Of a stretch of DNA of 64,000 bases, positions 1-64,000 are shown one piece after another. This stretch comes from Ilumatobacter nonamiensis YM16-303. GTDB taxonomy: Bacteria > Actinomycetota > Acidimicrobiia > Acidimicrobiales > Ilumatobacteraceae. The stretch is from positions 1 through 64,000 of the forward strand of contig NZ_BAOL01000020.1 of the NCBI RefSeq assembly GCF_000350145.1. The letters are read 5' to 3'. The position numbers and the translations under genes were made by a program. The notes under the pieces were generated by a model. The model had not been told where the DNA came from. It was given only the letters and a program-made list of their open reading frames with translations, and did no database searches. How positions within the stretch are numbered: the stretch's first letter is position 1; each line of letters opens with the position of its first letter.

Positions 1-75
1 CGGAGCGCGGGAACAGTTCACGAGAACGGGGTGGGAACGCGACGGGAAGGGTGTGGATGCGCAACACTTGCGACA

Positions 76-1425
76 ATGCATGTGATCATCGTCGGCGCGG
101 GTGAAGTCGGCCGCTACCTCGCACAGCGTCTCGGCGCCGAAGGCAACGACATCGTCATCATCGAGCAGGACGAGTCGGTCGCCGCGTCGATCGGTGAGGA
201 ACTCGACGTCCAGGTGGTCATCGGGAGCGCGACGACGCCGTCGACGCTCGAGACCGCAGGGATCCGCCAGGCGGACCTGCTCGCCGGGGTCACGCAGAAC
301 GACGAGGTCAACTTCATCGCGTCGCTGCTCGCGAAGGAGTACGGCGTCGCCCAGACCGTTGCGCGGATCCAGACCGAGGAGCTGCGCGGACCCGCCGGCA
401 AAGCGCTCCGCGATGCGATGAAGGCCGACCTGATCATCGACCCGGATGCGGACACCGCCGATGAGATCATGGAGTTGGCTCGGGTGTCGGGCGCCGACGA
501 GGTGTACCGGATGTCGGACGGCGATCTGCTGGTGATCGGTGCCGTGATCAGCGACTCGTCGCCGCTGGCAGGGAGCACCCTCGCGGAGATCGGCCAGACC
601 TACGAACCCGACTGGCGGTTCCTGTTCGGGGCACTCACTCGCGACGGTGAGACCGTGATCCCTCGCGGTGACCAGCGCCTCGAAGCCGGCGACCACGTCC
701 GGGTCCTGACCACGCGAGACACGCGCAACGAGATCCTCGAACTGCTGGGTGCCAAGCATCGTCGCGCCAACCGGGTGATGGTGCTGGGCGGCGGTGCCGT
801 CGGTTCGCGCGTCGCCGAGCGGCTCACCGAGGAGGGCGCCGATGTCGTGCTCGTCGAGCAGGATCTCGATCGGGCCAAGTACTTGAGCGAACGCCTCCCG
901 TACGTGACGATCGTGAACGGCGACATCGAGGACATCGACCTGCTCAACGAGGAGTCCGCCACGCGGATGGACCTGGTGATCGCGGCGACGGGCGACGATG
1001 CGGCGAACGTCCTCGCGTGTGCGTTCGCCGCAGGTGACAAGCGGGCGTTCACGGTCGCGGTCCTGCACCGCCTCGCCCTTCTCCCACTGGTGCGCCAGTT
1101 CGGCATCGACGCTGCCGTCAGCCCGCGCACCGCGTCGGCGAACGCGGTGCTGCGCCACGTCCGCGGCGGAACCGCGTCCGTCGCGACGTTCCTCGAGAGC
1201 GACATCGAGGTCGACGAGTTCGAGATCGAGGAGGGATCGTCCGCAGACGGCGTTCGAGTGGCCGACCTGCACCTCCCGCACTCGATCGTCCTCGGAGCGG
1301 TGACGCGAGAAGGCGGGCCCGGCGAGATCGTGCGGGGCAAGACGACCCTGCACGCGGGTGACAACGTCGTCGTCTTCGCGCGACCGGAGTCGATCCCCGC
1401 GTTGCTCAAGGCGTTCACCGCGTGA
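76..1425 (+). CDS. trkA: Trk potassium uptake system NAD-binding protein TrkA
   Basis: Cytosolic regulatory subunit of the Trk/Ktr K+ uptake system, gating TrkH in response to nucleotides. The 449-aa product has the full duplicated layout: Rossmann domain beginning MHVIIVGAGEVGRYLAQRL with an acidic strand end (VIIEQD), a TrkA-C domain (about 140-220), a second Rossmann domain (VMVLGGGAVGSRVAERL, about 230-350) and a second TrkA-C domain to the end. I chose ATG 76 because the Rossmann strand starts there; a GTG at 31 would add a 15-residue tail of poor quality. Its stop overlaps the trkH start by 4 nt, so the two are translationally coupled. Confidence 0.95.
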   Translation: MHVIIVGAGEVGRYLAQRLGAEGNDIVIIEQDESVAASIGEELDVQVVIGSATTPSTLETAGIRQADLLAGVTQNDEVNFIASLLAKEYGVAQTVARIQTEELRGPAGKALRDAMKADLIIDPDADTADEIMELARVSGADEVYRMSDGDLLVIGAVISDSSPLAGSTLAEIGQTYEPDWRFLFGALTRDGETVIPRGDQRLEAGDHVRVLTTRDTRNEILELLGAKHRRANRVMVLGGGAVGSRVAERLTEEGADVVLVEQDLDRAKYLSERLPYVTIVNGDIEDIDLLNEESATRMDLVIAATGDDAANVLACAFAAGDKRAFTVAVLHRLALLPLVRQFGIDAAVSPRTASANAVLRHVRGGTASVATFLESDIEVDEFEIEEGSSADGVRVADLHLPHSIVLGAVTREGGPGEIVRGKTTLHAGDNVVVFARPESIPALLKAFTA

Positions 1426-2993
1426 ACGTCGGTCGGCGCCAACACGACATCGACCCACGCGCGCTGTTCGACTCACGCGCTTCGGTTCTCAGCCGCGGGG
1501 AGCGCTTGGTTCGCTCGGAGCGTCGGCCCACGCTGGTCGGTCACATCGTGGGTCTGACGATCATGGTCGTGGGCCTGGGCGTCATCGTCTCCGGTTTGAT
1601 CGACCTCGTCCACAGCGACTCCGACACGCTCGTCCTGCTGCTCACGGGATCGGTGATGAGCGTCGTGGGCGGACTGTTGTGGCGCTCGACGATCACGCCG
1701 AGTCGGATCCGGGTGCTCGACGTGTTCTCCGCGGTGACGATCACCTGGATCGTGATCGCGGTCGCCGGTGCCGTTCCGTACATCCTGACCGGACACTTCG
1801 AGCGGTGGGACGACGCGCTGTTCGAGTCGATCTCGGGCTTCACGACCACCGGTGCGACCGTCACCCCCGACATCGAGGCCACCTCGCGCGGGCTGCTGTT
1901 CTGGCGCTCGTTGACCCAGTGGATGGGCGGGATGGGCGTCATCGTGCTGGTGGTGGCCGTGTTGCCGACCGTCGGTTCCGGTGGGATGAGCCTCATGCAG
2001 GCCGAGGCGCCGGGCCCGACCGGGGAGCGGCTGACACCGCGGGTGCGCGAGACCGCGCGACGGCTCTGGGCCGTCTACATCGGGTTCACCGTCGTCCTCG
2101 CGGCGGCGTACGCGGCCGCGGGCATGAGCGTCTACGACGCGATCAGCCACAGCTTCACGACGGTCTCCACCGGCGGTTTCTCGCCGTATCAATCGTCGCT
2201 GGGTCACTACCAGTCCGCGGAGATCGAGTGGATCGCGATCGTCGCGATGTTCCTCGCCGGCGGCAGCTTCACCCTCTACTACCGCGCGCTGCGCAGCGAC
2301 GTGAAGCCATTGCTGGTCTCCACCGAGTTCCGGATCTACGCCTTGGTGGTCGCCGGAGCGACGCTGTGGGCGTACGTCACGGCCGGGCGTGGCGAGGGGA
2401 GCGGCACGGGTTTCCGGGACGCACTGTTCACGATGACCTCGACGATCACGACGACCGGCTACGTCACCACCGAGTACGGCCTCTGGAGCCAGGCCGCGCA
2501 GGCCCTGATCCTGATCCTGCTCCCGATCGGAGCGATGGCCGGGTCGACCGCGGGCGGCGTGAAGATCCTGCGGGTGATGGCGGTGTCGAGCTTCGCCCAT
2601 CGAGAGGCGCTCAAGCACCTCCACCCGCGGCTCGTGCGGCCGGTGCGGGTCGGGCGGGGAATCCTCAGCGACGACGTGGCGGGCAAGGTCGTCGGTTTCC
2701 TGGTGCTCGCGCTCGTGATCTTCGGGGGAGGATCGTTCTTCATCGCCGCCACCGGGCCGGACATGATCACCTCGTTCTCGGCGTCGGCGACGTCGTTCGG
2801 CAACGTCGGCCCGGGTCTCGGTGCGCTCGACCACGGCGGCGACTTCCTCGCGATCCCGCGCCCCGGACGGGCGATCGCGATGGTGCAGATGTTGCTCGGG
2901 CGACTCGAGATCTACCCCGTCATTCTCGCGCTGTCGGTCGTGACCCTGCGGTTGCCGCGGCCCGGTCAGCTGCGCCGCAAGTCCCACCACTGA
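1422..2993 (+). CDS. trkH: Trk-type potassium transporter membrane subunit TrkH
   Basis: K+-translocating membrane subunit partnered with TrkA. The 523-aa protein is strongly hydrophobic and carries the repeated selectivity-filter-like loops of the TrkH/TrkG/KtrB family: SISGFTTTGAT, SFTTVSTGGFS, TSTITTTGYVT and SATSFGNVGPG, one in each of four M1-P-M2 units. A conserved GAMAGSTAGGVK segment precedes the last unit. It starts at a GTG inside the trkA stop codon overlap. The first 40 residues are a polar, Arg-rich cytoplasmic tail. No separate promoter is evident, so expression should follow trkA. Confidence 0.95.
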   Translation: MNVGRRQHDIDPRALFDSRASVLSRGERLVRSERRPTLVGHIVGLTIMVVGLGVIVSGLIDLVHSDSDTLVLLLTGSVMSVVGGLLWRSTITPSRIRVLDVFSAVTITWIVIAVAGAVPYILTGHFERWDDALFESISGFTTTGATVTPDIEATSRGLLFWRSLTQWMGGMGVIVLVVAVLPTVGSGGMSLMQAEAPGPTGERLTPRVRETARRLWAVYIGFTVVLAAAYAAAGMSVYDAISHSFTTVSTGGFSPYQSSLGHYQSAEIEWIAIVAMFLAGGSFTLYYRALRSDVKPLLVSTEFRIYALVVAGATLWAYVTAGRGEGSGTGFRDALFTMTSTITTTGYVTTEYGLWSQAAQALILILLPIGAMAGSTAGGVKILRVMAVSSFAHREALKHLHPRLVRPVRVGRGILSDDVAGKVVGFLVLALVIFGGGSFFIAATGPDMITSFSASATSFGNVGPGLGALDHGGDFLAIPRPGRAIAMVQMLLGRLEIYPVILALSVVTLRLPRPGQLRRKSHH

Positions 2994-3017
2994 GGCCCCG
3001 AACAGTACGATCCGGCG

Positions 3018-3884
3018 ATGGCCGTGACCCTCAGCCAGATCGTCGTCTACCCGATCAAGTCGTGCGGTGGGGTGAGCCTCGACGAAGCCACCGTGTCACC
3101 GATCGGACTGGCGGGCGACCGAGAATGGCAGTTCGTCGACGACGACCGGAACGGCGTCACGCAGCGTCAGCACCGCGTCCTCGCGACCGTCCGGCCGGAA
3201 CCGCTGGAGGACGGCGGGCTCAGGCTGACCGCGCCGGGTCGTCCGGCGATCGATGTCGATCGGGACGGCTCGTCGACGACGGTGAAATCACTTTTCGGTG
3301 TTCCGGTCGAGGCGATCGACGCGGGCGACGACGCCGCACGCTGGTTCACCGACCTCACCGGAGCCTCCGGTCGACTGGTCGCCATGCGCGATCCGGGCGG
3401 CTGGCGCCTGCCCGAGGAGTTCGATCTGTTCGGACAGGGCGCCCCGTTCAGCGATGCCGCGCCGATCCTGGTCGCGTCACGGTCATCGGCGGACTGGCTC
3501 GCCGAGCGGGCATCGGAGCCGTTCGGGATCGACCGGTTCCGGGCCAACCTGATCGTGTCCGGCGCTCCGGCGTGGGACGAGGACACGTGGGATCGTTTCG
3601 CGATCGGGCCGGTGTCGCTGCGGGCGGCGGCTCCCTGGCCGCGCTGTCAGATCCCGCAGGTCGACCAGGAGTCGGGGGACGCGCACAAGGAGCCGGCCAA
3701 GGTGCTCCGTGCGCATCGTTGGTGCACCGAGGCCCCCGGCATCGAGGGCGGGTTCCGCTCGATCGTGGAGGGAAGCGGACTCTTCGGGATCGCCTGCACG
3801 ATCGAACCGGCCGGAGCCGTGGTGCGCCTCGGCGACGAGCTCACCGTGGAGTCCACGGCTGCGCCCGTCCTCGCCATGGACTGA
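3018..3884 (+). CDS. MOSC domain-containing protein (mARC/YcbX-like)
   Basis: 288-aa protein with an N-terminal MOSC beta-barrel (VTLSQIVVYPIKSCGGVSL, GLAGDREWQFVD) followed by a MOSC domain holding the Cys expected to bind the molybdenum cofactor (PWPRCQIPQVDQ, about residues 211-222) and a second conserved Cys (RWCTEAPG). Family members act as Moco-dependent reductases of N-hydroxylated compounds or as sulfur carriers; the substrate here is unknown. No iron-sulfur domain is fused. TACGAT lies exactly at -12 to -7 of the ATG and there is no Shine-Dalgarno sequence, so the mRNA is probably leaderless. Confidence 0.85.
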   Translation: MAVTLSQIVVYPIKSCGGVSLDEATVSPIGLAGDREWQFVDDDRNGVTQRQHRVLATVRPEPLEDGGLRLTAPGRPAIDVDRDGSSTTVKSLFGVPVEAIDAGDDAARWFTDLTGASGRLVAMRDPGGWRLPEEFDLFGQGAPFSDAAPILVASRSSADWLAERASEPFGIDRFRANLIVSGAPAWDEDTWDRFAIGPVSLRAAAPWPRCQIPQVDQESGDAHKEPAKVLRAHRWCTEAPGIEGGFRSIVEGSGLFGIACTIEPAGAVVRLGDELTVESTAAPVLAMD

Positions 3885-3903
3885 CGGGCACCGAGGCCCA
3901 TTT

Positions 3904-5154
3904 TCACCAGCTGGGGGCGAAGCGGGCGATGAGGGCGGCGATGCGGTAGGCGCGTTCGGCACCGCCGGTCTCACCGTCGCGGAGTTCGTTGGTCGCGATG
4001 CGCAGCGCCGCACCCATGGCCGCCTCGCTGCGGATGCCGGTCGTCAACGCGGTGCGGAGCAGGATCGGACGCCCGAGGAAACGGGCGGTCAGACGGCCGA
4101 CCTTGTGGTACTGGCCGAGCGACTCCTCGAGCAGCGCCGGGTAGTGCTGCAGCGTGGTCGAGTTCCCGACGGTCAACGCCTCGTCGAGGACGTCCGCTGC
4201 CGTCCGCCCGGTCGCGAGCGCAGCGCGCACGCCGTGTCCGTTGAACGGGTTGGCCATCGCAGCTGCGTCACCCGCCACCAGAAACGTCGGGCCCATCGCC
4301 GGGGAGACGGAGCCGCCGAGCGGGGTTCGGCGGCGAACGGGTTCGACGAGTCGTTCGCCCGGGTCGAAGCCCCAGCGTTCGGCGACGGAGGACGCGAACG
4401 CATCGAGCAACTTGATGATGTTCACCCCGTGGACGTACCGGTAGCTCGACAGCATGCTGACGCCGACGTTCAGGGTGCCGTCGCCGATCGGGTGCACCCA
4501 CCCGTGACCCGTGATCGGATGCCCGTCGGCATCGGGCGGACCGAGGACCGTCTCGATCCACGAGTCGTCCGAACGTCCGCTCGTGACGTACGTGTTCGCC
4601 GAGATCGCATACGGCCAGCGTCGGTCGCGGTGGGTGCCGAGACCGCGCCCGAATCGGCTGTTGGCACCGTCCGCGACGATCAGGAATCGACAACCGATCT
4701 CGTCGGCGGAGCCGTCGGTGGTCTCGATGGCCGCGCCACGGACGAAACCGCGTTCGACGGAGGGCGTGGTGGCCCGCGACCCGAGGCGAACCTCGGCACC
4801 CACATCGGCGGCCCGGGCACGCAGCGCCTCGTTCAAGGCAGACCGACGAATGACCGCACCGGTCGAGGTCCCCGCCCGCGTGTGGGGCCAGCGGACCGGC
4901 ACGGACCGTTCACCGCGCCAGAGGCGAGTCCCGTCGATCGGGTTCGCACCGACCGCACCGATGTCGACGCCGAGTTCCGACAGTTCGTCGACGGCTGCGG
5001 GGACGAGCAGGTCCCCGCTCCCGATCGGGGCGTCGCCGGTGCTGCTCTCGAGCACCGTGACCTGATGTCCGACCGCTGCGAGGCGGATCGCTGCGGCACA
5101 GCCGGCCGGGCCGCCGCCGACGACGAGGACGTCGGTCGACGAACGATCGGTCAC
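3904..5154 (-). CDS. Geranylgeranyl reductase family FAD-dependent oxidoreductase
   Basis: 416-aa flavoprotein. The FAD-binding GxGxxG is at the N-terminus (DVLVVGGGPAGCAAAIRLA), a second nucleotide contact is FLIVADGANSRFGRGLG, and the ribityl-binding motif is LVAGDAAAMANPFNGHGV (about 290-307). This is the geranylgeranyl reductase/MenJ pattern; MenJ-type enzymes saturate a double bond in the isoprenoid tail of menaquinone. Position just downstream of a membrane cytochrome c fits quinone modification, but that is inference. Start is GTG; TACTCT sits at -12 to -7 within the 17-nt gap after the cytochrome gene, so it may have its own leaderless promoter. Ring hydroxylases are the main alternative. 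Confidence 0.75.
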   Translation of the reverse strand: MTDRSSTDVLVVGGGPAGCAAAIRLAAVGHQVTVLESSTGDAPIGSGDLLVPAAVDELSELGVDIGAVGANPIDGTRLWRGERSVPVRWPHTRAGTSTGAVIRRSALNEALRARAADVGAEVRLGSRATTPSVERGFVRGAAIETTDGSADEIGCRFLIVADGANSRFGRGLGTHRDRRWPYAISANTYVTSGRSDDSWIETVLGPPDADGHPITGHGWVHPIGDGTLNVGVSMLSSYRYVHGVNIIKLLDAFASSVAERWGFDPGERLVEPVRRRTPLGGSVSPAMGPTFLVAGDAAAMANPFNGHGVRAALATGRTAADVLDEALTVGNSTTLQHYPALLEESLGQYHKVGRLTARFLGRPILLRTALTTGIRSEAAMGAALRIATNELRDGETGGAERAYRIAALIARFAPSW

Positions 5155-5171
5155 ATGTGCAGAGTAGTTGC

Positions 5172-6050
5172 TCAGCCTTCGGCTGCGGCGGGGGAGCCTT
5201 CGACCGGCGGGCCGATGACGTCGATCTCGAACTCTTCGCCCGCTTCGTCGACGAGGGCCGGGACCTCTTCGTCGGCGAGGGAGAATTCTCCGGCCTCGAG
5301 CGCGCTGAACACCGCCGACTCCTCGGAGCAGAACTCCTCGAACTCGACCTCGTACTCCTCACTGGTGGGGTCGGCGCCGCCGAGCGTGTACCGCTCGTGG
5401 CAGACCACACCGAGGATCTCGTAGTCGGTGAGACCGCCGCCGGCCAGCGAACCCTGCTGCGGCATGACGCCCAGCCCGTTCGTGACGTGCGGGCCGCCCT
5501 CGCGGTCGGGGTTGCCGTAGATGTCGACGCCGGCGAGGTTGTATTCGCCGGTGCCCCAGTACACGTAGCGCAGTTGGTCTTCGATGTTCGGGAACGTCTT
5601 CAGCACCTCTTCACCCGCGAACGGGTAGCCGACGCCGCCGCCACCGGCCGCGCCATGGCATGCCGCGCAGGTGCCGTACTGCTCGGCACCGATGCCGAGC
5701 GGACCTTCGACGACTTCGGGCGGCTCGGTGACCGCACGCACGTACATGAATCCCCACACCGGCATGAGGCCGAGGGTGGCCATGGCCCACCACGGGACCT
5801 TGCGTCGTTGCTTCGCAGCGGTGACGTACGCCGGGTCGGGCTTCGGGGGCTTGGGAGCCTCGGGCGCCGGCGCCGCGGCGCGGACCGGGGGACCGCTCGG
5901 TCCTGCCGGAGCGGCGGCCTTCTCGGTCGTCGCGGGCGTCGAGGCGGGAGTGGACGCCGCGGTGTCGGCGTCGCCGGCGTCGTCACCCTTGCCGATCGCG
6001 GCGCGCCGCTCGCGCGACCGCTTCAGCAGGTGTTCGGGGATCTCAGTCAC
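5172..6050 (-). CDS. Membrane-anchored monohaem cytochrome c
   Basis: 292 aa. Order: cytoplasmic N-terminus starting TEIPEHLLKRSRERRAAIG, an Ala/Pro-rich linker (about 25-85), one membrane segment (WWAMATLGLMPVWGFMYV), then a periplasm-side cytochrome c domain with CAACH haem attachment and a probable axial Met in GVMPQQGSL, ending in an acidic tail. I chose GTG 6050 because the same peptide opens the subunit-IV-like protein at 8045, and because TATCCT lies at -13 to -8 upstream. A longer frame to 6209 gives a sequence with no family character. It is divergent from the bc/b6f block and probably passes electrons from the Rieske or dihaem protein to the terminal oxidase. Confidence 0.85.
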   Translation of the reverse strand: MTEIPEHLLKRSRERRAAIGKGDDAGDADTAASTPASTPATTEKAAAPAGPSGPPVRAAAPAPEAPKPPKPDPAYVTAAKQRRKVPWWAMATLGLMPVWGFMYVRAVTEPPEVVEGPLGIGAEQYGTCAACHGAAGGGGVGYPFAGEEVLKTFPNIEDQLRYVYWGTGEYNLAGVDIYGNPDREGGPHVTNGLGVMPQQGSLAGGGLTDYEILGVVCHERYTLGGADPTSEEYEVEFEEFCSEESAVFSALEAGEFSLADEEVPALVDEAGEEFEIDVIGPPVEGSPAAAEG

Positions 6051-6212
6051 TCGGCAGAGGATAGATGGCGAGCACGCGCTGGCGAAACTCTCGCCACACA
6101 TTCGCCTCCCGAGCCGATCACCACCGCTCGTCGGACGCCGCGAGAACTTGTGCACAACCTGGCGCGTGCTGAGAACCTGTCTGCCAGACTTCGTTGATCT
6201 TCCTGCCATGAG

Positions 6213-6256
6213 TAGGCTCGGGAAGTCACCACCACGTCACCGTTCACAATCCAGGA
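6213..6256 (+). promoter_or_regulatory. Candidate promoter and ribosome binding site of the respiratory block
   Basis: TAGGCT at 6213-6218 resembles an actinobacterial -10 box and would start transcription near 6225. This gives a leader of about 46 nt with a Shine-Dalgarno-like CAGGAG at 6252-6256 before ATG 6271. A short inverted repeat GTCTG-c-CAGAC at 6179-6189 lies just upstream of the expected -35 region and could be a regulator site. The rest of 6051-6270 shows no gene. Confidence 0.35.
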
Positions 6257-6270
6257 GTTCGTTCGTACCG

Positions 6271-6750
6271 ATGACCGCAGTCGACATTTTGAGTTGGCCC
6301 TTCTTCAACCAGGCCTTCATCGTCTCGTTCATCGCGTCCATCCTGATGCTCCTCGGCGTGGTCTGGTACGGCAAGCGACGTCCCGTCGGCAAGCCCGTCA
6401 CCTGGGGCGAGGCGATGCTCGGTGCCACCTACATCTTCGGGATGCTGTTCCTCACCTACGGCATCCTCCCCCACCAGTTCATCGACCATGCCGACAAGGA
6501 CCTCGGTTGGTCGCGTGACAAGCTCATCTACGGCCCGTTCGACATCCTCAAGCCCGAATCCGCCGGCGGTTGGAATCCGATCACCCTGCAGTACGAGGCG
6601 GTGCGCGACACCATCGTCGTCCTGCTGCACGCATTGTTCTTCGGCTTGAACATCTGGCTCGCCGTCTGGTGGCAGAAGCGCGGCGAGAGCACCGGGGCGA
6701 AGGAACTGCCCACGTCCACCTACGGCCGCCCCCTGGTGAAGAAGGCCTGA
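6271..6750 (+). CDS. Small three-helix membrane protein, first gene of the b6f-like cluster
   Basis: 159 aa with three predicted membrane helices: about 8-30 (IVSFIASILMLLGVVWYG), 43-62 (MLGATYIFGMLFLTYGIL) and 113-133 (VVLLHALFFGLNIWLAVWW). The loop after helix 2 (ILPHQFIDHADKDLGWSRDK) is polar and holds two His. I do not recognise a named family. Being the first gene of the operon and 6 nt before the ferredoxin gene, it could be an extra membrane subunit or ferredoxin-docking subunit of the quinol-oxidising complex. The start is ATG 6271, preceded by CAGGAG. Confidence 0.75.
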   Translation: MTAVDILSWPFFNQAFIVSFIASILMLLGVVWYGKRRPVGKPVTWGEAMLGATYIFGMLFLTYGILPHQFIDHADKDLGWSRDKLIYGPFDILKPESAGGWNPITLQYEAVRDTIVVLLHALFFGLNIWLAVWWQKRGESTGAKELPTSTYGRPLVKKA

Positions 6751-6756
6751 TTCTCG

Positions 6757-7170
6757 ATGCCGAAGACCGACGCCAATCCGCCGATGATGCCCTACACCGA
6801 CGATTACACGTTGGTGGAGGTCGACGCGGACTACCTGTCGAAGGCCGTCAAGCCGAAGCAGTTCATCCACATCGATCAGTCGGAGTGCATCAGCTGTGAG
6901 GGATGTGTCGACATCTGCCCGTGGAAGTGCATCCACATGGTCAGCCTCGACGCGGTCGACGACGCGGTCGGCACCGAACAACCGGGTCTCGACCCGTCCG
7001 ATGCATTCATGTTCACGATCGACGACGACATCTGCACCCGCTGTGCACTGTGCGTTGACCGGTGCCCGACCGGCGTGATCATTCTCGGCAAGGCCGGCAC
7101 CGCAACCGCGGCCGGCGACTACCACACCCGAACCAACAACCATGGCTACGGCTATGGCATGAGGCTCTGA
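6757..7170 (+). CDS. 2[4Fe-4S] ferredoxin of the b6f-like cluster
   Basis: 137-aa soluble protein with two Cys clusters: CISCEGCVDICPWKCI (about 47-62) and CTRCALCVDRCP (about 92-103). The second has the plain CxxCxxCxxxCP form; the first has CxxCxxCxxxCPxxC, with one extra Cys. A 30-residue acidic insert separates the two, longer than in minimal clostridial ferredoxins. The N-terminal 45 residues and the tail (TRTNNHGYGYGMRL) are extra. It lies between the small membrane protein and cytochrome b6. Ferredoxin genes are not usual in bc1 operons, so a role in electron entry to or exit from the quinone complex is plausible but unproven. Confidence 0.88.
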   Translation: MPKTDANPPMMPYTDDYTLVEVDADYLSKAVKPKQFIHIDQSECISCEGCVDICPWKCIHMVSLDAVDDAVGTEQPGLDPSDAFMFTIDDDICTRCALCVDRCPTGVIILGKAGTATAAGDYHTRTNNHGYGYGMRL

Positions 7171-7186
7171 GGACCAACGACTTCTC

Positions 7187-7972
7187 ATGTCCAAAATCAT
7201 CGACGACAAACCGAAACCCACCCTCGGCGACCGCGCGAAGGACGCCATGGACGGCGTGCAGGGAAGCCAGGCCTGGAGCTCGATCTTCCGTCCCGGTTCG
7301 ATCTTCCGCAAGGGCTACACCGACAGCCCGCGTAACCGCAGCTACGTGATCATGAACTCGGTGCTGTACCACTTGCACCCGGTCAAGGTGAAGCGCCACG
7401 CGGTCAAGGTGAGCTACACCCTGTGCCTCGGTGGACTCAGCTTCTTCCTGTTCATCCTGCTCACCGTCACGGGCATCTTCCTGATGTTCTTCTACCGTCC
7501 GGAAACCACGGCTGCCTGGGACGACATCAACAACCTGCAGACCTCGGTCACGTTCGGGTTGCTGGTCAGGAACATGCACAGATGGGGAGCACACCTCATG
7601 GTGCTCGCCGTCTTCTTGCACATGGCGCGCGTCTTCTACCACGGCGCATACAAGCCGCCGCGCGAGTTCAACTGGGTGATCGGGGTGATCCTGCTGATGC
7701 TCACCCTGCTGCTCTCGTTCACGGGCTACCTCCTGCCCTGGGACCAGTTGGCGCTCTGGGCGGTCACCGTGGGCACGAACATGATGGGGTACACCCCTGT
7801 CTTCGGTCAGGAGGTCAGATTCGTCTTGCTGGGCGGTGCCGAGATCGGCGCGGAGACCCTGCTCCGATGGTATGTCCTGCACGTGTTGTTCCTGCCGTTC
7901 GTGATCGTCATCTTCATGGCGATCCACTTCTGGCGGGTACGTAAAGACGGCGGCATTTCGGGTCCGTTGTGA
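7187..7972 (+). CDS. petB: Cytochrome b6-like N-terminal cytochrome b subunit
   Basis: 261-aa four-helix cytochrome b, split as in b6f complexes and not fused as in the QcrB of most actinobacteria. Haem ligands are H131 and H145 (14 apart) and H232 and H247 (15 apart); the 15-residue spacing in the last helix is the b6 type, whereas bc1 has 14. The MHRWGAH segment, KPPREFNWVIGV, GYLLPWDQ and the C-terminal RKDGGISGPL closely follow chloroplast cytochrome b6. C80 in TLCLGG aligns with the b6 Cys35 that holds haem c_i. The N-terminal 55 residues form a longer polar extension. Oxidises menaquinol in the membrane with the next two gene products. Confidence 0.93.
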   Translation: MSKIIDDKPKPTLGDRAKDAMDGVQGSQAWSSIFRPGSIFRKGYTDSPRNRSYVIMNSVLYHLHPVKVKRHAVKVSYTLCLGGLSFFLFILLTVTGIFLMFFYRPETTAAWDDINNLQTSVTFGLLVRNMHRWGAHLMVLAVFLHMARVFYHGAYKPPREFNWVIGVILLMLTLLLSFTGYLLPWDQLALWAVTVGTNMMGYTPVFGQEVRFVLLGGAEIGAETLLRWYVLHVLFLPFVIVIFMAIHFWRVRKDGGISGPL

Positions 7973-8012
7973 TCCGGATGATCGACTGGCGACGAACAAG
8001 GATTGACACGAC

Positions 8013-8048
8013 ATGAGCGGTCACACGAGCGATGAGGTCACCACATGA
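8013..8048 (+). other. 11-residue mini-ORF coupled to the subunit-IV-like gene
   Basis: An ATG at 8013 opens an 11-codon frame (MSGHTSDEVTT) whose TGA overlaps the ATG of the next gene as ATGA. It occupies most of the 72-nt gap, the largest between genes from here to 27110. It could help reload ribosomes onto the subunit-IV gene. Nothing proves that it is translated. Confidence 0.3.
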
Positions 8049-8818
8049 CTGAAATCCCCGAGCACCTGCTGAAGCGGGCAGCCGCGGCGCGCGACAAGGC
8101 CAAGGAAGAACCGGCCGCCGAACCCGCCGCAGCGGAGGAACCCGCAGCAGCGAGCGACTCGCGTATTCCCGAGCACCTGCTGCAGCGCAGCAAGGCGGCC
8201 AAGTCCGCGAAGGATGCCCCCGAAGCCGAGTCCGGTGGCTCGGTCGCGGTCGCCGACAAGGTCGGCGCCGTCGTGGCTGCCGAACCTGCTGGTGGCGGCG
8301 TGCCGATCGGTGGTGGCCCCGGTGGTCACACCCAGCGCCTGCTCACCGTCGTCAAGTCCGGCACGATTCAGGACGTCAAGGCCACCCCGGTCGACAAGGT
8401 CCACACGTGGCCGCACCTGCTCGCCGCCGAGTTCGTGGCCGCCCTCGCCTGCACGGCGTTGGTGTTCGTGTTCTCGATCTTCGTGCACGCACCACTGCTC
8501 GAGTTGGCCAACACGAACCAGACGCCGAACCCGTCGAAGGCACCCTGGTACTTCCTCGGTCTGCAGGAACTGCTGGTGTACTTCCACCCGATGGTCGCCG
8601 GCGTGACCCTGCCCGGTGTTGGCCTGATCGCGCTGATCCTCACCCCGTATCTCGACCGCAACCCGTCGAACAAACCCGAAGACCGCAAGTTCGCCACATC
8701 ACTCCAGACCGTGCACATCATGTTCTGGGCCGTGCTGGTGATCATCGGGTCGTTCTTCCGCGGACCGGGATTCAACTTCGTATTCCCATGGGTCGAAGGC
8801 CTGTTCTTCGAGCTCTGA
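8045..8818 (+). CDS. petD: Subunit-IV-like C-terminal cytochrome b subunit with a soluble N-terminal extension
   Basis: 257 aa. The last 135 residues make three helices (about 125-148, 180-202, 221-240), matching b6f subunit IV. The quinol-site motif usually PEWY is APWY here (166-169, in PNPSKAPWYFLGLQELL), so the Glu is missing; related PPWY/PDWY variants are known in low-potential quinone systems. The first 115 residues are an Ala/Glu-rich soluble extension with two copies of an IPEHLL(K/Q)R motif (residues 4-11 and 41-48), also found at the start of the cytochrome c at 6050. The start overlaps a mini-ORF stop. Pairs with the b6-like protein to build the quinol oxidation site. Confidence 0.9.
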   Translation: MTEIPEHLLKRAAAARDKAKEEPAAEPAAAEEPAAASDSRIPEHLLQRSKAAKSAKDAPEAESGGSVAVADKVGAVVAAEPAGGGVPIGGGPGGHTQRLLTVVKSGTIQDVKATPVDKVHTWPHLLAAEFVAALACTALVFVFSIFVHAPLLELANTNQTPNPSKAPWYFLGLQELLVYFHPMVAGVTLPGVGLIALILTPYLDRNPSNKPEDRKFATSLQTVHIMFWAVLVIIGSFFRGPGFNFVFPWVEGLFFEL

Positions 8819-8837
8819 TGGAGAAGGAGCACACATC

Positions 8838-9722
8838 ATGAACACCGCAGCTGTCATTGCCATCGCCATCGGGGTCGTCCTCGTCCTCGCCGCGATCAGC
8901 TTCTTCACGCTCGCGCGCCGCAGCGACGTACGCGGCGCCGGCGCGTTGTCGGGGGAGACCCTGAATCGAGACCGCGCGAGCCGCAAGGACTCGCGCGCCT
9001 ACGAGGCCGAAGCCACCTCGTCGCGCACGGCGGCGGTCGCCGAAGCGGAGGGCACCGCATCACGCGGCACCGGAACTGCGCTCGCGACCGTCGACGAAGA
9101 GCCCGCCATCGTCCCGTGGGTCGAGCCCGACCCCGAGGTCATCGGCGTGTCGCGTCGGCAGTTCTTCAACCGCGCCACGGTCACGCTCATGAGCGCCGGC
9201 CTCGGAGCGTTCGCCGCAGCCGCATTCGTCGGCTTCCTCTGGCCGACCGGCACCGGCGGTTTCGGTGGCCAAGTGCCCGCCGGCAAGCTCGCCGCGATCA
9301 AGGACGGCATCCAGGCCGGCGGTGGCTTCTACTACGTTCCCGAAGCCCGCTCGTGGATCACCGAGTACCCATCCGACGCACTGCCCATCGCGCGCACCGT
9401 CTACCCGGCGAACCTGCTGACCGCGATGGAGGAGGGCATCGTCGTCCTCAGCCAGAAGTGCCCGCACCTCGGCTGCCGCGTGCCCGAGTGCCCGACCAGC
9501 CAGTGGTTCGAATGCCAGTGCCACGGCTCGCAGTACAACCGGGTCGGTGAGAAGAAGGGCGGGCCCGCTCCTCGCGGAATGGACCGCCACCCCGCCGACA
9601 TCTCGGCGAGCGGCGACGTCGTCATCAACACCGGCGTCGTGGTCCCCGGGCCGGCGATCGGCACCAACACGACCGGCCAGGAAGCTGAAGGCCCCCACTG
9701 CACCGGTGGCGGCGACCACTGA
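8838..9722 (+). CDS. Rieske [2Fe-2S] iron-sulfur protein
   Basis: 294 aa. Cluster ligands are C208 and H210 (CPHLGC) and C228 and H229 (CQCHGS), with C213 and C226 as the probable disulfide pair. There is an N-terminal membrane segment (4-26), a 75-residue polar linker, then a twin-arginine motif SRRQFF (105-110) before a second hydrophobic segment (113-135), as in actinobacterial QcrA-type Rieske proteins with several membrane spans. It accepts electrons from menaquinol at the b6-like core and gives them to cytochrome c. It ends in a Gly/His tail; its last base overlaps the next start (TGATG). Confidence 0.93.
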   Translation: MNTAAVIAIAIGVVLVLAAISFFTLARRSDVRGAGALSGETLNRDRASRKDSRAYEAEATSSRTAAVAEAEGTASRGTGTALATVDEEPAIVPWVEPDPEVIGVSRRQFFNRATVTLMSAGLGAFAAAAFVGFLWPTGTGGFGGQVPAGKLAAIKDGIQAGGGFYYVPEARSWITEYPSDALPIARTVYPANLLTAMEEGIVVLSQKCPHLGCRVPECPTSQWFECQCHGSQYNRVGEKKGGPAPRGMDRHPADISASGDVVINTGVVVPGPAIGTNTTGQEAEGPHCTGGGDH

Positions 9723-10837
9723 TGCTTGCACTCACCACGACCGCGATCGCCGGCTTGGCGTTCGCCATCATCCTCGTCGGGTTCGTCGTCTACGCGTTCT
9801 TCAACGTGCGCGCGGGCCGCGCCGAGATCGGCTCCGAGATCGAACTCGCGCCGAACCGCAAGCCGTACTACGACGACGAGACGCTCGAGGGCTCGCGTCT
9901 CGAGCGGATGCAACTGCTCGGTGTCGCGCTGCTGCTCGTCAGCGTCATCGGGCTCCCCCTCTACTGGGTCCTCGAACCGAGCCGTCAGGCCGGCGCCGAG
10001 GAAGGCTGGAACAAGCGCTTCGCCACCTGGGGTGAGGAGCTGTTCGCACCCACCGCAGAAGGCGGCTTCAACTGTGCTGGTTGCCACGGCGGAATGAACG
10101 CCGTCGGCGGCGAGGCGCCGTTCACCGTCACCGATCCGGTCACCGGAGCAGTCGAAGCCGTCAACTGGACCGCGCCGGCGCTCAACACGGTCTTCTACCG
10201 CTTCGACGCTTCGGAGATCGAGTTCATCCTCAACTACGGTCGCCCGTTCTCGCCGATGTCCCCGTGGGGAACCGTCGGCGGTGGACCGATGACCGAACAG
10301 CAGATCCAGACGCTCATCGAGTACCTGAAGAGCATCCAGATCGAGCGCGAGGGCTGCCTCGAGGACGAACTCGGCGACAACGCCACCACCGAGGACGCCG
10401 ACGCCCTCGGCGGAGCGGTCGAGTACTTCGACACCCAGCTCTGTCCGTCCGGCCTCCTCCCGGCCGACGAGATGGACAACATCGAGGCCGCCGCCCGTCA
10501 GGCGATGGAAGCCGACGGCGTCTCGTACGGCGAGGCCCTGTTCAACCTCGAACTGGGTGCCGGTGCCTACAGCTGCGCCCGGTGCCACACCCTCGGCTGG
10601 AGCTACGGAGACCCCGGCGTCGCCGGTCAGGGCGCGTACGGTTGGAACCTGACCGCCGGGTCGACCAACAGTCACTTCACCGATGAAGAACAGATGGTGG
10701 AGTTCATCAAGACGGGCTCCGAGTTCGGCAAGCAGTACGGAATCAACGGCCAGGGCAGCGGACGCATGCCCGGCTTCGGTTCGATGCTGACCGACGAACA
10801 AGTTCGTGCCGTCGTCGAATACGTCCGGAGTCTGTGA
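9722..10837 (+). CDS. Membrane-bound dihaem cytochrome c
   Basis: 371 aa with two membrane segments near the N-terminus (about 5-27 and 63-83) and two cytochrome c domains. Haem sites are C118-A-G-C121-H122 and C285-A-R-C288-H289. M350 (GRMPGFG) is the likely axial ligand of the second haem, and M179 may serve the first. Fused dihaem cytochromes replace a separate cytochrome c1 plus soluble cytochrome c in actinobacterial bcc complexes (QcrC role), but QcrC has its anchor at the C-terminus, unlike this one. The 4-nt overlap with the next gene supports coupling. Confidence 0.9.
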   Translation: MLALTTTAIAGLAFAIILVGFVVYAFFNVRAGRAEIGSEIELAPNRKPYYDDETLEGSRLERMQLLGVALLLVSVIGLPLYWVLEPSRQAGAEEGWNKRFATWGEELFAPTAEGGFNCAGCHGGMNAVGGEAPFTVTDPVTGAVEAVNWTAPALNTVFYRFDASEIEFILNYGRPFSPMSPWGTVGGGPMTEQQIQTLIEYLKSIQIEREGCLEDELGDNATTEDADALGGAVEYFDTQLCPSGLLPADEMDNIEAAARQAMEADGVSYGEALFNLELGAGAYSCARCHTLGWSYGDPGVAGQGAYGWNLTAGSTNSHFTDEEQMVEFIKTGSEFGKQYGINGQGSGRMPGFGSMLTDEQVRAVVEYVRSL

Positions 10838-11685
10838 GCGAAATGAATCTGTTGGCAATCGGCTGGGAGCCCGAACTTCGCGGACTCCTCACCGTCATCA
10901 TCGCCGTCGTCATCCTGGTCGGCAGCATCTACCTGATCCTGATGACCAACATGGGATCCCGACTGGGGTTCCTCGTGACCATCGCCGCCCTCGCCGGCTG
11001 GATGATGCTCATGGGTCTCACCTGGTGGATCTACGGCATCGGGCTCCGCGGTGCGGACCCGTCGTGGCAACCCGTCGCGGGGGCCTCGGTCCTGCAGGAC
11101 ACCGAAGCGCTGCGCAGTGCCGGAGTGCTCGAGGAACTGCCTGACGTTCCGGTCGGGGCCACACCGGCGCAGGAGGCCGAGGTCGTCAGCAACGAACTCG
11201 TGAGCGAGGGCTTCATCGTTCTCGACCCGGCGTCGCCGGCGTTCGGCCAGGCATCGGCCGAGGCCAGCGTGCTGCTCGAAGAAGCCGGTGCATTCGCGGC
11301 CGGGGAGTACACGATCGTCGACATCTTCGACATCGGCGGCGCCCGTTCACCGATGATCGAGGCCGGCGCCATCCCGGGTCTCGACAACGATTCGCTCGAC
11401 TTCCTCGCCTTCCGGCACGAGCCGCACTACGTGCTCGTCGAAGCCGCTCCGAACGTCCAGGTCCGGACCGAAGACGGCCGTGCGCCCGTCTCGCCGACGA
11501 TCGACGAAACCCAGCAGCGTCAGTACGTGTACATGGTCCGCGACCTCGGTACCCGACGCCAGCCGGCGGTCGTCCTGACGATCGGTGGCGGAGCGATCTT
11601 CTTCGCACTGTGCTACCTGCTCCATCGTCGTGACCGGCACCTCGCCGAGAACCTCGCCAACGCGAAGGCCGTGGCGACCGCCTGA
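10834..11685 (+). CDS. Membrane protein of the b6f-like cluster, function unknown
   Basis: 283 aa, not recognised. Two membrane helices near the N-terminus (about 16-38 and 46-66), an acidic extracytoplasmic domain of about 170 residues without Cys or haem motif, and one C-terminal helix (about 245-265, VVLTIGGGAIFFALCYLL) followed by a basic tail. The topology leaves the middle domain outside the membrane. It overlaps the dihaem cytochrome gene by 4 nt and nuoA by 1 nt, so it bridges the quinol-oxidase and complex I parts of the block. It could be an assembly or supercomplex factor. Start GTG 10834; ATG 10843 is an alternative. Confidence 0.75.
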   Translation: MSEMNLLAIGWEPELRGLLTVIIAVVILVGSIYLILMTNMGSRLGFLVTIAALAGWMMLMGLTWWIYGIGLRGADPSWQPVAGASVLQDTEALRSAGVLEELPDVPVGATPAQEAEVVSNELVSEGFIVLDPASPAFGQASAEASVLLEEAGAFAAGEYTIVDIFDIGGARSPMIEAGAIPGLDNDSLDFLAFRHEPHYVLVEAAPNVQVRTEDGRAPVSPTIDETQQRQYVYMVRDLGTRRQPAVVLTIGGGAIFFALCYLLHRRDRHLAENLANAKAVATA

Positions 11686-12176
11686 TGGGCCAGTACCTGC
11701 CGATCGTGATCCTGATGCTCCTGGGCATCGTGTTCGGCGTGCTCAGCCTGTTCGCGTCCAAGCTGCTCGGCCCGAGTCGACCGTCGGCCGCCAAGGAAGC
11801 GCCCTACGAGTGCGGCATCGTGCCCTCCCGTGAACCTCCCGAGCGGTTCCCGGTGAGCTTCTACATCGTCGCGATGCTGTTCATCATGTTCGACATCGAG
11901 ATCATCTTCGTGTACCCGTACGCGGTCTCTCACGGCCAACTCGGCGCGTACGCGTTCTGGGCGATCTTCCTGTTCTCGGTCGTCTTCTTCCTGACGTTCG
12001 TGTACGAGGTCGCCCGCGGCGGACTCGACTGGGGTCCGATCCAGAAGTACCGGAGCCTGCAAGCCGACGCCGAGATCGTGTCGCCGACTCGTTCGCTCGG
12101 GTCGACGATTCGCCGGGTCGGGAACGAGGGTCGTCTCGACGATCCGAGCAACACCACGAACCAACCGGCCGCGTAA
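11685..12176 (+). CDS. nuoA: NADH-quinone oxidoreductase subunit A
   Basis: Membrane subunit of complex I, 163 aa, with three helices. The hallmark YECGI (Cys of the TM1-2 loop that lines the quinone channel) is followed by REPPERFPVSFYIVAMLFIM and the helix-2 FDIEIIFVYPY. The usual length is about 120; the extra 40 residues are a polar C-terminal tail after VYEVARGGLDWG. The ATG overlaps the stop of the preceding membrane protein (TGATG). Confidence 0.96.
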   Translation: MGQYLPIVILMLLGIVFGVLSLFASKLLGPSRPSAAKEAPYECGIVPSREPPERFPVSFYIVAMLFIMFDIEIIFVYPYAVSHGQLGAYAFWAIFLFSVVFFLTFVYEVARGGLDWGPIQKYRSLQADAEIVSPTRSLGSTIRRVGNEGRLDDPSNTTNQPAA

Positions 12177-12188
12177 GGAGACCGCAAC

Positions 12189-12773
12189 ATGGGCATCGTC
12201 AACGATGTGCTCGACGACGGACTGGGCGGGCTGTCACACAACGTCCTCACGGGAAAACTCGAAGACCTCATCAACTGGTCGCGGTCGCGTTCGTCGTGGC
12301 CCGCGTCGTTCGGTCTCGCATGCTGCGCAATCGAGATGATGGGCACCGGCGGCGCGCACTACGACATCTCGCGTTTCGGCATGGAGGTCTTCCGGGCCAG
12401 CCCCCGTCAGGCCGACATCATGATCGTCGCCGGTCGGGTCAGCCAGAAGATGGCACCGGTGCTGCGGCAGGTGTACGACCAGATGATGGAGCCGAAGTGG
12501 GTCATCTCGATGGGCGTGTGCGCCAGCTCCGGTGGCATGTTCAACAACTATGCGATCGTCCAGGGAGTCGACCAGGTCGTTCCCGTCGACGTGTACGCCC
12601 CCGGCTGCCCGCCCACGCCCGAGACGCTGATCCACGCCATCGAGCAACTCCACGGCCTGATCGAGAACGAGCAGATCCTGAAGCGTCGGAAGGAAACCGG
12701 CGAAGGTGCCCAGATCCACGTCGAGCACATCGAGCCCGCACCGGCACCGGTGCTGATGGGAACGAAGTCGTGA
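12189..12773 (+). CDS. nuoB: NADH-quinone oxidoreductase subunit B
   Basis: Peripheral-arm subunit that carries the terminal cluster N2. 194 aa; ligands are the vicinal Cys pair in [14 protein letters not shown], the Cys in [11 protein letters not shown] and the Cys in [13 protein letters not shown] clear ribosome binding site, TAAGGAG, lies 6-12 nt before ATG 12189. The C-terminal 35 residues extend past the conserved core. The stop overlaps the GTG start of nuoC. Confidence 0.97.
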
Positions 12774-13285
12774 GCGACGACACCACCACCCAGCCGGAGA
12801 CGGACACCGAAGCGGTTCCGATGATCCATGGCTGCCCGGTCACGGACAGCCGCGGCCAGGAGGTCGTCCACCCCTCGCGCGAGCAGTACGTCGACGTGGC
12901 CAAGGCGTTGGCCGACGAGGGCTACAGCGTGTGTATGGACCTGTGCGGCGTCGACTACCTGCAACACATGGGCCGCGCGCTCCCCGAGGGCGTCGCGCCC
13001 GAGCGGTTCGAGGTCGTGGTGAACCTGCTCGACATCGGACAGCGCCGTCGGATCCGACTTCGTGTGCAGGTGCCGGAGTCCGACCCGACCCTCGCCTCGC
13101 TGTTCGATCTCCACCCGGGCACCGAGCCGTACGAGCGCGAGACCTTCGACATGTTCGGCATCGCCTTCGAGGGCCATCCTGATCTCACCCGCATCCTGAT
13201 GCCGGAGGGCTGGGAAGGTCATCCGCTGCGCAAGGACTACGGGGTCGGAGAGATTCCCGTCCAGTTCAAGGGAGCGCACGCCTGA
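12770..13285 (+). CDS. nuoC: NADH-quinone oxidoreductase subunit C
   Basis: 30-kDa-type subunit of the peripheral arm, 171 aa. It contains the family signature [18 protein letters not shown] followed by [21 protein letters not shown] 12770 overlaps the nuoB stop and is the only start that fits; the frame upstream is noise. The N-terminal 20 residues are acidic and variable. It is separate from NuoD, not fused as in E. coli. Confidence 0.95.
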
Positions 13286-14706
13286 TGTCCACCACCGAAG
13301 AAGAGCTGACCGAACAAGAACTCGCCGAGACCGGCGTCGACCCGGACCAGATCGAACCCAAGCACGCCGAATCGAACTACGCCGCCTTCATCGCGAACAC
13401 CAACGAGGGCGAACAGCTGCTCAAGCCGCGCAGCGAGACCACCGCCGACGAACTCCTCCGCGAGGTCGGCTCGGTGCTGCGGATGTCCGAGGCCGAAGCC
13501 GCGCAGCTCGGCGATCTCCCCGACGACCCGGAAGAGGATCAGACGATGATCCTCAACATGGGGCCTGCCCACCCGTCGACGCACGGCGTGCTCCGCCTGA
13601 TGCTCGAACTCCAGGGCGAAGAGGTGCTGCGTTGCAAGCCGGTGATCGGCTATCTCCACACCGGCATGGAGAAGACCGGCGAGACCCTCACCTACATGCA
13701 GGGCGGCACCAACGTCACCCGCATGGATTACCTGAGTCCGCTGGCCAACGAGCTGGCGTTCTCGATGGCGGTCGAGCGACTGCTCGGCATCACCGACGAG
13801 ATCCCCGAACGTGCCGTGTGGATCCGCATGCTGATGGCCGAACTCAACCGCATGTCGAGCCATCTGTTGTTCATGGCCACCAACGGCATGGACCTCGGCG
13901 CGGTCTCGATGATGATCTACGGCTGGCGTGAGCGCGAGGAGGTGTTGCGGTTCTTCCAGGAGGTCTCCGGCCTGCGGATGAACCACAACTACATCCGCCC
14001 GGGCGGCGTCGCAGCCGACCTCCCACCCGGTTGGCGTGACGGTGTGCTGCGGCTCCTCGAGCTGATCCCGCCGCGCCTCGACGAGTACGACATCCTGCTC
14101 ACCGGTCAGCCGATCTTCCGCGACCGTCTGCAGGGCGTCGGTGTGATCACCCCGAACGAGGCACTCGCACTGAGTGCGTCGGGAGCCGTGCTGCGGTCGA
14201 CCGGAGTGGAGTGGGACCTGCGTCGCGACCAGCCGTACGGTCGGTACGACGAGTTGGAGTTCGACGTGATCGTCGGCTCGTACGGCGACGCATTCGACCG
14301 CTTCGCGATCCGCCTCGCCGAGATTCGCGAGTCGATGAAGATCGTTCGCCAGATCCTCGACAAGATGCCCGAGGGCAACACCCGCATCCAGGACAAGAAG
14401 GTCACGCCGCCACCACGCGCTCGGATCGACGAGTCGATGGAGGCGCTGATCCACCACTTCAAGATCTTCACCGAGGGCTTCAAGGTGCCCGAGGGTGAGG
14501 TGTACGAGGCGATCGAAGGCCCGCGTGGCGAACTCGGCTGCTACATCGCATCCGACGGTGGCCCGAACCCGTATCGCATCCACATGCGCGACCCCTCGTT
14601 CGCCCACGTCCAGTGCATTCCGCACATGATGCGCGGCGGACTGATCGCCGATGCCGTCGCCGTCATCTCGTCGGTCGACCCCGTGCTCGGAGGAGTGGAC
14701 AGATGA
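13285..14706 (+). CDS. nuoD: NADH-quinone oxidoreductase subunit D
   Basis: 49-kDa-type subunit that forms the quinone site with NuoB. 473 aa; the conserved core begins only at residue 88 (MILNMGPAHPSTHGVLRL) and includes GYLHTGMEK, YLSPLANE and the C-terminal PNPYRIHMRDPSF. The first 85 residues are an acidic, Glu-rich extension, longer than in most bacterial NuoD. The stop overlaps the nuoE start as ATGA. Confidence 0.97.
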   Translation: MSTTEEELTEQELAETGVDPDQIEPKHAESNYAAFIANTNEGEQLLKPRSETTADELLREVGSVLRMSEAEAAQLGDLPDDPEEDQTMILNMGPAHPSTHGVLRLMLELQGEEVLRCKPVIGYLHTGMEKTGETLTYMQGGTNVTRMDYLSPLANELAFSMAVERLLGITDEIPERAVWIRMLMAELNRMSSHLLFMATNGMDLGAVSMMIYGWREREEVLRFFQEVSGLRMNHNYIRPGGVAADLPPGWRDGVLRLLELIPPRLDEYDILLTGQPIFRDRLQGVGVITPNEALALSASGAVLRSTGVEWDLRRDQPYGRYDELEFDVIVGSYGDAFDRFAIRLAEIRESMKIVRQILDKMPEGNTRIQDKKVTPPPRARIDESMEALIHHFKIFTEGFKVPEGEVYEAIEGPRGELGCYIASDGGPNPYRIHMRDPSFAHVQCIPHMMRGGLIADAVAVISSVDPVLGGVDR

Positions 14707-15323
14707 GCCGCCTGAACGATTCGAACGTGCTGTTGGCGCACGAGATCATCGAGCGCTATCCGCGCAAGAAGTCGGCGCTGATCCCGCTGCTGCATCTGAG
14801 TCAGGAACAGAACGGGTGGGTCACGCCCGAGGCGATGCGACACCTCGCCGAGCTGCTCGACATCACGCCGGCCGAGGTGATCGGAACCGCCACGTTCTAC
14901 GAGATGTTCAAGTTCGAACCGGTCGGCAAGTACGTGATCAACGTGTGCCAGACCATGAGCTGCGCACTGCTCGGCTCCGACGGTCTGATGCATCACGCCG
15001 AGCAGAAGCTCGGGATCAAGGCCGGCTCCACGACGGAGGACGGCATGTTCACGCTCGAACCCGCCGAGTGTCAGGCCGCCTGCACCGAGGCGCCCACGCT
15101 GCAGGTCAACTATCGGCATCGATACCGCGTCACCAACGACTCCTTCGACCAGCTGGTCGACGATCTGCGCGCGGGCAATCTCGACGGTGAGATCCCGCCG
15201 CACGGCACGTTGGGCCGGAATCGCCAGCACATCCCCGCGGAGAAGTTCGTCGGCGCACCCGATCCGGACGACGTGAGCGACGGTCCCGTGTGGATTCCCG
15301 TCAGTGTCGGAGACGACTCATGA
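14703..15323 (+). CDS. nuoE: NADH-quinone oxidoreductase subunit E
   Basis: 24-kDa-type thioredoxin-like [2Fe-2S] protein (cluster N1a), 206 aa. Ligands are C-x4-C in VCQTMSCALLG and C-x3-C in AECQAACTEAP. The helical N-terminal domain (EIIERYPRKKSALIPLL) and TPAEVIGTATFYEMF are typical. About 40 residues beyond the fold form a polar tail. I took ATG 14703, in the ATGA overlap with nuoD; longer readings upstream lack homology. Confidence 0.96.
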   Translation: MSRLNDSNVLLAHEIIERYPRKKSALIPLLHLSQEQNGWVTPEAMRHLAELLDITPAEVIGTATFYEMFKFEPVGKYVINVCQTMSCALLGSDGLMHHAEQKLGIKAGSTTEDGMFTLEPAECQAACTEAPTLQVNYRHRYRVTNDSFDQLVDDLRAGNLDGEIPPHGTLGRNRQHIPAEKFVGAPDPDDVSDGPVWIPVSVGDDS

Positions 15324-16729
15324 GCACTGCGATCACCCGCGACTACACCCCGGGTTTCTACGAGGGCGACCGTCCGAAGGTCGTCACCTCGCGCTTCGAG
15401 TTCGAGGACAGCCACACGATCGATCGCTACCTCGCCACCGGCGGGTACGACGGGCTGAAGAAGGCCATCGAGATGGGTCCCGAGAAGATGGCGGGCGAGG
15501 TCAAGGCCTCCACGCTGCTCGGCCGCGGTGGTGCCGGTTTCCCGGCCGGCGTCAAGTGGGGCTTCACGCCGCAGGGCGTGTGGCCGCGCTATCTCGTCGT
15601 CAATGGCGACGAGTCGGAGCCCGGCACCTACAAGGACCGCCTCCTCATGGAGCGCGATCCGCACCAGCTGATCGAAGGTTGCCTGATCGCGTCGTACGCG
15701 GCGGGCCTGTCGCAGTGCTTCCTGTACGTCCGCGGCGAGATGCCGTTGGCGCACGAGCGCATCGCCACCGCACTCGACGAGGCGTACGCCGAGGGCTACG
15801 TCGGCAAGAACATCATGGGCACCGACTTCAGCCTCGACATCGTCCTCCACTGGGGTGCCGGTGCGTACGTCGTCGGTGAGGAGACCGCGCTGATCGAGTC
15901 GCTCGAAGGTGAGCGCGGCATGCCGCGTCTCAAGCCGCCGTACTTCCCGGCGGCTGTCGGTCTCTATGGTCAGCCGACGATCGTCAACAACGTCGAGACG
16001 CTCGCGAACCTCCCGTTCATCGCGTCCAAGGGTTCCGACGCCTACACCGCGATCGGCACCGAGACCTCGCCGGGCACCCGCATGGTCGCGATCTCCGGTC
16101 ACGTGAAGCGCCCCGGTGTGTACGAGATCGTCAACGGCACCACCACGTTCCGGGACATCATCTACGGCGACGAGTTCTGCCAGGGCATCCGCGACGACAA
16201 CGAGTTGAAGGCGTTCGTGCCCGGTGGCGGTTCCGCTCCGTGGTTCCTGCCCGACCAACTCGACATCCCGTTCGAGGGCAAGGAGGCCGGCATGGCCGGC
16301 TCGATGCTCGGCTCGGGCGCCGTCATGGTGATGGACGACACGACCGACATCCCCGAGGCGGCCCTCACGCTCGTCCGGTTCTACGCCCACGAATCGTGTG
16401 GCAAGTGCGTGCCGTGCCGTGAAGGTGGCACGTGGTTGCTGCGGATTCTCGAGCGTGTCTGCGCAGGCCACGGCACCGACGCCGACCTCGACCAGATCCT
16501 CGAGGTCGGGCAGTCGATCTGCCCGGGCGACATGCCGCACGCGGCGTCCGAACGTCTCGGTTTGGAAGCGACGCCGTTCCCGTACAAGATGACCACGATC
16601 TGTTTCGTCGGTCCCTCCGCCTACGCTCCGCTCCACTCGGCACTCACGTTGTTCCGTGACGAGTTCGATGCGAAGGTGGTTCCGGCCCCGAAGCGCATCT
16701 CCATTCCCGTTGCGGTGGCAGGTTCATGA
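15320..16729 (+). CDS. nuoF: NADH-quinone oxidoreductase subunit F
   Basis: NADH-binding subunit with FMN and cluster N3, 469 aa. It shows the NADH/FMN glycine loop GRGGAGFPAGVKWGF, NGDESEPGTYKDR, and the [4Fe-4S] site ESCGKCVPCREGG with the distant fourth Cys in SICPGDMPH. ATG 15320 overlaps the nuoE stop by 4 nt. The N-terminal 45 residues precede the usual core. It oxidises NADH and feeds the peripheral arm. Confidence 0.97.
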   Translation: MSTAITRDYTPGFYEGDRPKVVTSRFEFEDSHTIDRYLATGGYDGLKKAIEMGPEKMAGEVKASTLLGRGGAGFPAGVKWGFTPQGVWPRYLVVNGDESEPGTYKDRLLMERDPHQLIEGCLIASYAAGLSQCFLYVRGEMPLAHERIATALDEAYAEGYVGKNIMGTDFSLDIVLHWGAGAYVVGEETALIESLEGERGMPRLKPPYFPAAVGLYGQPTIVNNVETLANLPFIASKGSDAYTAIGTETSPGTRMVAISGHVKRPGVYEIVNGTTTFRDIIYGDEFCQGIRDDNELKAFVPGGGSAPWFLPDQLDIPFEGKEAGMAGSMLGSGAVMVMDDTTDIPEAALTLVRFYAHESCGKCVPCREGGTWLLRILERVCAGHGTDADLDQILEVGQSICPGDMPHAASERLGLEATPFPYKMTTICFVGPSAYAPLHSALTLFRDEFDAKVVPAPKRISIPVAVAGS

Positions 16730-19194
16730 GCTCAGACGAATCGAACGCGACCGAACCGGTCGACGCGACACACGACGACGCGGGCCATGCCGAACAGGGC
16801 GAGGAGGTCGCCGAGCAGGACGTTGCCGACGACGTCGAGGCCGCCGAGGAACCCGCCGCCGAGCCCGATCCGAACATCGTGCCGGTCACGCTGAACGGTC
16901 GCGAGATCGAAGCGCACAAGGGTGAACTGGTCATCGCGGCGGCCGAACGCCACGACGCCTACATCCCGCACTTCTGCTATCACCCGCGGATGAAGTCGGT
17001 CGGCATGTGTCGGCAGTGCCTCGTCGAGGTCGACACCGGCCGCGGCATGCAGCTGCAGCCGTCGTGCATGATCACCGTCTCGCCCGAGATGAAGATCGAG
17101 ACCGAGTCGCCCACCGCCAAGCGCGCGCAGGAGGGCATGATCGAACTCCTCCTCGCGAACCACCCGCTCGACTGCCCGGTCTGCGACAAGGGCGGCGAGT
17201 GTCCGCTCCAGGACCAGGCCTACAGCCACGGTCCCGGCGAGTCCCGCTACGTCGAGGAGAAGCGGCACTTCGAGAAGCCGATCCCGATCTCCGATCTGGT
17301 GCTGCTCGACCGCGAGCGCTGCATCCTCTGCGACCGCTGCACGCGCTTCGCCGACGAGGTCGCGGGCGACAAGCTGATCCACTTCACCCAGCGCGGCAAC
17401 CAGACGCAGGTGATGACCTTCCCGGACGAACCGTTCGCCTCGTACTTCTCGGGGAACACGGTGCAGATCTGCCCGGTCGGGGCACTGACCGCCGAGCCGT
17501 ACCGCTTCAAGGCGCGTCCGTGGGACCTCACGGCCGAGGAATCGACCTGCACCACCTGCTCGGTCGGATGCCGCGTGGTCGTCCAGTCGAGCCGTGACGA
17601 GATCCTCCGCTACCAGGGCGTCGACTCCGACCCGGTCAACCACGGCTGGCTCTGCGACCGCGGTCGGTTCGACTTCGAGGCCGTCAACTCCGATCTGCGG
17701 TTGACCGATCCGCTCGTCAAGACCGAGGCCGGCCTCACGCCCACATCGTGGAATGCGGCCTTGAACGGTGCGGCCCGTCTGATCACCGATGCGCTCGCTG
17801 CGGGCGGTCCCGACTCGATCGGTCTGCTCGGCGGCGCCCGTGGCACCAACGAGGACGCCTTCGCCTGGGCACAGCTCGCCGACGCCCTCGGCATCACCTA
17901 TCGCGATGCCCAGCTCGGCGACGGTCTGCCCGCATCGATCCTCGGATTGAACCGAGCGACGATCGACGAAGCCGCCTCCGCGTCGACGATCGTGCTCCTC
18001 GGACCGGACATCAAAGAAGAGCTCCCTGTGCTCTACCTCCGCCTGCGTGACGCCGCGGTCGAGGGGAACTCGACGATCGTCGAGATCTCGAGCGTCGACA
18101 CCGGTCTCACCCGGTACGCGAAGCACAGCCTCCGCCACCAACCGGGGCTGCAGGCCGACACCGTTCAGCGCAACAGCGAACTGCTCACCGGTGACGACGT
18201 GGTGGTCGTGGTCGGCCGCGGCAACCTCGCCGAGTCGCCCGACGAGACGATGGCGGCGCTGGCCGCCGTGCTCGACGCGAATCCGAACGCCAAGGTCCTG
18301 CCTGCACTCCGTCGCGGCAACGTGGTCGGGGCGCTCAGCGTCGGCATGGCCCCGGCCGACGACGACCACGACGGCCTCGCGACGCTGCGCGCCGCCGCCG
18401 ACGGCAAGCTCGAGCTGCTGATCCTGCTCGGCGCCGACCCGCTCAACGACTGCCCCGACACCGGCCTCGCCCGGCGGGCGCTGGCCGGCGCGCGTCGCGT
18501 CATCTCGATCGACACGCATCGCAGCGAGTCCACACAGCTCGCCGATGTCGTCCTCGCCGCCGCGGCCTACGGCGAGAAGTCGGGCACGACGACGAACATC
18601 GAAGGTCGCGTGACGGTGCTCGCCGACAAGGTGACCACCACCGGCACGGCCCGTCCCGACTGGATGATGGCCGCGGAGTTGGCGCTCATGCTCGATGTCG
18701 ACGGTGACCTGGTGAACGTGTCGTCGGTCGACGACGTGACCGCGGCGATCGCCGCCGAGGTGCCCGCCTTCGCCGACGTGACCCCTGCAGCTCTGGTCGC
18801 CGAACGCAACGGGGTCCTCGCAGGCGTCGTGGCCGGAACGCTGTCCGACGCCGTCTCTGCAGCGGGCCAGCGCAACAGCTACGACCATCGCCTCGTCGTC
18901 GGGCGCAAGCTCTACGATCGGGCCATCGGCACCGCCATGTCCCACTCGATCGCGAAGCTGGCGCCCGGAGCGGCGATCCATCTGCATCCCCTCGACATCG
19001 ACGCGCTGGGTGCGTCCGTCGGCGACGACCTGCAGCTGATCGGCGCCCAGGCGACCGCGATCCTGCCGGTGGCGGCGAACCACGCGGTGCCGCGAGGGAT
19101 CGCCTGGGCTCCGTTCAACCAGGACGGCAGCGTGATCGAGACGCTGATCGACGCGACCGCGTCGGTGACCGACGTGAAGATCGAGGTGATCTGA
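16726..19194 (+). CDS. nuoG: NADH-quinone oxidoreductase subunit G
   Basis: Largest peripheral subunit, 822 aa. After an acidic 45-residue leader come the [2Fe-2S] domain (PHFCYHPRMKSVGMCRQCLVEV, with C in PSCMITV), the His-Cys cluster segment (LDCPVCDKGGECPLQDQ), a two-cluster ferredoxin region (RCILCDRCTRFADEVAG, CPVGAL) and the N7-type Cys group CTTCSVGC. The rest is a molybdopterin-oxidoreductase-like fold without cofactor. It is coupled by 4-nt overlap to nuoF and 1-nt overlap to nuoH. Confidence 0.96.
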   Translation: MSSDESNATEPVDATHDDAGHAEQGEEVAEQDVADDVEAAEEPAAEPDPNIVPVTLNGREIEAHKGELVIAAAERHDAYIPHFCYHPRMKSVGMCRQCLVEVDTGRGMQLQPSCMITVSPEMKIETESPTAKRAQEGMIELLLANHPLDCPVCDKGGECPLQDQAYSHGPGESRYVEEKRHFEKPIPISDLVLLDRERCILCDRCTRFADEVAGDKLIHFTQRGNQTQVMTFPDEPFASYFSGNTVQICPVGALTAEPYRFKARPWDLTAEESTCTTCSVGCRVVVQSSRDEILRYQGVDSDPVNHGWLCDRGRFDFEAVNSDLRLTDPLVKTEAGLTPTSWNAALNGAARLITDALAAGGPDSIGLLGGARGTNEDAFAWAQLADALGITYRDAQLGDGLPASILGLNRATIDEAASASTIVLLGPDIKEELPVLYLRLRDAAVEGNSTIVEISSVDTGLTRYAKHSLRHQPGLQADTVQRNSELLTGDDVVVVVGRGNLAESPDETMAALAAVLDANPNAKVLPALRRGNVVGALSVGMAPADDDHDGLATLRAAADGKLELLILLGADPLNDCPDTGLARRALAGARRVISIDTHRSESTQLADVVLAAAAYGEKSGTTTNIEGRVTVLADKVTTTGTARPDWMMAAELALMLDVDGDLVNVSSVDDVTAAIAAEVPAFADVTPAALVAERNGVLAGVVAGTLSDAVSAAGQRNSYDHRLVVGRKLYDRAIGTAMSHSIAKLAPGAAIHLHPLDIDALGASVGDDLQLIGAQATAILPVAANHAVPRGIAWAPFNQDGSVIETLIDATASVTDVKIEVI

Positions 19195-20423
19195 TGTTGG
19201 CGATCGATCCGCTCGGTACCGGAGGCTGGCTCTGGACCTCGCTGCTCATCATGATCGGGAAGGTCCTCGTGATCTTCGTGGTGTCGCTCGTGGCGACGAT
19301 GTTGATGATCTGGGGCGAACGCAAGATCGTGTCCGGGATGCACAACCGCGTCGGGCCGAACAAGGCCGGACCGTGGGGCATCATGCAGTCGCTCGCCGAC
19401 GGCATCAAGGCGTTCTTCAAGGAGACGTTCCGGCCGAGCAAGTCCGATCCGTTCCTGTACAAGCTCGCCCCCTACCTGATGTTCATCCCGGCGTTCCTGA
19501 TCTGGGCCGTGATCCCGCTCGGTGGCGACTTCACCGACGGCAAGGACGGCACCGTCACGATCTTCGGCCAGGTCACCCGCGTGCAGCTCGCCGACCCGCA
19601 GGTCGGGATCCTGTTCGTGCTCGCGATGTCGTCGATCGCCGTCTACGGCGTGATGCTCGCCGGTTGGGCATCGGGCTCCAAGTACCCGCTGCTCGGCGCG
19701 GTGCGCGGCTCGGCCCAGATGATCTCGTACGAAGCGGCGCTCGGGCTGAGCCTCGCTGCCGTGCTGCTGTCGAGCGGGTCGTTGTCGACTGCCCGCATCG
19801 TCCAGACCCAGGACAGTTTCGTCGACTGGAACCTCGTGGCCACCGGCATCGTGCCGTTCGCGATCTTCCTCGTCGCCACCACCGCCGAACTCAACCGGCC
19901 GCCGTTCGACCTCGTCGAGGCCGAGCAGGAGCTGGTGTCGGGATTCAACACCGAGTACGGCGGCATCGCCTTCGCCCTGTTCTTCCTCGCCGAGTTCATG
20001 AACGTGATCACCATGTCCGGTGTGATCGTCACACTGTTCCTCGGCGGACCGCAGCCGATCGCGGGGATCGACATCCCGTTCATCCCCGGCGCGATCGAGG
20101 GCACGATCTGGTTCGTCCTCAAGCTGCTCGTCTTCCTCTACGTGTACATCTGGCTCCGGGCGACCTTGCCACGGTTGCGGTACGACCAGCTGATGGACTT
20201 CGGCTGGAAGGTGCTGATCCCGGTCGCGCTCGGCTGGTTCCTGCTGCTCGCGGCGCTCCGTCAGTTCTCGCCCGACGGCACGTTCGCCGATTCGCTCCGG
20301 GTCACGGCGATCTGCGTGGTGGTGGGCATCGCGTCGATCGCACTGTTCTACGCCGCGCTGCAGGTCAGCCGGAGGAACCGTGAGCGGGCGGCTGCACCTC
20401 AACAAGAAGGGAGTCCCGTCTGA
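19194..20423 (+). CDS. nuoH: NADH-quinone oxidoreductase subunit H
   Basis: Membrane subunit at the junction with the peripheral arm; forms part of the quinone chamber. 409 aa, with about eight to nine helices. Conserved stretches are [49 protein letters not shown] and the loop [20 protein letters not shown]. The C-terminus carries one extra helix and a basic tail ([14 protein letters not shown]). The start ATG overlaps the nuoG stop. Confidence 0.97.
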
Positions 20424-21111
20424 TGGGCTACTTCGAAGGATTCGCCGTCACGATGCGTCAGCATCGGCTCTTCGGCGGCAAGCGCGTCACGACCGAGTAC
20501 TCCGGCGGCCGCAAGGCGAAGCGCGAAGGAAAGTCCGAGAACGCGGTCAAGCACGACGAGAAGGTGGCCAAGCCCGAGCGGCTGCACGGACGCCACGTCC
20601 TCAACCGCTACGAGGATGGCATGGAGAAGTGCATCGGTTGCGAGCTGTGCGCCGGCGTGTGCCCGGCCAACTGCATCCACGTGCGCGGTGCCGACAACGA
20701 CCCGGTGAACCCCACCTCGCCCGGCGAGCGGTTCGGCTGGATCTACGAGATCAACTACCTCCGGTGCATCCACTGCGACCTGTGTGTCGAGGCATGCCCG
20801 ACCGAGGCGATCACCGAGTCGAAGCTGTTCGAGTTCTCGTTCACGAACCGCAAGGACGCGATCTACACCAAGGCCGAACTCGTCGTGGACGACGAGGGCA
20901 AGCCGCAGAACCTCCCGTGGGAGGACTGGCGCGACGGCGACGACGAGCACACGTCGGGCTGGATGCGCGCCACGTCGCCGTCGGGCGACGCCGCGTTCGA
21001 GGGCGAGGTCGGCTGGAGCAACGAACTCGGCCACGGCACCCGTGCGCCCGAAGTCGGCCAGCCGGAACGAGATGCCTCGACCCGCGAAACCAGTGTGAGA
21101 ATCGTCGAACG

Positions 21112-21115
<4 letters not shown>
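20423..21115 (+). CDS. nuoI: NADH-quinone oxidoreductase subunit I
   Basis: TYKY-type subunit with clusters N6a and N6b, 230 aa. The two motifs are [16 protein letters not shown] and [16 protein letters not shown]. The N-terminal [12 protein letters not shown] amphipathic helix anchors the protein on the membrane arm. After the second motif comes a long variable acidic tail of about 90 residues that is not part of the iron-sulfur fold. ATG 20423 overlaps the nuoH stop. Confidence 0.97.
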
Positions 21116-21686
<571 letters not shown>

Positions 21687-21690
<4 letters not shown>

Positions 21691-21998
21691 TCGCCGCGAT
21701 CGAGCCCAGCTGGTACCTGATCGTGGCGTCGCTGTTGTTCGCGATCGGCGCCTTCGGGCTGTTGGTGCGCAACAACCCGCTCGTGATGTTCATGTGCATC
21801 GAGTTGATGCTGAACGCCGCGAACCTCACGTTCGTTGCGTTGGCGACGTCGCTCGGCGACATCAACGGCCAGACCGCCGTGTTCTTCGTGCTGGTGGTCG
21901 CCGCGGCCGAAGTGGTGGTCGGACTCGGCATCCTCGTGTCGATCCTGCGCCGCCGCCCCGGCGCGACCGCCGACGACCTCGCAGAGTTGAAGGGCTGA
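21687..21998 (+). CDS. nuoK: NADH-quinone oxidoreductase subunit K
   Basis: Small three-helix antiporter-like membrane subunit, 103 aa, the normal family length. The conserved Glu residues are in FMCIELMLNAANL (helix 2) and VVAAAEVVVGLGI (helix 3). The start is GTG 21687 overlapping the nuoJ stop; a longer in-frame reading from 21645 lies inside nuoJ and adds only basic residues. Confidence 0.96.
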
Positions 21999-22000
21999 AC

Positions 22001-23956
22001 ATGCTCGAACTTGTCTGGCTGATTCCCGCGTTTCCGCTGTTCGGGTTTCTGACGCTCCTCCTGGCCGGCCGCAAGCTCGGCGAGCCCTTCGCCGGGTTGT
22101 TCGCCACCGCGATGGTCGGCGCCAGCTTCGTCGTGAGCGCGCTGATCTACTTCGACCTGCTCGGGATGGACGAAGCCGAACGGTCCCACACCGAGACGTT
22201 GTTCTCGTGGGTGCCGGTCGGGGACCTGCAGATCGACATGGCGTTCCTGGTCGACCCGTTGTCGATCGTGATGTGTCTGTTCGTCACCGGAATCGGCGCA
22301 CTGATCCACCTGTACTCGATCGGGTACATGCACGGTGACCCGAAGTTCTCCAAGTTCTTCCTGTACCTGAACCTCTTCATCCTCTCGATGACGCTGCTGG
22401 TACTGGGCTCGAACCTGCTGGTCACGTTCCTCGGATGGGAGGGCGTGGGCACCTGTTCGTACTTCCTGATCGCCTTCTGGCACACCAAGGATGCCAATGC
22501 CACGGCCGGCAAGAAGGCGTTCGTCACCAATCGCATCGGCGACTTCGGCTTCATGCTCGCGATGTTCCTCGCGTTCGGCGCGGTCGGCTCGCTCGACTAC
22601 GCGGTCATCAACGACTCTGCGCTCGCCGGCACGCTCACCGTGGCCACGGCGACTGGGATCGGCGCACTGCTGTTCGTCGGTGCGGTCGGCAAGTCGGCGC
22701 AGCTTCCGCTCTACGTGTGGCTCCCCGATGCCATGGCCGGCCCCACCCCCGTGTCGGCGCTGATCCACGCCGCCACCATGGTCACCGCGGGCGTGTACCT
22801 GATGGTGCGGGTGAACCCCGTGCTGGGCGCCGCGGCCGACTGGGTCCCGACCACGATCGCCTGGGTCGGCGCGCTCACCGCGTTGTTCGCCGCCACGATC
22901 GCGCTCGCCCAGAACGACATCAAGAAGGTGCTCGCGTACTCGACGGTGTCACAGCTGGGATACATGTTCCTCGCCGTCGGAACCGGCGCGTACGTCGCGG
23001 CGATCTTCCACATGATCACGCACGCCATGTTCAAGGCGCTGCTGTTCCTCGGCTCCGGCTCGGTGATCCACGGGATGCACGACGAGCAGGACATGCGCAA
23101 GATGGGCAAGCTGTTCAAGCTGATGCCGATCACGGCGTCGACGTTCATCATCGGCTGGCTCGCCATCGCAGGGGTGCCGCCGTTCGCCGGGTTCTGGTCG
23201 AAGGACGAAATCCTGCTCTTCGCCGCCGCCGACAGCTGGGTGCTCTATGCGATCGGCATCGTCACGGCGATCCTGACGGCGTTCTACATGACCCGCCAGG
23301 TGATCATGACCTTCTTCGGCAAGGCGCACTGGCACGACAACGCCGACGACCACGAGGCGCAGGGTGATTTCAAGCCCCACGAGTCGCCGCCGTTCATGGT
23401 CCTGCCGCTCATCGTGCTCGCCGGGCTGTCGATCGTGGGTGGGCTCGTCCAGTTGCCGTCGGTCGGGATCATTCCCTCCGAGTGGCAGCACAAGCTGCTC
23501 GACTGGCTCCATCCGATCGTCGAGTTCGGGCCCTCGGCCGAGGAACGCGGGATCGGCGAGGCGATCATCGTCGGGACGACCGCCGACGACCTGCAGATCC
23601 CGTTGATGTTCGTCGCGATCGGATGCGCACTGCTCGGCATCGTCGTCGGCTGGCTCGTGTACCAGAAGCGCAAGATCAAGGCGTTCGAGCCGGAACTGCT
23701 GCGCGACGGCTGGCACTACGACGACGCGATCTCGTGGTTCATGGGCAACCCGGGTCGGGCGGCCTTCCAGGAGATCGCCGACGAGGACCAGAAGGTGATC
23801 GACGGTGCGGTCAACGGCGTGGCCACCGTCGTGCGCGTGAGCGCAGGTGAAGCCCGCAAGGGCCAGACCGGCTACGTGCGGCAATACGCCGGGGTGATCG
23901 GCATCGGTGTCGTGTTGCTCCTCGGTTGGTTCGTGGTGATTCGAGGAATTCTGTGA
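22001..23956 (+). CDS. nuoL: NADH-quinone oxidoreductase subunit L
   Basis: Distal proton-pumping antiporter subunit with the long lateral helix, 651 aa. Signatures are WEGVGTCSYFLIAFWH (motif with the conserved Glu), KSAQLPLYVWLPDAMAGPTP with its Lys, VSALIHAATMVTAGVYL and a His/Lys-rich helix region. The C-terminus ends in a hydrophobic helix (IGIGVVLLLGWFVV). It starts 2 nt after the nuoK stop and shares a TGATG overlap with nuoM. Confidence 0.97.
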   Translation: MLELVWLIPAFPLFGFLTLLLAGRKLGEPFAGLFATAMVGASFVVSALIYFDLLGMDEAERSHTETLFSWVPVGDLQIDMAFLVDPLSIVMCLFVTGIGALIHLYSIGYMHGDPKFSKFFLYLNLFILSMTLLVLGSNLLVTFLGWEGVGTCSYFLIAFWHTKDANATAGKKAFVTNRIGDFGFMLAMFLAFGAVGSLDYAVINDSALAGTLTVATATGIGALLFVGAVGKSAQLPLYVWLPDAMAGPTPVSALIHAATMVTAGVYLMVRVNPVLGAAADWVPTTIAWVGALTALFAATIALAQNDIKKVLAYSTVSQLGYMFLAVGTGAYVAAIFHMITHAMFKALLFLGSGSVIHGMHDEQDMRKMGKLFKLMPITASTFIIGWLAIAGVPPFAGFWSKDEILLFAAADSWVLYAIGIVTAILTAFYMTRQVIMTFFGKAHWHDNADDHEAQGDFKPHESPPFMVLPLIVLAGLSIVGGLVQLPSVGIIPSEWQHKLLDWLHPIVEFGPSAEERGIGEAIIVGTTADDLQIPLMFVAIGCALLGIVVGWLVYQKRKIKAFEPELLRDGWHYDDAISWFMGNPGRAAFQEIADEDQKVIDGAVNGVATVVRVSAGEARKGQTGYVRQYAGVIGIGVVLLLGWFVVIRGIL

Positions 23957-25596
23957 TGTTGGCTGCCGAAGTGACGCACGCGGGTGCGGGGGCGTTCCCG
24001 CTCCTGACGGCACTGATCGCCGTGCCGATGGTCGGTGCGGTCGCGCTCCTGTTCACGCAGCGGTCGCGCCCCGAGTTCGCGAAGCTGCTCGCGCTGATGT
24101 TCTCGGCGGTCACCGGTGCGATGGCACTGTGGATGCTGAAGGAGTTCGACCAGAGCGCCGACGGATTCCAGTTCGTGTCGCAACACACGTGGATCGAGGA
24201 CTGGGGGATCGGCTGGCATCTCGGTGTCGACGGGATCTCGCTCTTCCTGATCGTGTTGACCGCGGTGTTGTTCCCGCTCGCGATCGTCGGCATCGACCCA
24301 CATCACGACGAGAAGCCGTACCTGGCGTGGCTGCTGATGCTCGAGGCGGGAGTGATCGGATCGTTCCTGTCGCTCGATCTCTTCCTCTTCTTCCTGTTCT
24401 TCGAGATCGTGCTCGTGCCGATGTACTTCCTCATCGGTGGGTGGGGTTATGAGGACCGCGAGTACGCGGCGACGAAGTTCTACCTCTACACCTTCCTCGG
24501 TTCGGCGTTCATGCTCGTCGCGCTCGTCGCCACGGCGATGCTCGCCCGGGACGATCTCGGCTACCTCACGTTCGACCTCGTCGACATCGCCGAAGGATCG
24601 AACTTCGCCGCGTCCACCGGACGATGGCTGTTCTTCGGCTTTGCCGTGGCGTTCGCGGTGAAGGTCCCGATCTTCCCGTTGCACACGTGGCTGCCCGACG
24701 CCCACACCCAGGCGCCGACGGCCGGCTCGGTCGTCCTGGCCGGCGTGATGCTGAAACTCGGCACGTACGGCTTCCTCCGGTTTGGGCTCTATCTCTTCCC
24801 CGAAGCCTCGGTGTGGAGTCGGTCGCTGTGGCTGACGCTCGCCGTGATCGGCATCATCTACGGCGCGATCGTCGCCACGATGCAGAAGGATCTGAAGCGG
24901 CTGGTCGCCTATTCGTCGATCGCCCACCTCGGCTTCATCGTGCTCGGAACGTTCGCGTTCACGTCGCAGGCGATCTCGGGTTCGGTCCTGCAGATGGTCA
25001 ACCACGGCGTGTCGACCGGCGCGCTGTTCCTGCTCGTCGGAATGATCTACGAGCGTCGCAAGACCCGCCAGATCGCCGAGTTGGGCGGTCTGCAGAAGGT
25101 CGCTCCGATCTTCGCCGCCGGGTTCATGGTCGTGATGCTGTCATCGATCGGCGTGCCCGGTCTCAACGGGTTCATCGGTGAGTACCTGATCCTGATCGGG
25201 TCGTTCCAGAGCGCCCGCTGGTGGACCGTCGTGGCCACCGCAGGCGTGATCCTGGCGGCGCTCTACCTGCTCTGGGCATATCAGCGGGTGTTCCACGGTG
25301 AGCCCGACGAGGACAACGCTTCCTTCCCGGAACTGAAGATGAAGGAGGGGCTCGTGTTGTTGCCGTTCCTCGTGGCGATCGTGTTCGTCGGTGTGTATCC
25401 CCAGCCGCTGCTCGACCGCATCGAGCCGAGTGTCGACCGCTTGGTGGCTCACGTCGCCGACAACACCGACATCGATGCCGACCCCGACTACACCACGCAA
25501 CGCGGCGAGTTCGAGCCCGAACACGGCGATGACGGCCACGGTGAGGACGACGGCCACGGCGACGAAGCCGACGACCACGAGGAGGGCGAGGGCTGA
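23956..25596 (+). CDS. nuoM: NADH-quinone oxidoreductase subunit M with an acidic His-rich tail
   Basis: Antiporter-like proton-pumping subunit, 546 aa. Conserved parts are FEIVLVPMYFLIGGWG (with the key Glu), VKVPIFPLHTWLPDAHTQAP (Lys and TQAP signature) and KRLVAYSSIAHLGF. The last 30 residues form an unusual hydrophilic tail of Asp, Glu, His and Gly (for example DDGHGEDDGHGDEADDHEEG), absent from standard NuoM and probably on the cytoplasmic side; it might bind metal. ATG 23956 overlaps the nuoL stop. Confidence 0.97.
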   Translation: MLAAEVTHAGAGAFPLLTALIAVPMVGAVALLFTQRSRPEFAKLLALMFSAVTGAMALWMLKEFDQSADGFQFVSQHTWIEDWGIGWHLGVDGISLFLIVLTAVLFPLAIVGIDPHHDEKPYLAWLLMLEAGVIGSFLSLDLFLFFLFFEIVLVPMYFLIGGWGYEDREYAATKFYLYTFLGSAFMLVALVATAMLARDDLGYLTFDLVDIAEGSNFAASTGRWLFFGFAVAFAVKVPIFPLHTWLPDAHTQAPTAGSVVLAGVMLKLGTYGFLRFGLYLFPEASVWSRSLWLTLAVIGIIYGAIVATMQKDLKRLVAYSSIAHLGFIVLGTFAFTSQAISGSVLQMVNHGVSTGALFLLVGMIYERRKTRQIAELGGLQKVAPIFAAGFMVVMLSSIGVPGLNGFIGEYLILIGSFQSARWWTVVATAGVILAALYLLWAYQRVFHGEPDEDNASFPELKMKEGLVLLPFLVAIVFVGVYPQPLLDRIEPSVDRLVAHVADNTDIDADPDYTTQRGEFEPEHGDDGHGEDDGHGDEADDHEEGEG

Positions 25597-27110
25597 TGAA
25601 CGTGCTCGCTCAAGCTGACACGCTGCCGATCTCCGAACCGGAGATCTGGTGGTTCGCTCTGTCGCCACTGCTGACGCTGGTGGGCGGAGCGCTCCTGTTG
25701 ATGGTGGTCGGCGCGCTGACCCCGCAGTGGCCACGCGGTCTCTACGCGTTCGTCTCCGCGATGATCGGCGGTGCAGCCGGCGTTCTCGCGATCTTCAACT
25801 GGGACGACATCTCCGACAACGGCCCCGCCACGCTCGTCGGCGGAGCGTTGGCGTTCGACACCTTCGCGATGTGGTCGACGATCGTCATCAGCGGTGCCGT
25901 CGTGCTCGTCTCGATGTTGGCCGACGAGTACATCCGCGACACGCCGAACGACGGTCCCGAGATCTACGCGCTGCTGCTCGTCGCGGCAGCGGGCGGCATC
26001 GTCATGGCGTCGGCGAACGACCTGATCGTGCTGTTCCTCGGCCTCGAGACGTTGTCGCTGGCGTTCTACGTGCTGGCGGCGTCGAATCGGCGCAGTGATG
26101 CATCGGCCGAGTCCGGGCTCAAGTACTTCCTGCTCGGCGGCTTCGCCTCGGCGTTCTTCCTGTACGGCATCGCCCTCGTCTACGGTGCCACCGGCTCGAC
26201 GAACATCGGCGAGATGGTCACCTCGCTCGCCAATCGCGGCGACAGCGGCAACGACGTCCTTGCCCTCGCCGGCATCGCGCTGCTGCTCGTGGGCCTCGGC
26301 TTCAAGATCGCCGCCGCACCGTTCCACGTGTGGACGCCCGACGTCTACCAGGGCGCCCCCACTCCGATCACGGCGTTCATGGCGTCGGCGGGCAAGGCCG
26401 CCGCGTTCGGCGCACTGATCCGGGTGTTGATCTCGGGTCTGCCGAGCTTCCGCGACGACTGGCAGCCGATCATCTGGGTGCTCGCCGTGGCGTCGCTCGT
26501 CGTCGGTTCGTTCCTTGCCGTCGTACAGCGCAACGTCAAGCGGATGCTCGCCTACTCGTCGGTGAGCCACGCCGGCTTCATCCTCGTCGGCGTCGAAGCG
26601 GCCGCGCACACCGCCGGTGAGGCCGACGGCGGGATGGGGATCTCGTCGGTGCAGCTGTACCTGTTGCTCTACTCCGTCATCGTGATCGGCTCGTTCGGAG
26701 TCGTCGCACTGGTGGCCCGCGAGGCCGACGCCGACCTGTCGGTGTTCGACGGCCTCGCCAAGCGCAAGCCGTTGCTGGCGGGTGCGTTCACGATCTTCCT
26801 GCTCGCACAGGCCGGTGTGCCGTTCACGACCGGGTTCATCGCCAAGTTCGGCGTGATCCAGGCCGGGGTCGACGCCGAGAGCTACGGCCTCGCGATCATC
26901 GCGATGGTGACCGCGGTCATCGCCGCCTTCGTCTACCTGCGGATCATGGTCGCCATGTGGCAGAAGGACGTCGAAGACGATGCCCCCGCGATCACGGTCC
27001 CCGTCAGTGCCGCGATCGCCATCGGTTTCGCCGCGGTGTTCACGCTGGTTGCCGGCCTCTACCCGTCGCTGCTCATCGACTGGTCCGACGCCATCACCCT
27101 CGTCCGCTGA
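25596..27110 (+). CDS. nuoN: NADH-quinone oxidoreductase subunit N
   Basis: Third antiporter-like subunit, 504 aa, about 14 helices. Conserved motifs are FLGLETLSLAFYVLAAS (Glu), KIAAAPFHVWTPDVYQGAPTP (Lys), and KRMLAYSSVSHAGFILVG. It ends the unbroken plus-strand respiratory block begun at 6271. The next gene is 109 nt downstream and has its own promoter-like box. Confidence 0.97.
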   Translation: MNVLAQADTLPISEPEIWWFALSPLLTLVGGALLLMVVGALTPQWPRGLYAFVSAMIGGAAGVLAIFNWDDISDNGPATLVGGALAFDTFAMWSTIVISGAVVLVSMLADEYIRDTPNDGPEIYALLLVAAAGGIVMASANDLIVLFLGLETLSLAFYVLAASNRRSDASAESGLKYFLLGGFASAFFLYGIALVYGATGSTNIGEMVTSLANRGDSGNDVLALAGIALLLVGLGFKIAAAPFHVWTPDVYQGAPTPITAFMASAGKAAAFGALIRVLISGLPSFRDDWQPIIWVLAVASLVVGSFLAVVQRNVKRMLAYSSVSHAGFILVGVEAAAHTAGEADGGMGISSVQLYLLLYSVIVIGSFGVVALVAREADADLSVFDGLAKRKPLLAGAFTIFLLAQAGVPFTTGFIAKFGVIQAGVDAESYGLAIIAMVTAVIAAFVYLRIMVAMWQKDVEDDAPAITVPVSAAIAIGFAAVFTLVAGLYPSLLIDWSDAITLVR

Positions 27111-27122
27111 CCCCACCCCATC

Positions 27123-27148
27123 GGGTGTGCCATCGGGTGTCAGACACC
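27123..27148 (+). repeat. Short direct repeat and palindrome after nuoN
   Basis: ATCGGGTGT occurs twice in tandem; the second copy runs into GGTGTC-a-GACACC at 27136-27148. The one-base centre is too tight for a normal hairpin loop, and no T-run follows, so a factor-binding site or a small repeat is as likely as a terminator. Confidence 0.3.
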
Positions 27149-27219
27149 GAATGGTCCTGCTCGCGGCCGAGTTGCGTGGGTCCGATCGAGGGTCGAGGCG
27201 GGCGATGTAGGGTGCGCGG

Positions 27220-27756
27220 ATGGGGACGTTGGTGTTGACGGTGATCGGCGACGACCGTTCGGGACTGGTCGAGGCGGTCGCTGAAGTGGTGGCTCGACAC
27301 GGTGCCAGCTGGGATCGCAGCAGCATGGCGCGGTTGGGGACGAAGTTCGCCGGCATCGTCGAGGTGAGCGTCGGTGACCGGTTGGTCGATGCGCTCGTCG
27401 CCGATCTCGACCCGCTCACGTCGCAGGGTCTGCTCGAGATCGGGGTCGAGAACGCGGGCACCGACAACGATGGCGACGCAGCGGCCGGCGGCGCAGACGA
27501 GTTCCTCACACTCGACCTGGTGGGCCAGAACCGGCCCGGCATCGTGCACGAGATCTCGCGAGCGTTGGCGGCTCACGGTGTGAGCATCGACGAACTCGAG
27601 ACGGCGTCGACGAGCGCGCCGATGTCGGGTGAGATCCTGTTCGAGGCCCACGCTCTGCTGCGCGCACCCGCCGGCCTCGACCAAGACCGACTCGCCGCGG
27701 CCCTCGAAGGCCTCGCCAACGAACTGATGGTCGACATCGACCTGTCCGATCTCTAG
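27220..27756 (+). CDS. Tandem ACT-domain protein (GcvR-like)
   Basis: 178 aa made of two ACT domains: residues 1-80 (TLVLTVIGDDRSGLVEAVAEV) and about 90-175 (FLTLDLVGQNRPGIVHEISRAL). This is the layout of the glycine cleavage repressor GcvR family, which bind small ligands and act through partner regulators; no DNA-binding domain is present. The ligand is unknown. TAGGGT lies exactly at -12 to -7 of the ATG and no Shine-Dalgarno is present. Its 3' end overlaps the convergent YjbR gene by 4 nt. Confidence 0.85.
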   Translation: MGTLVLTVIGDDRSGLVEAVAEVVARHGASWDRSSMARLGTKFAGIVEVSVGDRLVDALVADLDPLTSQGLLEIGVENAGTDNDGDAAAGGADEFLTLDLVGQNRPGIVHEISRALAAHGVSIDELETASTSAPMSGEILFEAHALLRAPAGLDQDRLAAALEGLANELMVDIDLSDL

Positions 27757-28133
27757 TCGGACGACGCCTGGTCGAGGATGGCGATGAGCTTCGCCGGCGC
27801 CTTCTGGCGGTAGGCGTCCTCGAGGAAGTCAGCGAGATCGACGTCCGACACGTCGGCGAGGCGGACCAGCATCGCGCCGTAGCCGTCGTAGTGCGGTGTG
27901 CTGAACAGCACGTCGAACTCGTCGAGCAGCGCCGGCTTCTCCTCCACATCGCACATCACGACGAGCACCTCGGTGTCGTCCGGATCGATGCCGTCGCGTG
28001 CGTACTCGCGGTCGCTCCACATCCGACAGAACGATTTCTTCTTCACCTTGAGCGACGGAGTTCCGTACGACGTGCTCTCCTCGACGTCGGGAAACGCGGT
28101 CCCGATGCGGCGGACATCGTCGAACGTTGCCAT
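27753..28133 (-). CDS. MmcQ/YjbR family protein
   Basis: 126 aa, small alpha/beta fold of the YjbR/CyaY-like family: MATFDDVRRIGTAFPDVEES, SYGTPSLKVKKKSFCRMW, and the C-terminal ADVSDVDLADFLEDAY. The biochemical role of this family is not established; double-wing DNA-binding has been proposed for YjbR. A distant paralogue lies at 53343-53714. The start codon faces that of the selenoprotein gene across only 9 nt. Confidence 0.85.
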   Translation of the reverse strand: MATFDDVRRIGTAFPDVEESTSYGTPSLKVKKKSFCRMWSDREYARDGIDPDDTEVLVVMCDVEEKPALLDEFDVLFSTPHYDGYGAMLVRLADVSDVDLADFLEDAYRQKAPAKLIAILDQASSD

Positions 28134-28145
28134 GATCCCATCATG
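28131..28145. promoter_or_regulatory. Palindrome holding two divergent start codons and -10-like boxes
   Basis: CATGATCCCATCATG has 6-bp arms around CCC. The left arm contains the start codon of the minus-strand YjbR gene and, on the plus strand, CATGAT at exactly -12 to -7 of the selenoprotein ATG (28143). The right arm mirrors this. Both mRNAs could be leaderless from one overlapping divergent promoter. Confidence 0.45.
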
Positions 28146-28811
28146 GTCGATTCATCGGATGTGTACGAGCCGATCCTCGGATTGCGGCGCGGCGGGAGCG
28201 CGGTCGTGTTGCTCACGTATCGCGGCGATTGGTGACCGTACTGCTGTGGCCAGCTCGTGAAGCTGGCATCGGTGAGTGACCGGATCCATCAGGCGGGCGC
28301 GGAGATCATCGCGATCAGTGTCGACTCCGACGAGCGGAACGCGGCGATGCTCGAGCGTTGGCCGATTCCGAACGTGTTGTACGTCAGCGACCCCGGTGGC
28401 GAGACATATTTGAAGCCGATGGACATGTTCAACCCGGAGGACCGCGACGGGATCGCGCTGCCCGGGCTGTTCGTGATCGACCCCGACGGGAACGAGGTGT
28501 TCGGATACCGGGGACGTGACTACGCGGATCGCACTCACGACGACGATCTGATCGATGTGCTCGACGGCCTCGGGCTCGACCCGATCGACCCGCCGGCGGG
28601 TGGTCCCGTGGTCGAAGGAGTCGACGTGGATCAGCGGGGTGCGTTCACTCCGCAGATGTTCGGCCCGTACTTCCGAGGGAACATGTTCGGTGCGGGCGCG
28701 ATCGGCAGCCGTGCCGAAGGGGACGAGGCGCGCAGCCTCGCTCGTGAGCACCGCAAGATGGCGCAGTCGATGCTGGAGGCGTGGGGCGAGGTCAAACGCA
28801 GCGGAGAATGA
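28143..28811 (+). CDS. Redoxin (AhpC/TSA-like) selenoprotein with in-frame UGA as selenocysteine 31
   Basis: Read through the TGA at 28233-28235, this frame gives a 222-aa thioredoxin-fold protein: 30 residues ending LTYRGDW, then Sec31, then PYCCGQLVKLASV. W-U-P-Y-C is the Sec form of the W-C-P-Y-C site of peroxiredoxin-like proteins, with C34 as resolving Cys. Downstream the fold continues normally (EIIAISVDSDERN, GLFVIDPDGNEVFGYRGRD). A hairpin at 28249-28267 fits a bacterial SECIS element. Without readthrough, the only start is GTG 28257, which lies in the hairpin loop and loses the active site. The C-terminal 50 residues are family-specific. Predicted to reduce peroxide or disulfide substrates. 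It is probably co-transcribed with the oxygenase 22 nt downstream. Confidence 0.85.
28233..28267 (+). promoter_or_regulatory. Selenocysteine UGA and predicted bacterial SECIS hairpin
   Basis: TGA 28233-28235 is followed after 13 nt by a perfect 7-bp stem, GCCAGCT (28249-28255) with AGCTGGC (28261-28267), closing a CGTGA loop. The loop starts 20 nt past the UGA and has G at its second position, which fits the known bacterial SECIS rules (apical loop roughly 16-37 nt downstream, G in the first two loop bases). The hairpin lies inside the coding sequence, as required for SelB-guided decoding. Confidence 0.8.
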
Positions 28812-28833
28812 CGGCTCTGACGATGGACACCCG

Positions 28834-29826
28834 ATGCTCGGGACCGTGGGCGGCGAGATCGTGCTGAACAGCTTCGATCTCTCTCCGTTCGCGACCGGCG
28901 CCGACCTCTCATCGGAGGCTGCGCGTCGCACCGCGGGTCTGATCGACCAGACGCTGTGCGAGACCGGCTTCCTCCTCGTCGACGGACACGGTGTTCCCGA
29001 TGAGATCCGCGCGGGGTACTTCGCAGCGATGCGCGAGTTCTTCGCCCTCCCGGAGTCCGACAAGGAGGCGATCGCGATCGGGCTCTCGGACTGCCACCGG
29101 GGTTACGTCGGTTTCGAGACCGAATCGCTCGATGGGATGGCGGGCGATCTGAAGGAGACGCTCGACACCGGGATCGACCACGCTCCCGATCATCCCGAGG
29201 TCGTCGCGGGGACACCGCTCCACGGTCCGAACCAGTGGCCCGATCTGCTCGGTTTCCGAGAGGCGGTGGAGGCCTACCGCGAGGCGATGATCGAGGCGGT
29301 GCTGCGGATGCAGCGGGCGATGTCGATGGCGCTCGGCCTCGATCCGTTCTTCATCGAGGGACAGCCGGGCGAGCCGATGTACCACCTGCGGCTGATCCAC
29401 TATCCGCCGATGGAAACGGTCACGCCGGAACCGGGGCAGCTCGGCTGCGGGGCGCACACGGACTACGGCACGCTCACCTTGCTCGCGGACGACGGCAACG
29501 GTGGGCTCCAGGTGTGCGAGCGGTCGGGGGAGTGGGTCGACGTGTCCGTCCCGCCGGGCAAGCTCGTCGTGAACCTCGGTGACCTCATGGCGATCTGGAC
29601 GAACGACCGGTGGGTGTCGAACCCGCACCGTGTCGTGAACCCGCCCGGTGTCGACCGGTACTCGTCGCCGCTGTTCGTCGAGCCGGCATTCCATCTGGAG
29701 ATCTCGGCGATCCCGACGTGCGTGCCAGCCGGGGAGCCGCCACGGCACGAGCCGATGGTGACCGGGCCGTATCTGCTGTCCCGCTTCGACGGGACCCACA
29801 GCTACCGCAACGAACTGCTTCGGTGA
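28834..29826 (+). CDS. 2-oxoglutarate/Fe(II)-dependent dioxygenase, isopenicillin N synthase family
   Basis: 330 aa with the DIOX_N domain (about 1-120, ETGFLLVDGHGVPDEI) and the C-terminal double-stranded beta helix. Iron ligands are H and D of GAHTDYGTL and H of NPHRVVN; the 2OG-binding Arg is in DRYSSPLF. Substrate unknown; close families oxidise small amines, purines or plant-hormone-like molecules. A second family member is at 50794-51837. ATG 28834 lies 22 nt after the selenoprotein stop and the O-methyltransferase follows 12 nt after its own stop, suggesting an operon. Confidence 0.88.
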   Translation: MLGTVGGEIVLNSFDLSPFATGADLSSEAARRTAGLIDQTLCETGFLLVDGHGVPDEIRAGYFAAMREFFALPESDKEAIAIGLSDCHRGYVGFETESLDGMAGDLKETLDTGIDHAPDHPEVVAGTPLHGPNQWPDLLGFREAVEAYREAMIEAVLRMQRAMSMALGLDPFFIEGQPGEPMYHLRLIHYPPMETVTPEPGQLGCGAHTDYGTLTLLADDGNGGLQVCERSGEWVDVSVPPGKLVVNLGDLMAIWTNDRWVSNPHRVVNPPGVDRYSSPLFVEPAFHLEISAIPTCVPAGEPPRHEPMVTGPYLLSRFDGTHSYRNELLR

Positions 29827-29838
29827 GAACATGGGCCG

Positions 29839-30510
29839 ATGAGATCCTTCGGCATCCCTGACGACATCCAGCAGTACGTGGTCGACCATCTCGACACGGA
29901 CCCGATCGCGGCACAGCTGGCGACGGCGACGCGCGAGCGTTTCGGTGATCTCGCCGGCATGAACATCGGCGAGGACCAGGGTCGGTTCATGCAGTTGCTG
30001 GTCGAGGCAACCGGAGCGCGCACGATCGTCGAGGTCGGCACGTTCACCGGGATGTCCGCACTGTGGCTCGCACGAGGACTCCCGACCGACGGTCGCCTGA
30101 TCTGCTTCGACCTCGTCGACACGTACCTCGAGACCGCGATGGAAGCGTGGACCGCCGCTGGGGTCGCCGATCGGATCGACATGCGGATCGGACCCGCCGC
30201 CGACGGGCTCGCACAGCTCCCGGACGAGCCGCATGTCGATCTCGCGTTCCTCGACGCCGACAAGGGCGGCTACCGCACTTATCTCGACCTGCTGCTTCCG
30301 CGGCTCACGGAACGGGGTGCGATCCTCGTGGACAACGTGCTCTGGTCGGGCCGCATCCTCGACGCCGACGCGACCGACGACAACACGGTCGCCCTGCGTG
30401 ACTTCAACGACCACGTCGCGGGTCGAGACGACTGTGAATCGGTGATCCTCACCCTCGGCGACGGCGTCACTCTCATCCGGCCCAGAAGGGGGCACGCAAC
30501 TCCCGCTTGA
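29839..30510 (+). CDS. Class I SAM-dependent O-methyltransferase (CCoAOMT-like)
   Basis: 223 aa. The SAM-binding motif I is VEVGTFTGMSALWLARGL; the divalent-metal and catechol-type site is built by LAFLDADKGGY and LVDNVLWSG, as in caffeoyl-CoA/catechol O-methyltransferases. MNIGEDQGRFMQLLVEATGA is the typical entry helix (often seen as QGQFL). The methyl acceptor is unknown. Its last 38 nt overlap the convergent acyl-CoA synthetase gene. Confidence 0.9.
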   Translation: MRSFGIPDDIQQYVVDHLDTDPIAAQLATATRERFGDLAGMNIGEDQGRFMQLLVEATGARTIVEVGTFTGMSALWLARGLPTDGRLICFDLVDTYLETAMEAWTAAGVADRIDMRIGPAADGLAQLPDEPHVDLAFLDADKGGYRTYLDLLLPRLTERGAILVDNVLWSGRILDADATDDNTVALRDFNDHVAGRDDCESVILTLGDGVTLIRPRRGHATPA

Positions 30511-32011
30511 GGATCTTGCCGGAGCCGGTCTTGGGGAGCTCGTCGATCCAGTCGATGGATCGGGGGATCTTGTAGTTGGCGAGGTGCGCGCGAGCGTGAA
30601 CGGCGACGGCCGCCTCGTCCAACTCGGTGCCGGGCACGCGCACGATCACCGCGTGGACCGACTCGCCCCACTCCTCGTTCGGGATCCCGAAGACGGCGGC
30701 TTCGAAGATGTCGGGGTGCGCCTCGAGCGCCGCTTCGATCTCGGCCGGGTAGATGTTCATCCCGCCGGAGATGATCATGTCCTTCTTCCGGTCGCAGATG
30801 TAGATGAAGCCCTCGTCGTCGCGGTAGGCGATGTCGCCGACGGTCTGGAATCCGTCTCGATGGTCTTCTTCGAACTTGTCGTGCTGCTTGTAGTAGTCGT
30901 TGAACACCGAGCCCGACCGGACGTACAACTCGCCGGTCGCCTCGGGACCGGTGTCGGTGACGATGTTGCCGGCGTCGTCGTACAGCCGGATCTCGACCTG
31001 CGGCGCCTCCTTGCCGCACGATCCCGGCTTGCGCATCTGGTCTTCCGGGCGCATCACCGTGTTCACGCCGAGCTCGGTCGATCCGTAGACCTCGAACAAC
31101 GACTCGGGCGGGAAGTTCTCGACGTACTGCTGCTTGAGGGCGAAGCTCCACGGCGCCGCGTTGGCGATCATCACCCGCATCGACGAGGTGTCGAAGCGCG
31201 CCTTGGTCTCCTCGTCGACGTTGCAGATCATCCGGATCGGCGTCGGCGCGGCGAACGTCGTGGTCGCGCGGTAGGCGTCGACGAGGCGCAACCAGTCGGT
31301 CGGATCGAACTTGCGTTGGAGCACGATGGTCTGGCCCATCGCGAGGCCGATCCCCATGAAGCCGCCGGGTCCCGAGTGGTAGAGCGGGCCGGTCGTGATG
31401 TAGGTGTCGTCGGGGCTGTACCCGATGAATGCCAACAGCGCGCCGGCCTGGGCGGTGCTTCCGGACGTCTTGCGATACGCACCCTTCGGCTTGCCGGTGG
31501 TGCCCGACGTGTAGATCATCGTCGCCGCTTCCTCGTCGGCGTCGGGAACGTCGGGCGGGGTGTCGGGAGCGGTGGCGACGAGTGGGTCGACGAGCGTGCC
31601 CGGTCCGTCGCCATCGAACACGAACACGTTGGTCACCTTCGGGATGTCATCGCGGACCCGTTCGAACAGCGGCGCGAACTCGGCGTCGACGTAGACCGTC
31701 GTGGCGTCGCTGTGGTCGACGACGTAGGCCGCCTCCTCGTCGGACAGGCGATAGTTGAGCGGGACCGCCGTCGCTCCGACCTTGCGGGCGGCGTTGACCA
31801 TCGTGACGATGCCGGTCGAGTTCTGGCCGCACCACACGACCTTGTCGCCGTGGGAGACACCGTGCTCGAGGAGTACGTGTGCGAGACGATTCGATTCCTG
31901 TTCGAGTTCGGCGTAGGTGAGCGTGCGGACGTTCCCGTCGCCGCGGTCGTCGATCACCGCGAGCTTGTCGCCCTGGTTCGTCGCGTGGGTGGTCAGCAGA
32001 TCTGCGGTCAT
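30473..32011 (-). CDS. AMP-binding acyl-CoA synthetase
   Basis: 512-aa ANL-superfamily ligase that activates a carboxylic acid with ATP and joins it to CoA. Motifs are MIYTSGTTGKPKGA (P-loop), EVYGSTELG, the hinge DRKKDMIISGGMNIYPAEIE, and the catalytic Lys in KTGSGKILKREL. It is the normal length and complete. The acyl substrate cannot be read from sequence; medium- or long-chain fatty acids are usual. The upstream start context has TAGGAC at -12 to -7, a weak -10. The 3' end overlaps the methyltransferase gene. Confidence 0.93.
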   Translation of the reverse strand: MTADLLTTHATNQGDKLAVIDDRGDGNVRTLTYAELEQESNRLAHVLLEHGVSHGDKVVWCGQNSTGIVTMVNAARKVGATAVPLNYRLSDEEAAYVVDHSDATTVYVDAEFAPLFERVRDDIPKVTNVFVFDGDGPGTLVDPLVATAPDTPPDVPDADEEAATMIYTSGTTGKPKGAYRKTSGSTAQAGALLAFIGYSPDDTYITTGPLYHSGPGGFMGIGLAMGQTIVLQRKFDPTDWLRLVDAYRATTTFAAPTPIRMICNVDEETKARFDTSSMRVMIANAAPWSFALKQQYVENFPPESLFEVYGSTELGVNTVMRPEDQMRKPGSCGKEAPQVEIRLYDDAGNIVTDTGPEATGELYVRSGSVFNDYYKQHDKFEEDHRDGFQTVGDIAYRDDEGFIYICDRKKDMIISGGMNIYPAEIEAALEAHPDIFEAAVFGIPNEEWGESVHAVIVRVPGTELDEAAVAVHARAHLANYKIPRSIDWIDELPKTGSGKILKRELRAPFWAG

Positions 32012-32076
32012 GGCGGTGTCCTATCAGACTCACGAGCGCGCATGCGCAGCGCAGCGGTCACCGGCAGAGCGGGGTT

Positions 32077-32832
32077 TCACGCCGCCTGATCCGCGTGCCA
32101 GCACCGGTCGAGCACCCGATGCCACCGGTTCGACGGCAGGTCGGGATGGAGCGCGGCCAGGCCGGTGCAGAACTTGCTGATCCGTTGCGGTCGCACGTGG
32201 TGTTGCCACAACCAGCGGTCTGCCGCGCTCGGAGCACCGCTCGACTTGGTCTCGACGACGACCCGGTCGAGCGTCGCGCTGCGTCCCGAGCCGTCACTGC
32301 AGCGGAGGTCGCGATCGATCGTGAACCGGCCGCCGCCATCCACGTCGACGATGGTGCTCCGGGTGTATTCGGTCGTCAACACCGGTTCGAGGTGCTCGGA
32401 GACGTCGTGCGTTCCCGTGGTCTCGTCGATGAAGGTGCGCCCGGCCGTCGTCAGGCACCCGGTGGTGAGATCGGGAACCTCGATCCGCGACTTCACGTTC
32501 GCTCCTCGGGCACCCTTGGTCTTGACCTCCAGGTAGGTGTCGCCCGTGTCGGTGTAGGTCCGCGTCCTGACCTTGAAGCGGCGACGATGCCGATGGGCCG
32601 CTGCTCGGTACAGGGCCAGGTCGGCAGTGTCGAAGTAGGTGGAGCGGTAGCCGAATTCGATCCGGGCATCGATCTCGAGCACGTGTGCCGACATCGGCAG
32701 CTGGTCGACGAGGTCGCGAGCGGTGACCTCATCGACGAGGTATTTTCGGTCGATTCGGGTCTGGAGCGCGGCGATCTCGTCGACGCGGTCGAGTGTGATC
32801 CGTGGGCGTTCGAGCGTCGGTGCGGTACTCAT
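32077..32832 (-). CDS. VTC domain protein (polyphosphate polymerase-like)
   Basis: 251 aa with the triphosphate-tunnel VTC fold: RIDRKYLVDEVTARDLVDQL, EFGYRSTYFDTADLALYRAA, a basic RHRRRFKVRTRTYTDTGDTY strand, EVKTKGARGANVKSRIEVP. The charged residues match those lining the polyphosphate tunnel of yeast Vtc4. Bacterial copies commonly sit with DUF4956 and CotH genes, as here; their role is not proven, and polyphosphate synthesis is inferred from Vtc4. Its start overlaps the DUF4956 stop by 4 nt. Confidence 0.85.
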   Translation of the reverse strand: MSTAPTLERPRITLDRVDEIAALQTRIDRKYLVDEVTARDLVDQLPMSAHVLEIDARIEFGYRSTYFDTADLALYRAAAHRHRRRFKVRTRTYTDTGDTYLEVKTKGARGANVKSRIEVPDLTTGCLTTAGRTFIDETTGTHDVSEHLEPVLTTEYTRSTIVDVDGGGRFTIDRDLRCSDGSGRSATLDRVVVETKSSGAPSAADRWLWQHHVRPQRISKFCTGLAALHPDLPSNRWHRVLDRCWHADQAA

Positions 32833-33440
32833 GAGCGGGACCCGATCCGGCCGATGTCGACGCGAACGTCATCGTGGATTGCGTTGTCCGGCGTCGCCCG
32901 TCGGACTTGATAGCGGACGTCGACGACCGTGGTGTCGTTGACGAGATCGAGCTTGCGGATGTCGACGCGGGTGATGTCGGCGTCGAGGAGTTCGGTGAGG
33001 CGGGTGATGGCGTCGCGCTCGTTCGGATAGGCGGTGTCGAGCGTGATCGTCTGGTTGCGACTCCGCGAGTAGAGCGCGGGATGGTCGCCGATGTACAGGG
33101 CGACCAGAATCGCGCCCATCAGGACCGGGGTGAGCCACGCAGGCGACACGGCGATCCCTCCGAGCAGACCGATCGCCAGTGCGGTGAAGAAGTAGGCGAT
33201 GTCCTGCTGCGCCAGTTCCGACGACCGCAGGCGGATGATCGACAGCACACCGAACAGCCCGAGGCCGAGTCCGGCGCTCACCTCGGCGGTGGACAGAGCG
33301 GTCGCGACGGCGAGGACGCCGACGTTGAGCCCGAGGATCGGGACGATCATGTCGCGCCGTCGATGGCGGGGGAAGTAGAGGCCGAACACGAGGAGGGCGA
33401 TGGCGACGAGGTCGGCGGCGACGAGTGCTGGTTGTGACAT
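32829..33440 (-). CDS. DUF4956 membrane protein
   Basis: 203 aa. About four helices in the first 115 residues (LVAADLVAIALLVFGLYF, IVPILGLNVGVLAVATALS, FFTALAIGLLGGIAVS, LTPVLMGAILVALYIG), with the conserved FGVLSIIRLRS between them. The cytosolic C-terminal domain (about 120-203) looks like a small ferredoxin-like alpha/beta unit. It forms a two-gene operon with the VTC protein and could be its membrane partner. Transcribed away from cotH across the 11-bp repeat array. Confidence 0.88.
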   Translation of the reverse strand: MSQPALVAADLVAIALLVFGLYFPRHRRRDMIVPILGLNVGVLAVATALSTAEVSAGLGLGLFGVLSIIRLRSSELAQQDIAYFFTALAIGLLGGIAVSPAWLTPVLMGAILVALYIGDHPALYSRSRNQTITLDTAYPNERDAITRLTELLDADITRVDIRKLDLVNDTTVVDVRYQVRRATPDNAIHDDVRVDIGRIGSRS

Positions 33441-33464
33441 GCCGACCAGCCAACGCCTCGACCT

Positions 33465-33550
33465 TGTGAGCCGTCTGTGAACCGTCGGATGGTTGCGTGT
33501 GATTCGTGCGCGAACCGTTCACGAGATCAGCGGTTCACAGGGAACTCACA
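33465..33550. promoter_or_regulatory. Operator array for an OmpR-family regulator, two inverted pairs of 11-bp repeats
   Basis: Plus strand: TGTGAGCCGTC (33465-33475) is followed directly by TGTGAACCGTC (33476-33486). Minus strand: TGTGAGTTCCC (33550-33540) is followed directly by TGTGAACCGCT (33539-33529). The two pairs face each other across about 42 bp, giving an inverted repeat with arms 33463-33484 and 33531-33552. Tandem sites at 11-bp pitch are typical of OmpR/PhoB dimers, and the cognate regulator is probably the one encoded at 34966. Confidence 0.7.
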
Positions 33551-33595
33551 AGCGCCTCGCATCGTCCGCGCAAGGTGGCGGCGTTGTCTGGTGTC

Positions 33596-34969
33596 ATGAC
33601 TCCCATCCGAACCATTCCCCGCCTCGCAGCCATGTCGGCGCTCGTCGCCATCCTCGCTGCATGCAGCACTCCCGCATCGGAGGCCGCCGGCGACGAGCCC
33701 GTCGCCACCGATCCCGACGCCACCGACACCGACTCGCTCGCAGTCTCCAGCGAGCTGTTCGACTCCAGCACCGTCCACACGATCTCGGTCGGCCTGGACG
33801 AGACCGAGTACGACGCCATGATCCAGACCTTCACCGAAACCGGTGAGAAGGACTGGATCTCGATCGACGTCACGATCGACGGCGAGACCTACGAGAACGC
33901 CGGCATGCGACTGAAGGGCAACTCGTCGTTGTTCGGTCTGAGTGCCGAGACCGCCGACAACCCGGAGGACCTCCCGTGGCTGATCGACCTCGACGAGTTC
34001 GTGGACGGTCAGGACCACGACGGTGTGGACGAGATCGTGATCCGGTCGAACTCGACCGAGACCGGGATGAACGAAGCGGTCGCGCAGGAACTGTTGAGCC
34101 TCACCGGCTTGGCGTCGCAGGATGCGATCGCCACCGCGTTCACCGTCAACGGCGGTGAAACGGAACTCCGGCTGGCGGTCGAGAACCCCGATGGCACCTG
34201 GCACGACGACAACTTCGACGACCAGGACGGCCTGCTCTACAAGGCCGACAGCGAAGGCGACTACAGCTACCGCGGCGACGATCCCGATGCGTACGACGAC
34301 GTCTTCGACCAGGAGGCCGGCGACGACGACCTCACGCCGCTGATCGGGTTCCTCGACTTCATCAACAACTCCGACGACGCGACGTTCGCGGCGGAGTTGG
34401 GCGACCGCCTCGACGTCGACGCCTTCGCGACCTACCTCGCGTACCAGGACCTGATCGGCAACGACGACGACATCGACGGCCGCGGGAACAACTCCTACCT
34501 CCAGTACGACACCACGACCGACCAGTTCACGGTCGTGTCGTGGGACCTCAACCTCGCCTTCGGCACCGCCAACGTCGGTGGCGGGGGCGGAGGCGCAGCG
34601 GGTGGAGGTGTCCCCGGCGGCGGTGCTCCCGGCGGCGGTGTCCCCGGCGAGCTCCCCGTCGGCGGTCCGCCCGCCGGTGCAGCCGGCGAACGCCCGGTCG
34701 GCGGTCCGCCCGCGGGTGACCTTCCGGGTGCTGGTGCCGGCGGGTCCAACATCCTGGTCGAGCGGTTCATGGCCGACGACGGGTTCGCTGCGCTGTACGC
34801 CCAGAAGACCGACGAGCTCACGGAGCTCCTGTTCACCAGCGGTACTGTCGACGACGTGATCGCAGACTGGAGCGACGTGCTCATCGACGGAGCGTCCGAC
34901 CTGGTGGGCGAGGATGTCGTCATGGCTGAAGCCGCAGCGCTGACCGCATACGCCGACGGAGCACGATGA
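33596..34969 (+). CDS. CotH family lipoprotein
   Basis: 457 aa. A lipoprotein signal with lipobox LAAC (Cys about residue 22) places it on the outer face of the membrane. The CotH-kinase-like body includes MRLKGNSSLFG, IVIRSNSTETGMNEAVAQEL, YKADSEGDYSYRGDDP, DLIGNDDDIDGRGNNSYL and FTVVSWDLNLAFG, where Asp residues would bind metal. CotH of Bacillus spores phosphorylates coat proteins. After the core comes a Gly/Pro-rich linker of about 60 residues and a short helical end. Next to VTC/DUF4956 as in many genomes, and coupled by a 4-nt overlap to the response regulator. Confidence 0.85.
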   Translation: MTPIRTIPRLAAMSALVAILAACSTPASEAAGDEPVATDPDATDTDSLAVSSELFDSSTVHTISVGLDETEYDAMIQTFTETGEKDWISIDVTIDGETYENAGMRLKGNSSLFGLSAETADNPEDLPWLIDLDEFVDGQDHDGVDEIVIRSNSTETGMNEAVAQELLSLTGLASQDAIATAFTVNGGETELRLAVENPDGTWHDDNFDDQDGLLYKADSEGDYSYRGDDPDAYDDVFDQEAGDDDLTPLIGFLDFINNSDDATFAAELGDRLDVDAFATYLAYQDLIGNDDDIDGRGNNSYLQYDTTTDQFTVVSWDLNLAFGTANVGGGGGGAAGGGVPGGGAPGGGVPGELPVGGPPAGAAGERPVGGPPAGDLPGAGAGGSNILVERFMADDGFAALYAQKTDELTELLFTSGTVDDVIADWSDVLIDGASDLVGEDVVMAEAAALTAYADGAR

Positions 34970-35652
34970 CCGCTGCGCCGCGGGTCCTGGTCGTCGACGA
35001 CGAGGAGAACATCCGGTTCCTCGTCGAGTCGGCCCTGCAGCTCGCGGACATCGACACGGCCGGTGCGGCCGACGGGCGCGCCGGCCTCGCGATGGTCGAG
35101 GAGTTCCGACCGGACCTGATCGTGCTCGACGTGATGATGCCCGGACTCGACGGGTTCGAGGTGCTGGCTCGGCTGCGTGACTCCGGATCGCGGATTCCCG
35201 TGATCTTCCTGACCGCTCGCGATTCCACCGACGACCGCGTCCGCGGCCTGACGGTCGGCGGCGACGACTACATGGTCAAGCCGTTCGCGATCGCCGAGCT
35301 GGTCGCCCGGGTCCAGTTGCGTCTGCGACAGAGCGGTGATTTCGGCCGGCCGGCCGTGTTGCGTTGCGCCGATCTGGAGCTCGACGTCGATGCGCATCGC
35401 GTCACGCGGGCCGGAGCCACGGTCGATCTGTCGCCGACGGAGTACAAGTTGTTGCACCATCTGCTGGCGAACACGGGTCGGGTGTTGACACGCGCGCAGC
35501 TGCTCGACCACGTGTGGGAGTACGACTTCGGTGGCGATTCCACGGTCGTCGACACCTACATCAGCTACCTGCGGCGCAAGCTCGATCAGGTCGAGCCGAA
35601 GCTGATCCACACCATCCGCGGCGTCGGCTTCTGCCTGCGGGTCGATTCGTGA
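34966..35652 (+). CDS. OmpR-family response regulator
   Basis: 228 aa: receiver domain 1-125 with the acidic pocket VVDDEE, phospho-acceptor D55 in LIVLDVMMPG, switch Thr in FLTARD and Lys in YMVKPF; winged-helix DNA-binding domain about 130-228 (VDLSPTEYKLLHHLLANTGRV, VVDTYISYLRRKLD, HTIRGVGFCLR). It is translationally coupled to cotH and to the kinase. Probably binds the 11-bp tandem repeats upstream of cotH and so controls its own operon and the VTC/DUF4956 arm. Confidence 0.94.
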   Translation: MTAAPRVLVVDDEENIRFLVESALQLADIDTAGAADGRAGLAMVEEFRPDLIVLDVMMPGLDGFEVLARLRDSGSRIPVIFLTARDSTDDRVRGLTVGGDDYMVKPFAIAELVARVQLRLRQSGDFGRPAVLRCADLELDVDAHRVTRAGATVDLSPTEYKLLHHLLANTGRVLTRAQLLDHVWEYDFGGDSTVVDTYISYLRRKLDQVEPKLIHTIRGVGFCLRVDS

Positions 35653-37058
35653 CCCTGCGCACGCGGTTGTTGCTCGGACTCGGAGCGGTCTTCCTGGTCG
35701 TCGTGGTGGCGGGCGTGTTCACGGTCCGGACCCAACGGGCTCAGCTGTACGACGAGGTCGACGCTCAGCTCACCTCCACACCGATGCCGGGCCCTGCCCG
35801 CGCACCACTCCCACCCGGTCCCGGGCCGGCCGACGACCAGAGCATCTCCGACCTCTACCTCGCGTTCGTCGACGACGCCGGGGACCTGCGCGTCGCCGTC
35901 CAGGGCCAACGCCTCGCCGACGTTCCCGACCTCGAGGCGTTGATCGCGGAAGCTCCGACCGACACCGCGATCCTGACCGTGGACGGCGTGGACGGAGAGT
36001 CGACGTTCCGCGTGCTGTACGAACCTGCATCACCGACGTCAGCGGCGGCGCTCGTGGCGTTGCCGATCGACGACATCGAACAAACGATGGACCGGTTGAT
36101 CTACACGCTGCTCGCGGTGGCCGGAATCGTGCTGCTGGTGCTCGTGCTGATCGGCTCCTGGGTCAACCGCTTCGGGATCCGACCGATCGAGGAGATGACC
36201 GACACCGCCGATGCGATCGCCCATGGTGACCGCACGCGTCGCGCGGGGAACTACGCCGACACGACCGAGGCGGGTCGTCTGGCCACGGCGTTCAACGTGA
36301 TGCTCGACGAGCGCGATCAGACCGAGGATCGTCTGCGGGCGTTCGTGTCCGACGCGTCGCACGAACTCCGCACCCCACTCACGTCGATTCGGGGGTATCT
36401 CGACCTCTATACCCAGGGCGGGTTCCGACAACCGGGCCAACTCGATGACGCGATGCGGCGGATGCAGGGCGAGGCGGAACGGATGAGTCTGCTCGTCGAG
36501 GATCTGCTGCTGCTCGCCAAGTTCGACGAGGAGCAGCCGCTCGACACCGCGGCGTTCGACGTGGCGCAGATGGTGCGCGACGTCGCCGTGCTGGCGATGG
36601 CGGGACACCCGGAGCGTGCGGTCGACGTCGATGCCCCGGACGCGCTCGAGTTCGTCGGGGACCGGCTCCGCCTGCACCAGGTCGTCGCCGGACTGGTCGA
36701 CAACGCGGTGACCCATACGCCGACCGATGCGTCGATCAGTCTGCGGGCCTCGGGTGTGGGGTCGGGTTCGGACGCCGGTGCCGGCGTGTCGATCGTCGTG
36801 GCCGATACCGGTCCGGGACTGTCGGAGGACGCGGTCAGAACTGCGTTCGACCGCTTCTCGCGCGGCGATGGGTCGCGTTCTCGGGCCACGGGTGGGTCGG
36901 GTCTGGGACTCGCGATCGCGAAGTCGATCGTCGAGGCACATGGCGGCACGATCGCGGTCGCGTCGGTGCCCGGTCACGGGGCGACGTTCTCGATCGAACT
37001 GCCGGTCGACCGACTGCCCGCGTCCGATGCTTCGCAGCCCGGGGAGGTGGAGGCATGA
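35649..37058 (+). CDS. Sensor histidine kinase
   Basis: 469 aa. Helix 7-26, extracytoplasmic sensor about 30-148 (Pro-rich start, acidic), helix 151-171, HAMP to about 225, HisKA with H238 (SDASHELRTPLTSIRGY), then the HATPase domain with N box LVDNAVTH, G1 DTGPGLS and G2 GGSGLGLAI. Resembles actinobacterial MprB/TcrY-type kinases. The GTG start overlaps the regulator stop by 4 nt. The signal is unknown; pairing with CotH suggests an envelope or phosphate-related cue. Confidence 0.94.
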   Translation: MTLRTRLLLGLGAVFLVVVVAGVFTVRTQRAQLYDEVDAQLTSTPMPGPARAPLPPGPGPADDQSISDLYLAFVDDAGDLRVAVQGQRLADVPDLEALIAEAPTDTAILTVDGVDGESTFRVLYEPASPTSAAALVALPIDDIEQTMDRLIYTLLAVAGIVLLVLVLIGSWVNRFGIRPIEEMTDTADAIAHGDRTRRAGNYADTTEAGRLATAFNVMLDERDQTEDRLRAFVSDASHELRTPLTSIRGYLDLYTQGGFRQPGQLDDAMRRMQGEAERMSLLVEDLLLLAKFDEEQPLDTAAFDVAQMVRDVAVLAMAGHPERAVDVDAPDALEFVGDRLRLHQVVAGLVDNAVTHTPTDASISLRASGVGSGSDAGAGVSIVVADTGPGLSEDAVRTAFDRFSRGDGSRSRATGGSGLGLAIAKSIVEAHGGTIAVASVPGHGATFSIELPVDRLPASDASQPGEVEA

Positions 37059-37336
37059 CCGACGACGAGCTTCCGGCAGGGATGGCCCTGCAACGAACGA
37101 CGCCGACGTTCGACGAGCACACGACACCTGCGGGGTTGCGGTCCGCGCATCAGGTGGCGACCGGGGTGTGGGGTCGGCTCGTCGTGGAGTCGGGGTCGCT
37201 CGGGTTCGTCTTCGAGGACGCGGGCGACGAGCTACGGACGCTGTCTGCGGGTGAGCATCAGGTGATTCCACCCGCGCGACCGCACCGTGTGGTGATCGAC
37301 GGCCCGGTCCGATTCGCCGTCGAGTTCCACCGGTAG
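37055..37336 (+). CDS. DUF1971 cupin-like small protein
   Basis: 93 aa single-domain beta-barrel protein. The pattern ELPAGMALQRTTPTFDEHTT, GVWGRLVVESGSLGFVFED and the end IPPARPHRVVIDGPVRFAVEF match the DUF1971 domain seen alone or fused to TehB-type tellurite-resistance methyltransferases. Here no methyltransferase is fused. It is coupled by 4 nt to the kinase gene and ends the cotH operon. Function unknown. Confidence 0.75.
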   Translation: MTDDELPAGMALQRTTPTFDEHTTPAGLRSAHQVATGVWGRLVVESGSLGFVFEDAGDELRTLSAGEHQVIPPARPHRVVIDGPVRFAVEFHR

Positions 37337-37339
37337 AGC

Positions 37340-37370
37340 GTCGCGTTGCGGGTCCGACCCGTCGAGCGAC
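37340..37370. terminator. Candidate bidirectional terminator
   Basis: A nested hairpin lies between convergent genes: outer GTCGC (37340-37344) with GCGAC (37366-37370), inner CGGGT (37349-37353) with ACCCG (37357-37361) around a CCG loop. No T-run follows on either strand, common for high-GC actinobacteria. Confidence 0.4.
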
Positions 37371-38053
37371 TACGTGGCGAGTTCGAACGGCGGAATGTCG
37401 GTGATCTCGATCTCGGGGCCGAGCGTCGCGCCGTGCAGTTCGAGGCGGTGGCCGCTCCAGAACTTGCCGGGGTCGTACCAGTTCGGCGGTCGCTTCTCGT
37501 CGAGGAGACCCATCCGCTCGTAGGTGATGGCGACGACCTCGGCGCAGAACAGCGTCTCGAGCTCGGACCTGCGGCGGATCCGACCCTTGACCCAGCCGGT
37601 CGCGAGCGAACGCGTCGCCGGGAAGGTTCGGCCGTCGAATTCGGCCACGGTCTGGATGGCAGCGTCCTCCATCTCGGTCGTGACGTCGATGTCGATCTGG
37701 CGCATCCACGCCGTCTGTCCGTATCGGTGACTCCACTGGCCGGCCGCATCGGCGAGACGGTGGAGCTGCGTGCCGCGATGGGTGACCCCGGCCCACACGT
37801 CGGGGATTGTCTTGCCGAGCTCCGCGTGCCAGATCAGCGGCGGGAGGTCGTCCAGTGCGATCACCATGCCGACGTGGTTGACCGGGCTGTTCGTGAACGC
37901 GCGGATCGCCCGATCGGCGGTCGAGGTGCCGCGGAACAGCCAGACGTCGCCGGTGCGGGCGAGACCGGCGGCTTCGTCGAACGACATCGACGAGTGCGGG
38001 TGGTCGCGGTGGTGCCGGAGCCGGGTTCGCGAGGCATCGTCGGTGTCGGTCAT
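37370..38053 (-). CDS. YiiX/YebB-like NlpC/P60-family cysteine hydrolase
   Basis: 227 aa. The circularly permuted papain-like order is visible: the catalytic His comes first (SPVNHVGMVIAL) and the Cys later (LETLFCAEVVAITYERMGLL). GDVWLFRG near the start is also typical. Family members hydrolyse amide or lipid-ester bonds; substrate unknown, no signal peptide seen. The start codon is 23 nt from that of a divergent small membrane protein, so their promoters overlap. Confidence 0.7.
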   Translation of the reverse strand: MTDTDDASRTRLRHHRDHPHSSMSFDEAAGLARTGDVWLFRGTSTADRAIRAFTNSPVNHVGMVIALDDLPPLIWHAELGKTIPDVWAGVTHRGTQLHRLADAAGQWSHRYGQTAWMRQIDIDVTTEMEDAAIQTVAEFDGRTFPATRSLATGWVKGRIRRRSELETLFCAEVVAITYERMGLLDEKRPPNWYDPGKFWSGHRLELHGATLGPEIEITDIPPFELAT

Positions 38054-38076
38054 CGTGAGATCTACGGTACTGAGCG

Positions 38077-38256
38077 ATGAAGTTGTGGAAGTGGATCGGT
38101 CTCGCCGGTGTGGTGGGCGCCGCCGCGGTGGGTGTCGCTGCGGGAACGGCGACGGTGAAGCGCAAGCGGCGTGAGTACATCGAGGCGAACCCGTCCGAAC
38201 TCCGCGACCGCCTCCACGCTCGCCACGCGGAAGCCGTCGCTCGGCAAGCCGGCTGA
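38077..38256 (+). CDS. Small membrane protein, 59 aa
   Basis: The protein starts MKLWKWIGLAGVVGAAAVGV: a Lys/Trp start, one Gly/Ala/Val-rich helix (about 7-26), then a basic stretch (KRKRREYIE) and a helical tail ending RHAEAVARQAG. The positive-inside rule puts the C-terminus in the cytosol. TACGGT lies at -14 to -9 of the ATG, near the leaderless position. The family is not recognised, but codon use and membrane topology look genuine. Confidence 0.65.
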   Translation: MKLWKWIGLAGVVGAAAVGVAAGTATVKRKRREYIEANPSELRDRLHARHAEAVARQAG

Positions 38257-38289
38257 CTCGGCGTACTCCGGCCCGCCGGCGGGTGACGC

Positions 38290-39246
38290 CTACCTGCGTC
38301 GGGACACTCGGCGGAGGATGTCGAGTCGTTCCGCGACGTTCGGATCGGAGAGGCGCTCGCGGGTCGAGGCGAGCGCGGCGACGGTCGTCGCTGCTCGTGT
38401 CGAGGAGTCCATCGCGTTCGGTCCCATCGCCGCGAGGTCGGCCGCGGTGGGTTGGAAGGTCAAGACGTCAGCGCCGGTTTTCCTGACCGTCTTGATCTCG
38501 CCGGCGAGTTGTCGGGCGTGCATTCGGCGGGTGGTCGGGCGGACGTTGCGGTTCGCGTCGGTCGTTGCCGACATCGGCGAGACCACGACGACGAGGTCGT
38601 ATCCGCCGTCCGCGACGAGATCGGCGTTGGTCGGGGAGTGGGCTCCGCCGTCGATGTAGCGCCGACCCTCGTGAACGACCGGGCGGAAGAACCCCGGGAT
38701 CGACGAGGACGCCTGCACCGCGATCCCGATCGCAGGGTCGACGTCATTCCGGCCGAACACGACCCGGTCGCCGGACCCGAGGTCGACCACACAGATCCAG
38801 GTCGGACGGTCGGGCCACGCCCGCCCGCGGTACATGGCGTCGATCCGCTCGCCGATCACGTCGGACGGGATCGTGCCGGTCGGCATGAGTCCGGCGAGGG
38901 CCTTCGTCGGGTGTCGGAGCCCGTGGAACAGCAGACCGGGTGACGACGGAAGTGGCGGGCGAGACCACGGCGTGGGCGTGAAGTCGAACGTCGGTGGGCC
39001 GGTGGCATCGCCGACGACCGCTGCGGCTTCGGCCGAGATCGATCGGCCACGACTGCGAGGGGCGAGGTCCAGCGGTGGGAACCCGGCGCGCAACGTCGCG
39101 GCCACGCCCGAACCCGCTGACGTCCCGACGATCAGATCGGCATCGCGAGCGTCGAAACCCGCTTCGGCGAGCGCCGTGAGTACCCCGGCGTGGTACGCAG
39201 CGCCGACGATGCCCCCGGCTCCGAGCACCACCGCGACGGACGACAT
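38290..39246 (-). CDS. Patatin-like phospholipase
   Basis: 318 aa. Oxyanion hole VLGAGGIVGAAYHAGVL at the N-terminus, nucleophile Ser in GTSAGSGVA (about 42-50), catalytic Asp in DGGAHSPTNADL (about 194-205). A Ser-Asp dyad acyl hydrolase of the RssA/NTE type; no membrane segment or signal. Substrate unknown, probably membrane lipids. It converges with the small membrane gene; a GC-rich palindrome (38272-38283) lies between them. The minus-strand start has CATACT at -12 to -7. Confidence 0.9.
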   Translation of the reverse strand: MSSVAVVLGAGGIVGAAYHAGVLTALAEAGFDARDADLIVGTSAGSGVAATLRAGFPPLDLAPRSRGRSISAEAAAVVGDATGPPTFDFTPTPWSRPPLPSSPGLLFHGLRHPTKALAGLMPTGTIPSDVIGERIDAMYRGRAWPDRPTWICVVDLGSGDRVVFGRNDVDPAIGIAVQASSSIPGFFRPVVHEGRRYIDGGAHSPTNADLVADGGYDLVVVVSPMSATTDANRNVRPTTRRMHARQLAGEIKTVRKTGADVLTFQPTAADLAAMGPNAMDSSTRAATTVAALASTRERLSDPNVAERLDILRRVSRRR

Positions 39247-39276
39247 GCGGTCAGTATGTCAGCCGTACGAATTCGC

Positions 39277-39897
39277 TCAGACCGCCTCGGGACCGCCGGT
39301 GGAGTCTTCGGTCCAGACGTAGTCGATCTGCTCGGCGGTGCGTTCGGCGAGGGCGCGTCCCGCGAATCGATCGACGAGGTGCAGTGCCATCGCAATGCCG
39401 GCGCTGAGGGCGCCGCCCGTCACGACGCGGCCGGAATCGACCCAGCGGACGCGGCGGCGCGCACCGTCGGGACCGGCTCGCTCGACGAGGCTGTCGATGT
39501 CCTCCCAGTGGGTCGTCCACGGACGGTCGGCGAGTAGACCGACACCGTGCAGCAGAAATGCCCCGGTACACACGCTGGCGAGCGTGGCCCCGTCCCGCCG
39601 TGCGACGGCGTCGATCGCCGCGAGGAGATCCTGGTCGGCGAGCGGCGCCGTGAGATCGATCGTGCCGGGCACGATGAGCAGATCGGTTCGTGTGAGCACA
39701 TCGTCGGACGCGGTCGGGATCAGCCCGAGCCCGCCGTACGCCGTGACCGGTTCTCCGTCGAGGGTGACCGTGTCGACCTCGAACGGAGCGTCACCGCCGT
39801 CGCGCGCGGCGAGTCGGTTCGCGGTGAGGAACACCTCGTACGGGCCGCCCGAGTCGAGGAGATCGACGGAGTCGAAGAGCAGGATCGAGATGTGCAT
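39277..39897 (-). CDS. DJ-1/PfpI family protein
   Basis: 206 aa with the class I glutamine amidotransferase-like fold: MHISILLFDSVDLLDSGGPY, LLIVPG, and the nucleophile elbow ASVCTGAFLLHGVGLL with its Cys, followed by the His of TTHWEDI. This resembles isonitrile hydratase and the sensory domain of AraC-type regulators, but there is no DNA-binding domain. The frame stays open far upstream (to 41139), but only ATG 39897 fits the fold. CAGGAT is at -12 to -7. Confidence 0.85.
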   Translation of the reverse strand: MHISILLFDSVDLLDSGGPYEVFLTANRLAARDGGDAPFEVDTVTLDGEPVTAYGGLGLIPTASDDVLTRTDLLIVPGTIDLTAPLADQDLLAAIDAVARRDGATLASVCTGAFLLHGVGLLADRPWTTHWEDIDSLVERAGPDGARRRVRWVDSGRVVTGGALSAGIAMALHLVDRFAGRALAERTAEQIDYVWTEDSTGGPEAV

Positions 39898-39999
39898 CGC
39901 ACCATCCTGTCGCGCTGATTCGGCACGCAACATCGCTTCTCTGCCAGGTTGCCTCGGTAGCGCCCCGCCGTCACACGCTCGACGTGTCAGAGTGAGGGA

Positions 40000-40491
40000 A
40001 TGAGCGAACAGCGAATCGAAGTCGACCGGGTGATCGCCGCGGAGCCGAACGTGATCTTCGAGGTCCTGCGGAGTCCCGAGGGCCACGTGCAGATCGACGC
40101 GTCGGGCATGCTGATGTCGTCGACCGGTGATCCCGCCTCGGCCGTGGACGACCGGTTCGTCGTCCACATGGACCGTGATTCGCTGCGCGACTTCGACCTC
40201 GGCGAATACGACGTCACCGTGGTCATCACCGAGTTCGACCAGGACAGCCACATCGCGTGGACGATCGACGGGCAGATGCAGCCGCCGATCGGTCACGTCT
40301 ACGGGTACCGCCTCGAGCCGGTCGAGGGAGGCACCAGGGTGACCTCGTACTACGACTGGTCGGACATTCACGAGCACTACAGCGAGATGGCCGGCGACAT
40401 CTTCCCCGTCATCTCCGAGACCAATCTGCGCGCGACGCTCGGCATCCTGGCGCGCACGGTCGCGCCGGGCGCGAGTCGACCCGGCGCCTGA
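40000..40491 (+). CDS. SRPBCC family protein
   Basis: 163 aa, helix-grip fold: IEVDRVIAAEPNVIFEVLRSPEGH at the start, VVITEFDQDSHIAWTIDG and GTRVTSYYDWSDI in the middle, and the long C-terminal helix (ISETNLRATLGILARTV). Ligand unknown. The ATG lacks a Shine-Dalgarno; CAGAGT sits at -12 to -7. An inverted repeat ACACG-ctcga-CGTGT (39973-39987) just upstream may be an operator shared with the divergent DJ-1-like gene. Confidence 0.8.
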   Translation: MSEQRIEVDRVIAAEPNVIFEVLRSPEGHVQIDASGMLMSSTGDPASAVDDRFVVHMDRDSLRDFDLGEYDVTVVITEFDQDSHIAWTIDGQMQPPIGHVYGYRLEPVEGGTRVTSYYDWSDIHEHYSEMAGDIFPVISETNLRATLGILARTVAPGASRPGA

Positions 40492-40548
40492 TCCGATGGG
40501 GGTGACGACCGGTCGCCCCGCGGAGAACGGTGCTCTACGGTGAGGCGC

Positions 40549-41793
40549 ATGGCGACGAGCTCCGATGTCGACGAGCACCTCGCGCAGCGGGCGCTGGCGC
40601 TGGTTGCGGCGCCATCGGAGACCGGACAGGAGCACCCCGCGATCGACCTGATCGCGTCGTGGTTGGACCCGGTTGCCGACGAGGTCGATCGGTGGGTGAC
40701 GCCGATGGCCGACCTCGAGTCCGATCCGGCGTATCCGGGCCGCGAGGTGGAGCGCGACGAGGTCCCGGTGGTGGCCGCGCGCATCGTCGGGAACCGGCCC
40801 GGTCCGATCGTCGTGCTCACCGGACATGCGGACGTGGTCCCGGTCGGCGACCGGGTGAAGTGGTCCCGTGATCCGGCCGGCGAGCTCGACGGCGACGTGC
40901 TGTACGGGCGCGGCTCGGCCGACATGAAGGGTGGAGTCGTCGCCGCGATCGAGGCGTTCACCCGTGTCGCTCATGGTGACCGGGACTTCGCGGGCGAGCT
41001 GCGGTTCGTCGCGGTGCCGGGGGAGGAGGACGGTGGAACCGGCACCCTCGCCGCGATCCGGCGCGGCTGGACCGGCGATCTCGTGATCGTGCCCGAGCCC
41101 ACGTCGGGTCCGGACGGCCCGCAGGTCGTGGTCGCCCACGGCGGAGCCCTGACCTACACGATCGAGGTCGACGGGCGGTCAGCGCACGCCGCCACCCGGC
41201 TCCTCGGTGAGTCGGCGCTCGATCACTTCATCACCGTCTACCGGGCGGTCGAGCGGCTCGAACGGGAGGTCAACGAGAACGAGCGGAACCCGGCGATGGT
41301 GACGACCGGTCTGCCGTACCCGACGACGGTGGGTGTGGTGAACGGCGGCGTGTGGGCGTCGAACGTGATGGAGAAGATCACCGCCGAACTGCGCGTCGGC
41401 GTGACGATCGACGAGACGGTCCGGGAGGCCGAATCCCGATTCGAGCGGACCTTGCGCGAGGCGATCACCGGCGACGAGTGGCTCGACGCCCATCCGCCGC
41501 GGATCGAACGGACCGGCGCCGCGTTCGGGTCGTCGTCGATCGAGGTCGACCACCCGCTCGTGGAAGCGCTGCGCGGTGCCGCCGAGTCGGAGACGGGCGT
41601 CCGGCCCGGCACGATCGGCGCGCCCTACGGATGTGACATGGCACTCTGGCGGCGCGAGGCCGGTGCGGCGTGCGCGGTGTACGGACCAGGCGAGATCGTC
41701 CACGCCCACGCCGTCGACGAACGCATCTCGATCGCCGAGCTGGCGACGACCGCCCGGGTGCTCGAAACCACCGTGCGTTCGCTGCTTCGGTAG
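40549..41793 (+). CDS. M20 family metallopeptidase (ArgE/DapE-like)
   Basis: 414 aa. Zinc-binding and catalytic residues: H and D of LTGHADVVPVGD, D of GRGSADMKGG, E-E of PGEEDGGTG, E in IVPEPTSG, and a dimerisation domain at about 190-300 (HGGALTYTIEVDGRSAHAA). Hydrolyses N-acyl or peptide bonds; the specific substrate (for example acetylornithine or succinyl-diaminopimelate) cannot be read. I chose ATG 40549: TACGGT is at -13 to -8. GTG 40540 would add three residues. Confidence 0.88.
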   Translation: MATSSDVDEHLAQRALALVAAPSETGQEHPAIDLIASWLDPVADEVDRWVTPMADLESDPAYPGREVERDEVPVVAARIVGNRPGPIVVLTGHADVVPVGDRVKWSRDPAGELDGDVLYGRGSADMKGGVVAAIEAFTRVAHGDRDFAGELRFVAVPGEEDGGTGTLAAIRRGWTGDLVIVPEPTSGPDGPQVVVAHGGALTYTIEVDGRSAHAATRLLGESALDHFITVYRAVERLEREVNENERNPAMVTTGLPYPTTVGVVNGGVWASNVMEKITAELRVGVTIDETVREAESRFERTLREAITGDEWLDAHPPRIERTGAAFGSSSIEVDHPLVEALRGAAESETGVRPGTIGAPYGCDMALWRREAGAACAVYGPGEIVHAHAVDERISIAELATTARVLETTVRSLLR

Positions 41794-41864
41794 GGCTCCG
41801 GGCCGGCCGGTGCGTGCCTGGCGGACGGACACCGCGGCGTTGCCACCGTGCCTACGATCGGTGC

Positions 41865-42863
41865 ATGAACTGGTTCGTCGAGCTCACCGGTTTCGACGAG
41901 AGCGAGCAGGCGGTCCGTTCATCGCTGACGATCGACGGCGACGTGTTGCGGTCGAGCGTGAACGGTCGCTCGATGCACTGCGGGACGCTGACGACGCCAT
42001 CGCTCGCCGAGTTGCGCCGCACTCGCCCGGCGCGGGAGGGACCGGTCTCGGTTCGGGAGATCGTCGCCGATGCGCGTGCGCTGCACCTCGATCCGGCGAA
42101 CGCGGGAGCGGTGTTCCAGGTCGCGTCGCAGTTCAACCTGCTGGAGATGCCCGGTCCCTCGGTCACACCCGAACGCGGCGTCACCGGGTACTGGAACGAT
42201 CGGACGCAAGGACCAGCGTGCGCGGTCGCCTGCGGTGCGGGAACGATCCAACGCAACTGGTTCGCGAGTGTCGGTGACCAGATCGGCCAGACCGCCGAGC
42301 GCCAGATCGACTGCGCCGCCAACCTCGGTGCGGCGTTGGGTGGTGGACCCGATGGCCGCGATCTCTGGACGATGCAGAACGGCTACCTGTTCGCAACTGC
42401 CGGCGGTCTGGATCGGGTCGAGGACGTGGTCGCAGGCTGCTCGGTCGACGAGCGCGACGAACTGCTCGGGCATCTGCGGATCGGATTGCAGTCCGACACC
42501 GAGGTGACGTTCGGGACGGCCGCGGGGACAGCCGGTCACCTCGTCAGCCAGGCGTACTGCTCGGCGGTCCCGGTGGGCTACTCCGATCAGCCGGCGGGAA
42601 GGTGGGAGCCGCTCGCCCGACTGGTCCTCGACGCAACGTACGAGGCGACACTCTCGGCCGCGGCGATCGCTGCCGAGTCGACCGGCAACCGCTCGGTGTT
42701 CCTGACGCTGGTCGGCGGTGGAGTGTTCGGGAACCGGACCGAGTGGATCGTCGACGCGATCCGACGCGCCGTCGCCTGCCACGAGGGTGCCGATCTCGAC
42801 GTGGTCCTCGTCAGCTACGGTGCACCGAAGCCGGAGCTGCGCGGCCTGCTCACCGAGAGGTGA
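41865..42863 (+). CDS. Uncharacterised protein, possible macro-domain-like fold
   Basis: 332 aa, no named family recognised. Conserved-looking blocks are ASQFNLLEMPGPSVTPERG, GYWNDRTQGPACAVACGAG, IGQTAERQIDCAANLGAAL and, near the end, VFLTLVGGGVFGNRTEWIVD followed by a helix and a VVLVSYG strand. The last block resembles the Gly-rich ribose/phosphate loop of macro domains and PARG-like proteins, which bind or cleave ADP-ribose; the FN and GG elements fit loosely. This is inference. TACGAT stands exactly at -12 to -7, so translation is probably leaderless. It stands alone between a peptidase and a convergent hydrolase. Confidence 0.6.
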   Translation: MNWFVELTGFDESEQAVRSSLTIDGDVLRSSVNGRSMHCGTLTTPSLAELRRTRPAREGPVSVREIVADARALHLDPANAGAVFQVASQFNLLEMPGPSVTPERGVTGYWNDRTQGPACAVACGAGTIQRNWFASVGDQIGQTAERQIDCAANLGAALGGGPDGRDLWTMQNGYLFATAGGLDRVEDVVAGCSVDERDELLGHLRIGLQSDTEVTFGTAAGTAGHLVSQAYCSAVPVGYSDQPAGRWEPLARLVLDATYEATLSAAAIAAESTGNRSVFLTLVGGGVFGNRTEWIVDAIRRAVACHEGADLDVVLVSYGAPKPELRGLLTER

Positions 42864-42879
42864 CCGCGGACGGCCCGGG

Positions 42880-43761
42880 TCAGTACGACTCGGCGCGCAC
42901 GGCCACACCGAAGATGGCGTCGGCCATCTGCGACCAGTAGAGCGGTGGCAGGTCGTGGCCCATGAGTCCGAACACCAAGAGGTCGGCGCCGGGAACCGAA
43001 GCGGCCGTGGCCTCGCCACCCGAGAGCGTGACCAGCGGGTCCTCGCGGCCGTGCACCACCAGCGTCGGAACCTCCACGCTCCGCAGGCGCTCGGTGCGAT
43101 CCCCGGTCGCCGCGACGGCGGCGATCTGGAAGGCCGTTCCCGCGGGATGGAAGCAGCGGTCGTACGCCTCGGCGGCTCGCGCCCGTGCCTCGGCCTCGTC
43201 GAACAGCGAACCGCCGATCACGCGCGACGTCGCAACCGTCGCGTCGATCGCACCGGCGCGGTCCGTCGGCGGAGGCGTGAGCAGGGCGGTCATCGCGGCC
43301 GCATCAGGCTGGCCCACGTCACCCGCGCCGGTCGTCGACATGATGCTCGTCATCGACAGCACCCGGTCGGGGTGTTCGATCGCCATCATCTGCACGATCA
43401 TCCCGCCCATCGACGCACCGACCAGATGCGCGGCGGGGATGTCCAGCGCGTCGAGCAGACCCACCGCATCGGCCGCCATCGTCGACAAGGTGTACGGCGA
43501 TTCCACGGGCTGACCTGCCAACGCCTGGGCGTACACCGCCATCACGTCCGGAGGTGGCGCGTCGGACTTCGTGGACAGGCCCGCATCACGGTTGTCGAAT
43601 CGGATCACCCGGAACCCGCGCTCGAGGAGCTCGGAGATGAACCCCGGGCTCCACAGCGTCATCTGCGCCCCGAGTCCCATCACGAGCAGCAGCGGGGGAG
43701 CGTCGTCGGGCCCGAAGCTCTCGTAGCAGAGGTCGATGTCGTTCGCGGTGGTGGTCGGCAT
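42880..43761 (-). CDS. Alpha/beta hydrolase
   Basis: 293 aa. Oxyanion segment PPLLLVMGLGAQMTLW, nucleophile elbow LVGASMGGMIVQMMA (Ser about 115), Asp in LVVHGREDPLV and His near the end in GLMGHDLPPLY. The lid region follows the nucleophile. Similar proteins include aclacinomycin methylesterase-like and chloroperoxidase-like hydrolases. Substrate unknown. CATGAT lies at -12 to -7 of the minus-strand ATG. Confidence 0.88.
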   Translation of the reverse strand: MPTTTANDIDLCYESFGPDDAPPLLLVMGLGAQMTLWSPGFISELLERGFRVIRFDNRDAGLSTKSDAPPPDVMAVYAQALAGQPVESPYTLSTMAADAVGLLDALDIPAAHLVGASMGGMIVQMMAIEHPDRVLSMTSIMSTTGAGDVGQPDAAAMTALLTPPPTDRAGAIDATVATSRVIGGSLFDEAEARARAAEAYDRCFHPAGTAFQIAAVAATGDRTERLRSVEVPTLVVHGREDPLVTLSGGEATAASVPGADLLVFGLMGHDLPPLYWSQMADAIFGVAVRAESY

Positions 43762-43832
43762 CGGGAGATCATGGCACTTCGGGCCGTTCGAGTGAGAGTG
43801 CTGACCGGGATCCGACGTGCGAACCTGTCGGC

Positions 43833-44708
43833 ATGACGAAATTCGGATGGTTGTCGCCGGTTGCCGGACATGCGGGGAGCGATTTCCAGCCGATCGTGAT
43901 GTATCAGGAGGAGCACATCCTGCCGAAGGCGTTGCCGCACTTCGACTCGCTGTGGATCGCCGACCACTTCTACGGATTCGACTCCGAGAAGACGGAGGGC
44001 TTCCTCGAAGCGTGGGTCACCCTCACCTGGCTCGCGGCGCGGTTTCCCGACGTCATGCTGTGTCATCACGTTCTCGGCCACGGCTACCGCAATCCGGCAC
44101 TCACCGCGAAGATGGCCTCCACGCTCCAAGTGTTGTCGGGCAACCGGTTCGTCCTCGGCATCGGCGGCGGATGGCGCGAGGACGAGTACGAGTCGTACGG
44201 CTACGACTTCCCGTCGACCGCGACCCGCCTCCGCCAACTCGAGGAGGTCGTGCAGATCTGTCGACTGATGTGGACCGAGGCGCACCCCACCTTCGACGGC
44301 ACCTACTTCCAGATCGACGACGCCGCCGCCACGCCGCGACCCGACGTCGTTCCACCGATCTGCATCGGGAGTTCCGGTGAGCAGATCGGTCTGCCGATCG
44401 TCGGCCGTCAGGCGGACATCTGGAACGGGTCACTCCGCGGCGGCGACGAGTCGTGGTTGCGGATGCGCGACATCGTCCACTCGGCAGCGAGTGATGCGGG
44501 ACGTGACCCCGCCGACATCGAGTGCAGCGTCACCGTCGCCGGCGAGCTCCCCGACTCCGATGCAGCATCGGAGCAGTGGGTCGAGCGACTGACCCATCTG
44601 CATGATCTCGGCGTCGAACACTTCGTCATGGACTTCGGTCATCCACTCGACGTCGAGCCGGCGCTCCGCTTCGTCGAGCAGGTGATCGCTCCGATCAACG
44701 GCGACTGA
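43833..44708 (+). CDS. LLM-class (luciferase-like) flavin- or F420-dependent oxidoreductase
   Basis: 291-aa TIM-barrel of the bacterial luciferase family: FDSLWIADHFYGF, VMLCHHVLGHGYRNPALTAKM, LQVLSGNRFVLGIGGGWREDEYESYGYDFP, and PPICIGSSGEQIGLPIVGRQADIWN. In actinobacteria most such proteins use coenzyme F420; FMN is the alternative. Substrate unknown. GAACCT lies at -12 to -7, a weak -10 box. Confidence 0.88.
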   Translation: MTKFGWLSPVAGHAGSDFQPIVMYQEEHILPKALPHFDSLWIADHFYGFDSEKTEGFLEAWVTLTWLAARFPDVMLCHHVLGHGYRNPALTAKMASTLQVLSGNRFVLGIGGGWREDEYESYGYDFPSTATRLRQLEEVVQICRLMWTEAHPTFDGTYFQIDDAAATPRPDVVPPICIGSSGEQIGLPIVGRQADIWNGSLRGGDESWLRMRDIVHSAASDAGRDPADIECSVTVAGELPDSDAASEQWVERLTHLHDLGVEHFVMDFGHPLDVEPALRFVEQVIAPINGD

Positions 44709-44729
44709 CGTCCGAGTCGACACCGGACG
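44709..44729. terminator. Candidate bidirectional terminator
   Basis: CGTCCG (44709-44714) pairs with CGGACG (44724-44729) around a 9-nt loop, between convergent genes. A wider pairing CTGACG (44705-44710) with CGTCAG (44749-44754) is an alternative fold. Confidence 0.35.
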
Positions 44730-44750
44730 CGCCGGGGCCGACTTGCGGCG

Positions 44751-45188
44751 TCAGCGTTCCTGGCGGCGTGAACCGGACGTCCGCACGGCGGTCAGCAGGT
44801 CGAAGTGGCAGTCGCGGGTGGCGGCGCCATCGCGAACCTCGCCGTTCTCGGCCTCGAACATCCGGTTGAAGTCGTCGTCGGACCCGAGGATGCCGTACTT
44901 GCGGGAGATCGGTCGCCCGTCTGCCAGGCGGAGACGGTGACACGGCAGCGCCCAGTCGGCGACGCTCGCCTGCTGATCCGGCAGCAGCGCGCCGGCGAGC
45001 TTGTGGACGGTCATCGGCTTCCCGTACCGGGCCGAGTAGGCCAGTGCGAGGTCCTCGTCGCTCACCCAGCGTGCCGGTGGCACGAGGTTGACGAGGTCGA
45101 TCAGGCGGCGGGTGGTCATCGACGCGTCAGGACGCACGGGCGCGGGGCCGGTCCAGGTGGAGAATCGGGAGTCGTTCATCTGTCGCAC
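44751..45188 (-). CDS. MGMT-like (DNA alkyltransferase fold) protein
   Basis: 145 aa. The segment LVNLVPPARWVSDEDLALAY resembles the recognition-helix entry of O6-alkylguanine transferases, and ALPCHRLRLADGRPI contains PCHR, the alkyl-acceptor motif (Cys kept, unlike ATL proteins, which have PWHR). The N-terminal ribonuclease-like domain of Ada/Ogt is missing, so this is the short form. Role in DNA alkylation damage is likely but unproven. The start is GTG 45188, with AGGGGGAAG 6 nt upstream; ATG 45179 is possible. Confidence 0.6.
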   Translation of the reverse strand: MRQMNDSRFSTWTGPAPVRPDASMTTRRLIDLVNLVPPARWVSDEDLALAYSARYGKPMTVHKLAGALLPDQQASVADWALPCHRLRLADGRPISRKYGILGSDDDFNRMFEAENGEVRDGAATRDCHFDLLTAVRTSGSRRQER

Positions 45189-45205
45189 GCCGCTTCCCCC
45201 TGTCG

Positions 45206-45236
45206 ATTCTCACTGCAAGCCATGGCAAGTAGTCAA
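45206..45236 (-). promoter_or_regulatory. Candidate promoter of the MGMT-like gene
   Basis: On the minus strand, TTGACT (45236-45231) and GAGAAT (45211-45206) are 19 bp apart, followed by a Shine-Dalgarno sequence. The -35 overlaps the inverted repeat GTCAACCA (45232-45239)/TGGTTGAC (45250-45257), a possible operator. Confidence 0.35.
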
Positions 45237-45283
45237 CCAACACCCAACGTGGTTGACAGAGGGTCAGGCGTCACATACTGATT

Positions 45284-45335
45284 GTCAACCCAGGAAAGCT
45301 TCACACCTAGGCCACCACGGACTAGGATTGACACA
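45284..45335 (+). promoter_or_regulatory. Leaderless promoter with upstream GTCAACC box
   Basis: TTCACA (45300-45305), a 17-bp spacer and TAGGAT (45323-45328) place the transcription start on the A of ATG 45335. A third GTCAACC copy (45284-45290) lies directly upstream of the -35, in line with the two copies at 45232 and 45257. Confidence 0.55.
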
Positions 45336-45877
45336 TGCAATTCGAGACGAAGGCGAGCCGATCCCGGGAATCCGTCGGTCCACCGGGCGGTCCGACCGTC
45401 ACCGTCCCGTCGTCGTTCACGATCAAGGTCACCGATCTCGAGCCGTACGACCTGCGATTCGAGACGAAGTGGGACGAGCGTGAACGTCGACTCACCATCC
45501 GCGAGGCGACCTTCCTGACCGCCGGAGACGAACCCGTTCGCATGGCGGGCATCATTCGCGTCGCGATCGGCGACCTCGTCGACCAGGCGATGGAAGCCGA
45601 GGTGCTCGGCGAGCGTGGATGGCCGGGCGTGGTCGAGGACCATCCGGACGAGGAGCAGGAGCGTGTGGACGCGCTGGTCTACCTGCTGTCGGTGGCGCTC
45701 GGCTCACCCAAACCGTCGGCCAACGTCGCGATCGCGCGCGGGCTGTCGCCCGCATCGGGTCCGAAACGTGTCGGAGCGGCCCGCAAGGCCGGCCTGTTGC
45801 CGGCGACCGAGTCGGGCAGACCGTCGGCCGGACTGTCGTCGTTCGACAAGGCCGCCCGGGCGAAACGCAAGCGGTGA
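45335..45877 (+). CDS. Hypothetical protein
   Basis: 180 aa, not recognised. The N-terminal 30 residues are Ser/Pro/Gly-rich and polar; residues 28-75 look like a beta-rich unit (FTIKVTDLEPYDLRFETKWDERERRLTIREATFLT); 76-120 are helical and acidic; the last 60 are basic (GPKRVGAARKAGLLP, FDKAARAKRKR), which would suit nucleic-acid contact. No membrane segment. TAGGAT at -12 to -7 of the ATG marks a leaderless start. Confidence 0.65.
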   Translation: MQFETKASRSRESVGPPGGPTVTVPSSFTIKVTDLEPYDLRFETKWDERERRLTIREATFLTAGDEPVRMAGIIRVAIGDLVDQAMEAEVLGERGWPGVVEDHPDEEQERVDALVYLLSVALGSPKPSANVAIARGLSPASGPKRVGAARKAGLLPATESGRPSAGLSSFDKAARAKRKR

Positions 45878-45904
45878 GTCGACACACGCGAGACTGGTCC
45901 TCCG

Positions 45905-46906
45905 ATGTCTGATTCCGACCGCATCCCCGTGCTCGTCTTCGATGACGGCACGCCGAACGCCCGCGCCGCGATGACGCGGGCGCTCGACCACGCCGCCGAG
46001 ATCGTGCTGGCGACTGCGTCCGACTCCCCGAACACCGCCGCCAACCGGGCCGACGCGGCCGACGCCGGTGTCCCGATCGACATCGTCGAGCTCGCACCGC
46101 ACACCGGCATCCGTCATGCGCTCGCGCTGTGCGGCGAGCGTGACATCTACGCGGCGTACGTTCCCCGGGTCGAGCGGCATCCGGGCGAGTTCCTCCGCAA
46201 GATCATCCAAGCTGCCGCGCAGTCCGAGGTCGAGGGTCTGCCCGTGCTGGCGGTCACCATCGTTCATCCCGATGCTCCGACGACCGGCCCGGTCGTCGAG
46301 TTGGATCCGGCCCACGCCGACGCCGGGTTCGCGGCCCTGTTCGCCGCGGGACTCGCCGGCACGACTCGGAGTCCACTCCACGTGTTGCGCCTGGCAGGCG
46401 ACCGGTCGAACGCCGACACCCGCTCGGCCGACGCCCTCCACGCGGCGCGCGTGGCGATCGCCCACGACGAGATCGCCGTCTACGAACAGGACGGCGAGCG
46501 GGACTCCTTCGACGACGCGATCGAGAGCTCCCACGGGGCCCGCGCGGTCGTGGTGGGCTTCGGCGGGGTCACGATCCGCGGGCGCAAGGCGACGCACCCG
46601 GACGAACTTCCCGACTCGACGCTCGAGCTTCCGGATGGTCGGCTCGCGCACCTGCTGTCCCAGCAGATCTCGACCGATCTCGTCGTCGTGTGCGATCACA
46701 TCGAGCTGCAGCACGGGCGCGTGGCCAGCGTTGCGGCGATCGGTGGGGCAGTCGGCGCCATCACGGCGGGAAGTGCACTCGGTGGCCTCATCGGTCTCGG
46801 TGCCGTGTCCGCCGCGATCGGTGTGGCCGCGGCCGGCTACGTGGTCGCCCGCGACGGCGACGACGACGACGGAGACGACGACGGTGGAGCAGCCGAACCC
46901 GAATAG
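45905..46906 (+). CDS. Hypothetical protein with C-terminal glycine-rich membrane segment
   Basis: 333 aa. Residues 1-115 and 125-255 look like two alpha/beta (Rossmann/USP-like) units (IPVLVFDDGTPNARAAMTRAL; SPLHVLRLAGDRSN, ARAVVVGFGGVTIRG); a universal-stress relation is only a guess, and no ATP motif is clear. Residues about 275-315 are a Gly/Ala membrane hairpin (VASVAAIGGAVGAITAGSAL), followed by an Asp-rich tail. It lies 27 nt after the previous gene, likely co-transcribed. Confidence 0.65.
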   Translation: MSDSDRIPVLVFDDGTPNARAAMTRALDHAAEIVLATASDSPNTAANRADAADAGVPIDIVELAPHTGIRHALALCGERDIYAAYVPRVERHPGEFLRKIIQAAAQSEVEGLPVLAVTIVHPDAPTTGPVVELDPAHADAGFAALFAAGLAGTTRSPLHVLRLAGDRSNADTRSADALHAARVAIAHDEIAVYEQDGERDSFDDAIESSHGARAVVVGFGGVTIRGRKATHPDELPDSTLELPDGRLAHLLSQQISTDLVVVCDHIELQHGRVASVAAIGGAVGAITAGSALGGLIGLGAVSAAIGVAAAGYVVARDGDDDDGDDDGGAAEPE

Positions 46907-46947
46907 CCAGGTGTCGAACCCTGTCGGCCAGGTGTTACGTTCGTCAC

Positions 46948-48012
46948 ATGGATGGGGGCATCGAGCAAGCGGTGAAGAAGGTCGTCGCGGGGCTGTTCCC
47001 CGGATCGTCGAACGTCGAGATCGTCGACTTCGGACCGATTCCGGGCGGCTTCTCGCGTGAGACGTTCCGCTTCGACGCCATCGTGCACGCCGCCGGCGGC
47101 CAGCAACGTCACGAGCTGATCCTGCGCAAGGACCCGCCCGAGTCGGTGGCGATCCTGCAGACGAGCCGCGCCGTCGAGCACGATCTGATCGAAGCGGTCC
47201 GGCTCCAGACCGGCGTCCCGGTCACGCAGAGCCTCGGTTTCGAGATGGACCGGTCGATCCTCGGCGAGGCGGCGATGATCCTCCGCCGTGCGCCGGGCAA
47301 CTCGCTCACGACCGACCTCTTCAACGATGGTCCCGACACCGACCAGGCCGACGACGTTGCCCGTCACCTGTGCGAGTCGCTCGTCGAGTTGCACCAGACC
47401 GACATCGCCACGCTCAATCCGCACGGCGACCTCGATGACCCGCGCGGCGTCGGCATCGACGCGAGCAGCTGGGACAGCTACATGGAGTCGACGTTCGAGT
47501 ACTACCTCGACAGCTACCCGTCGACGAACCGCGACCCGATGCTCTGCATCCTCCTCGACGCCTACCTCACCCTGCGCCGGAACAAGCCCCGGCCACTCCC
47601 GTTGTCTCTGATCCACGGCGACTTCAACCCGGCCAACTTCCTCTACGAGAACGGGAAGGTGACGGCGCTCATCGACTGGGAGAACTCCCGCGTCGGCGAC
47701 CCGCGCGAGGACATCGGCTGGATGCTGATGATGGACGACCTGTCCAACACGAAGGTGATGCACCACCCCGCCGACGAAGGCGGCTTCCTCGCCTACTACA
47801 ACAAGCTGACCGGGTTCGAGATCACCGAGCAGGAGATCGGCTACTTCATCCTCTTCGGCACCGCCAACATCGCGGTGCCGATCAACACCGCCATCAAACG
47901 CCGCACCGACGGTGACAACCACGAACTGCTCCACCTCTACCTCGTCCAGTCGAGCACGCCTGCCCTCCCCGGGATGGCCCAGCTGCTCCAGTACCCAGGG
48001 GTCCCCGCATGA
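46948..48012 (+). CDS. Aminoglycoside phosphotransferase (APH)-family kinase
   Basis: 354 aa. Kinase-like fold: HELILRKDPPES (Lys strand), the catalytic Brenner-type motif LIHGDFNPANFLYENGKV and the metal-binding IDWENSRVGDPREDIGWML. Similar actinobacterial and FadE36-like (ACAD10/11-type) proteins act on small molecules or hydroxyacyl-CoAs; drug resistance should not be assumed. TACGTT is exactly at -12 to -7 of ATG 46948. The next gene overlaps by 4 nt. Confidence 0.88.
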   Translation: MDGGIEQAVKKVVAGLFPGSSNVEIVDFGPIPGGFSRETFRFDAIVHAAGGQQRHELILRKDPPESVAILQTSRAVEHDLIEAVRLQTGVPVTQSLGFEMDRSILGEAAMILRRAPGNSLTTDLFNDGPDTDQADDVARHLCESLVELHQTDIATLNPHGDLDDPRGVGIDASSWDSYMESTFEYYLDSYPSTNRDPMLCILLDAYLTLRRNKPRPLPLSLIHGDFNPANFLYENGKVTALIDWENSRVGDPREDIGWMLMMDDLSNTKVMHHPADEGGFLAYYNKLTGFEITEQEIGYFILFGTANIAVPINTAIKRRTDGDNHELLHLYLVQSSTPALPGMAQLLQYPGVPA

Positions 48013-48515
48013 ACACGACGCCGTCCGTCGATCAGATCCTCGAAGGGCTGATCATGGCTCTCGACGACGAGATCCTCCCTGCATTGACGAACCCCAAGGC
48101 CTACGCGACCGCGCAGATGATGCAGTCGTTGATCCAGAGCCTGCGTCAGACGCTGCCGGTGCTCGACGAGCAACTCGTCGAGGAACACAACGACATGATC
48201 CGCACGCTCGCCGATGCTGCCGCGGCGCTCGGTGACGCGTCCGGTGACGCGGCCGATCGTGTCCGCGATCGGGGCGCGACGTTCGGGCAACTCGACAAGC
48301 TCCCCGCGCCGCTGGATCGCGACGTCGTGATCGAGGCGCACACGGCGCTCGGGCGCGCGATCGAGGCGACGTTCCCCGACCTCGACGAACTCCAACGTGC
48401 GGGCGTCGCGTCGGCCGACGACGCGCTGCAGATCATCCGCGCCCATCTCGGGCCGCGCTACGTGCGTGACGCGCAGACGATCGTCGTCGGTGCCGGTTTC
48501 GTCGGTCGCGGCTGA
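48009..48515 (+). CDS. Hypothetical helical protein coupled to the APH-like kinase
   Basis: 168 aa, mostly helix, no membrane segment or motif that I recognise. Residues 20-75 (DDEILPALTNPKAYATAQMM, SLIQSLRQTLPVLDEQL) and 110-160 form two helical stretches around a polar middle. The 4-nt overlap with the kinase gene implies a joint function, possibly as a partner subunit. Confidence 0.65.
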   Translation: MNTTPSVDQILEGLIMALDDEILPALTNPKAYATAQMMQSLIQSLRQTLPVLDEQLVEEHNDMIRTLADAAAALGDASGDAADRVRDRGATFGQLDKLPAPLDRDVVIEAHTALGRAIEATFPDLDELQRAGVASADDALQIIRAHLGPRYVRDAQTIVVGAGFVGRG

Positions 48516-48539
48516 GCCGAGCCCAGCCGGTCGTCTGCC

Positions 48540-48926
48540 CTACGCCTCGCGTTCGCGGACGACGGCCTCGATGCGCTCGGCGACGATGGGAAACCGCTCG
48601 GTCATCGCCGTGAACTCCCAGCTCATCATGCACGCCAGGCGACAACGGGTCTTCGCCGTGACGCGGGCGTTGCGCTTCTCGTGTTTGACGAGCGCGGTCT
48701 CCCCGAAGAACTCGCCGCGCCCGAGACTGGTGACGAACTCGAAGTTGCGGTGGACATCGACCTCGCCGTCGAGCACCACGAAGAACTTGTAGGCGAAATC
48801 GTCCTGCTTCGCGAGGCTGCTCCCCGCGACCATCTCGATCTCGGTGAACGGCTCGGCACAACTCGCGAGGTTGCCCTCATCGAGCCCGTCGAAGAGTGGT
48901 ATCGACCGCAGTTGTTCGGCATCCAT
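48540..48926 (-). CDS. Cyclic nucleotide-binding (CRP/FNR cNMP) domain protein
   Basis: 128-aa stand-alone cNMP-binding fold: LRSIPLFDGLDEGNLASCAE, VVLDGEVDVHRN and the phosphate-binding cassette-like GRGEFFGETALVKHEKRNA. The usual RxSA is KRNA here, so binding to cyclic nucleotides is uncertain. No DNA-binding domain or channel is attached. The ATG at 48926 has a clear Shine-Dalgarno (AGGGGG); the longer open frame upstream lacks homology. Confidence 0.8.
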   Translation of the reverse strand: MDAEQLRSIPLFDGLDEGNLASCAEPFTEIEMVAGSSLAKQDDFAYKFFVVLDGEVDVHRNFEFVTSLGRGEFFGETALVKHEKRNARVTAKTRCRLACMMSWEFTAMTERFPIVAERIEAVVREREA

Positions 48927-48988
48927 GCTCGTTCCCCCTGGGCGTGGAACGTAGCACCTCTGCCCGGGCGGCCTGCCGAGCTCGTCGT

Positions 48989-50638
48989 TCAGGCGAGTTC
49001 GAGGTCGACGACCTCGGTGAGTTCGGGCTCTCCGTCCGCGTTGCGGCCCGAGCGCTCGAGCTTCATCCGCGCGTGGCGCCCGTCGATCGAGAGCGTGGCG
49101 ATCTCGTTGCCGTAGAACGGTCCGGCCTCGCGCGTCCAGGTCAGCGGCTGGTCGGGCACGCGCGCCACCCGACGGAGCAGCACCCGCGTCGCGGCCGCGG
49201 CCGCACGACTCCACGCCACCCGGAAGCCGATCTTCATGAAGGCCGGCACGTAGTTGTGGACCGGTGAGCACGTGAGTTGGTAGACGGCCGCATCGACGTC
49301 CCGATCGAAGTTCGCACGCGCCGCGTACGCGTGGTGCACGTCTCCCGACAGAACGCAGATCGTCGCCGGGGACCGACCGTCGGAACCCTCGTGTTCACCG
49401 TTTCCGACCCGTTCGAACAGCGCGGTCAGCCGGTCGAATCCCTCCCGGAACGATGCCCAGTGCTCGAGGTCGGCCACCCGCCGGAACTTCTCGGACCAGC
49501 GCGCCATCCGCTCGCCGCGTTCGCCCTTCGTCAAGACCTCGTTCCACGACTCGATGTCGTGGAACGATCGGGGGAGCAGCCACGGCAGGGACGTCCCGAT
49601 CAACAGGTGGTCGTAGGTGCCGTTCGCCTGCTCCTCGATCCACTCGAACTCGTCGTCGGACACCATCGATCGGCGATCGCCCTCGAGAATCCGACCGCAC
49701 CGCGAGTCGATCATCAGCAACACGGTGTTGGCGAAGATCCGTCGGTAGGACCACCGCGCGCCCTTCGCTCCGTCGGCCTCGGCGTCGGCAGCGGCGGCGA
49801 ACTCGCGCAGGAGCGGCTCGCAGTCACCGTCGTGAGCGGTCACCTGCTGGTACGTCAGGTCGTGTTCCAGGTCGTCGGGCGACAGGTTCCCGACATGCTG
49901 GTACACCCAGTACGACGACAGGCCGCCGATGATGCGTTCGTTCCACCATGACGTCTCCTGCATGTCCCGGCGCCACGACCCGGACGTGTTCCAGTCGTCG
50001 TGGATGTCGTGGTCGTCGAAGATCATCGCGGTCGGCAACGTCGAGAGCAGCCAACGGATGTCCGGATCGGTCCAGCTCTCCTCGTACAGCCACGTGTACT
50101 CCTCGAAGTCCTTGATCTGTTCGAACGGTGGTTCGGCGATGCTCCGGCGTTCGCGGATGCGGTCCTGGGTCTCGTCGGTCGTCTCGTCGGCGTAGACCTG
50201 ATCGCCGAGGAGCAGCACGGCATCGGGCCACTCGTCCTCCGGCATCTGCAGCAGGCGCTGCGCGTACGTGTCGAGCGCGTCGGGTGCGTAGCGCTTGTCG
50301 TCTTCGACCGCATCGGGTCGCGCGTATCGGCACGACCCGAACAGCAACTGGATCGGATTCGCCGGATCGAACGTGCGGATGCGCGACGGGGGGAGGTCGG
50401 CGTCCGGGTCCGGCCACACGACCGCGTCGTCGAGGCGGACCTCGTACGGCGTCGCGGTACCGGGCTCGAGTCCGCGCACGATGACCAGCGCGTAGTGGTG
50501 TCCGGCCACCTCGAAGGTCTTTGCACGGCAGTCGAGGACCTCGACGACGCACGCTCGATCGACCTCGACCCACACCGTCGCGTCGCGCTCGCCGACGTGG
50601 CGGAGGAGTGGTCCGAGGACAAGGCGCGGTGCGGTCAC
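48989..50638 (-). CDS. PhoD-like alkaline phosphatase D family protein
   Basis: 549 aa. N-terminal Ig-like strand domain (LVLGPLLRHVGERDATVWVE), then the metallophosphatase core: QLLFGSCRYARP, DAVLLLGDQVYADET, TAMIFDDHDIHDDWN, and the distal CVLSGDVHHAYAARA. Hydrolyses phosphate mono- or diesters with Ca/Fe-type metals. No Tat or Sec signal is visible, so it may be cytosolic, unlike secreted PhoD. The start is GTG 50638, where the N-terminal domain begins; the upstream frame is noise. Confidence 0.85.
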   Translation of the reverse strand: MTAPRLVLGPLLRHVGERDATVWVEVDRACVVEVLDCRAKTFEVAGHHYALVIVRGLEPGTATPYEVRLDDAVVWPDPDADLPPSRIRTFDPANPIQLLFGSCRYARPDAVEDDKRYAPDALDTYAQRLLQMPEDEWPDAVLLLGDQVYADETTDETQDRIRERRSIAEPPFEQIKDFEEYTWLYEESWTDPDIRWLLSTLPTAMIFDDHDIHDDWNTSGSWRRDMQETSWWNERIIGGLSSYWVYQHVGNLSPDDLEHDLTYQQVTAHDGDCEPLLREFAAAADAEADGAKGARWSYRRIFANTVLLMIDSRCGRILEGDRRSMVSDDEFEWIEEQANGTYDHLLIGTSLPWLLPRSFHDIESWNEVLTKGERGERMARWSEKFRRVADLEHWASFREGFDRLTALFERVGNGEHEGSDGRSPATICVLSGDVHHAYAARANFDRDVDAAVYQLTCSPVHNYVPAFMKIGFRVAWSRAAAAATRVLLRRVARVPDQPLTWTREAGPFYGNEIATLSIDGRHARMKLERSGRNADGEPELTEVVDLELA

Positions 50639-50793
50639 CGACGACGTGCTATCACTTCGACGGCCTGCGCGGGGAAACCCGCATCGCTGGAACACTCGCC
50701 GGGTTCGATATCGTGGAACGCACACCGGGTAGAAGCAGTCAGCACGCCGACGGCGCGCAGGTCATTGCCCCTCGCAACCACGAGGAGATCACC

Positions 50794-51837
50794 ATGCCTG
50801 CACCCACCGACGCGACCCGCGCCGCAACCGGATCGGTCGAGACCGAACTCGCGAAAGAGCGCACCTTCGGCGGCGACGGCGTCGACGTCGACCGCGAGAT
50901 CCGCATCATCGACCTGTCCGATCCGAGCTCGTCGCAGGACGACATCGACGACGCGCTGTGGTCCGCTGCGGCCGAGACCGGCTTCTTCCAGGTGACGGGG
51001 CACGGCATCGCGCAGGCCGACGTCGATGCCGCGTTCGCGATCACCGAACGGTTCTTCGACCTGCCGACCGAGGTGAAGGAGCGACGGTCGATGCCGCCGC
51101 GCACCAACAGCGGCTGGGAGTTCAAGTCACAGAAGCGGCCCTCGACCGGGACGTACGACCACAAGGAGACGTTCCAGGTCACGATCTCGCGGATGGAGAA
51201 GTACGACCTCTGGCCGACCGAGGACGAGATCGCGGACTTCCGGCGGATCCTCTCCGAGTTCGAGGCGGCGAACCACGCGCTCGCCATGCGGCTGCTGTCG
51301 TCGTTCGCCCGCAAGCTCGGATTCCCGGAAGCGTTCTTCACCGAACGTCACGACCCCTCCTCGCCGGAGTACCAGTCGACGCTGCGCATCCTGCACTACC
51401 TCCCGATGGACGCGAGCGACCTGCGCCCGGGGGAGTGGCGCGCCGGCGCCCACACCGACTTCGACTGCCTCACGCTGCTCCACCAGCGGGTCGGCCAGCG
51501 CGGCCTCCAGCTGTGTCCGGGCGCCGAGGCGGCGAGCCGCGAGTCGAACGATCCGCTCGGATGGACCGACGTCGAGCCCGTGCCCGGGACCGTCACGTGC
51601 AACATCGGCGACATGCTGATGCGCTGGAGTGACGACCAACTCCCGTCCACCCTGCACCGCGTGCGGATGCCGCGACCCGACGAGATCGTCGGTGACCGCC
51701 TCGGCCCGCGCTACTCGATGGCCTACTTCGCGCAGGCGGATCGGGACGCGATCATCGAGAGTCCCAGCGGTACGCACGCCCCGATCACCGCCGCCGACTA
51801 TCTCGAACAGCGCATCGCCGCGAACTTCGCCGGCTGA
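50794..51837 (+). CDS. 2-oxoglutarate/Fe(II)-dependent dioxygenase, isopenicillin N synthase family
   Basis: 347 aa. DIOX_N region REIRIIDLSDPSSSQDDI and ETGFFQVTGHGI; iron ligands H and D in AGAHTDFDCLTLL and H in STLHRVRMP; the 2OG Arg in GPRYSMAYF. It differs from the homologue at 28834 by an insertion (WEFKSQKRPSTGTYDHKE) that resembles plant-type oxidases. A good ribosome site (GAGGAG, 50782-50787) precedes ATG 50794. Its last 40 nt overlap the convergent transporter gene. Substrate unknown. Confidence 0.88.
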   Translation: MPAPTDATRAATGSVETELAKERTFGGDGVDVDREIRIIDLSDPSSSQDDIDDALWSAAAETGFFQVTGHGIAQADVDAAFAITERFFDLPTEVKERRSMPPRTNSGWEFKSQKRPSTGTYDHKETFQVTISRMEKYDLWPTEDEIADFRRILSEFEAANHALAMRLLSSFARKLGFPEAFFTERHDPSSPEYQSTLRILHYLPMDASDLRPGEWRAGAHTDFDCLTLLHQRVGQRGLQLCPGAEAASRESNDPLGWTDVEPVPGTVTCNIGDMLMRWSDDQLPSTLHRVRMPRPDEIVGDRLGPRYSMAYFAQADRDAIIESPSGTHAPITAADYLEQRIAANFAG

Positions 51838-52760
51838 GATCCGCGCCGAGATCGCGGCGCGGGTGCATCGCGCGACACCAGCACCAGCCAGATCACCGCA
51901 CCGAGGATGATCGCACCGCCGACGAGCGTCGCGACGCTCGGCACCTCCCCGGGCCAGATCCACACCCAGAGTGGAGCGAGGACGACCTCGGTCATCAGGA
52001 GCAGCGGCACCTTCGCCGCGGGCACCGACCGATGGCCGAGGTTGAAACACGGCAGCCCGAACCCGAGCGCGACGCCGCCCGACACGCATGCCATCGTTCC
52101 GTCCCGCAGGCTCACGCCCAGCCCCTCACCTTGTGCCACTGCGACGATGCCGGCGCCGAGGCCGAGGATCGAACCGGCGATCAACGTCGGCACGACCGGA
52201 TCCACGCTCGGAGCCGAGCGCATCAGCACGCTGTAGGTGCCGACACTGACGGGGATCAGCCCGGCGAACAGCAGCCCGGATGCGGATCCGACCTCGAGGC
52301 CGGCGCCCACCGTGATCGTCACGCCGACCAGCGTGATGCCGATCGCGATGGCGGTCGTTCGCGCCACCGGCTCGCGCAGCCAGATCCAACCGATCAGCGC
52401 CGCGAAGATCGGTGCCGCCGCGAGGAGGAACAGCGTCGTCGCCGCCGATGTGCCGGACAGGGCGAGGATGTAGAGCATCGACGTACACGCCAGCACTGCG
52501 CCGGCGAGCCACGTCGTGCGGGTGACCGTCGAGAAGTCGACCGGCCGACCGCCGCGTCGGAGCACGATGAGGATCACCATCGCGAGCGCGGTCGACGCGC
52601 CGCGGTACGCGAGGAACTGGAAGTCGGTCGCGTCCTCGACGGCGGCGTAGGCGATCGCGGTGACGCTGAACAGCACGCCGGCACCGACGACGAGCAGACC
52701 GCCCTGCCGCTCGGTGAGTTCACCCTGGCCGGTGAAGGCATCGCGGTACGCGGTCAGCAT
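51798..52760 (-). CDS. EamA/DMT-superfamily transporter
   Basis: 320 aa with about ten helices arranged as two EamA repeats. Typical pieces are FSVTAIAYAAVED, AYRGASTALAMVILIVLRR, ATTLFLLAAAPIFAALIGWIWLREPVA at the end of repeat 1, and VPLLLMTEVVLAPLWVWIWPGEVPS at the end of repeat 2. It exports or imports a small metabolite that cannot be named. TACGAT lies exactly at -12 to -7 of the minus-strand ATG. Confidence 0.9.
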   Translation of the reverse strand: MLTAYRDAFTGQGELTERQGGLLVVGAGVLFSVTAIAYAAVEDATDFQFLAYRGASTALAMVILIVLRRGGRPVDFSTVTRTTWLAGAVLACTSMLYILALSGTSAATTLFLLAAAPIFAALIGWIWLREPVARTTAIAIGITLVGVTITVGAGLEVGSASGLLFAGLIPVSVGTYSVLMRSAPSVDPVVPTLIAGSILGLGAGIVAVAQGEGLGVSLRDGTMACVSGGVALGFGLPCFNLGHRSVPAAKVPLLLMTEVVLAPLWVWIWPGEVPSVATLVGGAIILGAVIWLVLVSRDAPAPRSRRGSQPAKFAAMRCSR

Positions 52761-52889
52761 CGCGGAATCGTAGGTCCGGATGCGGCGGCGGAGCGATGGG
52801 GAATCCGGGTGCTGTCGCTACCACGTCCGGGTCGCTGGCCACCCGATCACAAGTGCACTAGTGTCGTCGGCACGACCAGGAGGTGCCCG

Positions 52890-53333
52890 ATGTCCGCCAT
52901 CCACGCCCAAGCTCAGGCGATGCTCGGATCCGACGCGGTGGCCCACGTGTGGACCACCAACGCCGACGGCAGTCCGCAGGTCTCGGTGGTGTGGGTGATC
53001 GCGCAGGGCGACGAGATCCTGTTCGGCACCGACGCCAGCAGCATGAAGGCCCGGAACCTCGCCCGTGACAACCGCGTCATCCTGTCGATCGAGGATGTCG
53101 AGCGGAACGAACGTGGGTATCAGCGTCACCTCGTGATCCGCGGTCGGGCACAGGTCGAGCCTGGCCCGGATCCGCAACTGATGGACCGGCTGGCGCAGAA
53201 GTACACGAGCCTGAAACGGCACCCGTTGGCGCTGCGTGACTCGCCGACCGCCGTGGTCGTGCGGGTCACCGTCGATCGGATGAGCGGCGTCGGTCCCTGG
53301 ATCGAGGACAACCTGTCCGTGGCCGTCTCCTGA
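52890..53333 (+). CDS. Pyridoxamine 5'-phosphate oxidase-fold (F420/flavin-dependent) protein
   Basis: 147-aa split-barrel protein: AHVWTTNADGSPQVSVVWVI, EILFGTDASSMKARNLARDNRVILSI and VRVTVDRMSGVGPW. This matches the TIGR03618-type F420-binding PPOX group common in actinobacteria; flavin use is the alternative. Substrate unknown. Strong Shine-Dalgarno AGGAGG (52878-52883) before ATG 52890, so this one is not leaderless. Confidence 0.85.
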   Translation: MSAIHAQAQAMLGSDAVAHVWTTNADGSPQVSVVWVIAQGDEILFGTDASSMKARNLARDNRVILSIEDVERNERGYQRHLVIRGRAQVEPGPDPQLMDRLAQKYTSLKRHPLALRDSPTAVVVRVTVDRMSGVGPWIEDNLSVAVS

Positions 53334-53342
53334 TCGAGCCGA

Positions 53343-53714
53343 TCAGACGTCGAGCTGCTTGACGACCGTCTTCGGCGCGACGTGGCGGAACGCCTCTTCC
53401 GCGATGCCGGCGATCTCGTCCCAGTCCGGATCGACGTCGACGTACACGCCGAGCCAGCCGCGTCCGCCGACGTAGGGCGGACGGAAGAACCGTTCGGGTT
53501 CGGCCTCGACCATCTGCTCCTGCACGCCGGGCGGTGCAGGACACACGAGGTGTGCCCGGTCGTTGTCGTGGTGCTCCTCGCGGAAGTACATGAACGACTT
53601 CTTGTCGCGGATGAAGAAGCACGGTGCACCATGGCTGATGCGCTCGTTCGTCTCCGGGAACCCGAGGCAGATCCGTCGGATCTCGGTCAGCGGGTCGAGC
53701 GGATCCGTCGCCAT
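53343..53714 (-). CDS. MmcQ/YjbR family protein (second copy)
   Basis: 123 aa: DPLTEIRRICLGFPETNERI, HGAPCFFIRDKKSFMYF, PPYVGGRGWLGVYVDVDP and EEAFRHVAPKTVVKQL. Related to but clearly different from the copy at 27753. I prefer ATG 53714, with TACAGT at -13 to -8; GTG 53723 is possible. Its start overlaps the end of the upstream membrane-protein gene by 28 nt. Confidence 0.85.
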   Translation of the reverse strand: MATDPLDPLTEIRRICLGFPETNERISHGAPCFFIRDKKSFMYFREEHHDNDRAHLVCPAPPGVQEQMVEAEPERFFRPPYVGGRGWLGVYVDVDPDWDEIAGIAEEAFRHVAPKTVVKQLDV

Positions 53715-54142
53715 CCCCGCCACTGTAGGAGAGCGAAGGTGTCGATGAGTGCGGCCACCGCGAGGACGGCGACGGCGCCACCGGTGGAGTACCAGCCGAG
53801 CAGCACCGTGACGATGCTCGCGACGACCCAGGCGACGTCGGCGATCGCGATCTCCGGCGTGAACCGGCGCAGCGCCGTGAGCGACGCACTCGAGACCCAG
53901 GCGTAGAACGCGGCGAGCGGCAGCAGTGCCAGCCCGACGACGCGCACCCAGCCTGGGTGGCCGGTGTCGAGGACCTGGTCCACCCGGTCGGGGACGACGG
54001 CGAGAACGATGCCGGCCACGAACGAACTGACCGCGTTGACCCGCAGGACGATCCGGAGCTGACGTTCGTGGTCCCGTCGAGCGGGAGTGGTGGAGTCGGA
54101 CGTGGTGGATGTGGTGGTGGGTGTGCTGATGATGTCGGTCAT
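53687..54142 (-). CDS. Four-helix membrane protein under the palindromic operator
   Basis: 151 aa. After a Ser/Thr-rich N-terminus come four helices (NAVSSFVAGIVLAVVP, VVGLALLPLAAFYAWVSSAS, IADVAWVVASIVTVLLGWY, GAVAVLAVAALIDTFALLQW). It looks like the small SPW/DoxX-like integral membrane proteins of actinobacteria, with no assigned function. Divergent from the XRE regulator; CACGAT lies at -12 to -7. It is probably the target of that regulator. Confidence 0.75.
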   Translation of the reverse strand: MTDIISTPTTTSTTSDSTTPARRDHERQLRIVLRVNAVSSFVAGIVLAVVPDRVDQVLDTGHPGWVRVVGLALLPLAAFYAWVSSASLTALRRFTPEIAIADVAWVVASIVTVLLGWYSTGGAVAVLAVAALIDTFALLQWRGWRRIRSTR

Positions 54143-54174
54143 GGCGTCATCGTGTGACCTGTCGGTGTGCGGAG

Positions 54175-54197
54175 TCGATGACCTCCGAGGTCATCGA
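54175..54197. promoter_or_regulatory. Palindromic operator between the membrane protein and XRE regulator
   Basis: Perfect inverted repeat with 11-bp arms: TCGATGACCTC, a central C, then GAGGTCATCGA. It starts 32 nt from each start codon (54142 minus, 54229 plus), so it overlaps the -35 region of both leaderless promoters. This fits repression by the neighbouring XRE protein. Confidence 0.75.
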
Positions 54198-54228
54198 ACC
54201 GGCTCCGCTCCGTCGGTACGGTGATCGC

Positions 54229-55038
54229 ATGGCCGGCGACACGGTGGTCCCCCTCGACACGACCCGATCTGCGGACCGCCGCGGGCAGGTCGAGCGTGGC
54301 GTCGGTCCGTTGCTGCGGACGTGGCGTGCGCGACGACGGATGAGCCAGCTCGATCTGGCGTCGGCGGCGCAGGTGTCGACGCGGCACCTGTCGTACGTCG
54401 AGACCGGCCGGTCCCGACCGAGCCGCGAGCTCGTCCTGCACCTGGCACGCCATCTCGACGTCCCGCCCCGCGAACAGAACGACCTCCTGCTGGCCGCGGG
54501 CCATGCGCCGGCGTATCGCCAGTTCGATCTGACCGACCCGGAGATGGCGCCGGTCGTCGCCGCGCTCCGGTCGATCCTCGACGGGAGCGAACCGAACCCG
54601 ACGTTGGTGATGGACCGTCACTGGAACCTGCTGATGGCCAACGAGTCGGCGTTCGCCCTGACCGAGGGCGTGGCCGAGCACCTGCTGTCGCCGACGATCA
54701 ACGTGTTGCGCCTCACGCTGCACCCCGACGGGCTGGCCCCGTATCTCGACGACCTCGACCAGGTCGCGGCACATCTGCTGCATCATCTGCGACGCCAGGC
54801 TGCCGTGGCGGGCGACGTGGAGTTGAGTGATCTGCTCGACGAGTGCGAGTCGTACGTGCCCGGGGCCGTCGAACTGGCCGAACCGTCCGCCTCCGTGCCG
54901 GCGTTGCCGGTGACGATCCGCCGTGACGGTCGGGTTGCCACCTACCTGTCGGTGATCTCGACGTTCGGCAGCGCGCTCGACGTCACCACCTCCGAGCTCA
55001 CCATCGAGACGTTCTACGACGTCACCGGCTCGGCGTGA
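54229..55038 (+). CDS. XRE-family transcriptional regulator with MmyB-like ligand domain
   Basis: 269 aa. Helix-turn-helix at about 25-80 (LLRTWRARRRMSQLDLASAA, STRHLSYVETGRSRPSRELV), followed by the PAS-like MmyB sensor domain (TLVMDRHWNLLMANESAFAL, NVLRLTLHPDGLAPYLDDLD). MmyB domains bind fatty-acid-like ligands in related proteins. ATG 54229 was chosen because TACGGT sits exactly at -12 to -7; the longer reading to 54154 would run through the operator. Probably autoregulated through 54175-54197. Confidence 0.9.
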   Translation: MAGDTVVPLDTTRSADRRGQVERGVGPLLRTWRARRRMSQLDLASAAQVSTRHLSYVETGRSRPSRELVLHLARHLDVPPREQNDLLLAAGHAPAYRQFDLTDPEMAPVVAALRSILDGSEPNPTLVMDRHWNLLMANESAFALTEGVAEHLLSPTINVLRLTLHPDGLAPYLDDLDQVAAHLLHHLRRQAAVAGDVELSDLLDECESYVPGAVELAEPSASVPALPVTIRRDGRVATYLSVISTFGSALDVTTSELTIETFYDVTGSA

Positions 55039-55046
55039 GGCTTCGG

Positions 55047-55118
55047 TGCCTCCCCTGGGGCTCGAACCCAGAACCAATGGATTAAAAGTCCACTGCTCTA
55101 CCATTGAGCTAGAGAGGC
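55047..55118 (-). tRNA. tRNA-Lys (anticodon UUU)
   Basis: Cloverleaf of 72 nt on the minus strand. Acceptor stem GCCTCTC with GGGAGGC, anticodon stem GTGGA/TCCAT around the loop CTTTTAA (anticodon TTT), T stem CTGGG/CCCAG with loop TTCGAGC. The discriminator base is A; CCA is not encoded. Confidence 0.95.
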
Positions 55119-55205
55119 CTTGAACTGCGGCGCCAGCGTACGGCCCGAGGGCGCGGGTGGCGACCTCGTCGGCGACGAGTTCGGCCGCCCGGGTACGGTG
55201 ACCCG

Positions 55206-55850
55206 ATGGCGAACGACACGAACCCTGCCCGTCGTGAACGTGCGGCGCTCTGTGACCTGTTCCTCGAGCTCGGCCCGGACCAGCCCACGCTGTGCGGTGA
55301 ATGGACGACCCGCGATCTCGCGGCGCACCTCGTGATCCGCGAGCGTCGGCCGGACGCTGCGGTCGGGATCCTGGTGTCGAAGGCAGCCGGCTACACCGAG
55401 AAGGTGCAGGCAGGAGTCGCCGACGCCGAGTGGTCCGACCTCGTCGACACCGTGCGTTCCGGCCCGCCGTTCTGGTCACCGACCCGGATCGCCGCGGTCG
55501 ACGCCTTGGCGAACACTGCGGAGTTCTTCGTCCACCACGAGGACGTGCGTCGGGCACAGCCGACGTGGGAGCCGCGCTCCCTCGACGACGACCTGGTCGA
55601 CGCGCTGTACGACGTGCTGAAGAAGACGGGCAAGCGGTTCGTCTCGAAGTCGCCGGTCGGCATCGTGCTCGAACCCGACGACGACCATTCGCCGATCACC
55701 GTCAAACAGGCCGAGCCGTCGGTCACCGTGCGCGGCCCCGTCGGCGAGCTGGTGATGTTCGTCCACGGACGCCAGGAGCGCGCCGCGGTCGAACTGTTCG
55801 GCGACGATGAGTCGGTCGCCGCCGCGAACTCCGCCTCGTTCGGGATCTGA
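55206..55850 (+). CDS. DinB-like mycothiol-dependent isomerase-type protein (TIGR03085 group)
   Basis: 214 aa. Four-helix DinB/MDMPI core: RRERAALCDLFLELGPDQPT, LCGEWTTRDLAAHLVIRERR (metal His) and LANTAEFFVHHEDVRRAQP (second His pair). A C-terminal beta domain ends in GELVMFVHGRQERAAVELFGD. Members of the TIGR03085 group are actinobacterial and may be mycothiol-dependent; the reaction is unknown. TACGGT is exactly at -12 to -7 of the ATG. Confidence 0.88.
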   Translation: MANDTNPARRERAALCDLFLELGPDQPTLCGEWTTRDLAAHLVIRERRPDAAVGILVSKAAGYTEKVQAGVADAEWSDLVDTVRSGPPFWSPTRIAAVDALANTAEFFVHHEDVRRAQPTWEPRSLDDDLVDALYDVLKKTGKRFVSKSPVGIVLEPDDDHSPITVKQAEPSVTVRGPVGELVMFVHGRQERAAVELFGDDESVAAANSASFGI

Positions 55851-55925
55851 CGAAGCCGGATACCGGGCCGACGCCGATGCGTTCCGGGCTCGCAATGCTT
55901 GATGGGGGACACGTCGCTCATCGGC

Positions 55926-57206
55926 TCAGGCGGCGAAGGCGGGTTGGGTGAGTTCGGTGCCGTCGGGGCGGTGGACGTGCCAGGTGCCGTCGGCGTCGCG
56001 GTGGGCGGTGTAGCCCTGTGACTTGAAGCGGTTGTGGCGTCCGCACATCGGGCCGCCGTTGTGAGGCGTTGTCGTTCCGCCCCTCGAGTACTCGTGGGTG
56101 TGGTCGATCTGGTTCCGTTGGGAGTCACGCCCGCATCCGGGCCACAGACATCGCCGCCCGTCGAGGAGTACCGCGTCGCGGGCGGCGCCGGTGAAGCGTC
56201 GTCGGCGTCCGAGGTCGGTGACCCGGCCAGCGGAGTCGATCACCACCCGTCGGACCTCGCCGATCATCGAGGCGATCACGGCGTCCCGTGGACTGAGCGT
56301 GACGCCGTTCGACGTGTCGCACCGCTCGGTGTCGATGTTCTCGATCGTCGCCGGTCGGACCGGCCGGCCGCCCATCATCGCGGCGAGTTCGGATTCGTAC
56401 TCGGCCTTGGTGATCACGATGTTCACCAACGGATCGGGCGTCGCGGCGCCGGGTGCGGCAGCTGCGCCCCGCACGATGAGGCGGTGCAGTGCGTCCATCC
56501 GTCGCTGGGCGTCGGTGCGGGCGAGACGGGACATCGGGTCGCCCTGCGTGTCGTCGCGGCAGTCGACTCCCTCGGCGTTCGCAGCTTCCCAGTCGGAGAG
56601 GAACTCGGCGTCGCACTGCTTCTGGAACATCTCCATCAACGCGGCACCCTGAGCGGCACCGCACTTGGCGTGGACGTGGACGACACCGTCGCGTTCGAAC
56701 ACCATCGCCTCCCGACGGTCGTGCGCCTGCGCGTGACGATTCTCATCACCCTGGGGGTCGCCGAACTGATTCCAGCGATGGAGCACCTCGCTGAACGTGA
56801 CGAAGTCCTTCCCGGCGTGCTCGACCAACTGTGCGTCGCCATCGACGACGAGATCGCGCAGCCGCGGACTCGCGTGGAGCTGAGCGATGGCCCGCACCTG
56901 GTCGACCCCGATCGATGCGTCGGCCAACGCATCGCGAGCTTCGGGAAGATCGCGCAACGCACGCATCGTCTGCAGCCGACGCCGGGTCTCGACCGGCGAG
57001 GCGTTGGTGAGCGCCGTCGACCAGCCACGCACCGACACGTGCCCGTCGTGGCGGTACCGCTCGGTGGCGTCGGCCCGATCCAACACGGCGACGTAGGTGG
57101 CTTCGAGCGTGCGACGGGCAGCCTCGAGTTCGACCAGCGCCTGATCGAGTTCGGCGCCCGACAGCTCGTCCACCTCGGCCGGTGTCGGGATCGGGGACGA
57201 CTTCAT
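55926..57206 (-). CDS. DUF222 / HNH endonuclease domain protein (13E12 family)
   Basis: 426 aa. Long helical DUF222 domain (about 10-330) with the usual features (GWSTALTNASPVETRRRLQT, ARDALADASIGVDQVRAIAQ), followed by an HNH nuclease: CLWPGCGRDSQRNQIDHTHE, GGTTTPHNGGPMCGRHN. The family is multi-copy in actinobacterial genomes, resembling mycobacterial REP13E12 proteins; its role, mobile-element relic or defence, is unsettled. TACACT lies at -13 to -8 from the ATG. No flanking repeats are seen. Confidence 0.9.
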   Translation of the reverse strand: MKSSPIPTPAEVDELSGAELDQALVELEAARRTLEATYVAVLDRADATERYRHDGHVSVRGWSTALTNASPVETRRRLQTMRALRDLPEARDALADASIGVDQVRAIAQLHASPRLRDLVVDGDAQLVEHAGKDFVTFSEVLHRWNQFGDPQGDENRHAQAHDRREAMVFERDGVVHVHAKCGAAQGAALMEMFQKQCDAEFLSDWEAANAEGVDCRDDTQGDPMSRLARTDAQRRMDALHRLIVRGAAAAPGAATPDPLVNIVITKAEYESELAAMMGGRPVRPATIENIDTERCDTSNGVTLSPRDAVIASMIGEVRRVVIDSAGRVTDLGRRRRFTGAARDAVLLDGRRCLWPGCGRDSQRNQIDHTHEYSRGGTTTPHNGGPMCGRHNRFKSQGYTAHRDADGTWHVHRPDGTELTQPAFAA

Positions 57207-57280
57207 ACGAACAAGTGTACGACAGGGGTGTCACAAGGTTGCTGAAGATGGGAGCTCCAAGCGCCGAAATCGGATGGACC

Positions 57281-57296
57281 CCGGGCCCGAGCCCGG
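57281..57296. terminator. Candidate terminator hairpin
   Basis: CCGGGC (57281-57286) pairs with GCCCGG (57291-57296) around CCGA, just past the stop of the minus-strand MFS gene. No T-run is present. Confidence 0.35.
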
Positions 57297-57316
57297 CCTG
57301 TCGCGCAATCAGGCGG

Positions 57317-58555
57317 TCAATCCGCGGCGACCTCGACGACACGTCGCGGGCGTGCGATCACCGAGGGCAATTGGCTCGTCACGAGGACCGCGGCGACCAT
57401 GGCGAGGCACGACATCGCCAGCACGATGCGGGTTCCGCCGGCGTCGGCGGTGACGACGGCGGAAATCGTCAGGCTCGTCGTGATGCTGCCGACGTACCGG
57501 CTCATCGACAACACGCCTGCCGCGCCGCCGGTGCGTGACATGGGGACCGATTCGAGTGCCGACGACATCAGGTTGGGCGTCGCTGCTCCCAAGCCGAGAC
57601 CGAACACGGCCAGCGCGACCACGAGCAGTGCCGCGGCCACCGACGGCCCGCCGACGAAGAGTGCACCGACCGCGAGGGATCCCACCGTCAGCCCGATCAG
57701 CGTCGGAAGTCGTCGACCATGAGTGTCGCCGGCCCGACCACCAGGCGGGCCCATCACGATCATGCCGATCGTGAGTGCGGACAGACACAGGCCGATCGAT
57801 CCCGACGGCCACCCGCGAGCATCGAGAATGATCGGGGTCAGCAACAGCAGTGCGTACTGTGCGACCGTCGAGAGCGCCTGGACCGAGAAGCACGCGACGA
57901 ACACCCGATTGAGGATCCGACCGTCCACCACCCGCGTGTCCGTCGATCGCACCCGTCCGTCGGCGCCATCGTCGCGCGCGTCGGGGACTCGGATGCGCAC
58001 GGCGATGGCGAGCGCACCGGCGGCGATCGGGATGTTGACGTAGAAGATCGCCTCCCAACCGATCGCCTGTGTCAGGACCCCGCCGATCACCGGCCCCAAC
58101 GCGGCTCCGGTCCCCAGGACCGAGCCCATCAGACCGAAGGTGCGCCCCTGTTCGTCCGGTGGCGTGATCGCGCGAAGCAGTGCCTGGACGCTCGGTCCCA
58201 GAGCGGCAGCGCAGCACGCCTGCAGGGTTCGTGCCACGACGAGCAGCGCGAACGTCGGGACGAGCGCGCCGGCGAGCGACGTGGCGATCAGGCCGACGAG
58301 CGCGAACGCGACCGTGCGGCGGTTGCCCAGGGAATCCGAAATCCGTCCGGCGATCGGTTGCCCGATGAGCATCGCGAACAGGTAGACGGTGATCAGGATG
58401 CTCGCCGTGCCGGTCGAGATGTCGAACTGTTCGGCGATCGTCGGCAGGGCGACCGCGATCATCGTCGAGTTGAGCGGGACCAGTCCCGCGGCCGCGGCGA
58501 TGCCGAGGACGGTTGCGACGGACGGCGCGGGCGCAGCCCCCGGTGGCCGGGCCAT
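57317..58555 (-). CDS. MFS transporter, multidrug-type
   Basis: 412 aa, about 12 helices. The N-terminus (LVPLNSTMIAVALPTIAEQF) has the DHA2/EmrB-like motif D1 pattern, and GRISDSLGNRRTVAFALVGL is motif A. VLGTGAALGPVIGGVLTQAIGWEAIFYVNIPIA is motif C with its Gly/Pro pattern, an antiporter mark. It probably exports small compounds with protons. The ATG overlaps the stop of the PEP-domain gene by 1 nt, so they are one operon. Confidence 0.9.
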   Translation of the reverse strand: MARPPGAAPAPSVATVLGIAAAAGLVPLNSTMIAVALPTIAEQFDISTGTASILITVYLFAMLIGQPIAGRISDSLGNRRTVAFALVGLIATSLAGALVPTFALLVVARTLQACCAAALGPSVQALLRAITPPDEQGRTFGLMGSVLGTGAALGPVIGGVLTQAIGWEAIFYVNIPIAAGALAIAVRIRVPDARDDGADGRVRSTDTRVVDGRILNRVFVACFSVQALSTVAQYALLLLTPIILDARGWPSGSIGLCLSALTIGMIVMGPPGGRAGDTHGRRLPTLIGLTVGSLAVGALFVGGPSVAAALLVVALAVFGLGLGAATPNLMSSALESVPMSRTGGAAGVLSMSRYVGSITTSLTISAVVTADAGGTRIVLAMSCLAMVAAVLVTSQLPSVIARPRRVVEVAAD

Positions 58556-60219
58556 CAGAGGATCGTGACTTCGCCCTTCGAGCCGTCGATGCGGATCCGG
58601 TCGCCGGTCGCGATGCGGTCGGTTGCGTTCACGGTGCCGACGACGGCCGGGAATCCGATCTCGCGCGCCATGATCGCGGCGTGGCAGGCGAAGCTCCCGT
58701 GGTCGGTCACGATGCCGCCGACGCGGTGCAACATCGCGTTGAACGCCTCCCCGGTCGACCTCGCCACCAGGATCTCGCCGTCCTCGAGGAGGAGCAGATC
58801 CTCCATCTCGTCGATGCGCCGCGCCACCCCCTCGTGAACGCCGACGTTCCCGGGAATCCCGATCACCGTCGAATCGTCACCCGCGGCGGCGTCGAGTTCG
58901 CCGAGCACACCTTCGATCAGCAGGCCGACCGCAGCCATCACCCGACCGAGGGCCGGCGGCAGGGCGTCGAGCGGAGGTGGCGGAGGGGGTGGTGGCCCGA
59001 GGTGCCGCGGTGCTCCGTCGGCGTTCAGCGCGCGACGGAACTCGGCACGTGCGGCCAGGTCATCGGCGGCAGGACCCGCGCCGTCGAGCAGCGCGATCGT
59101 CTCGTCGACCGTGGCGTCCAAGACCTGTTCGCGGTCGTCGAGCGATCCGCGCTCGGCGGCGCGGCGCCCGACCTCGAGCATCGTCAGCCGGAGAAGTCCG
59201 ATCGCCGCGACGTCGCTGTACAGACCGCGCTCGTCCCGCAGCCGGTAGACGGCGCGGGCCTCGCCCAGCAGTTCGTCGAACTCGTCCTGATGCTCGGAGG
59301 GCACATCGGCGCGCAGCCTGGCGGCGACCGCGTCCGACCGTCGGCGGGCTTCCTCGGCATCCGCGTGCAGGCCGGTCGCCAGCTTTCCGAGGATCACGTC
59401 GGGCTGTTCCCGAAGCGTCGGTCCGGTGATGTCGAAACCCTCGATCACGCGGTAGTCGACCGAGCGCACGTATTCGTCGACCTCGGGCAGCGCTGCTCGG
59501 AGCTGGTCGAGCCGAGCGCTCGCGTCGTCTGCGTCGAGAGCGCCGTCGCCATCGAGCAGTGTTCGCATCTCGTCGTTCGAACGGATCGCCTCGACCGCGT
59601 CGACCATCTCCTGCGGAAGCGACCCTGACACCGGTGAGTAGCCGTCGAGCACGCCGAACGCCTCGGTCGGGGGCCGCCCGGTCCAGCCCGCCACGTGGAG
59701 GGCGAAGTCTCCGACGGGCATCATCGCGGCGACGTTGAAGCGATGGTGCTGGTACACCATCTCGCTCAGATGGGCGGTGACGCGTCGGAGGTGGTCGGCG
59801 AGTTCGTCGTCGGTGAGTGACTCCAACTCGACGTCAGCGAATTCGCGATGTTTCGCGATCGCCTGGGGCTTGCAGATGCTGTCCCAGAGCTCGAGGTCGT
59901 GGCGCCACAGTTTGGTCTCGAACGCCTGCCCGGCGATCGATGCGCGCCGTTCGATCTCGGCGCCGATCTGCTCGGGTGTGAGCGGGCCGTCCGGCCCCGG
60001 CATGTCGAAGGGTTGCGGCTGGTGGTAGGTGAATCCGTTGATCGATGCCATCGCCAGTCGATCCAACAACACCCCGTACCGGGCGAAGGTTTCGCTAAAC
60101 CCTCGGTTGAAACCGTCCGGGTACAACTCGTTGAGCGCCGCCGTGGTCACGCACGGCGAGTGCGCCGAGTCCTGCTGCCACGGCCCCGGATTCGGTGTTT
60201 CCCACGTGTTCACCTGCAT
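58555..60219 (-). CDS. PEP-utilising-enzyme mobile-domain protein
   Basis: 554 aa. The C-terminal 70 residues are the phosphohistidine swivelling domain (GGIVTDHGSFACHAAIMARE, then GFPAVVGT; H513 is the phospho-acceptor). The first 450 residues are helical and do not show the ATP-grasp or PEP-binding domains of PpdK, PpsA or enzyme I, so it cannot be a complete kinase. A Pro-rich stretch (PPPPPPLDALPP) lies at about 415-425. It resembles the middle and end of rifampicin phosphotransferase-like proteins without the N-terminal half. AGGGGG precedes the ATG. Co-transcribed with the MFS gene. Confidence 0.75.
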   Translation of the reverse strand: MQVNTWETPNPGPWQQDSAHSPCVTTAALNELYPDGFNRGFSETFARYGVLLDRLAMASINGFTYHQPQPFDMPGPDGPLTPEQIGAEIERRASIAGQAFETKLWRHDLELWDSICKPQAIAKHREFADVELESLTDDELADHLRRVTAHLSEMVYQHHRFNVAAMMPVGDFALHVAGWTGRPPTEAFGVLDGYSPVSGSLPQEMVDAVEAIRSNDEMRTLLDGDGALDADDASARLDQLRAALPEVDEYVRSVDYRVIEGFDITGPTLREQPDVILGKLATGLHADAEEARRRSDAVAARLRADVPSEHQDEFDELLGEARAVYRLRDERGLYSDVAAIGLLRLTMLEVGRRAAERGSLDDREQVLDATVDETIALLDGAGPAADDLAARAEFRRALNADGAPRHLGPPPPPPPPLDALPPALGRVMAAVGLLIEGVLGELDAAAGDDSTVIGIPGNVGVHEGVARRIDEMEDLLLLEDGEILVARSTGEAFNAMLHRVGGIVTDHGSFACHAAIMAREIGFPAVVGTVNATDRIATGDRIRIDGSKGEVTIL

Positions 60220-60471
60220 GATGCCCCCTGTTCACTTTGAGTGGTCGACACTACGCCTGAGCGCGAGGGCAACGCCACGAAAAAGTGGTGCTGTGTGTCG
60301 CGGTTCACGCGTCGGAACGGTCCGGCGGAATCGACGCGCTGGTGAACGCAGTGCGGCCTCGGAGCTGCGCCGCGCAAGCGAGCTCTTCAGCGGGAACTTG
60401 GTTCGACCGGGGAGATACACGAACTGGCGAGGACGTGAAGCGCTGGCGACGCAGCCGCCGATGGCGCTTGT
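60220..60471. other. 252-bp gap without a supported gene
   Basis: The sequence between the PEP-domain gene and the helicase shows several short open frames on both strands. They are Arg/Ser-rich and lack a family signature or promoter. It holds the promoter region of the PEP-domain gene and the 3' end of the helicase transcript. Confidence 0.5.
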
Positions 60472-63400
60472 CTAGGCCACGGCAGCGGCGAACTCCTGAT
60501 ATAGGTCGCCGGGGAGCTGATGGGTCAGTTTCCAGGTGATGGCCATCGGTCGTTCACCTTCGTGGCGGACATACGTGGCGGGTCCGAGGAACCAGAAGGA
60601 ACGATCGTCGGCCCTCATCCGAGCGAACAACAGAATCGAGCGACCCATGGATTGATGATGCTGATAGCGGAGACCGGTCTGACTGTCGGCCCTCGTCGTC
60701 GACTGGCTCTCCCAGTGGATGAGCTCGCGACTGATTGCGTAGTCGCGATACCGAGTGGTCGGCGAGAAGCCGCCGCCGCTCTTGTCGAGTGTGAATGCGA
60801 GAAGGTCGGTTCCGGCCACCGACGCGTCGTAGACGCCGCTCTGCCATGCGGGGATCTTCGCTCGAGTGCTGTCCGGATCAGCACGGCGGGCCCCGAGCCC
60901 GAGCGACGCCAAGATCTCGAGGCGGGTGTAGCGAGCGTGGACCTGCAGTGGGCAGTCCGGGTGTGTTTCGAGCGGGCGATGGACATGATCGACCCGCTCG
61001 GCGAGAAGGCCAAACACCTCGAGCAGTTCGCTCCGGACCTGCGGGTGGGACCAGACGGCATCGGTCGCAGCCTGAAGGTCGGTGTCCTTCGCCATCATCT
61101 TGTTCTTTCCGACAATTTGGTCAACGAGTGGAGCGATGAGCATGTGGAGCGTCCGGCGGGTTCGGATGTCGAGACGGTTCGCGCGCGGGGCAACAGAACG
61201 ATTGAGAAGCTCGGTGAGCGTCGTCAGTCGTTGTTGATCGTCGACGTGGAGGAGCCGTCCGACGACTCGACGCAACTTCGCTTCGTGCGGCCCCGCCGGG
61301 GCCACTGGAGCGCCTGCGTCCTCGTTCAGATCCGACCATCCCCGATTGCGGTCGTACACATCATCGAGCTCGAGGCCAGATTCGTGGAGGAATTCAGCGA
61401 GGTCGATGTCGGGACGCTCGCGACGCAACGAACGAAGTTCGTCGACCTTTCCCGGCCATCGGGTGGGGATCGCTTCGCGGACACTTCGAAGGACGATGCC
61501 TTCGGCGACTCGATCGAGGTTCATGTGGCATCCGGTTGGGAGGAAGGGAAAGCGCCGCTCGATCGACTGTTCGAGTTCCCGCCGTGTTCCTCCGAGCAGT
61601 GCCCGGTATCGCCGGTCGAAGCGGAACTCGCGGCGATGTGTCCCGACGAAATCGATGACAGTGCAGAAAGCCTTGTCATTGGCTTTTCGTAGTCCACGCC
61701 CGAGTTGTTGGAGGAACAGCGTCGGACTTTCGGTCGGACGGAGCATGAGGATGGTGTCCACATCGGGTACGTCGACGCCTTCGTTGAACAGGTCGACCGA
61801 GAACACGATGCTCACGTCGCCGTTGCGAAGACGCGCCAGGGCCTGGTGGCGTTCGTCGTGCGGTGTTTCGCCCGACACCGCGACCGCAGGGATGCCGCTG
61901 CGCTCAAAGTGGTCCGCCATGAACTCCGCATGTGCGACGCTGACGCAAAATCCAAGACCGCGCATCGTCGCTACCTCGACGTGGTCATCGACCTGTTTCA
62001 CGACGAGGCGCGCCCACGCGTCGTTGCTCGTGTACAGGTTGCTCAGGGAGGTGACGTCGTATCCATGGCCGCGCCGCCACGGGACGTCGTTCAGATCGGT
62101 GTCATCGTGGACGCCGAAGTAGACGAACGGTGCCAGATGCTGCTGGTCGATGGCATCCCAGAGCCGCAACTCGGCGGCGATACGGTCGTCGAACCAGTGC
62201 AGGATCGGGAGCCCGTCGCTGCGTTCCGGTGTGGCGGTGAGGCCGAGCAACTGCATCGGTTGCAGATGGTCGAGAACCTTCGCGTACGAGGTGGCTGCGG
62301 CGTGGTGGAACTCGTCAACGATGACGACGTCGAAGTGGCTGGGTTCAAGCAGATCGAAGTCTGCAGCGTTGAGGCTCTGGATCGATGCGAACACGTGGTC
62401 GTAGCGCGATGGTCGCGCTCCGCCGACCCACTTTTCACCGAAGGTCGCGTCACGCAGCGCGTGGCGGAAGGTGGCAATGCTTTGGTCGAGGATCTCCTCC
62501 CTGTGGGCGATGAACAGCAGGCGCGACCGGGACATCGTTTGCCGAAGGCGCCCGTAGTCCACTGCTGCCATGACGGTCTTGCCGGTGCCAGTTGCCGAGA
62601 CAAGCAGATTGCGGCGGCGGCCCTTCTCACGGGAGACGGCGAGGAGCTCGAGCAGCCGCTCCTGAAACGGATGAGGACGCAGTTCGATTGGACTGAGGAT
62701 GACGTGGGGCCCGTTCTCCACTCGACCCTGTTGCTCAGCGTGGTCGTCAAACTGAGTCGAGTCATAGTCGACGAAGTCGCCGTTGGACCAGTAGCTGTCG
62801 AACACAGCATCGAATTTCGAAACCACGTCCGGGTTCCGTGCCCCCGATGCCCGCACATTCCACTCGATCCCCGTGACCTGAGCCGACATCGTGAGGTTCG
62901 ACGAGCCGATGTATGCCGTCGAGAATCCGGTCCCTCGGTGAAAGACCCACGCCTTGGCGTGGAGTCGGGTGGTCGTGACGTCGTACGAGATGCGGATATC
63001 CGCACCCAGCCCGGCGAGCTTGTCGAGGGCCGCCCGCTCGGTCGACCCTGTGTAGATGGTGGTGAGAATGCGCAGCGACTTTCCGGCTGCGCAGTGCTGT
63101 GTCAGTGCATCGACAAGCGGGCGGATGCCGCTGAGTCGGATGAATGCCATGACGACGTCGATTCGTTCCGACGACTCGATCTCGGAGATCAGCTGGTTCC
63201 ACAAGCTCGGCTCGCCCGTTGCGTTGGTGAGCAGAGTGGTGTCGAGCAACGGGATGAGGGGTGACCCCATGGGTGCAGGCGTGCCATCTGGCCGGGTACC
63301 GAGGATCGCGTGAAGGATGGTTGCCGGACTGATGGGCAGGTCCTGCGGTTCTGTTTGGGTGAGCTCGCTCAGGCGAGTGAGAAGGTCACGCGCGACCGCG

Positions 63401-63603
63401 ATGCCGACTTCGAGCCGCTGATCGTCCCGAACGTCACGTAGGGCGCGTTCGATCTGTCTGGACAGGTGTTGAGCGATTCGGTCGGGGGCCTCGGCGGTGT
63501 GGAGATCGCGTCTGTCGATCGTGAGCGGTTCGAGAGACGCGAGTCGCCCGGCGAGGTCAGCCGTGACGAGCGACTCGTAGAGCCCCGGTTCAACTTCGCC
63601 CAC
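60472..63603 (-). CDS. PLD nuclease-like / DEAD-box helicase / DUF3427 fusion protein
   Basis: 1043 aa, the usual length for this architecture. Order: helical N-terminus (1-100); phospholipase-D-like domain with H215-x-K217 and GSSN (233-236); superfamily 2 helicase with Walker A SATGTGKT (335-342), DEFH (430-433), LTATPERSDG and motif VI QQLGRGLRKAND; then the DUF3427 domain to the end. Only one HxK site is present, so the nuclease would act as a dimer. Such proteins occur sporadically and near defence genes, so a role against foreign DNA or in repair is plausible. GTG start with TACATT at -14 to -9; no partner gene is adjacent. Confidence 0.9.
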   Translation of the reverse strand: MGEVEPGLYESLVTADLAGRLASLEPLTIDRRDLHTAEAPDRIAQHLSRQIERALRDVRDDQRLEVGIAVARDLLTRLSELTQTEPQDLPISPATILHAILGTRPDGTPAPMGSPLIPLLDTTLLTNATGEPSLWNQLISEIESSERIDVVMAFIRLSGIRPLVDALTQHCAAGKSLRILTTIYTGSTERAALDKLAGLGADIRISYDVTTTRLHAKAWVFHRGTGFSTAYIGSSNLTMSAQVTGIEWNVRASGARNPDVVSKFDAVFDSYWSNGDFVDYDSTQFDDHAEQQGRVENGPHVILSPIELRPHPFQERLLELLAVSREKGRRRNLLVSATGTGKTVMAAVDYGRLRQTMSRSRLLFIAHREEILDQSIATFRHALRDATFGEKWVGGARPSRYDHVFASIQSLNAADFDLLEPSHFDVVIVDEFHHAAATSYAKVLDHLQPMQLLGLTATPERSDGLPILHWFDDRIAAELRLWDAIDQQHLAPFVYFGVHDDTDLNDVPWRRGHGYDVTSLSNLYTSNDAWARLVVKQVDDHVEVATMRGLGFCVSVAHAEFMADHFERSGIPAVAVSGETPHDERHQALARLRNGDVSIVFSVDLFNEGVDVPDVDTILMLRPTESPTLFLQQLGRGLRKANDKAFCTVIDFVGTHRREFRFDRRYRALLGGTRRELEQSIERRFPFLPTGCHMNLDRVAEGIVLRSVREAIPTRWPGKVDELRSLRRERPDIDLAEFLHESGLELDDVYDRNRGWSDLNEDAGAPVAPAGPHEAKLRRVVGRLLHVDDQQRLTTLTELLNRSVAPRANRLDIRTRRTLHMLIAPLVDQIVGKNKMMAKDTDLQAATDAVWSHPQVRSELLEVFGLLAERVDHVHRPLETHPDCPLQVHARYTRLEILASLGLGARRADPDSTRAKIPAWQSGVYDASVAGTDLLAFTLDKSGGGFSPTTRYRDYAISRELIHWESQSTTRADSQTGLRYQHHQSMGRSILLFARMRADDRSFWFLGPATYVRHEGERPMAITWKLTHQLPGDLYQEFAAAVA

Positions 63604-63660
63604 GAGACGGCAATGTAGACGCTGGTCGACTGCGCGCAGACCGTCGGATCTACCAACCGA

Positions 63661-64000
63661 TCAGCGGAGATGGCGGCCGCAGTGCGGCCACGGCGCCGAA
63701 CCGCGCTCGTGCCAGAGGGCGAGAGCCATCGCGTCCTGGTCGGCGGGCGCGGCGGCGGCGGGGTCGGTACCGACGAGGTCGGGTGCATGACGACCGGCGA
63801 CCGAGTCCCAGGTCGACCGGTTGAACTGGTACGCACCGCGGTAGGTCCCGGACGGATTCGTGATCGTGTAGTCGCCCCCCGCTTCGCAGTCGCGCAGCGC
63901 GGCCCATGCCTCCGCCGACGGGCCCGGCGGGAGCACCGGCTCGGGCAGGTTGTCGGCGGGAAGCTCGGCGAACTCGACCGCGTCCCGGTGGGCGCGCGCG
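63661..64000 (-). CDS. Rpf-like transglycosylase, 5' end outside the window
   Basis: The frame is open to the window edge, so only the last 112 residues are seen. The visible part reads DAVEFAELPADNLPEPVLP (linker), then a resuscitation-promoting-factor-type lysozyme-like domain: AWAALRDCEAGGDYTITNPS with the catalytic Glu in CEAGG, YRGAYQFNRSTWDSV, DQDAMALALWHERG and the closing Cys in PWPHCG. It cleaves peptidoglycan outside the cell; the signal peptide should lie upstream. GTG 63936 is an internal codon, not the true start, in my reading. Confidence 0.85.
   Translation of the reverse strand, partial: ARAHRDAVEFAELPADNLPEPVLPPGPSAEAWAALRDCEAGGDYTITNPSGTYRGAYQFNRSTWDSVAGRHAPDLVGTDPAAAAPADQDAMALALWHERGSAPWPHCGRHLR

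Follow-up and report, generated by a model that had tools for sequence, protein, structure and literature searches.

A probable selenocysteine-containing UxxC redoxin with an in-frame UGA and a covarying SECIS hairpin in Ilumatobacter nonamiensis and other Actinomycetota

The window analysed here is a stretch of 64,000 nucleotides (contig NZ_BAOL01000020.1, positions 1 to 64,000) from the draft genome of Ilumatobacter nonamiensis YM16-303, which comprises 4.28 Mb in 399 contigs, is 99.6% complete and is referred to as G000. On its forward strand, the reading frame beginning at ATG 28143 meets a single TGA at codon 31, situated between W30 and P32-Y33-C34, and stays open beyond this codon up to the TGA stop at 28809-28811. 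Coordinates and translation agree with a preceding sequence-only reading, which had proposed a selenoprotein gene at this position. The features of the locus are as follows:

28143..28811, plus strand: gene of a very probable selenoprotein, a 222-residue UxxC redoxin of the AhpC-TSA/Redoxin fold (homologues, fold, PF00578 score)
28233..28235, plus strand: in-frame UGA, the presumed Sec31 in GDW-U-P-Y-C (TGA or Cys in every homologue examined)
28242..28244, plus strand: TGC codon of Cys34, which pairs with Sec31 in UxxC (invariant alignment column)
28249..28267, plus strand: bSECIS hairpin with a 7-bp stem and a CGUGA loop (compensatory changes at three pairs, invariant loop GU)
28461..28463, plus strand: codon of Pro107, which stands where ResA-type oxidoreductases have their cis-Pro and peroxiredoxins an Arg (3c71/2cx3 alignments; 16/17 sequences)
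28650..28808, plus strand: two helices that extend the C-terminus (residues 170-221; unaligned to any Prx structure)

The start codon is uncertain and could be either ATG 28143 or GTG 28161, since no obvious Shine-Dalgarno sequence was seen before the gene and only 9 nt separate its start from a divergent yjbR-like gene. A third candidate, GTG 28257, opens a 184-aa ORF that lacks the active site, just as had been described, and this is the product which a standard gene caller would be expected to list. That it represents the true product is, from our point of view, hardly conceivable, as the first strand is missing together with the active site, and as the Pfam score for AhpC-TSA (PF00578, cut-off 26) falls from 55.4 bits in the read-through protein to 26.2 bits, which is barely at the cut-off. 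In addition, this GTG is the codon of Val39 and lies inside the loop of the SECIS hairpin, and TGA forms of the gene almost always keep its Val, which Cys forms do not. We therefore rejected this start. The read-through protein also matches Redoxin (PF08534) with 45.3 bits (cut-off 26.6).

The TGA is retained at the same codon by independent assemblies that share 50-70% protein identity, and all of the named relatives carry it (65-66% identical; uncultured Ilumatobacter and Acidimicrobiia assemblies). Within the order, the redoxin gene was found in 13 of 397 genomes, 12 times with TGA and once with Cys. It also occurs in further lineages of the phylum and family samples, and the non-redundant set across Actinomycetota holds 49 genes with TGA and nine with Cys at the site. 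Two genomes, G517 and G452, were left out of the TGA forms because they encode Cys at the site and have their TGA at another place. The proposed comparison of position 31 thus returned nothing other than TGA or Cys. A TGA placed at the codon of an active-site Cys, together with its conservation among relatives, carries the observation well past what chance would give. Purifying selection acts on the part that follows the TGA, with pN of 0.18-0.32 and pS of 0.49-0.72 downstream of the UGA against ten relatives.

A pseudogene or a sequencing error, with the TGA as a true stop or a miscalled Cys codon, might be suspected in a genome of 399 contigs, the more so as a minority of orthologues does encode Cys. 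This explanation is, however, refuted by the conservation of the TGA in independent genomes at the identities given above, and the purifying selection, the compensatory changes in the hairpin and the complete Sec machinery leave it a negligible probability. Instead, the apparently stop-broken gene very probably encodes a working redox enzyme with a selenocysteine in its active site.

The distribution of the redoxin gene is patchy, and it is missing from several close relatives. In a tree with a midpoint root only, a Cys clade is nested inside the TGA forms, a topology that would fit an exchange between Sec and Cys. Both kinds of paralogue reside together in G657 (L064/L088) and G741 (L087/L068), two drafts in which selA was not found. 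In G211 (L036/L042) and G691 (L085), truncation or an abrupt loss of similarity suggests a frameshift past the Sec site, which may be attributed to either assembly error or decay. The TGA homologue L057 of G562 is divergent, with RGDF-U-TYC in place of RGDW-U-PYC, and has lost both the Trp and the Pro of the motif. A plasmid search returned distant redoxins only.

The sequence-only reading had named selA, selB, selD and tRNA-Sec (selC) as genes to be sought in the same genome, and all four were found. Adjacent selA and selB genes lie on contig C299 (415.6 and 275.3 bits, both above cut-off), selD on contig C82 (368.6 bits), and a tRNA-Sec with the anticodon TCA (UCA) on contig C307 (63.2 bits, gathering score 47). 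The SelB-wing_3 profile (PF09107) was matched in this genome and the SelB-wing_2 profile (PF09106) was not. The selD gene (L020, G000:C82:3853-4770) has an in-frame TGA of its own at the usual Sec site (GAG-U-GCKLAPGEL), and so has a formate dehydrogenase alpha gene (L091, G000:C386:45-1925; NRT-U-HAPS, with the motif U-H-A-P). Sec is therefore, as far as can be predicted, used elsewhere in the genome, and the supposition that the organism decodes Sec is borne out by the full machinery and by these further genes.

The redoxin and selA also occur together across genomes. When phylogeny is ignored, selA is present in 12/12 TGA-form genomes of the order versus 222/385 others (p = 0.0016), and in 28 of the 31 TGA-form genomes of the phylum versus 201/365 others (p = 5e-5). 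Four TGA-bearing genomes, in which selA was not found, are drafts of 82-93% completeness in 180-710 contigs (G647, G657 and G741 from the phylum sample, G859 from the family sample).

One could further imagine that a variant code or general readthrough places Cys, Trp or another residue at the UGA, which would likewise keep the frame open past it. However, the gene itself terminates with TGA, the neighbouring W30 is encoded by TGG, a dedicated tRNA-Sec(UCA) is present along with SelA and SelB, and the local hairpin covaries. We consequently rejected this explanation as very improbable.

The hairpin consists of the arms GCCAGCT (28249-28255) and AGCTGGC (28261-28267) around the loop CGTGA (28256-28260). 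It begins 13 nt after the UGA, with its loop 20 nt away and G at loop position 2, so that the perfect 7-bp pairing and the spacing noted earlier could be confirmed. Taken alone, it is only suggestive: counted over both strands, the window holds 1,522 TGA trinucleotides, and a comparable perfect 7-bp hairpin follows 15 of them, about 1%. The case therefore rests on comparison. Across the window's clade (23 sequences), base pairing holds in 95.7% of the stem cells, versus 9-46% in slid control structures. Seven cells at three pairs are doubly compensatory (G-C to A-U, C-G to U-A and G-C to C-G) where 2.0 would be expected, and none of 500 shuffles reached seven. L031 is instructive: a codon of its 5' arm has changed from Leu to Ser, and the 3' arm carries the matching change. 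The loop residues G34/U35 (alignment columns) are invariant in these 23 sequences. This GU is supplied by the GUN codon of Val39, which is kept in 47/49 TGA forms versus 2/9 Cys forms (p = 4e-6).

The window hairpin is also more stable than synonymous recodings of the same peptide (z = -2.5, p = 0.010). Relative to such recodings, hairpins of TGA forms are more stable than those after Cys codons (Mann-Whitney p = 0.0007), the latter being no more stable than their recodings, and in some individual sequences (L069, L075) hairpin stability is weak. Other lineages have an AGCU-GGUC-AGCU hairpin instead of the type with the CGUGA loop. Its pairs are invariant in alignment A5 and hence carry no covariation evidence, while the structure is consistent. 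With its GGUC, the loop presumably resembles that of E. coli fdhF.

The locus and its genome hence combine what is expected of a bacterial selenoprotein, namely an in-frame UGA at the position of a redox-active Cys with Cys/Sec homologues, a bSECIS with a conserved loop G and stem covariation, and selA, selB, selD and tRNA-Sec. The selenoprotein reading stood up to each in-silico test, and those refuting conditions of the sequence-only reading that were run all spoke for it. On these grounds we infer, with high confidence, that 28143..28811 encodes a selenoprotein and that Sec is inserted at its codon 31.

As to the protein, AlphaFold2 (five sequences; pLDDT 82.8) predicts a Trx/Prx core up to about residue 143, followed by two long helices (170-190 and 194-221). 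Together with the AhpC-TSA/Redoxin matches, this agrees with the thioredoxin-like fold that had been proposed. The closest PDB entries in Foldseek are peroxiredoxins, mostly over the core only. In the alignment to the peroxiredoxin 2cx3, Sec31 corresponds to the Prx-motif Thr/Ser, Cys34 to the peroxidatic Cys and Pro107 to an Arg, which we take to be the catalytic one. In the alignment to ResA (3c71), Sec31 and Cys34 fall on the CxxC and Pro107 on a Pro, presumably the cis-Pro. As such, the redoxin has Sec31 where a classical peroxiredoxin has Thr/Ser three residues ahead of its peroxidatic Cys, and Pro107 where that enzyme has its catalytic Arg, ahead of the last core strand. It does show the features of the Prx-like thiol:disulfide oxidoreductase selenoproteins, that is PF00578/PF08534 scores above cut-off and a UxxC motif.

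Since Sec31 occupies the Thr/Ser position and Pro107 the Arg/cis-Pro position, a selenol/thiol:disulfide chemistry would be favoured. The protein could also act mainly as a peroxidase, that is as a Sec/Cys34 peroxiredoxin and not as a disulfide oxidoreductase. The fold, the nearest PDB neighbours and the alignment of Cys34 with the peroxidatic Cys of 2cx3 all point in this direction, and Sec favours peroxide chemistry. Nevertheless, a TxxC/TxxU motif is absent and the residues at positions 31 and 107 are not those of a peroxiredoxin, Pro107 being shared with ResA, so that a peroxidase appears rather unlikely to us. The label 'peroxiredoxin-like' hence stands for the fold, whereas for the function the active-site residues argue for a thiol:disulfide oxidoreductase. 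The redoxin is best read as a putative UxxC selenol:disulfide oxidoreductase that is extended at its C-terminus by two helices.

Selenoproteins of this general kind are well established. Catalogues have included UxxC Prx-like selenoproteins (PF00578/PF08534) since 2005-2008, the GOS paper reported 225 Prx-like 1 and 68 Prx-like 3 UxxC sequences (PMC2398784), and a 2026 inventory of 119 prokaryotic selenoprotein families or subfamilies includes a Prx-like thiol:disulfide oxidoreductase (PF00578, UxxC), a Redoxin family (PF08534, UxxC) and a cd02970 Prx-like protein (UxxS) (PMC13188914). Actinobacteria are likewise known Sec users, as exemplified by Rubrobacter xylanophilus with five selenoproteins (PMC1794560). 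The premise that peroxiredoxin-like selenoproteins use UxxC sites is thus sound (PMC2398784, PMC13188914), and the description of the gene as unreported-looking holds in part: neither the gene nor the subfamily was found in the literature searched, where no paper on selenoproteins in Acidimicrobiia turned up either, but UxxC Prx-like and redoxin selenoproteins as such are established (PMC2398784, PMC13188914).

With Prx-like 1 (PF00578, GOS), the redoxin shares the Pfam fold, UxxC and a single Sec (PMC1794560, PMC2398784, PMC13188914), and by description it is set apart by its occurrence in Actinomycetota, the motif GDWUPYC[CN]xQL and the helical C-terminal extension. With the Redoxin family or Prx-like 3 (PF08534), to which we liken it by description, it shares UxxC and the Redoxin match (PMC2398784, PMC13188914). 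The cd02970 selenoprotein has Sec in a Prx-like fold as well, but its motif is UxxS instead of UxxC; the Cys homologue L025 of the redoxin is of the RGDWCPYC type. No fitting NCBIfam model was found, the best match (38.4 bits, cut-off 120) being a weak one to the SelL-related redox protein (NF040769), far under what membership demands. ResA/TlpA oxidoreductases share W-C/U-P-x-C and the cis-Pro position, whereas the redoxin has Sec and C-terminal helices, and no signal sequence or membrane anchor was seen in it.

We regard the redoxin as a further member of an already known selenoprotein kind, in which it perhaps forms a new subfamily. More specifically, one could speculate on a distinct, undescribed and Actinomycetota-centred subfamily with its own helical C-terminal domain, a SECIS-dictated Val39 that relaxes on Sec-to-Cys reversion, and two SECIS apical architectures: in the Acidimicrobiia-type clade a 7-bp stem would carry the five-base CGUG loop, and other lineages would have a bulged stem capped by an E. 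coli-like GGUC tetraloop. We consider this reading, taken as a whole, possible and stop just short of favouring it.

As regards mechanism, the decoding machinery, the conserved UGA, the covarying SECIS, the purifying selection, the fold and the active-site residues are seen in the sequences, whereas Sec insertion, substrate, electron donor and a role of the C-terminal helices are what we infer. SelD would supply selenophosphate, from which SelA would make Sec-tRNA(Sec), and SelB would bring the latter to ribosomes at the UGA of codon 31, positioned by the hairpin 13 nt downstream. The product would be a cytosolic Trx-fold redoxin of 222 residues in which Sec31-Pro-Tyr-Cys34 acts as a selenol/thiol pair. 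Sec31 would attack a disulfide or peroxide-type substrate, Cys34 would resolve the intermediate to a selenenylsulfide, and the redoxin would be regenerated by a donor of the thioredoxin or mycothiol type.

Directly downstream of the selenoprotein gene lies a DIOX_N/2OG-FeII_Oxy oxygenase gene (28834-29823, plus strand), a linkage that is not kept in relatives. Context is shared partially and in single relatives only, on the upstream yjbR-like/nuoN side in L072 and for a downstream O-methyltransferase in L077. A conserved operon was rejected, as the neighbours are not common to the loci, and gene context therefore yields no substrate clue. A similar-looking oxygenase is found at about 50.8-51.8 kb of the window. 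Just upstream of this 2OG-Fe(II)-oxygenase-like gene, the frame of which extends to 51837, a xanthine riboswitch (NMT1, RF03054; 50722-50775, plus strand) was matched with 41.6 bits (gathering 36), and it may mark a purine-degrading oxygenase.

Overall, Sec decoding is common in Acidimicrobiia and other Actinomycetota, with selA in 234/397 genomes of the order and 229/396 of the phylum. The same redoxin occurs in dozens of related bacteria, where it is probably truncated or missed by routine annotation. As the family comprises both Sec and Cys versions, which coexist even within the single genome G657, it offers a natural test set for the contribution of Sec, and it is also suited to study how a SECIS within the coding sequence constrains protein evolution.
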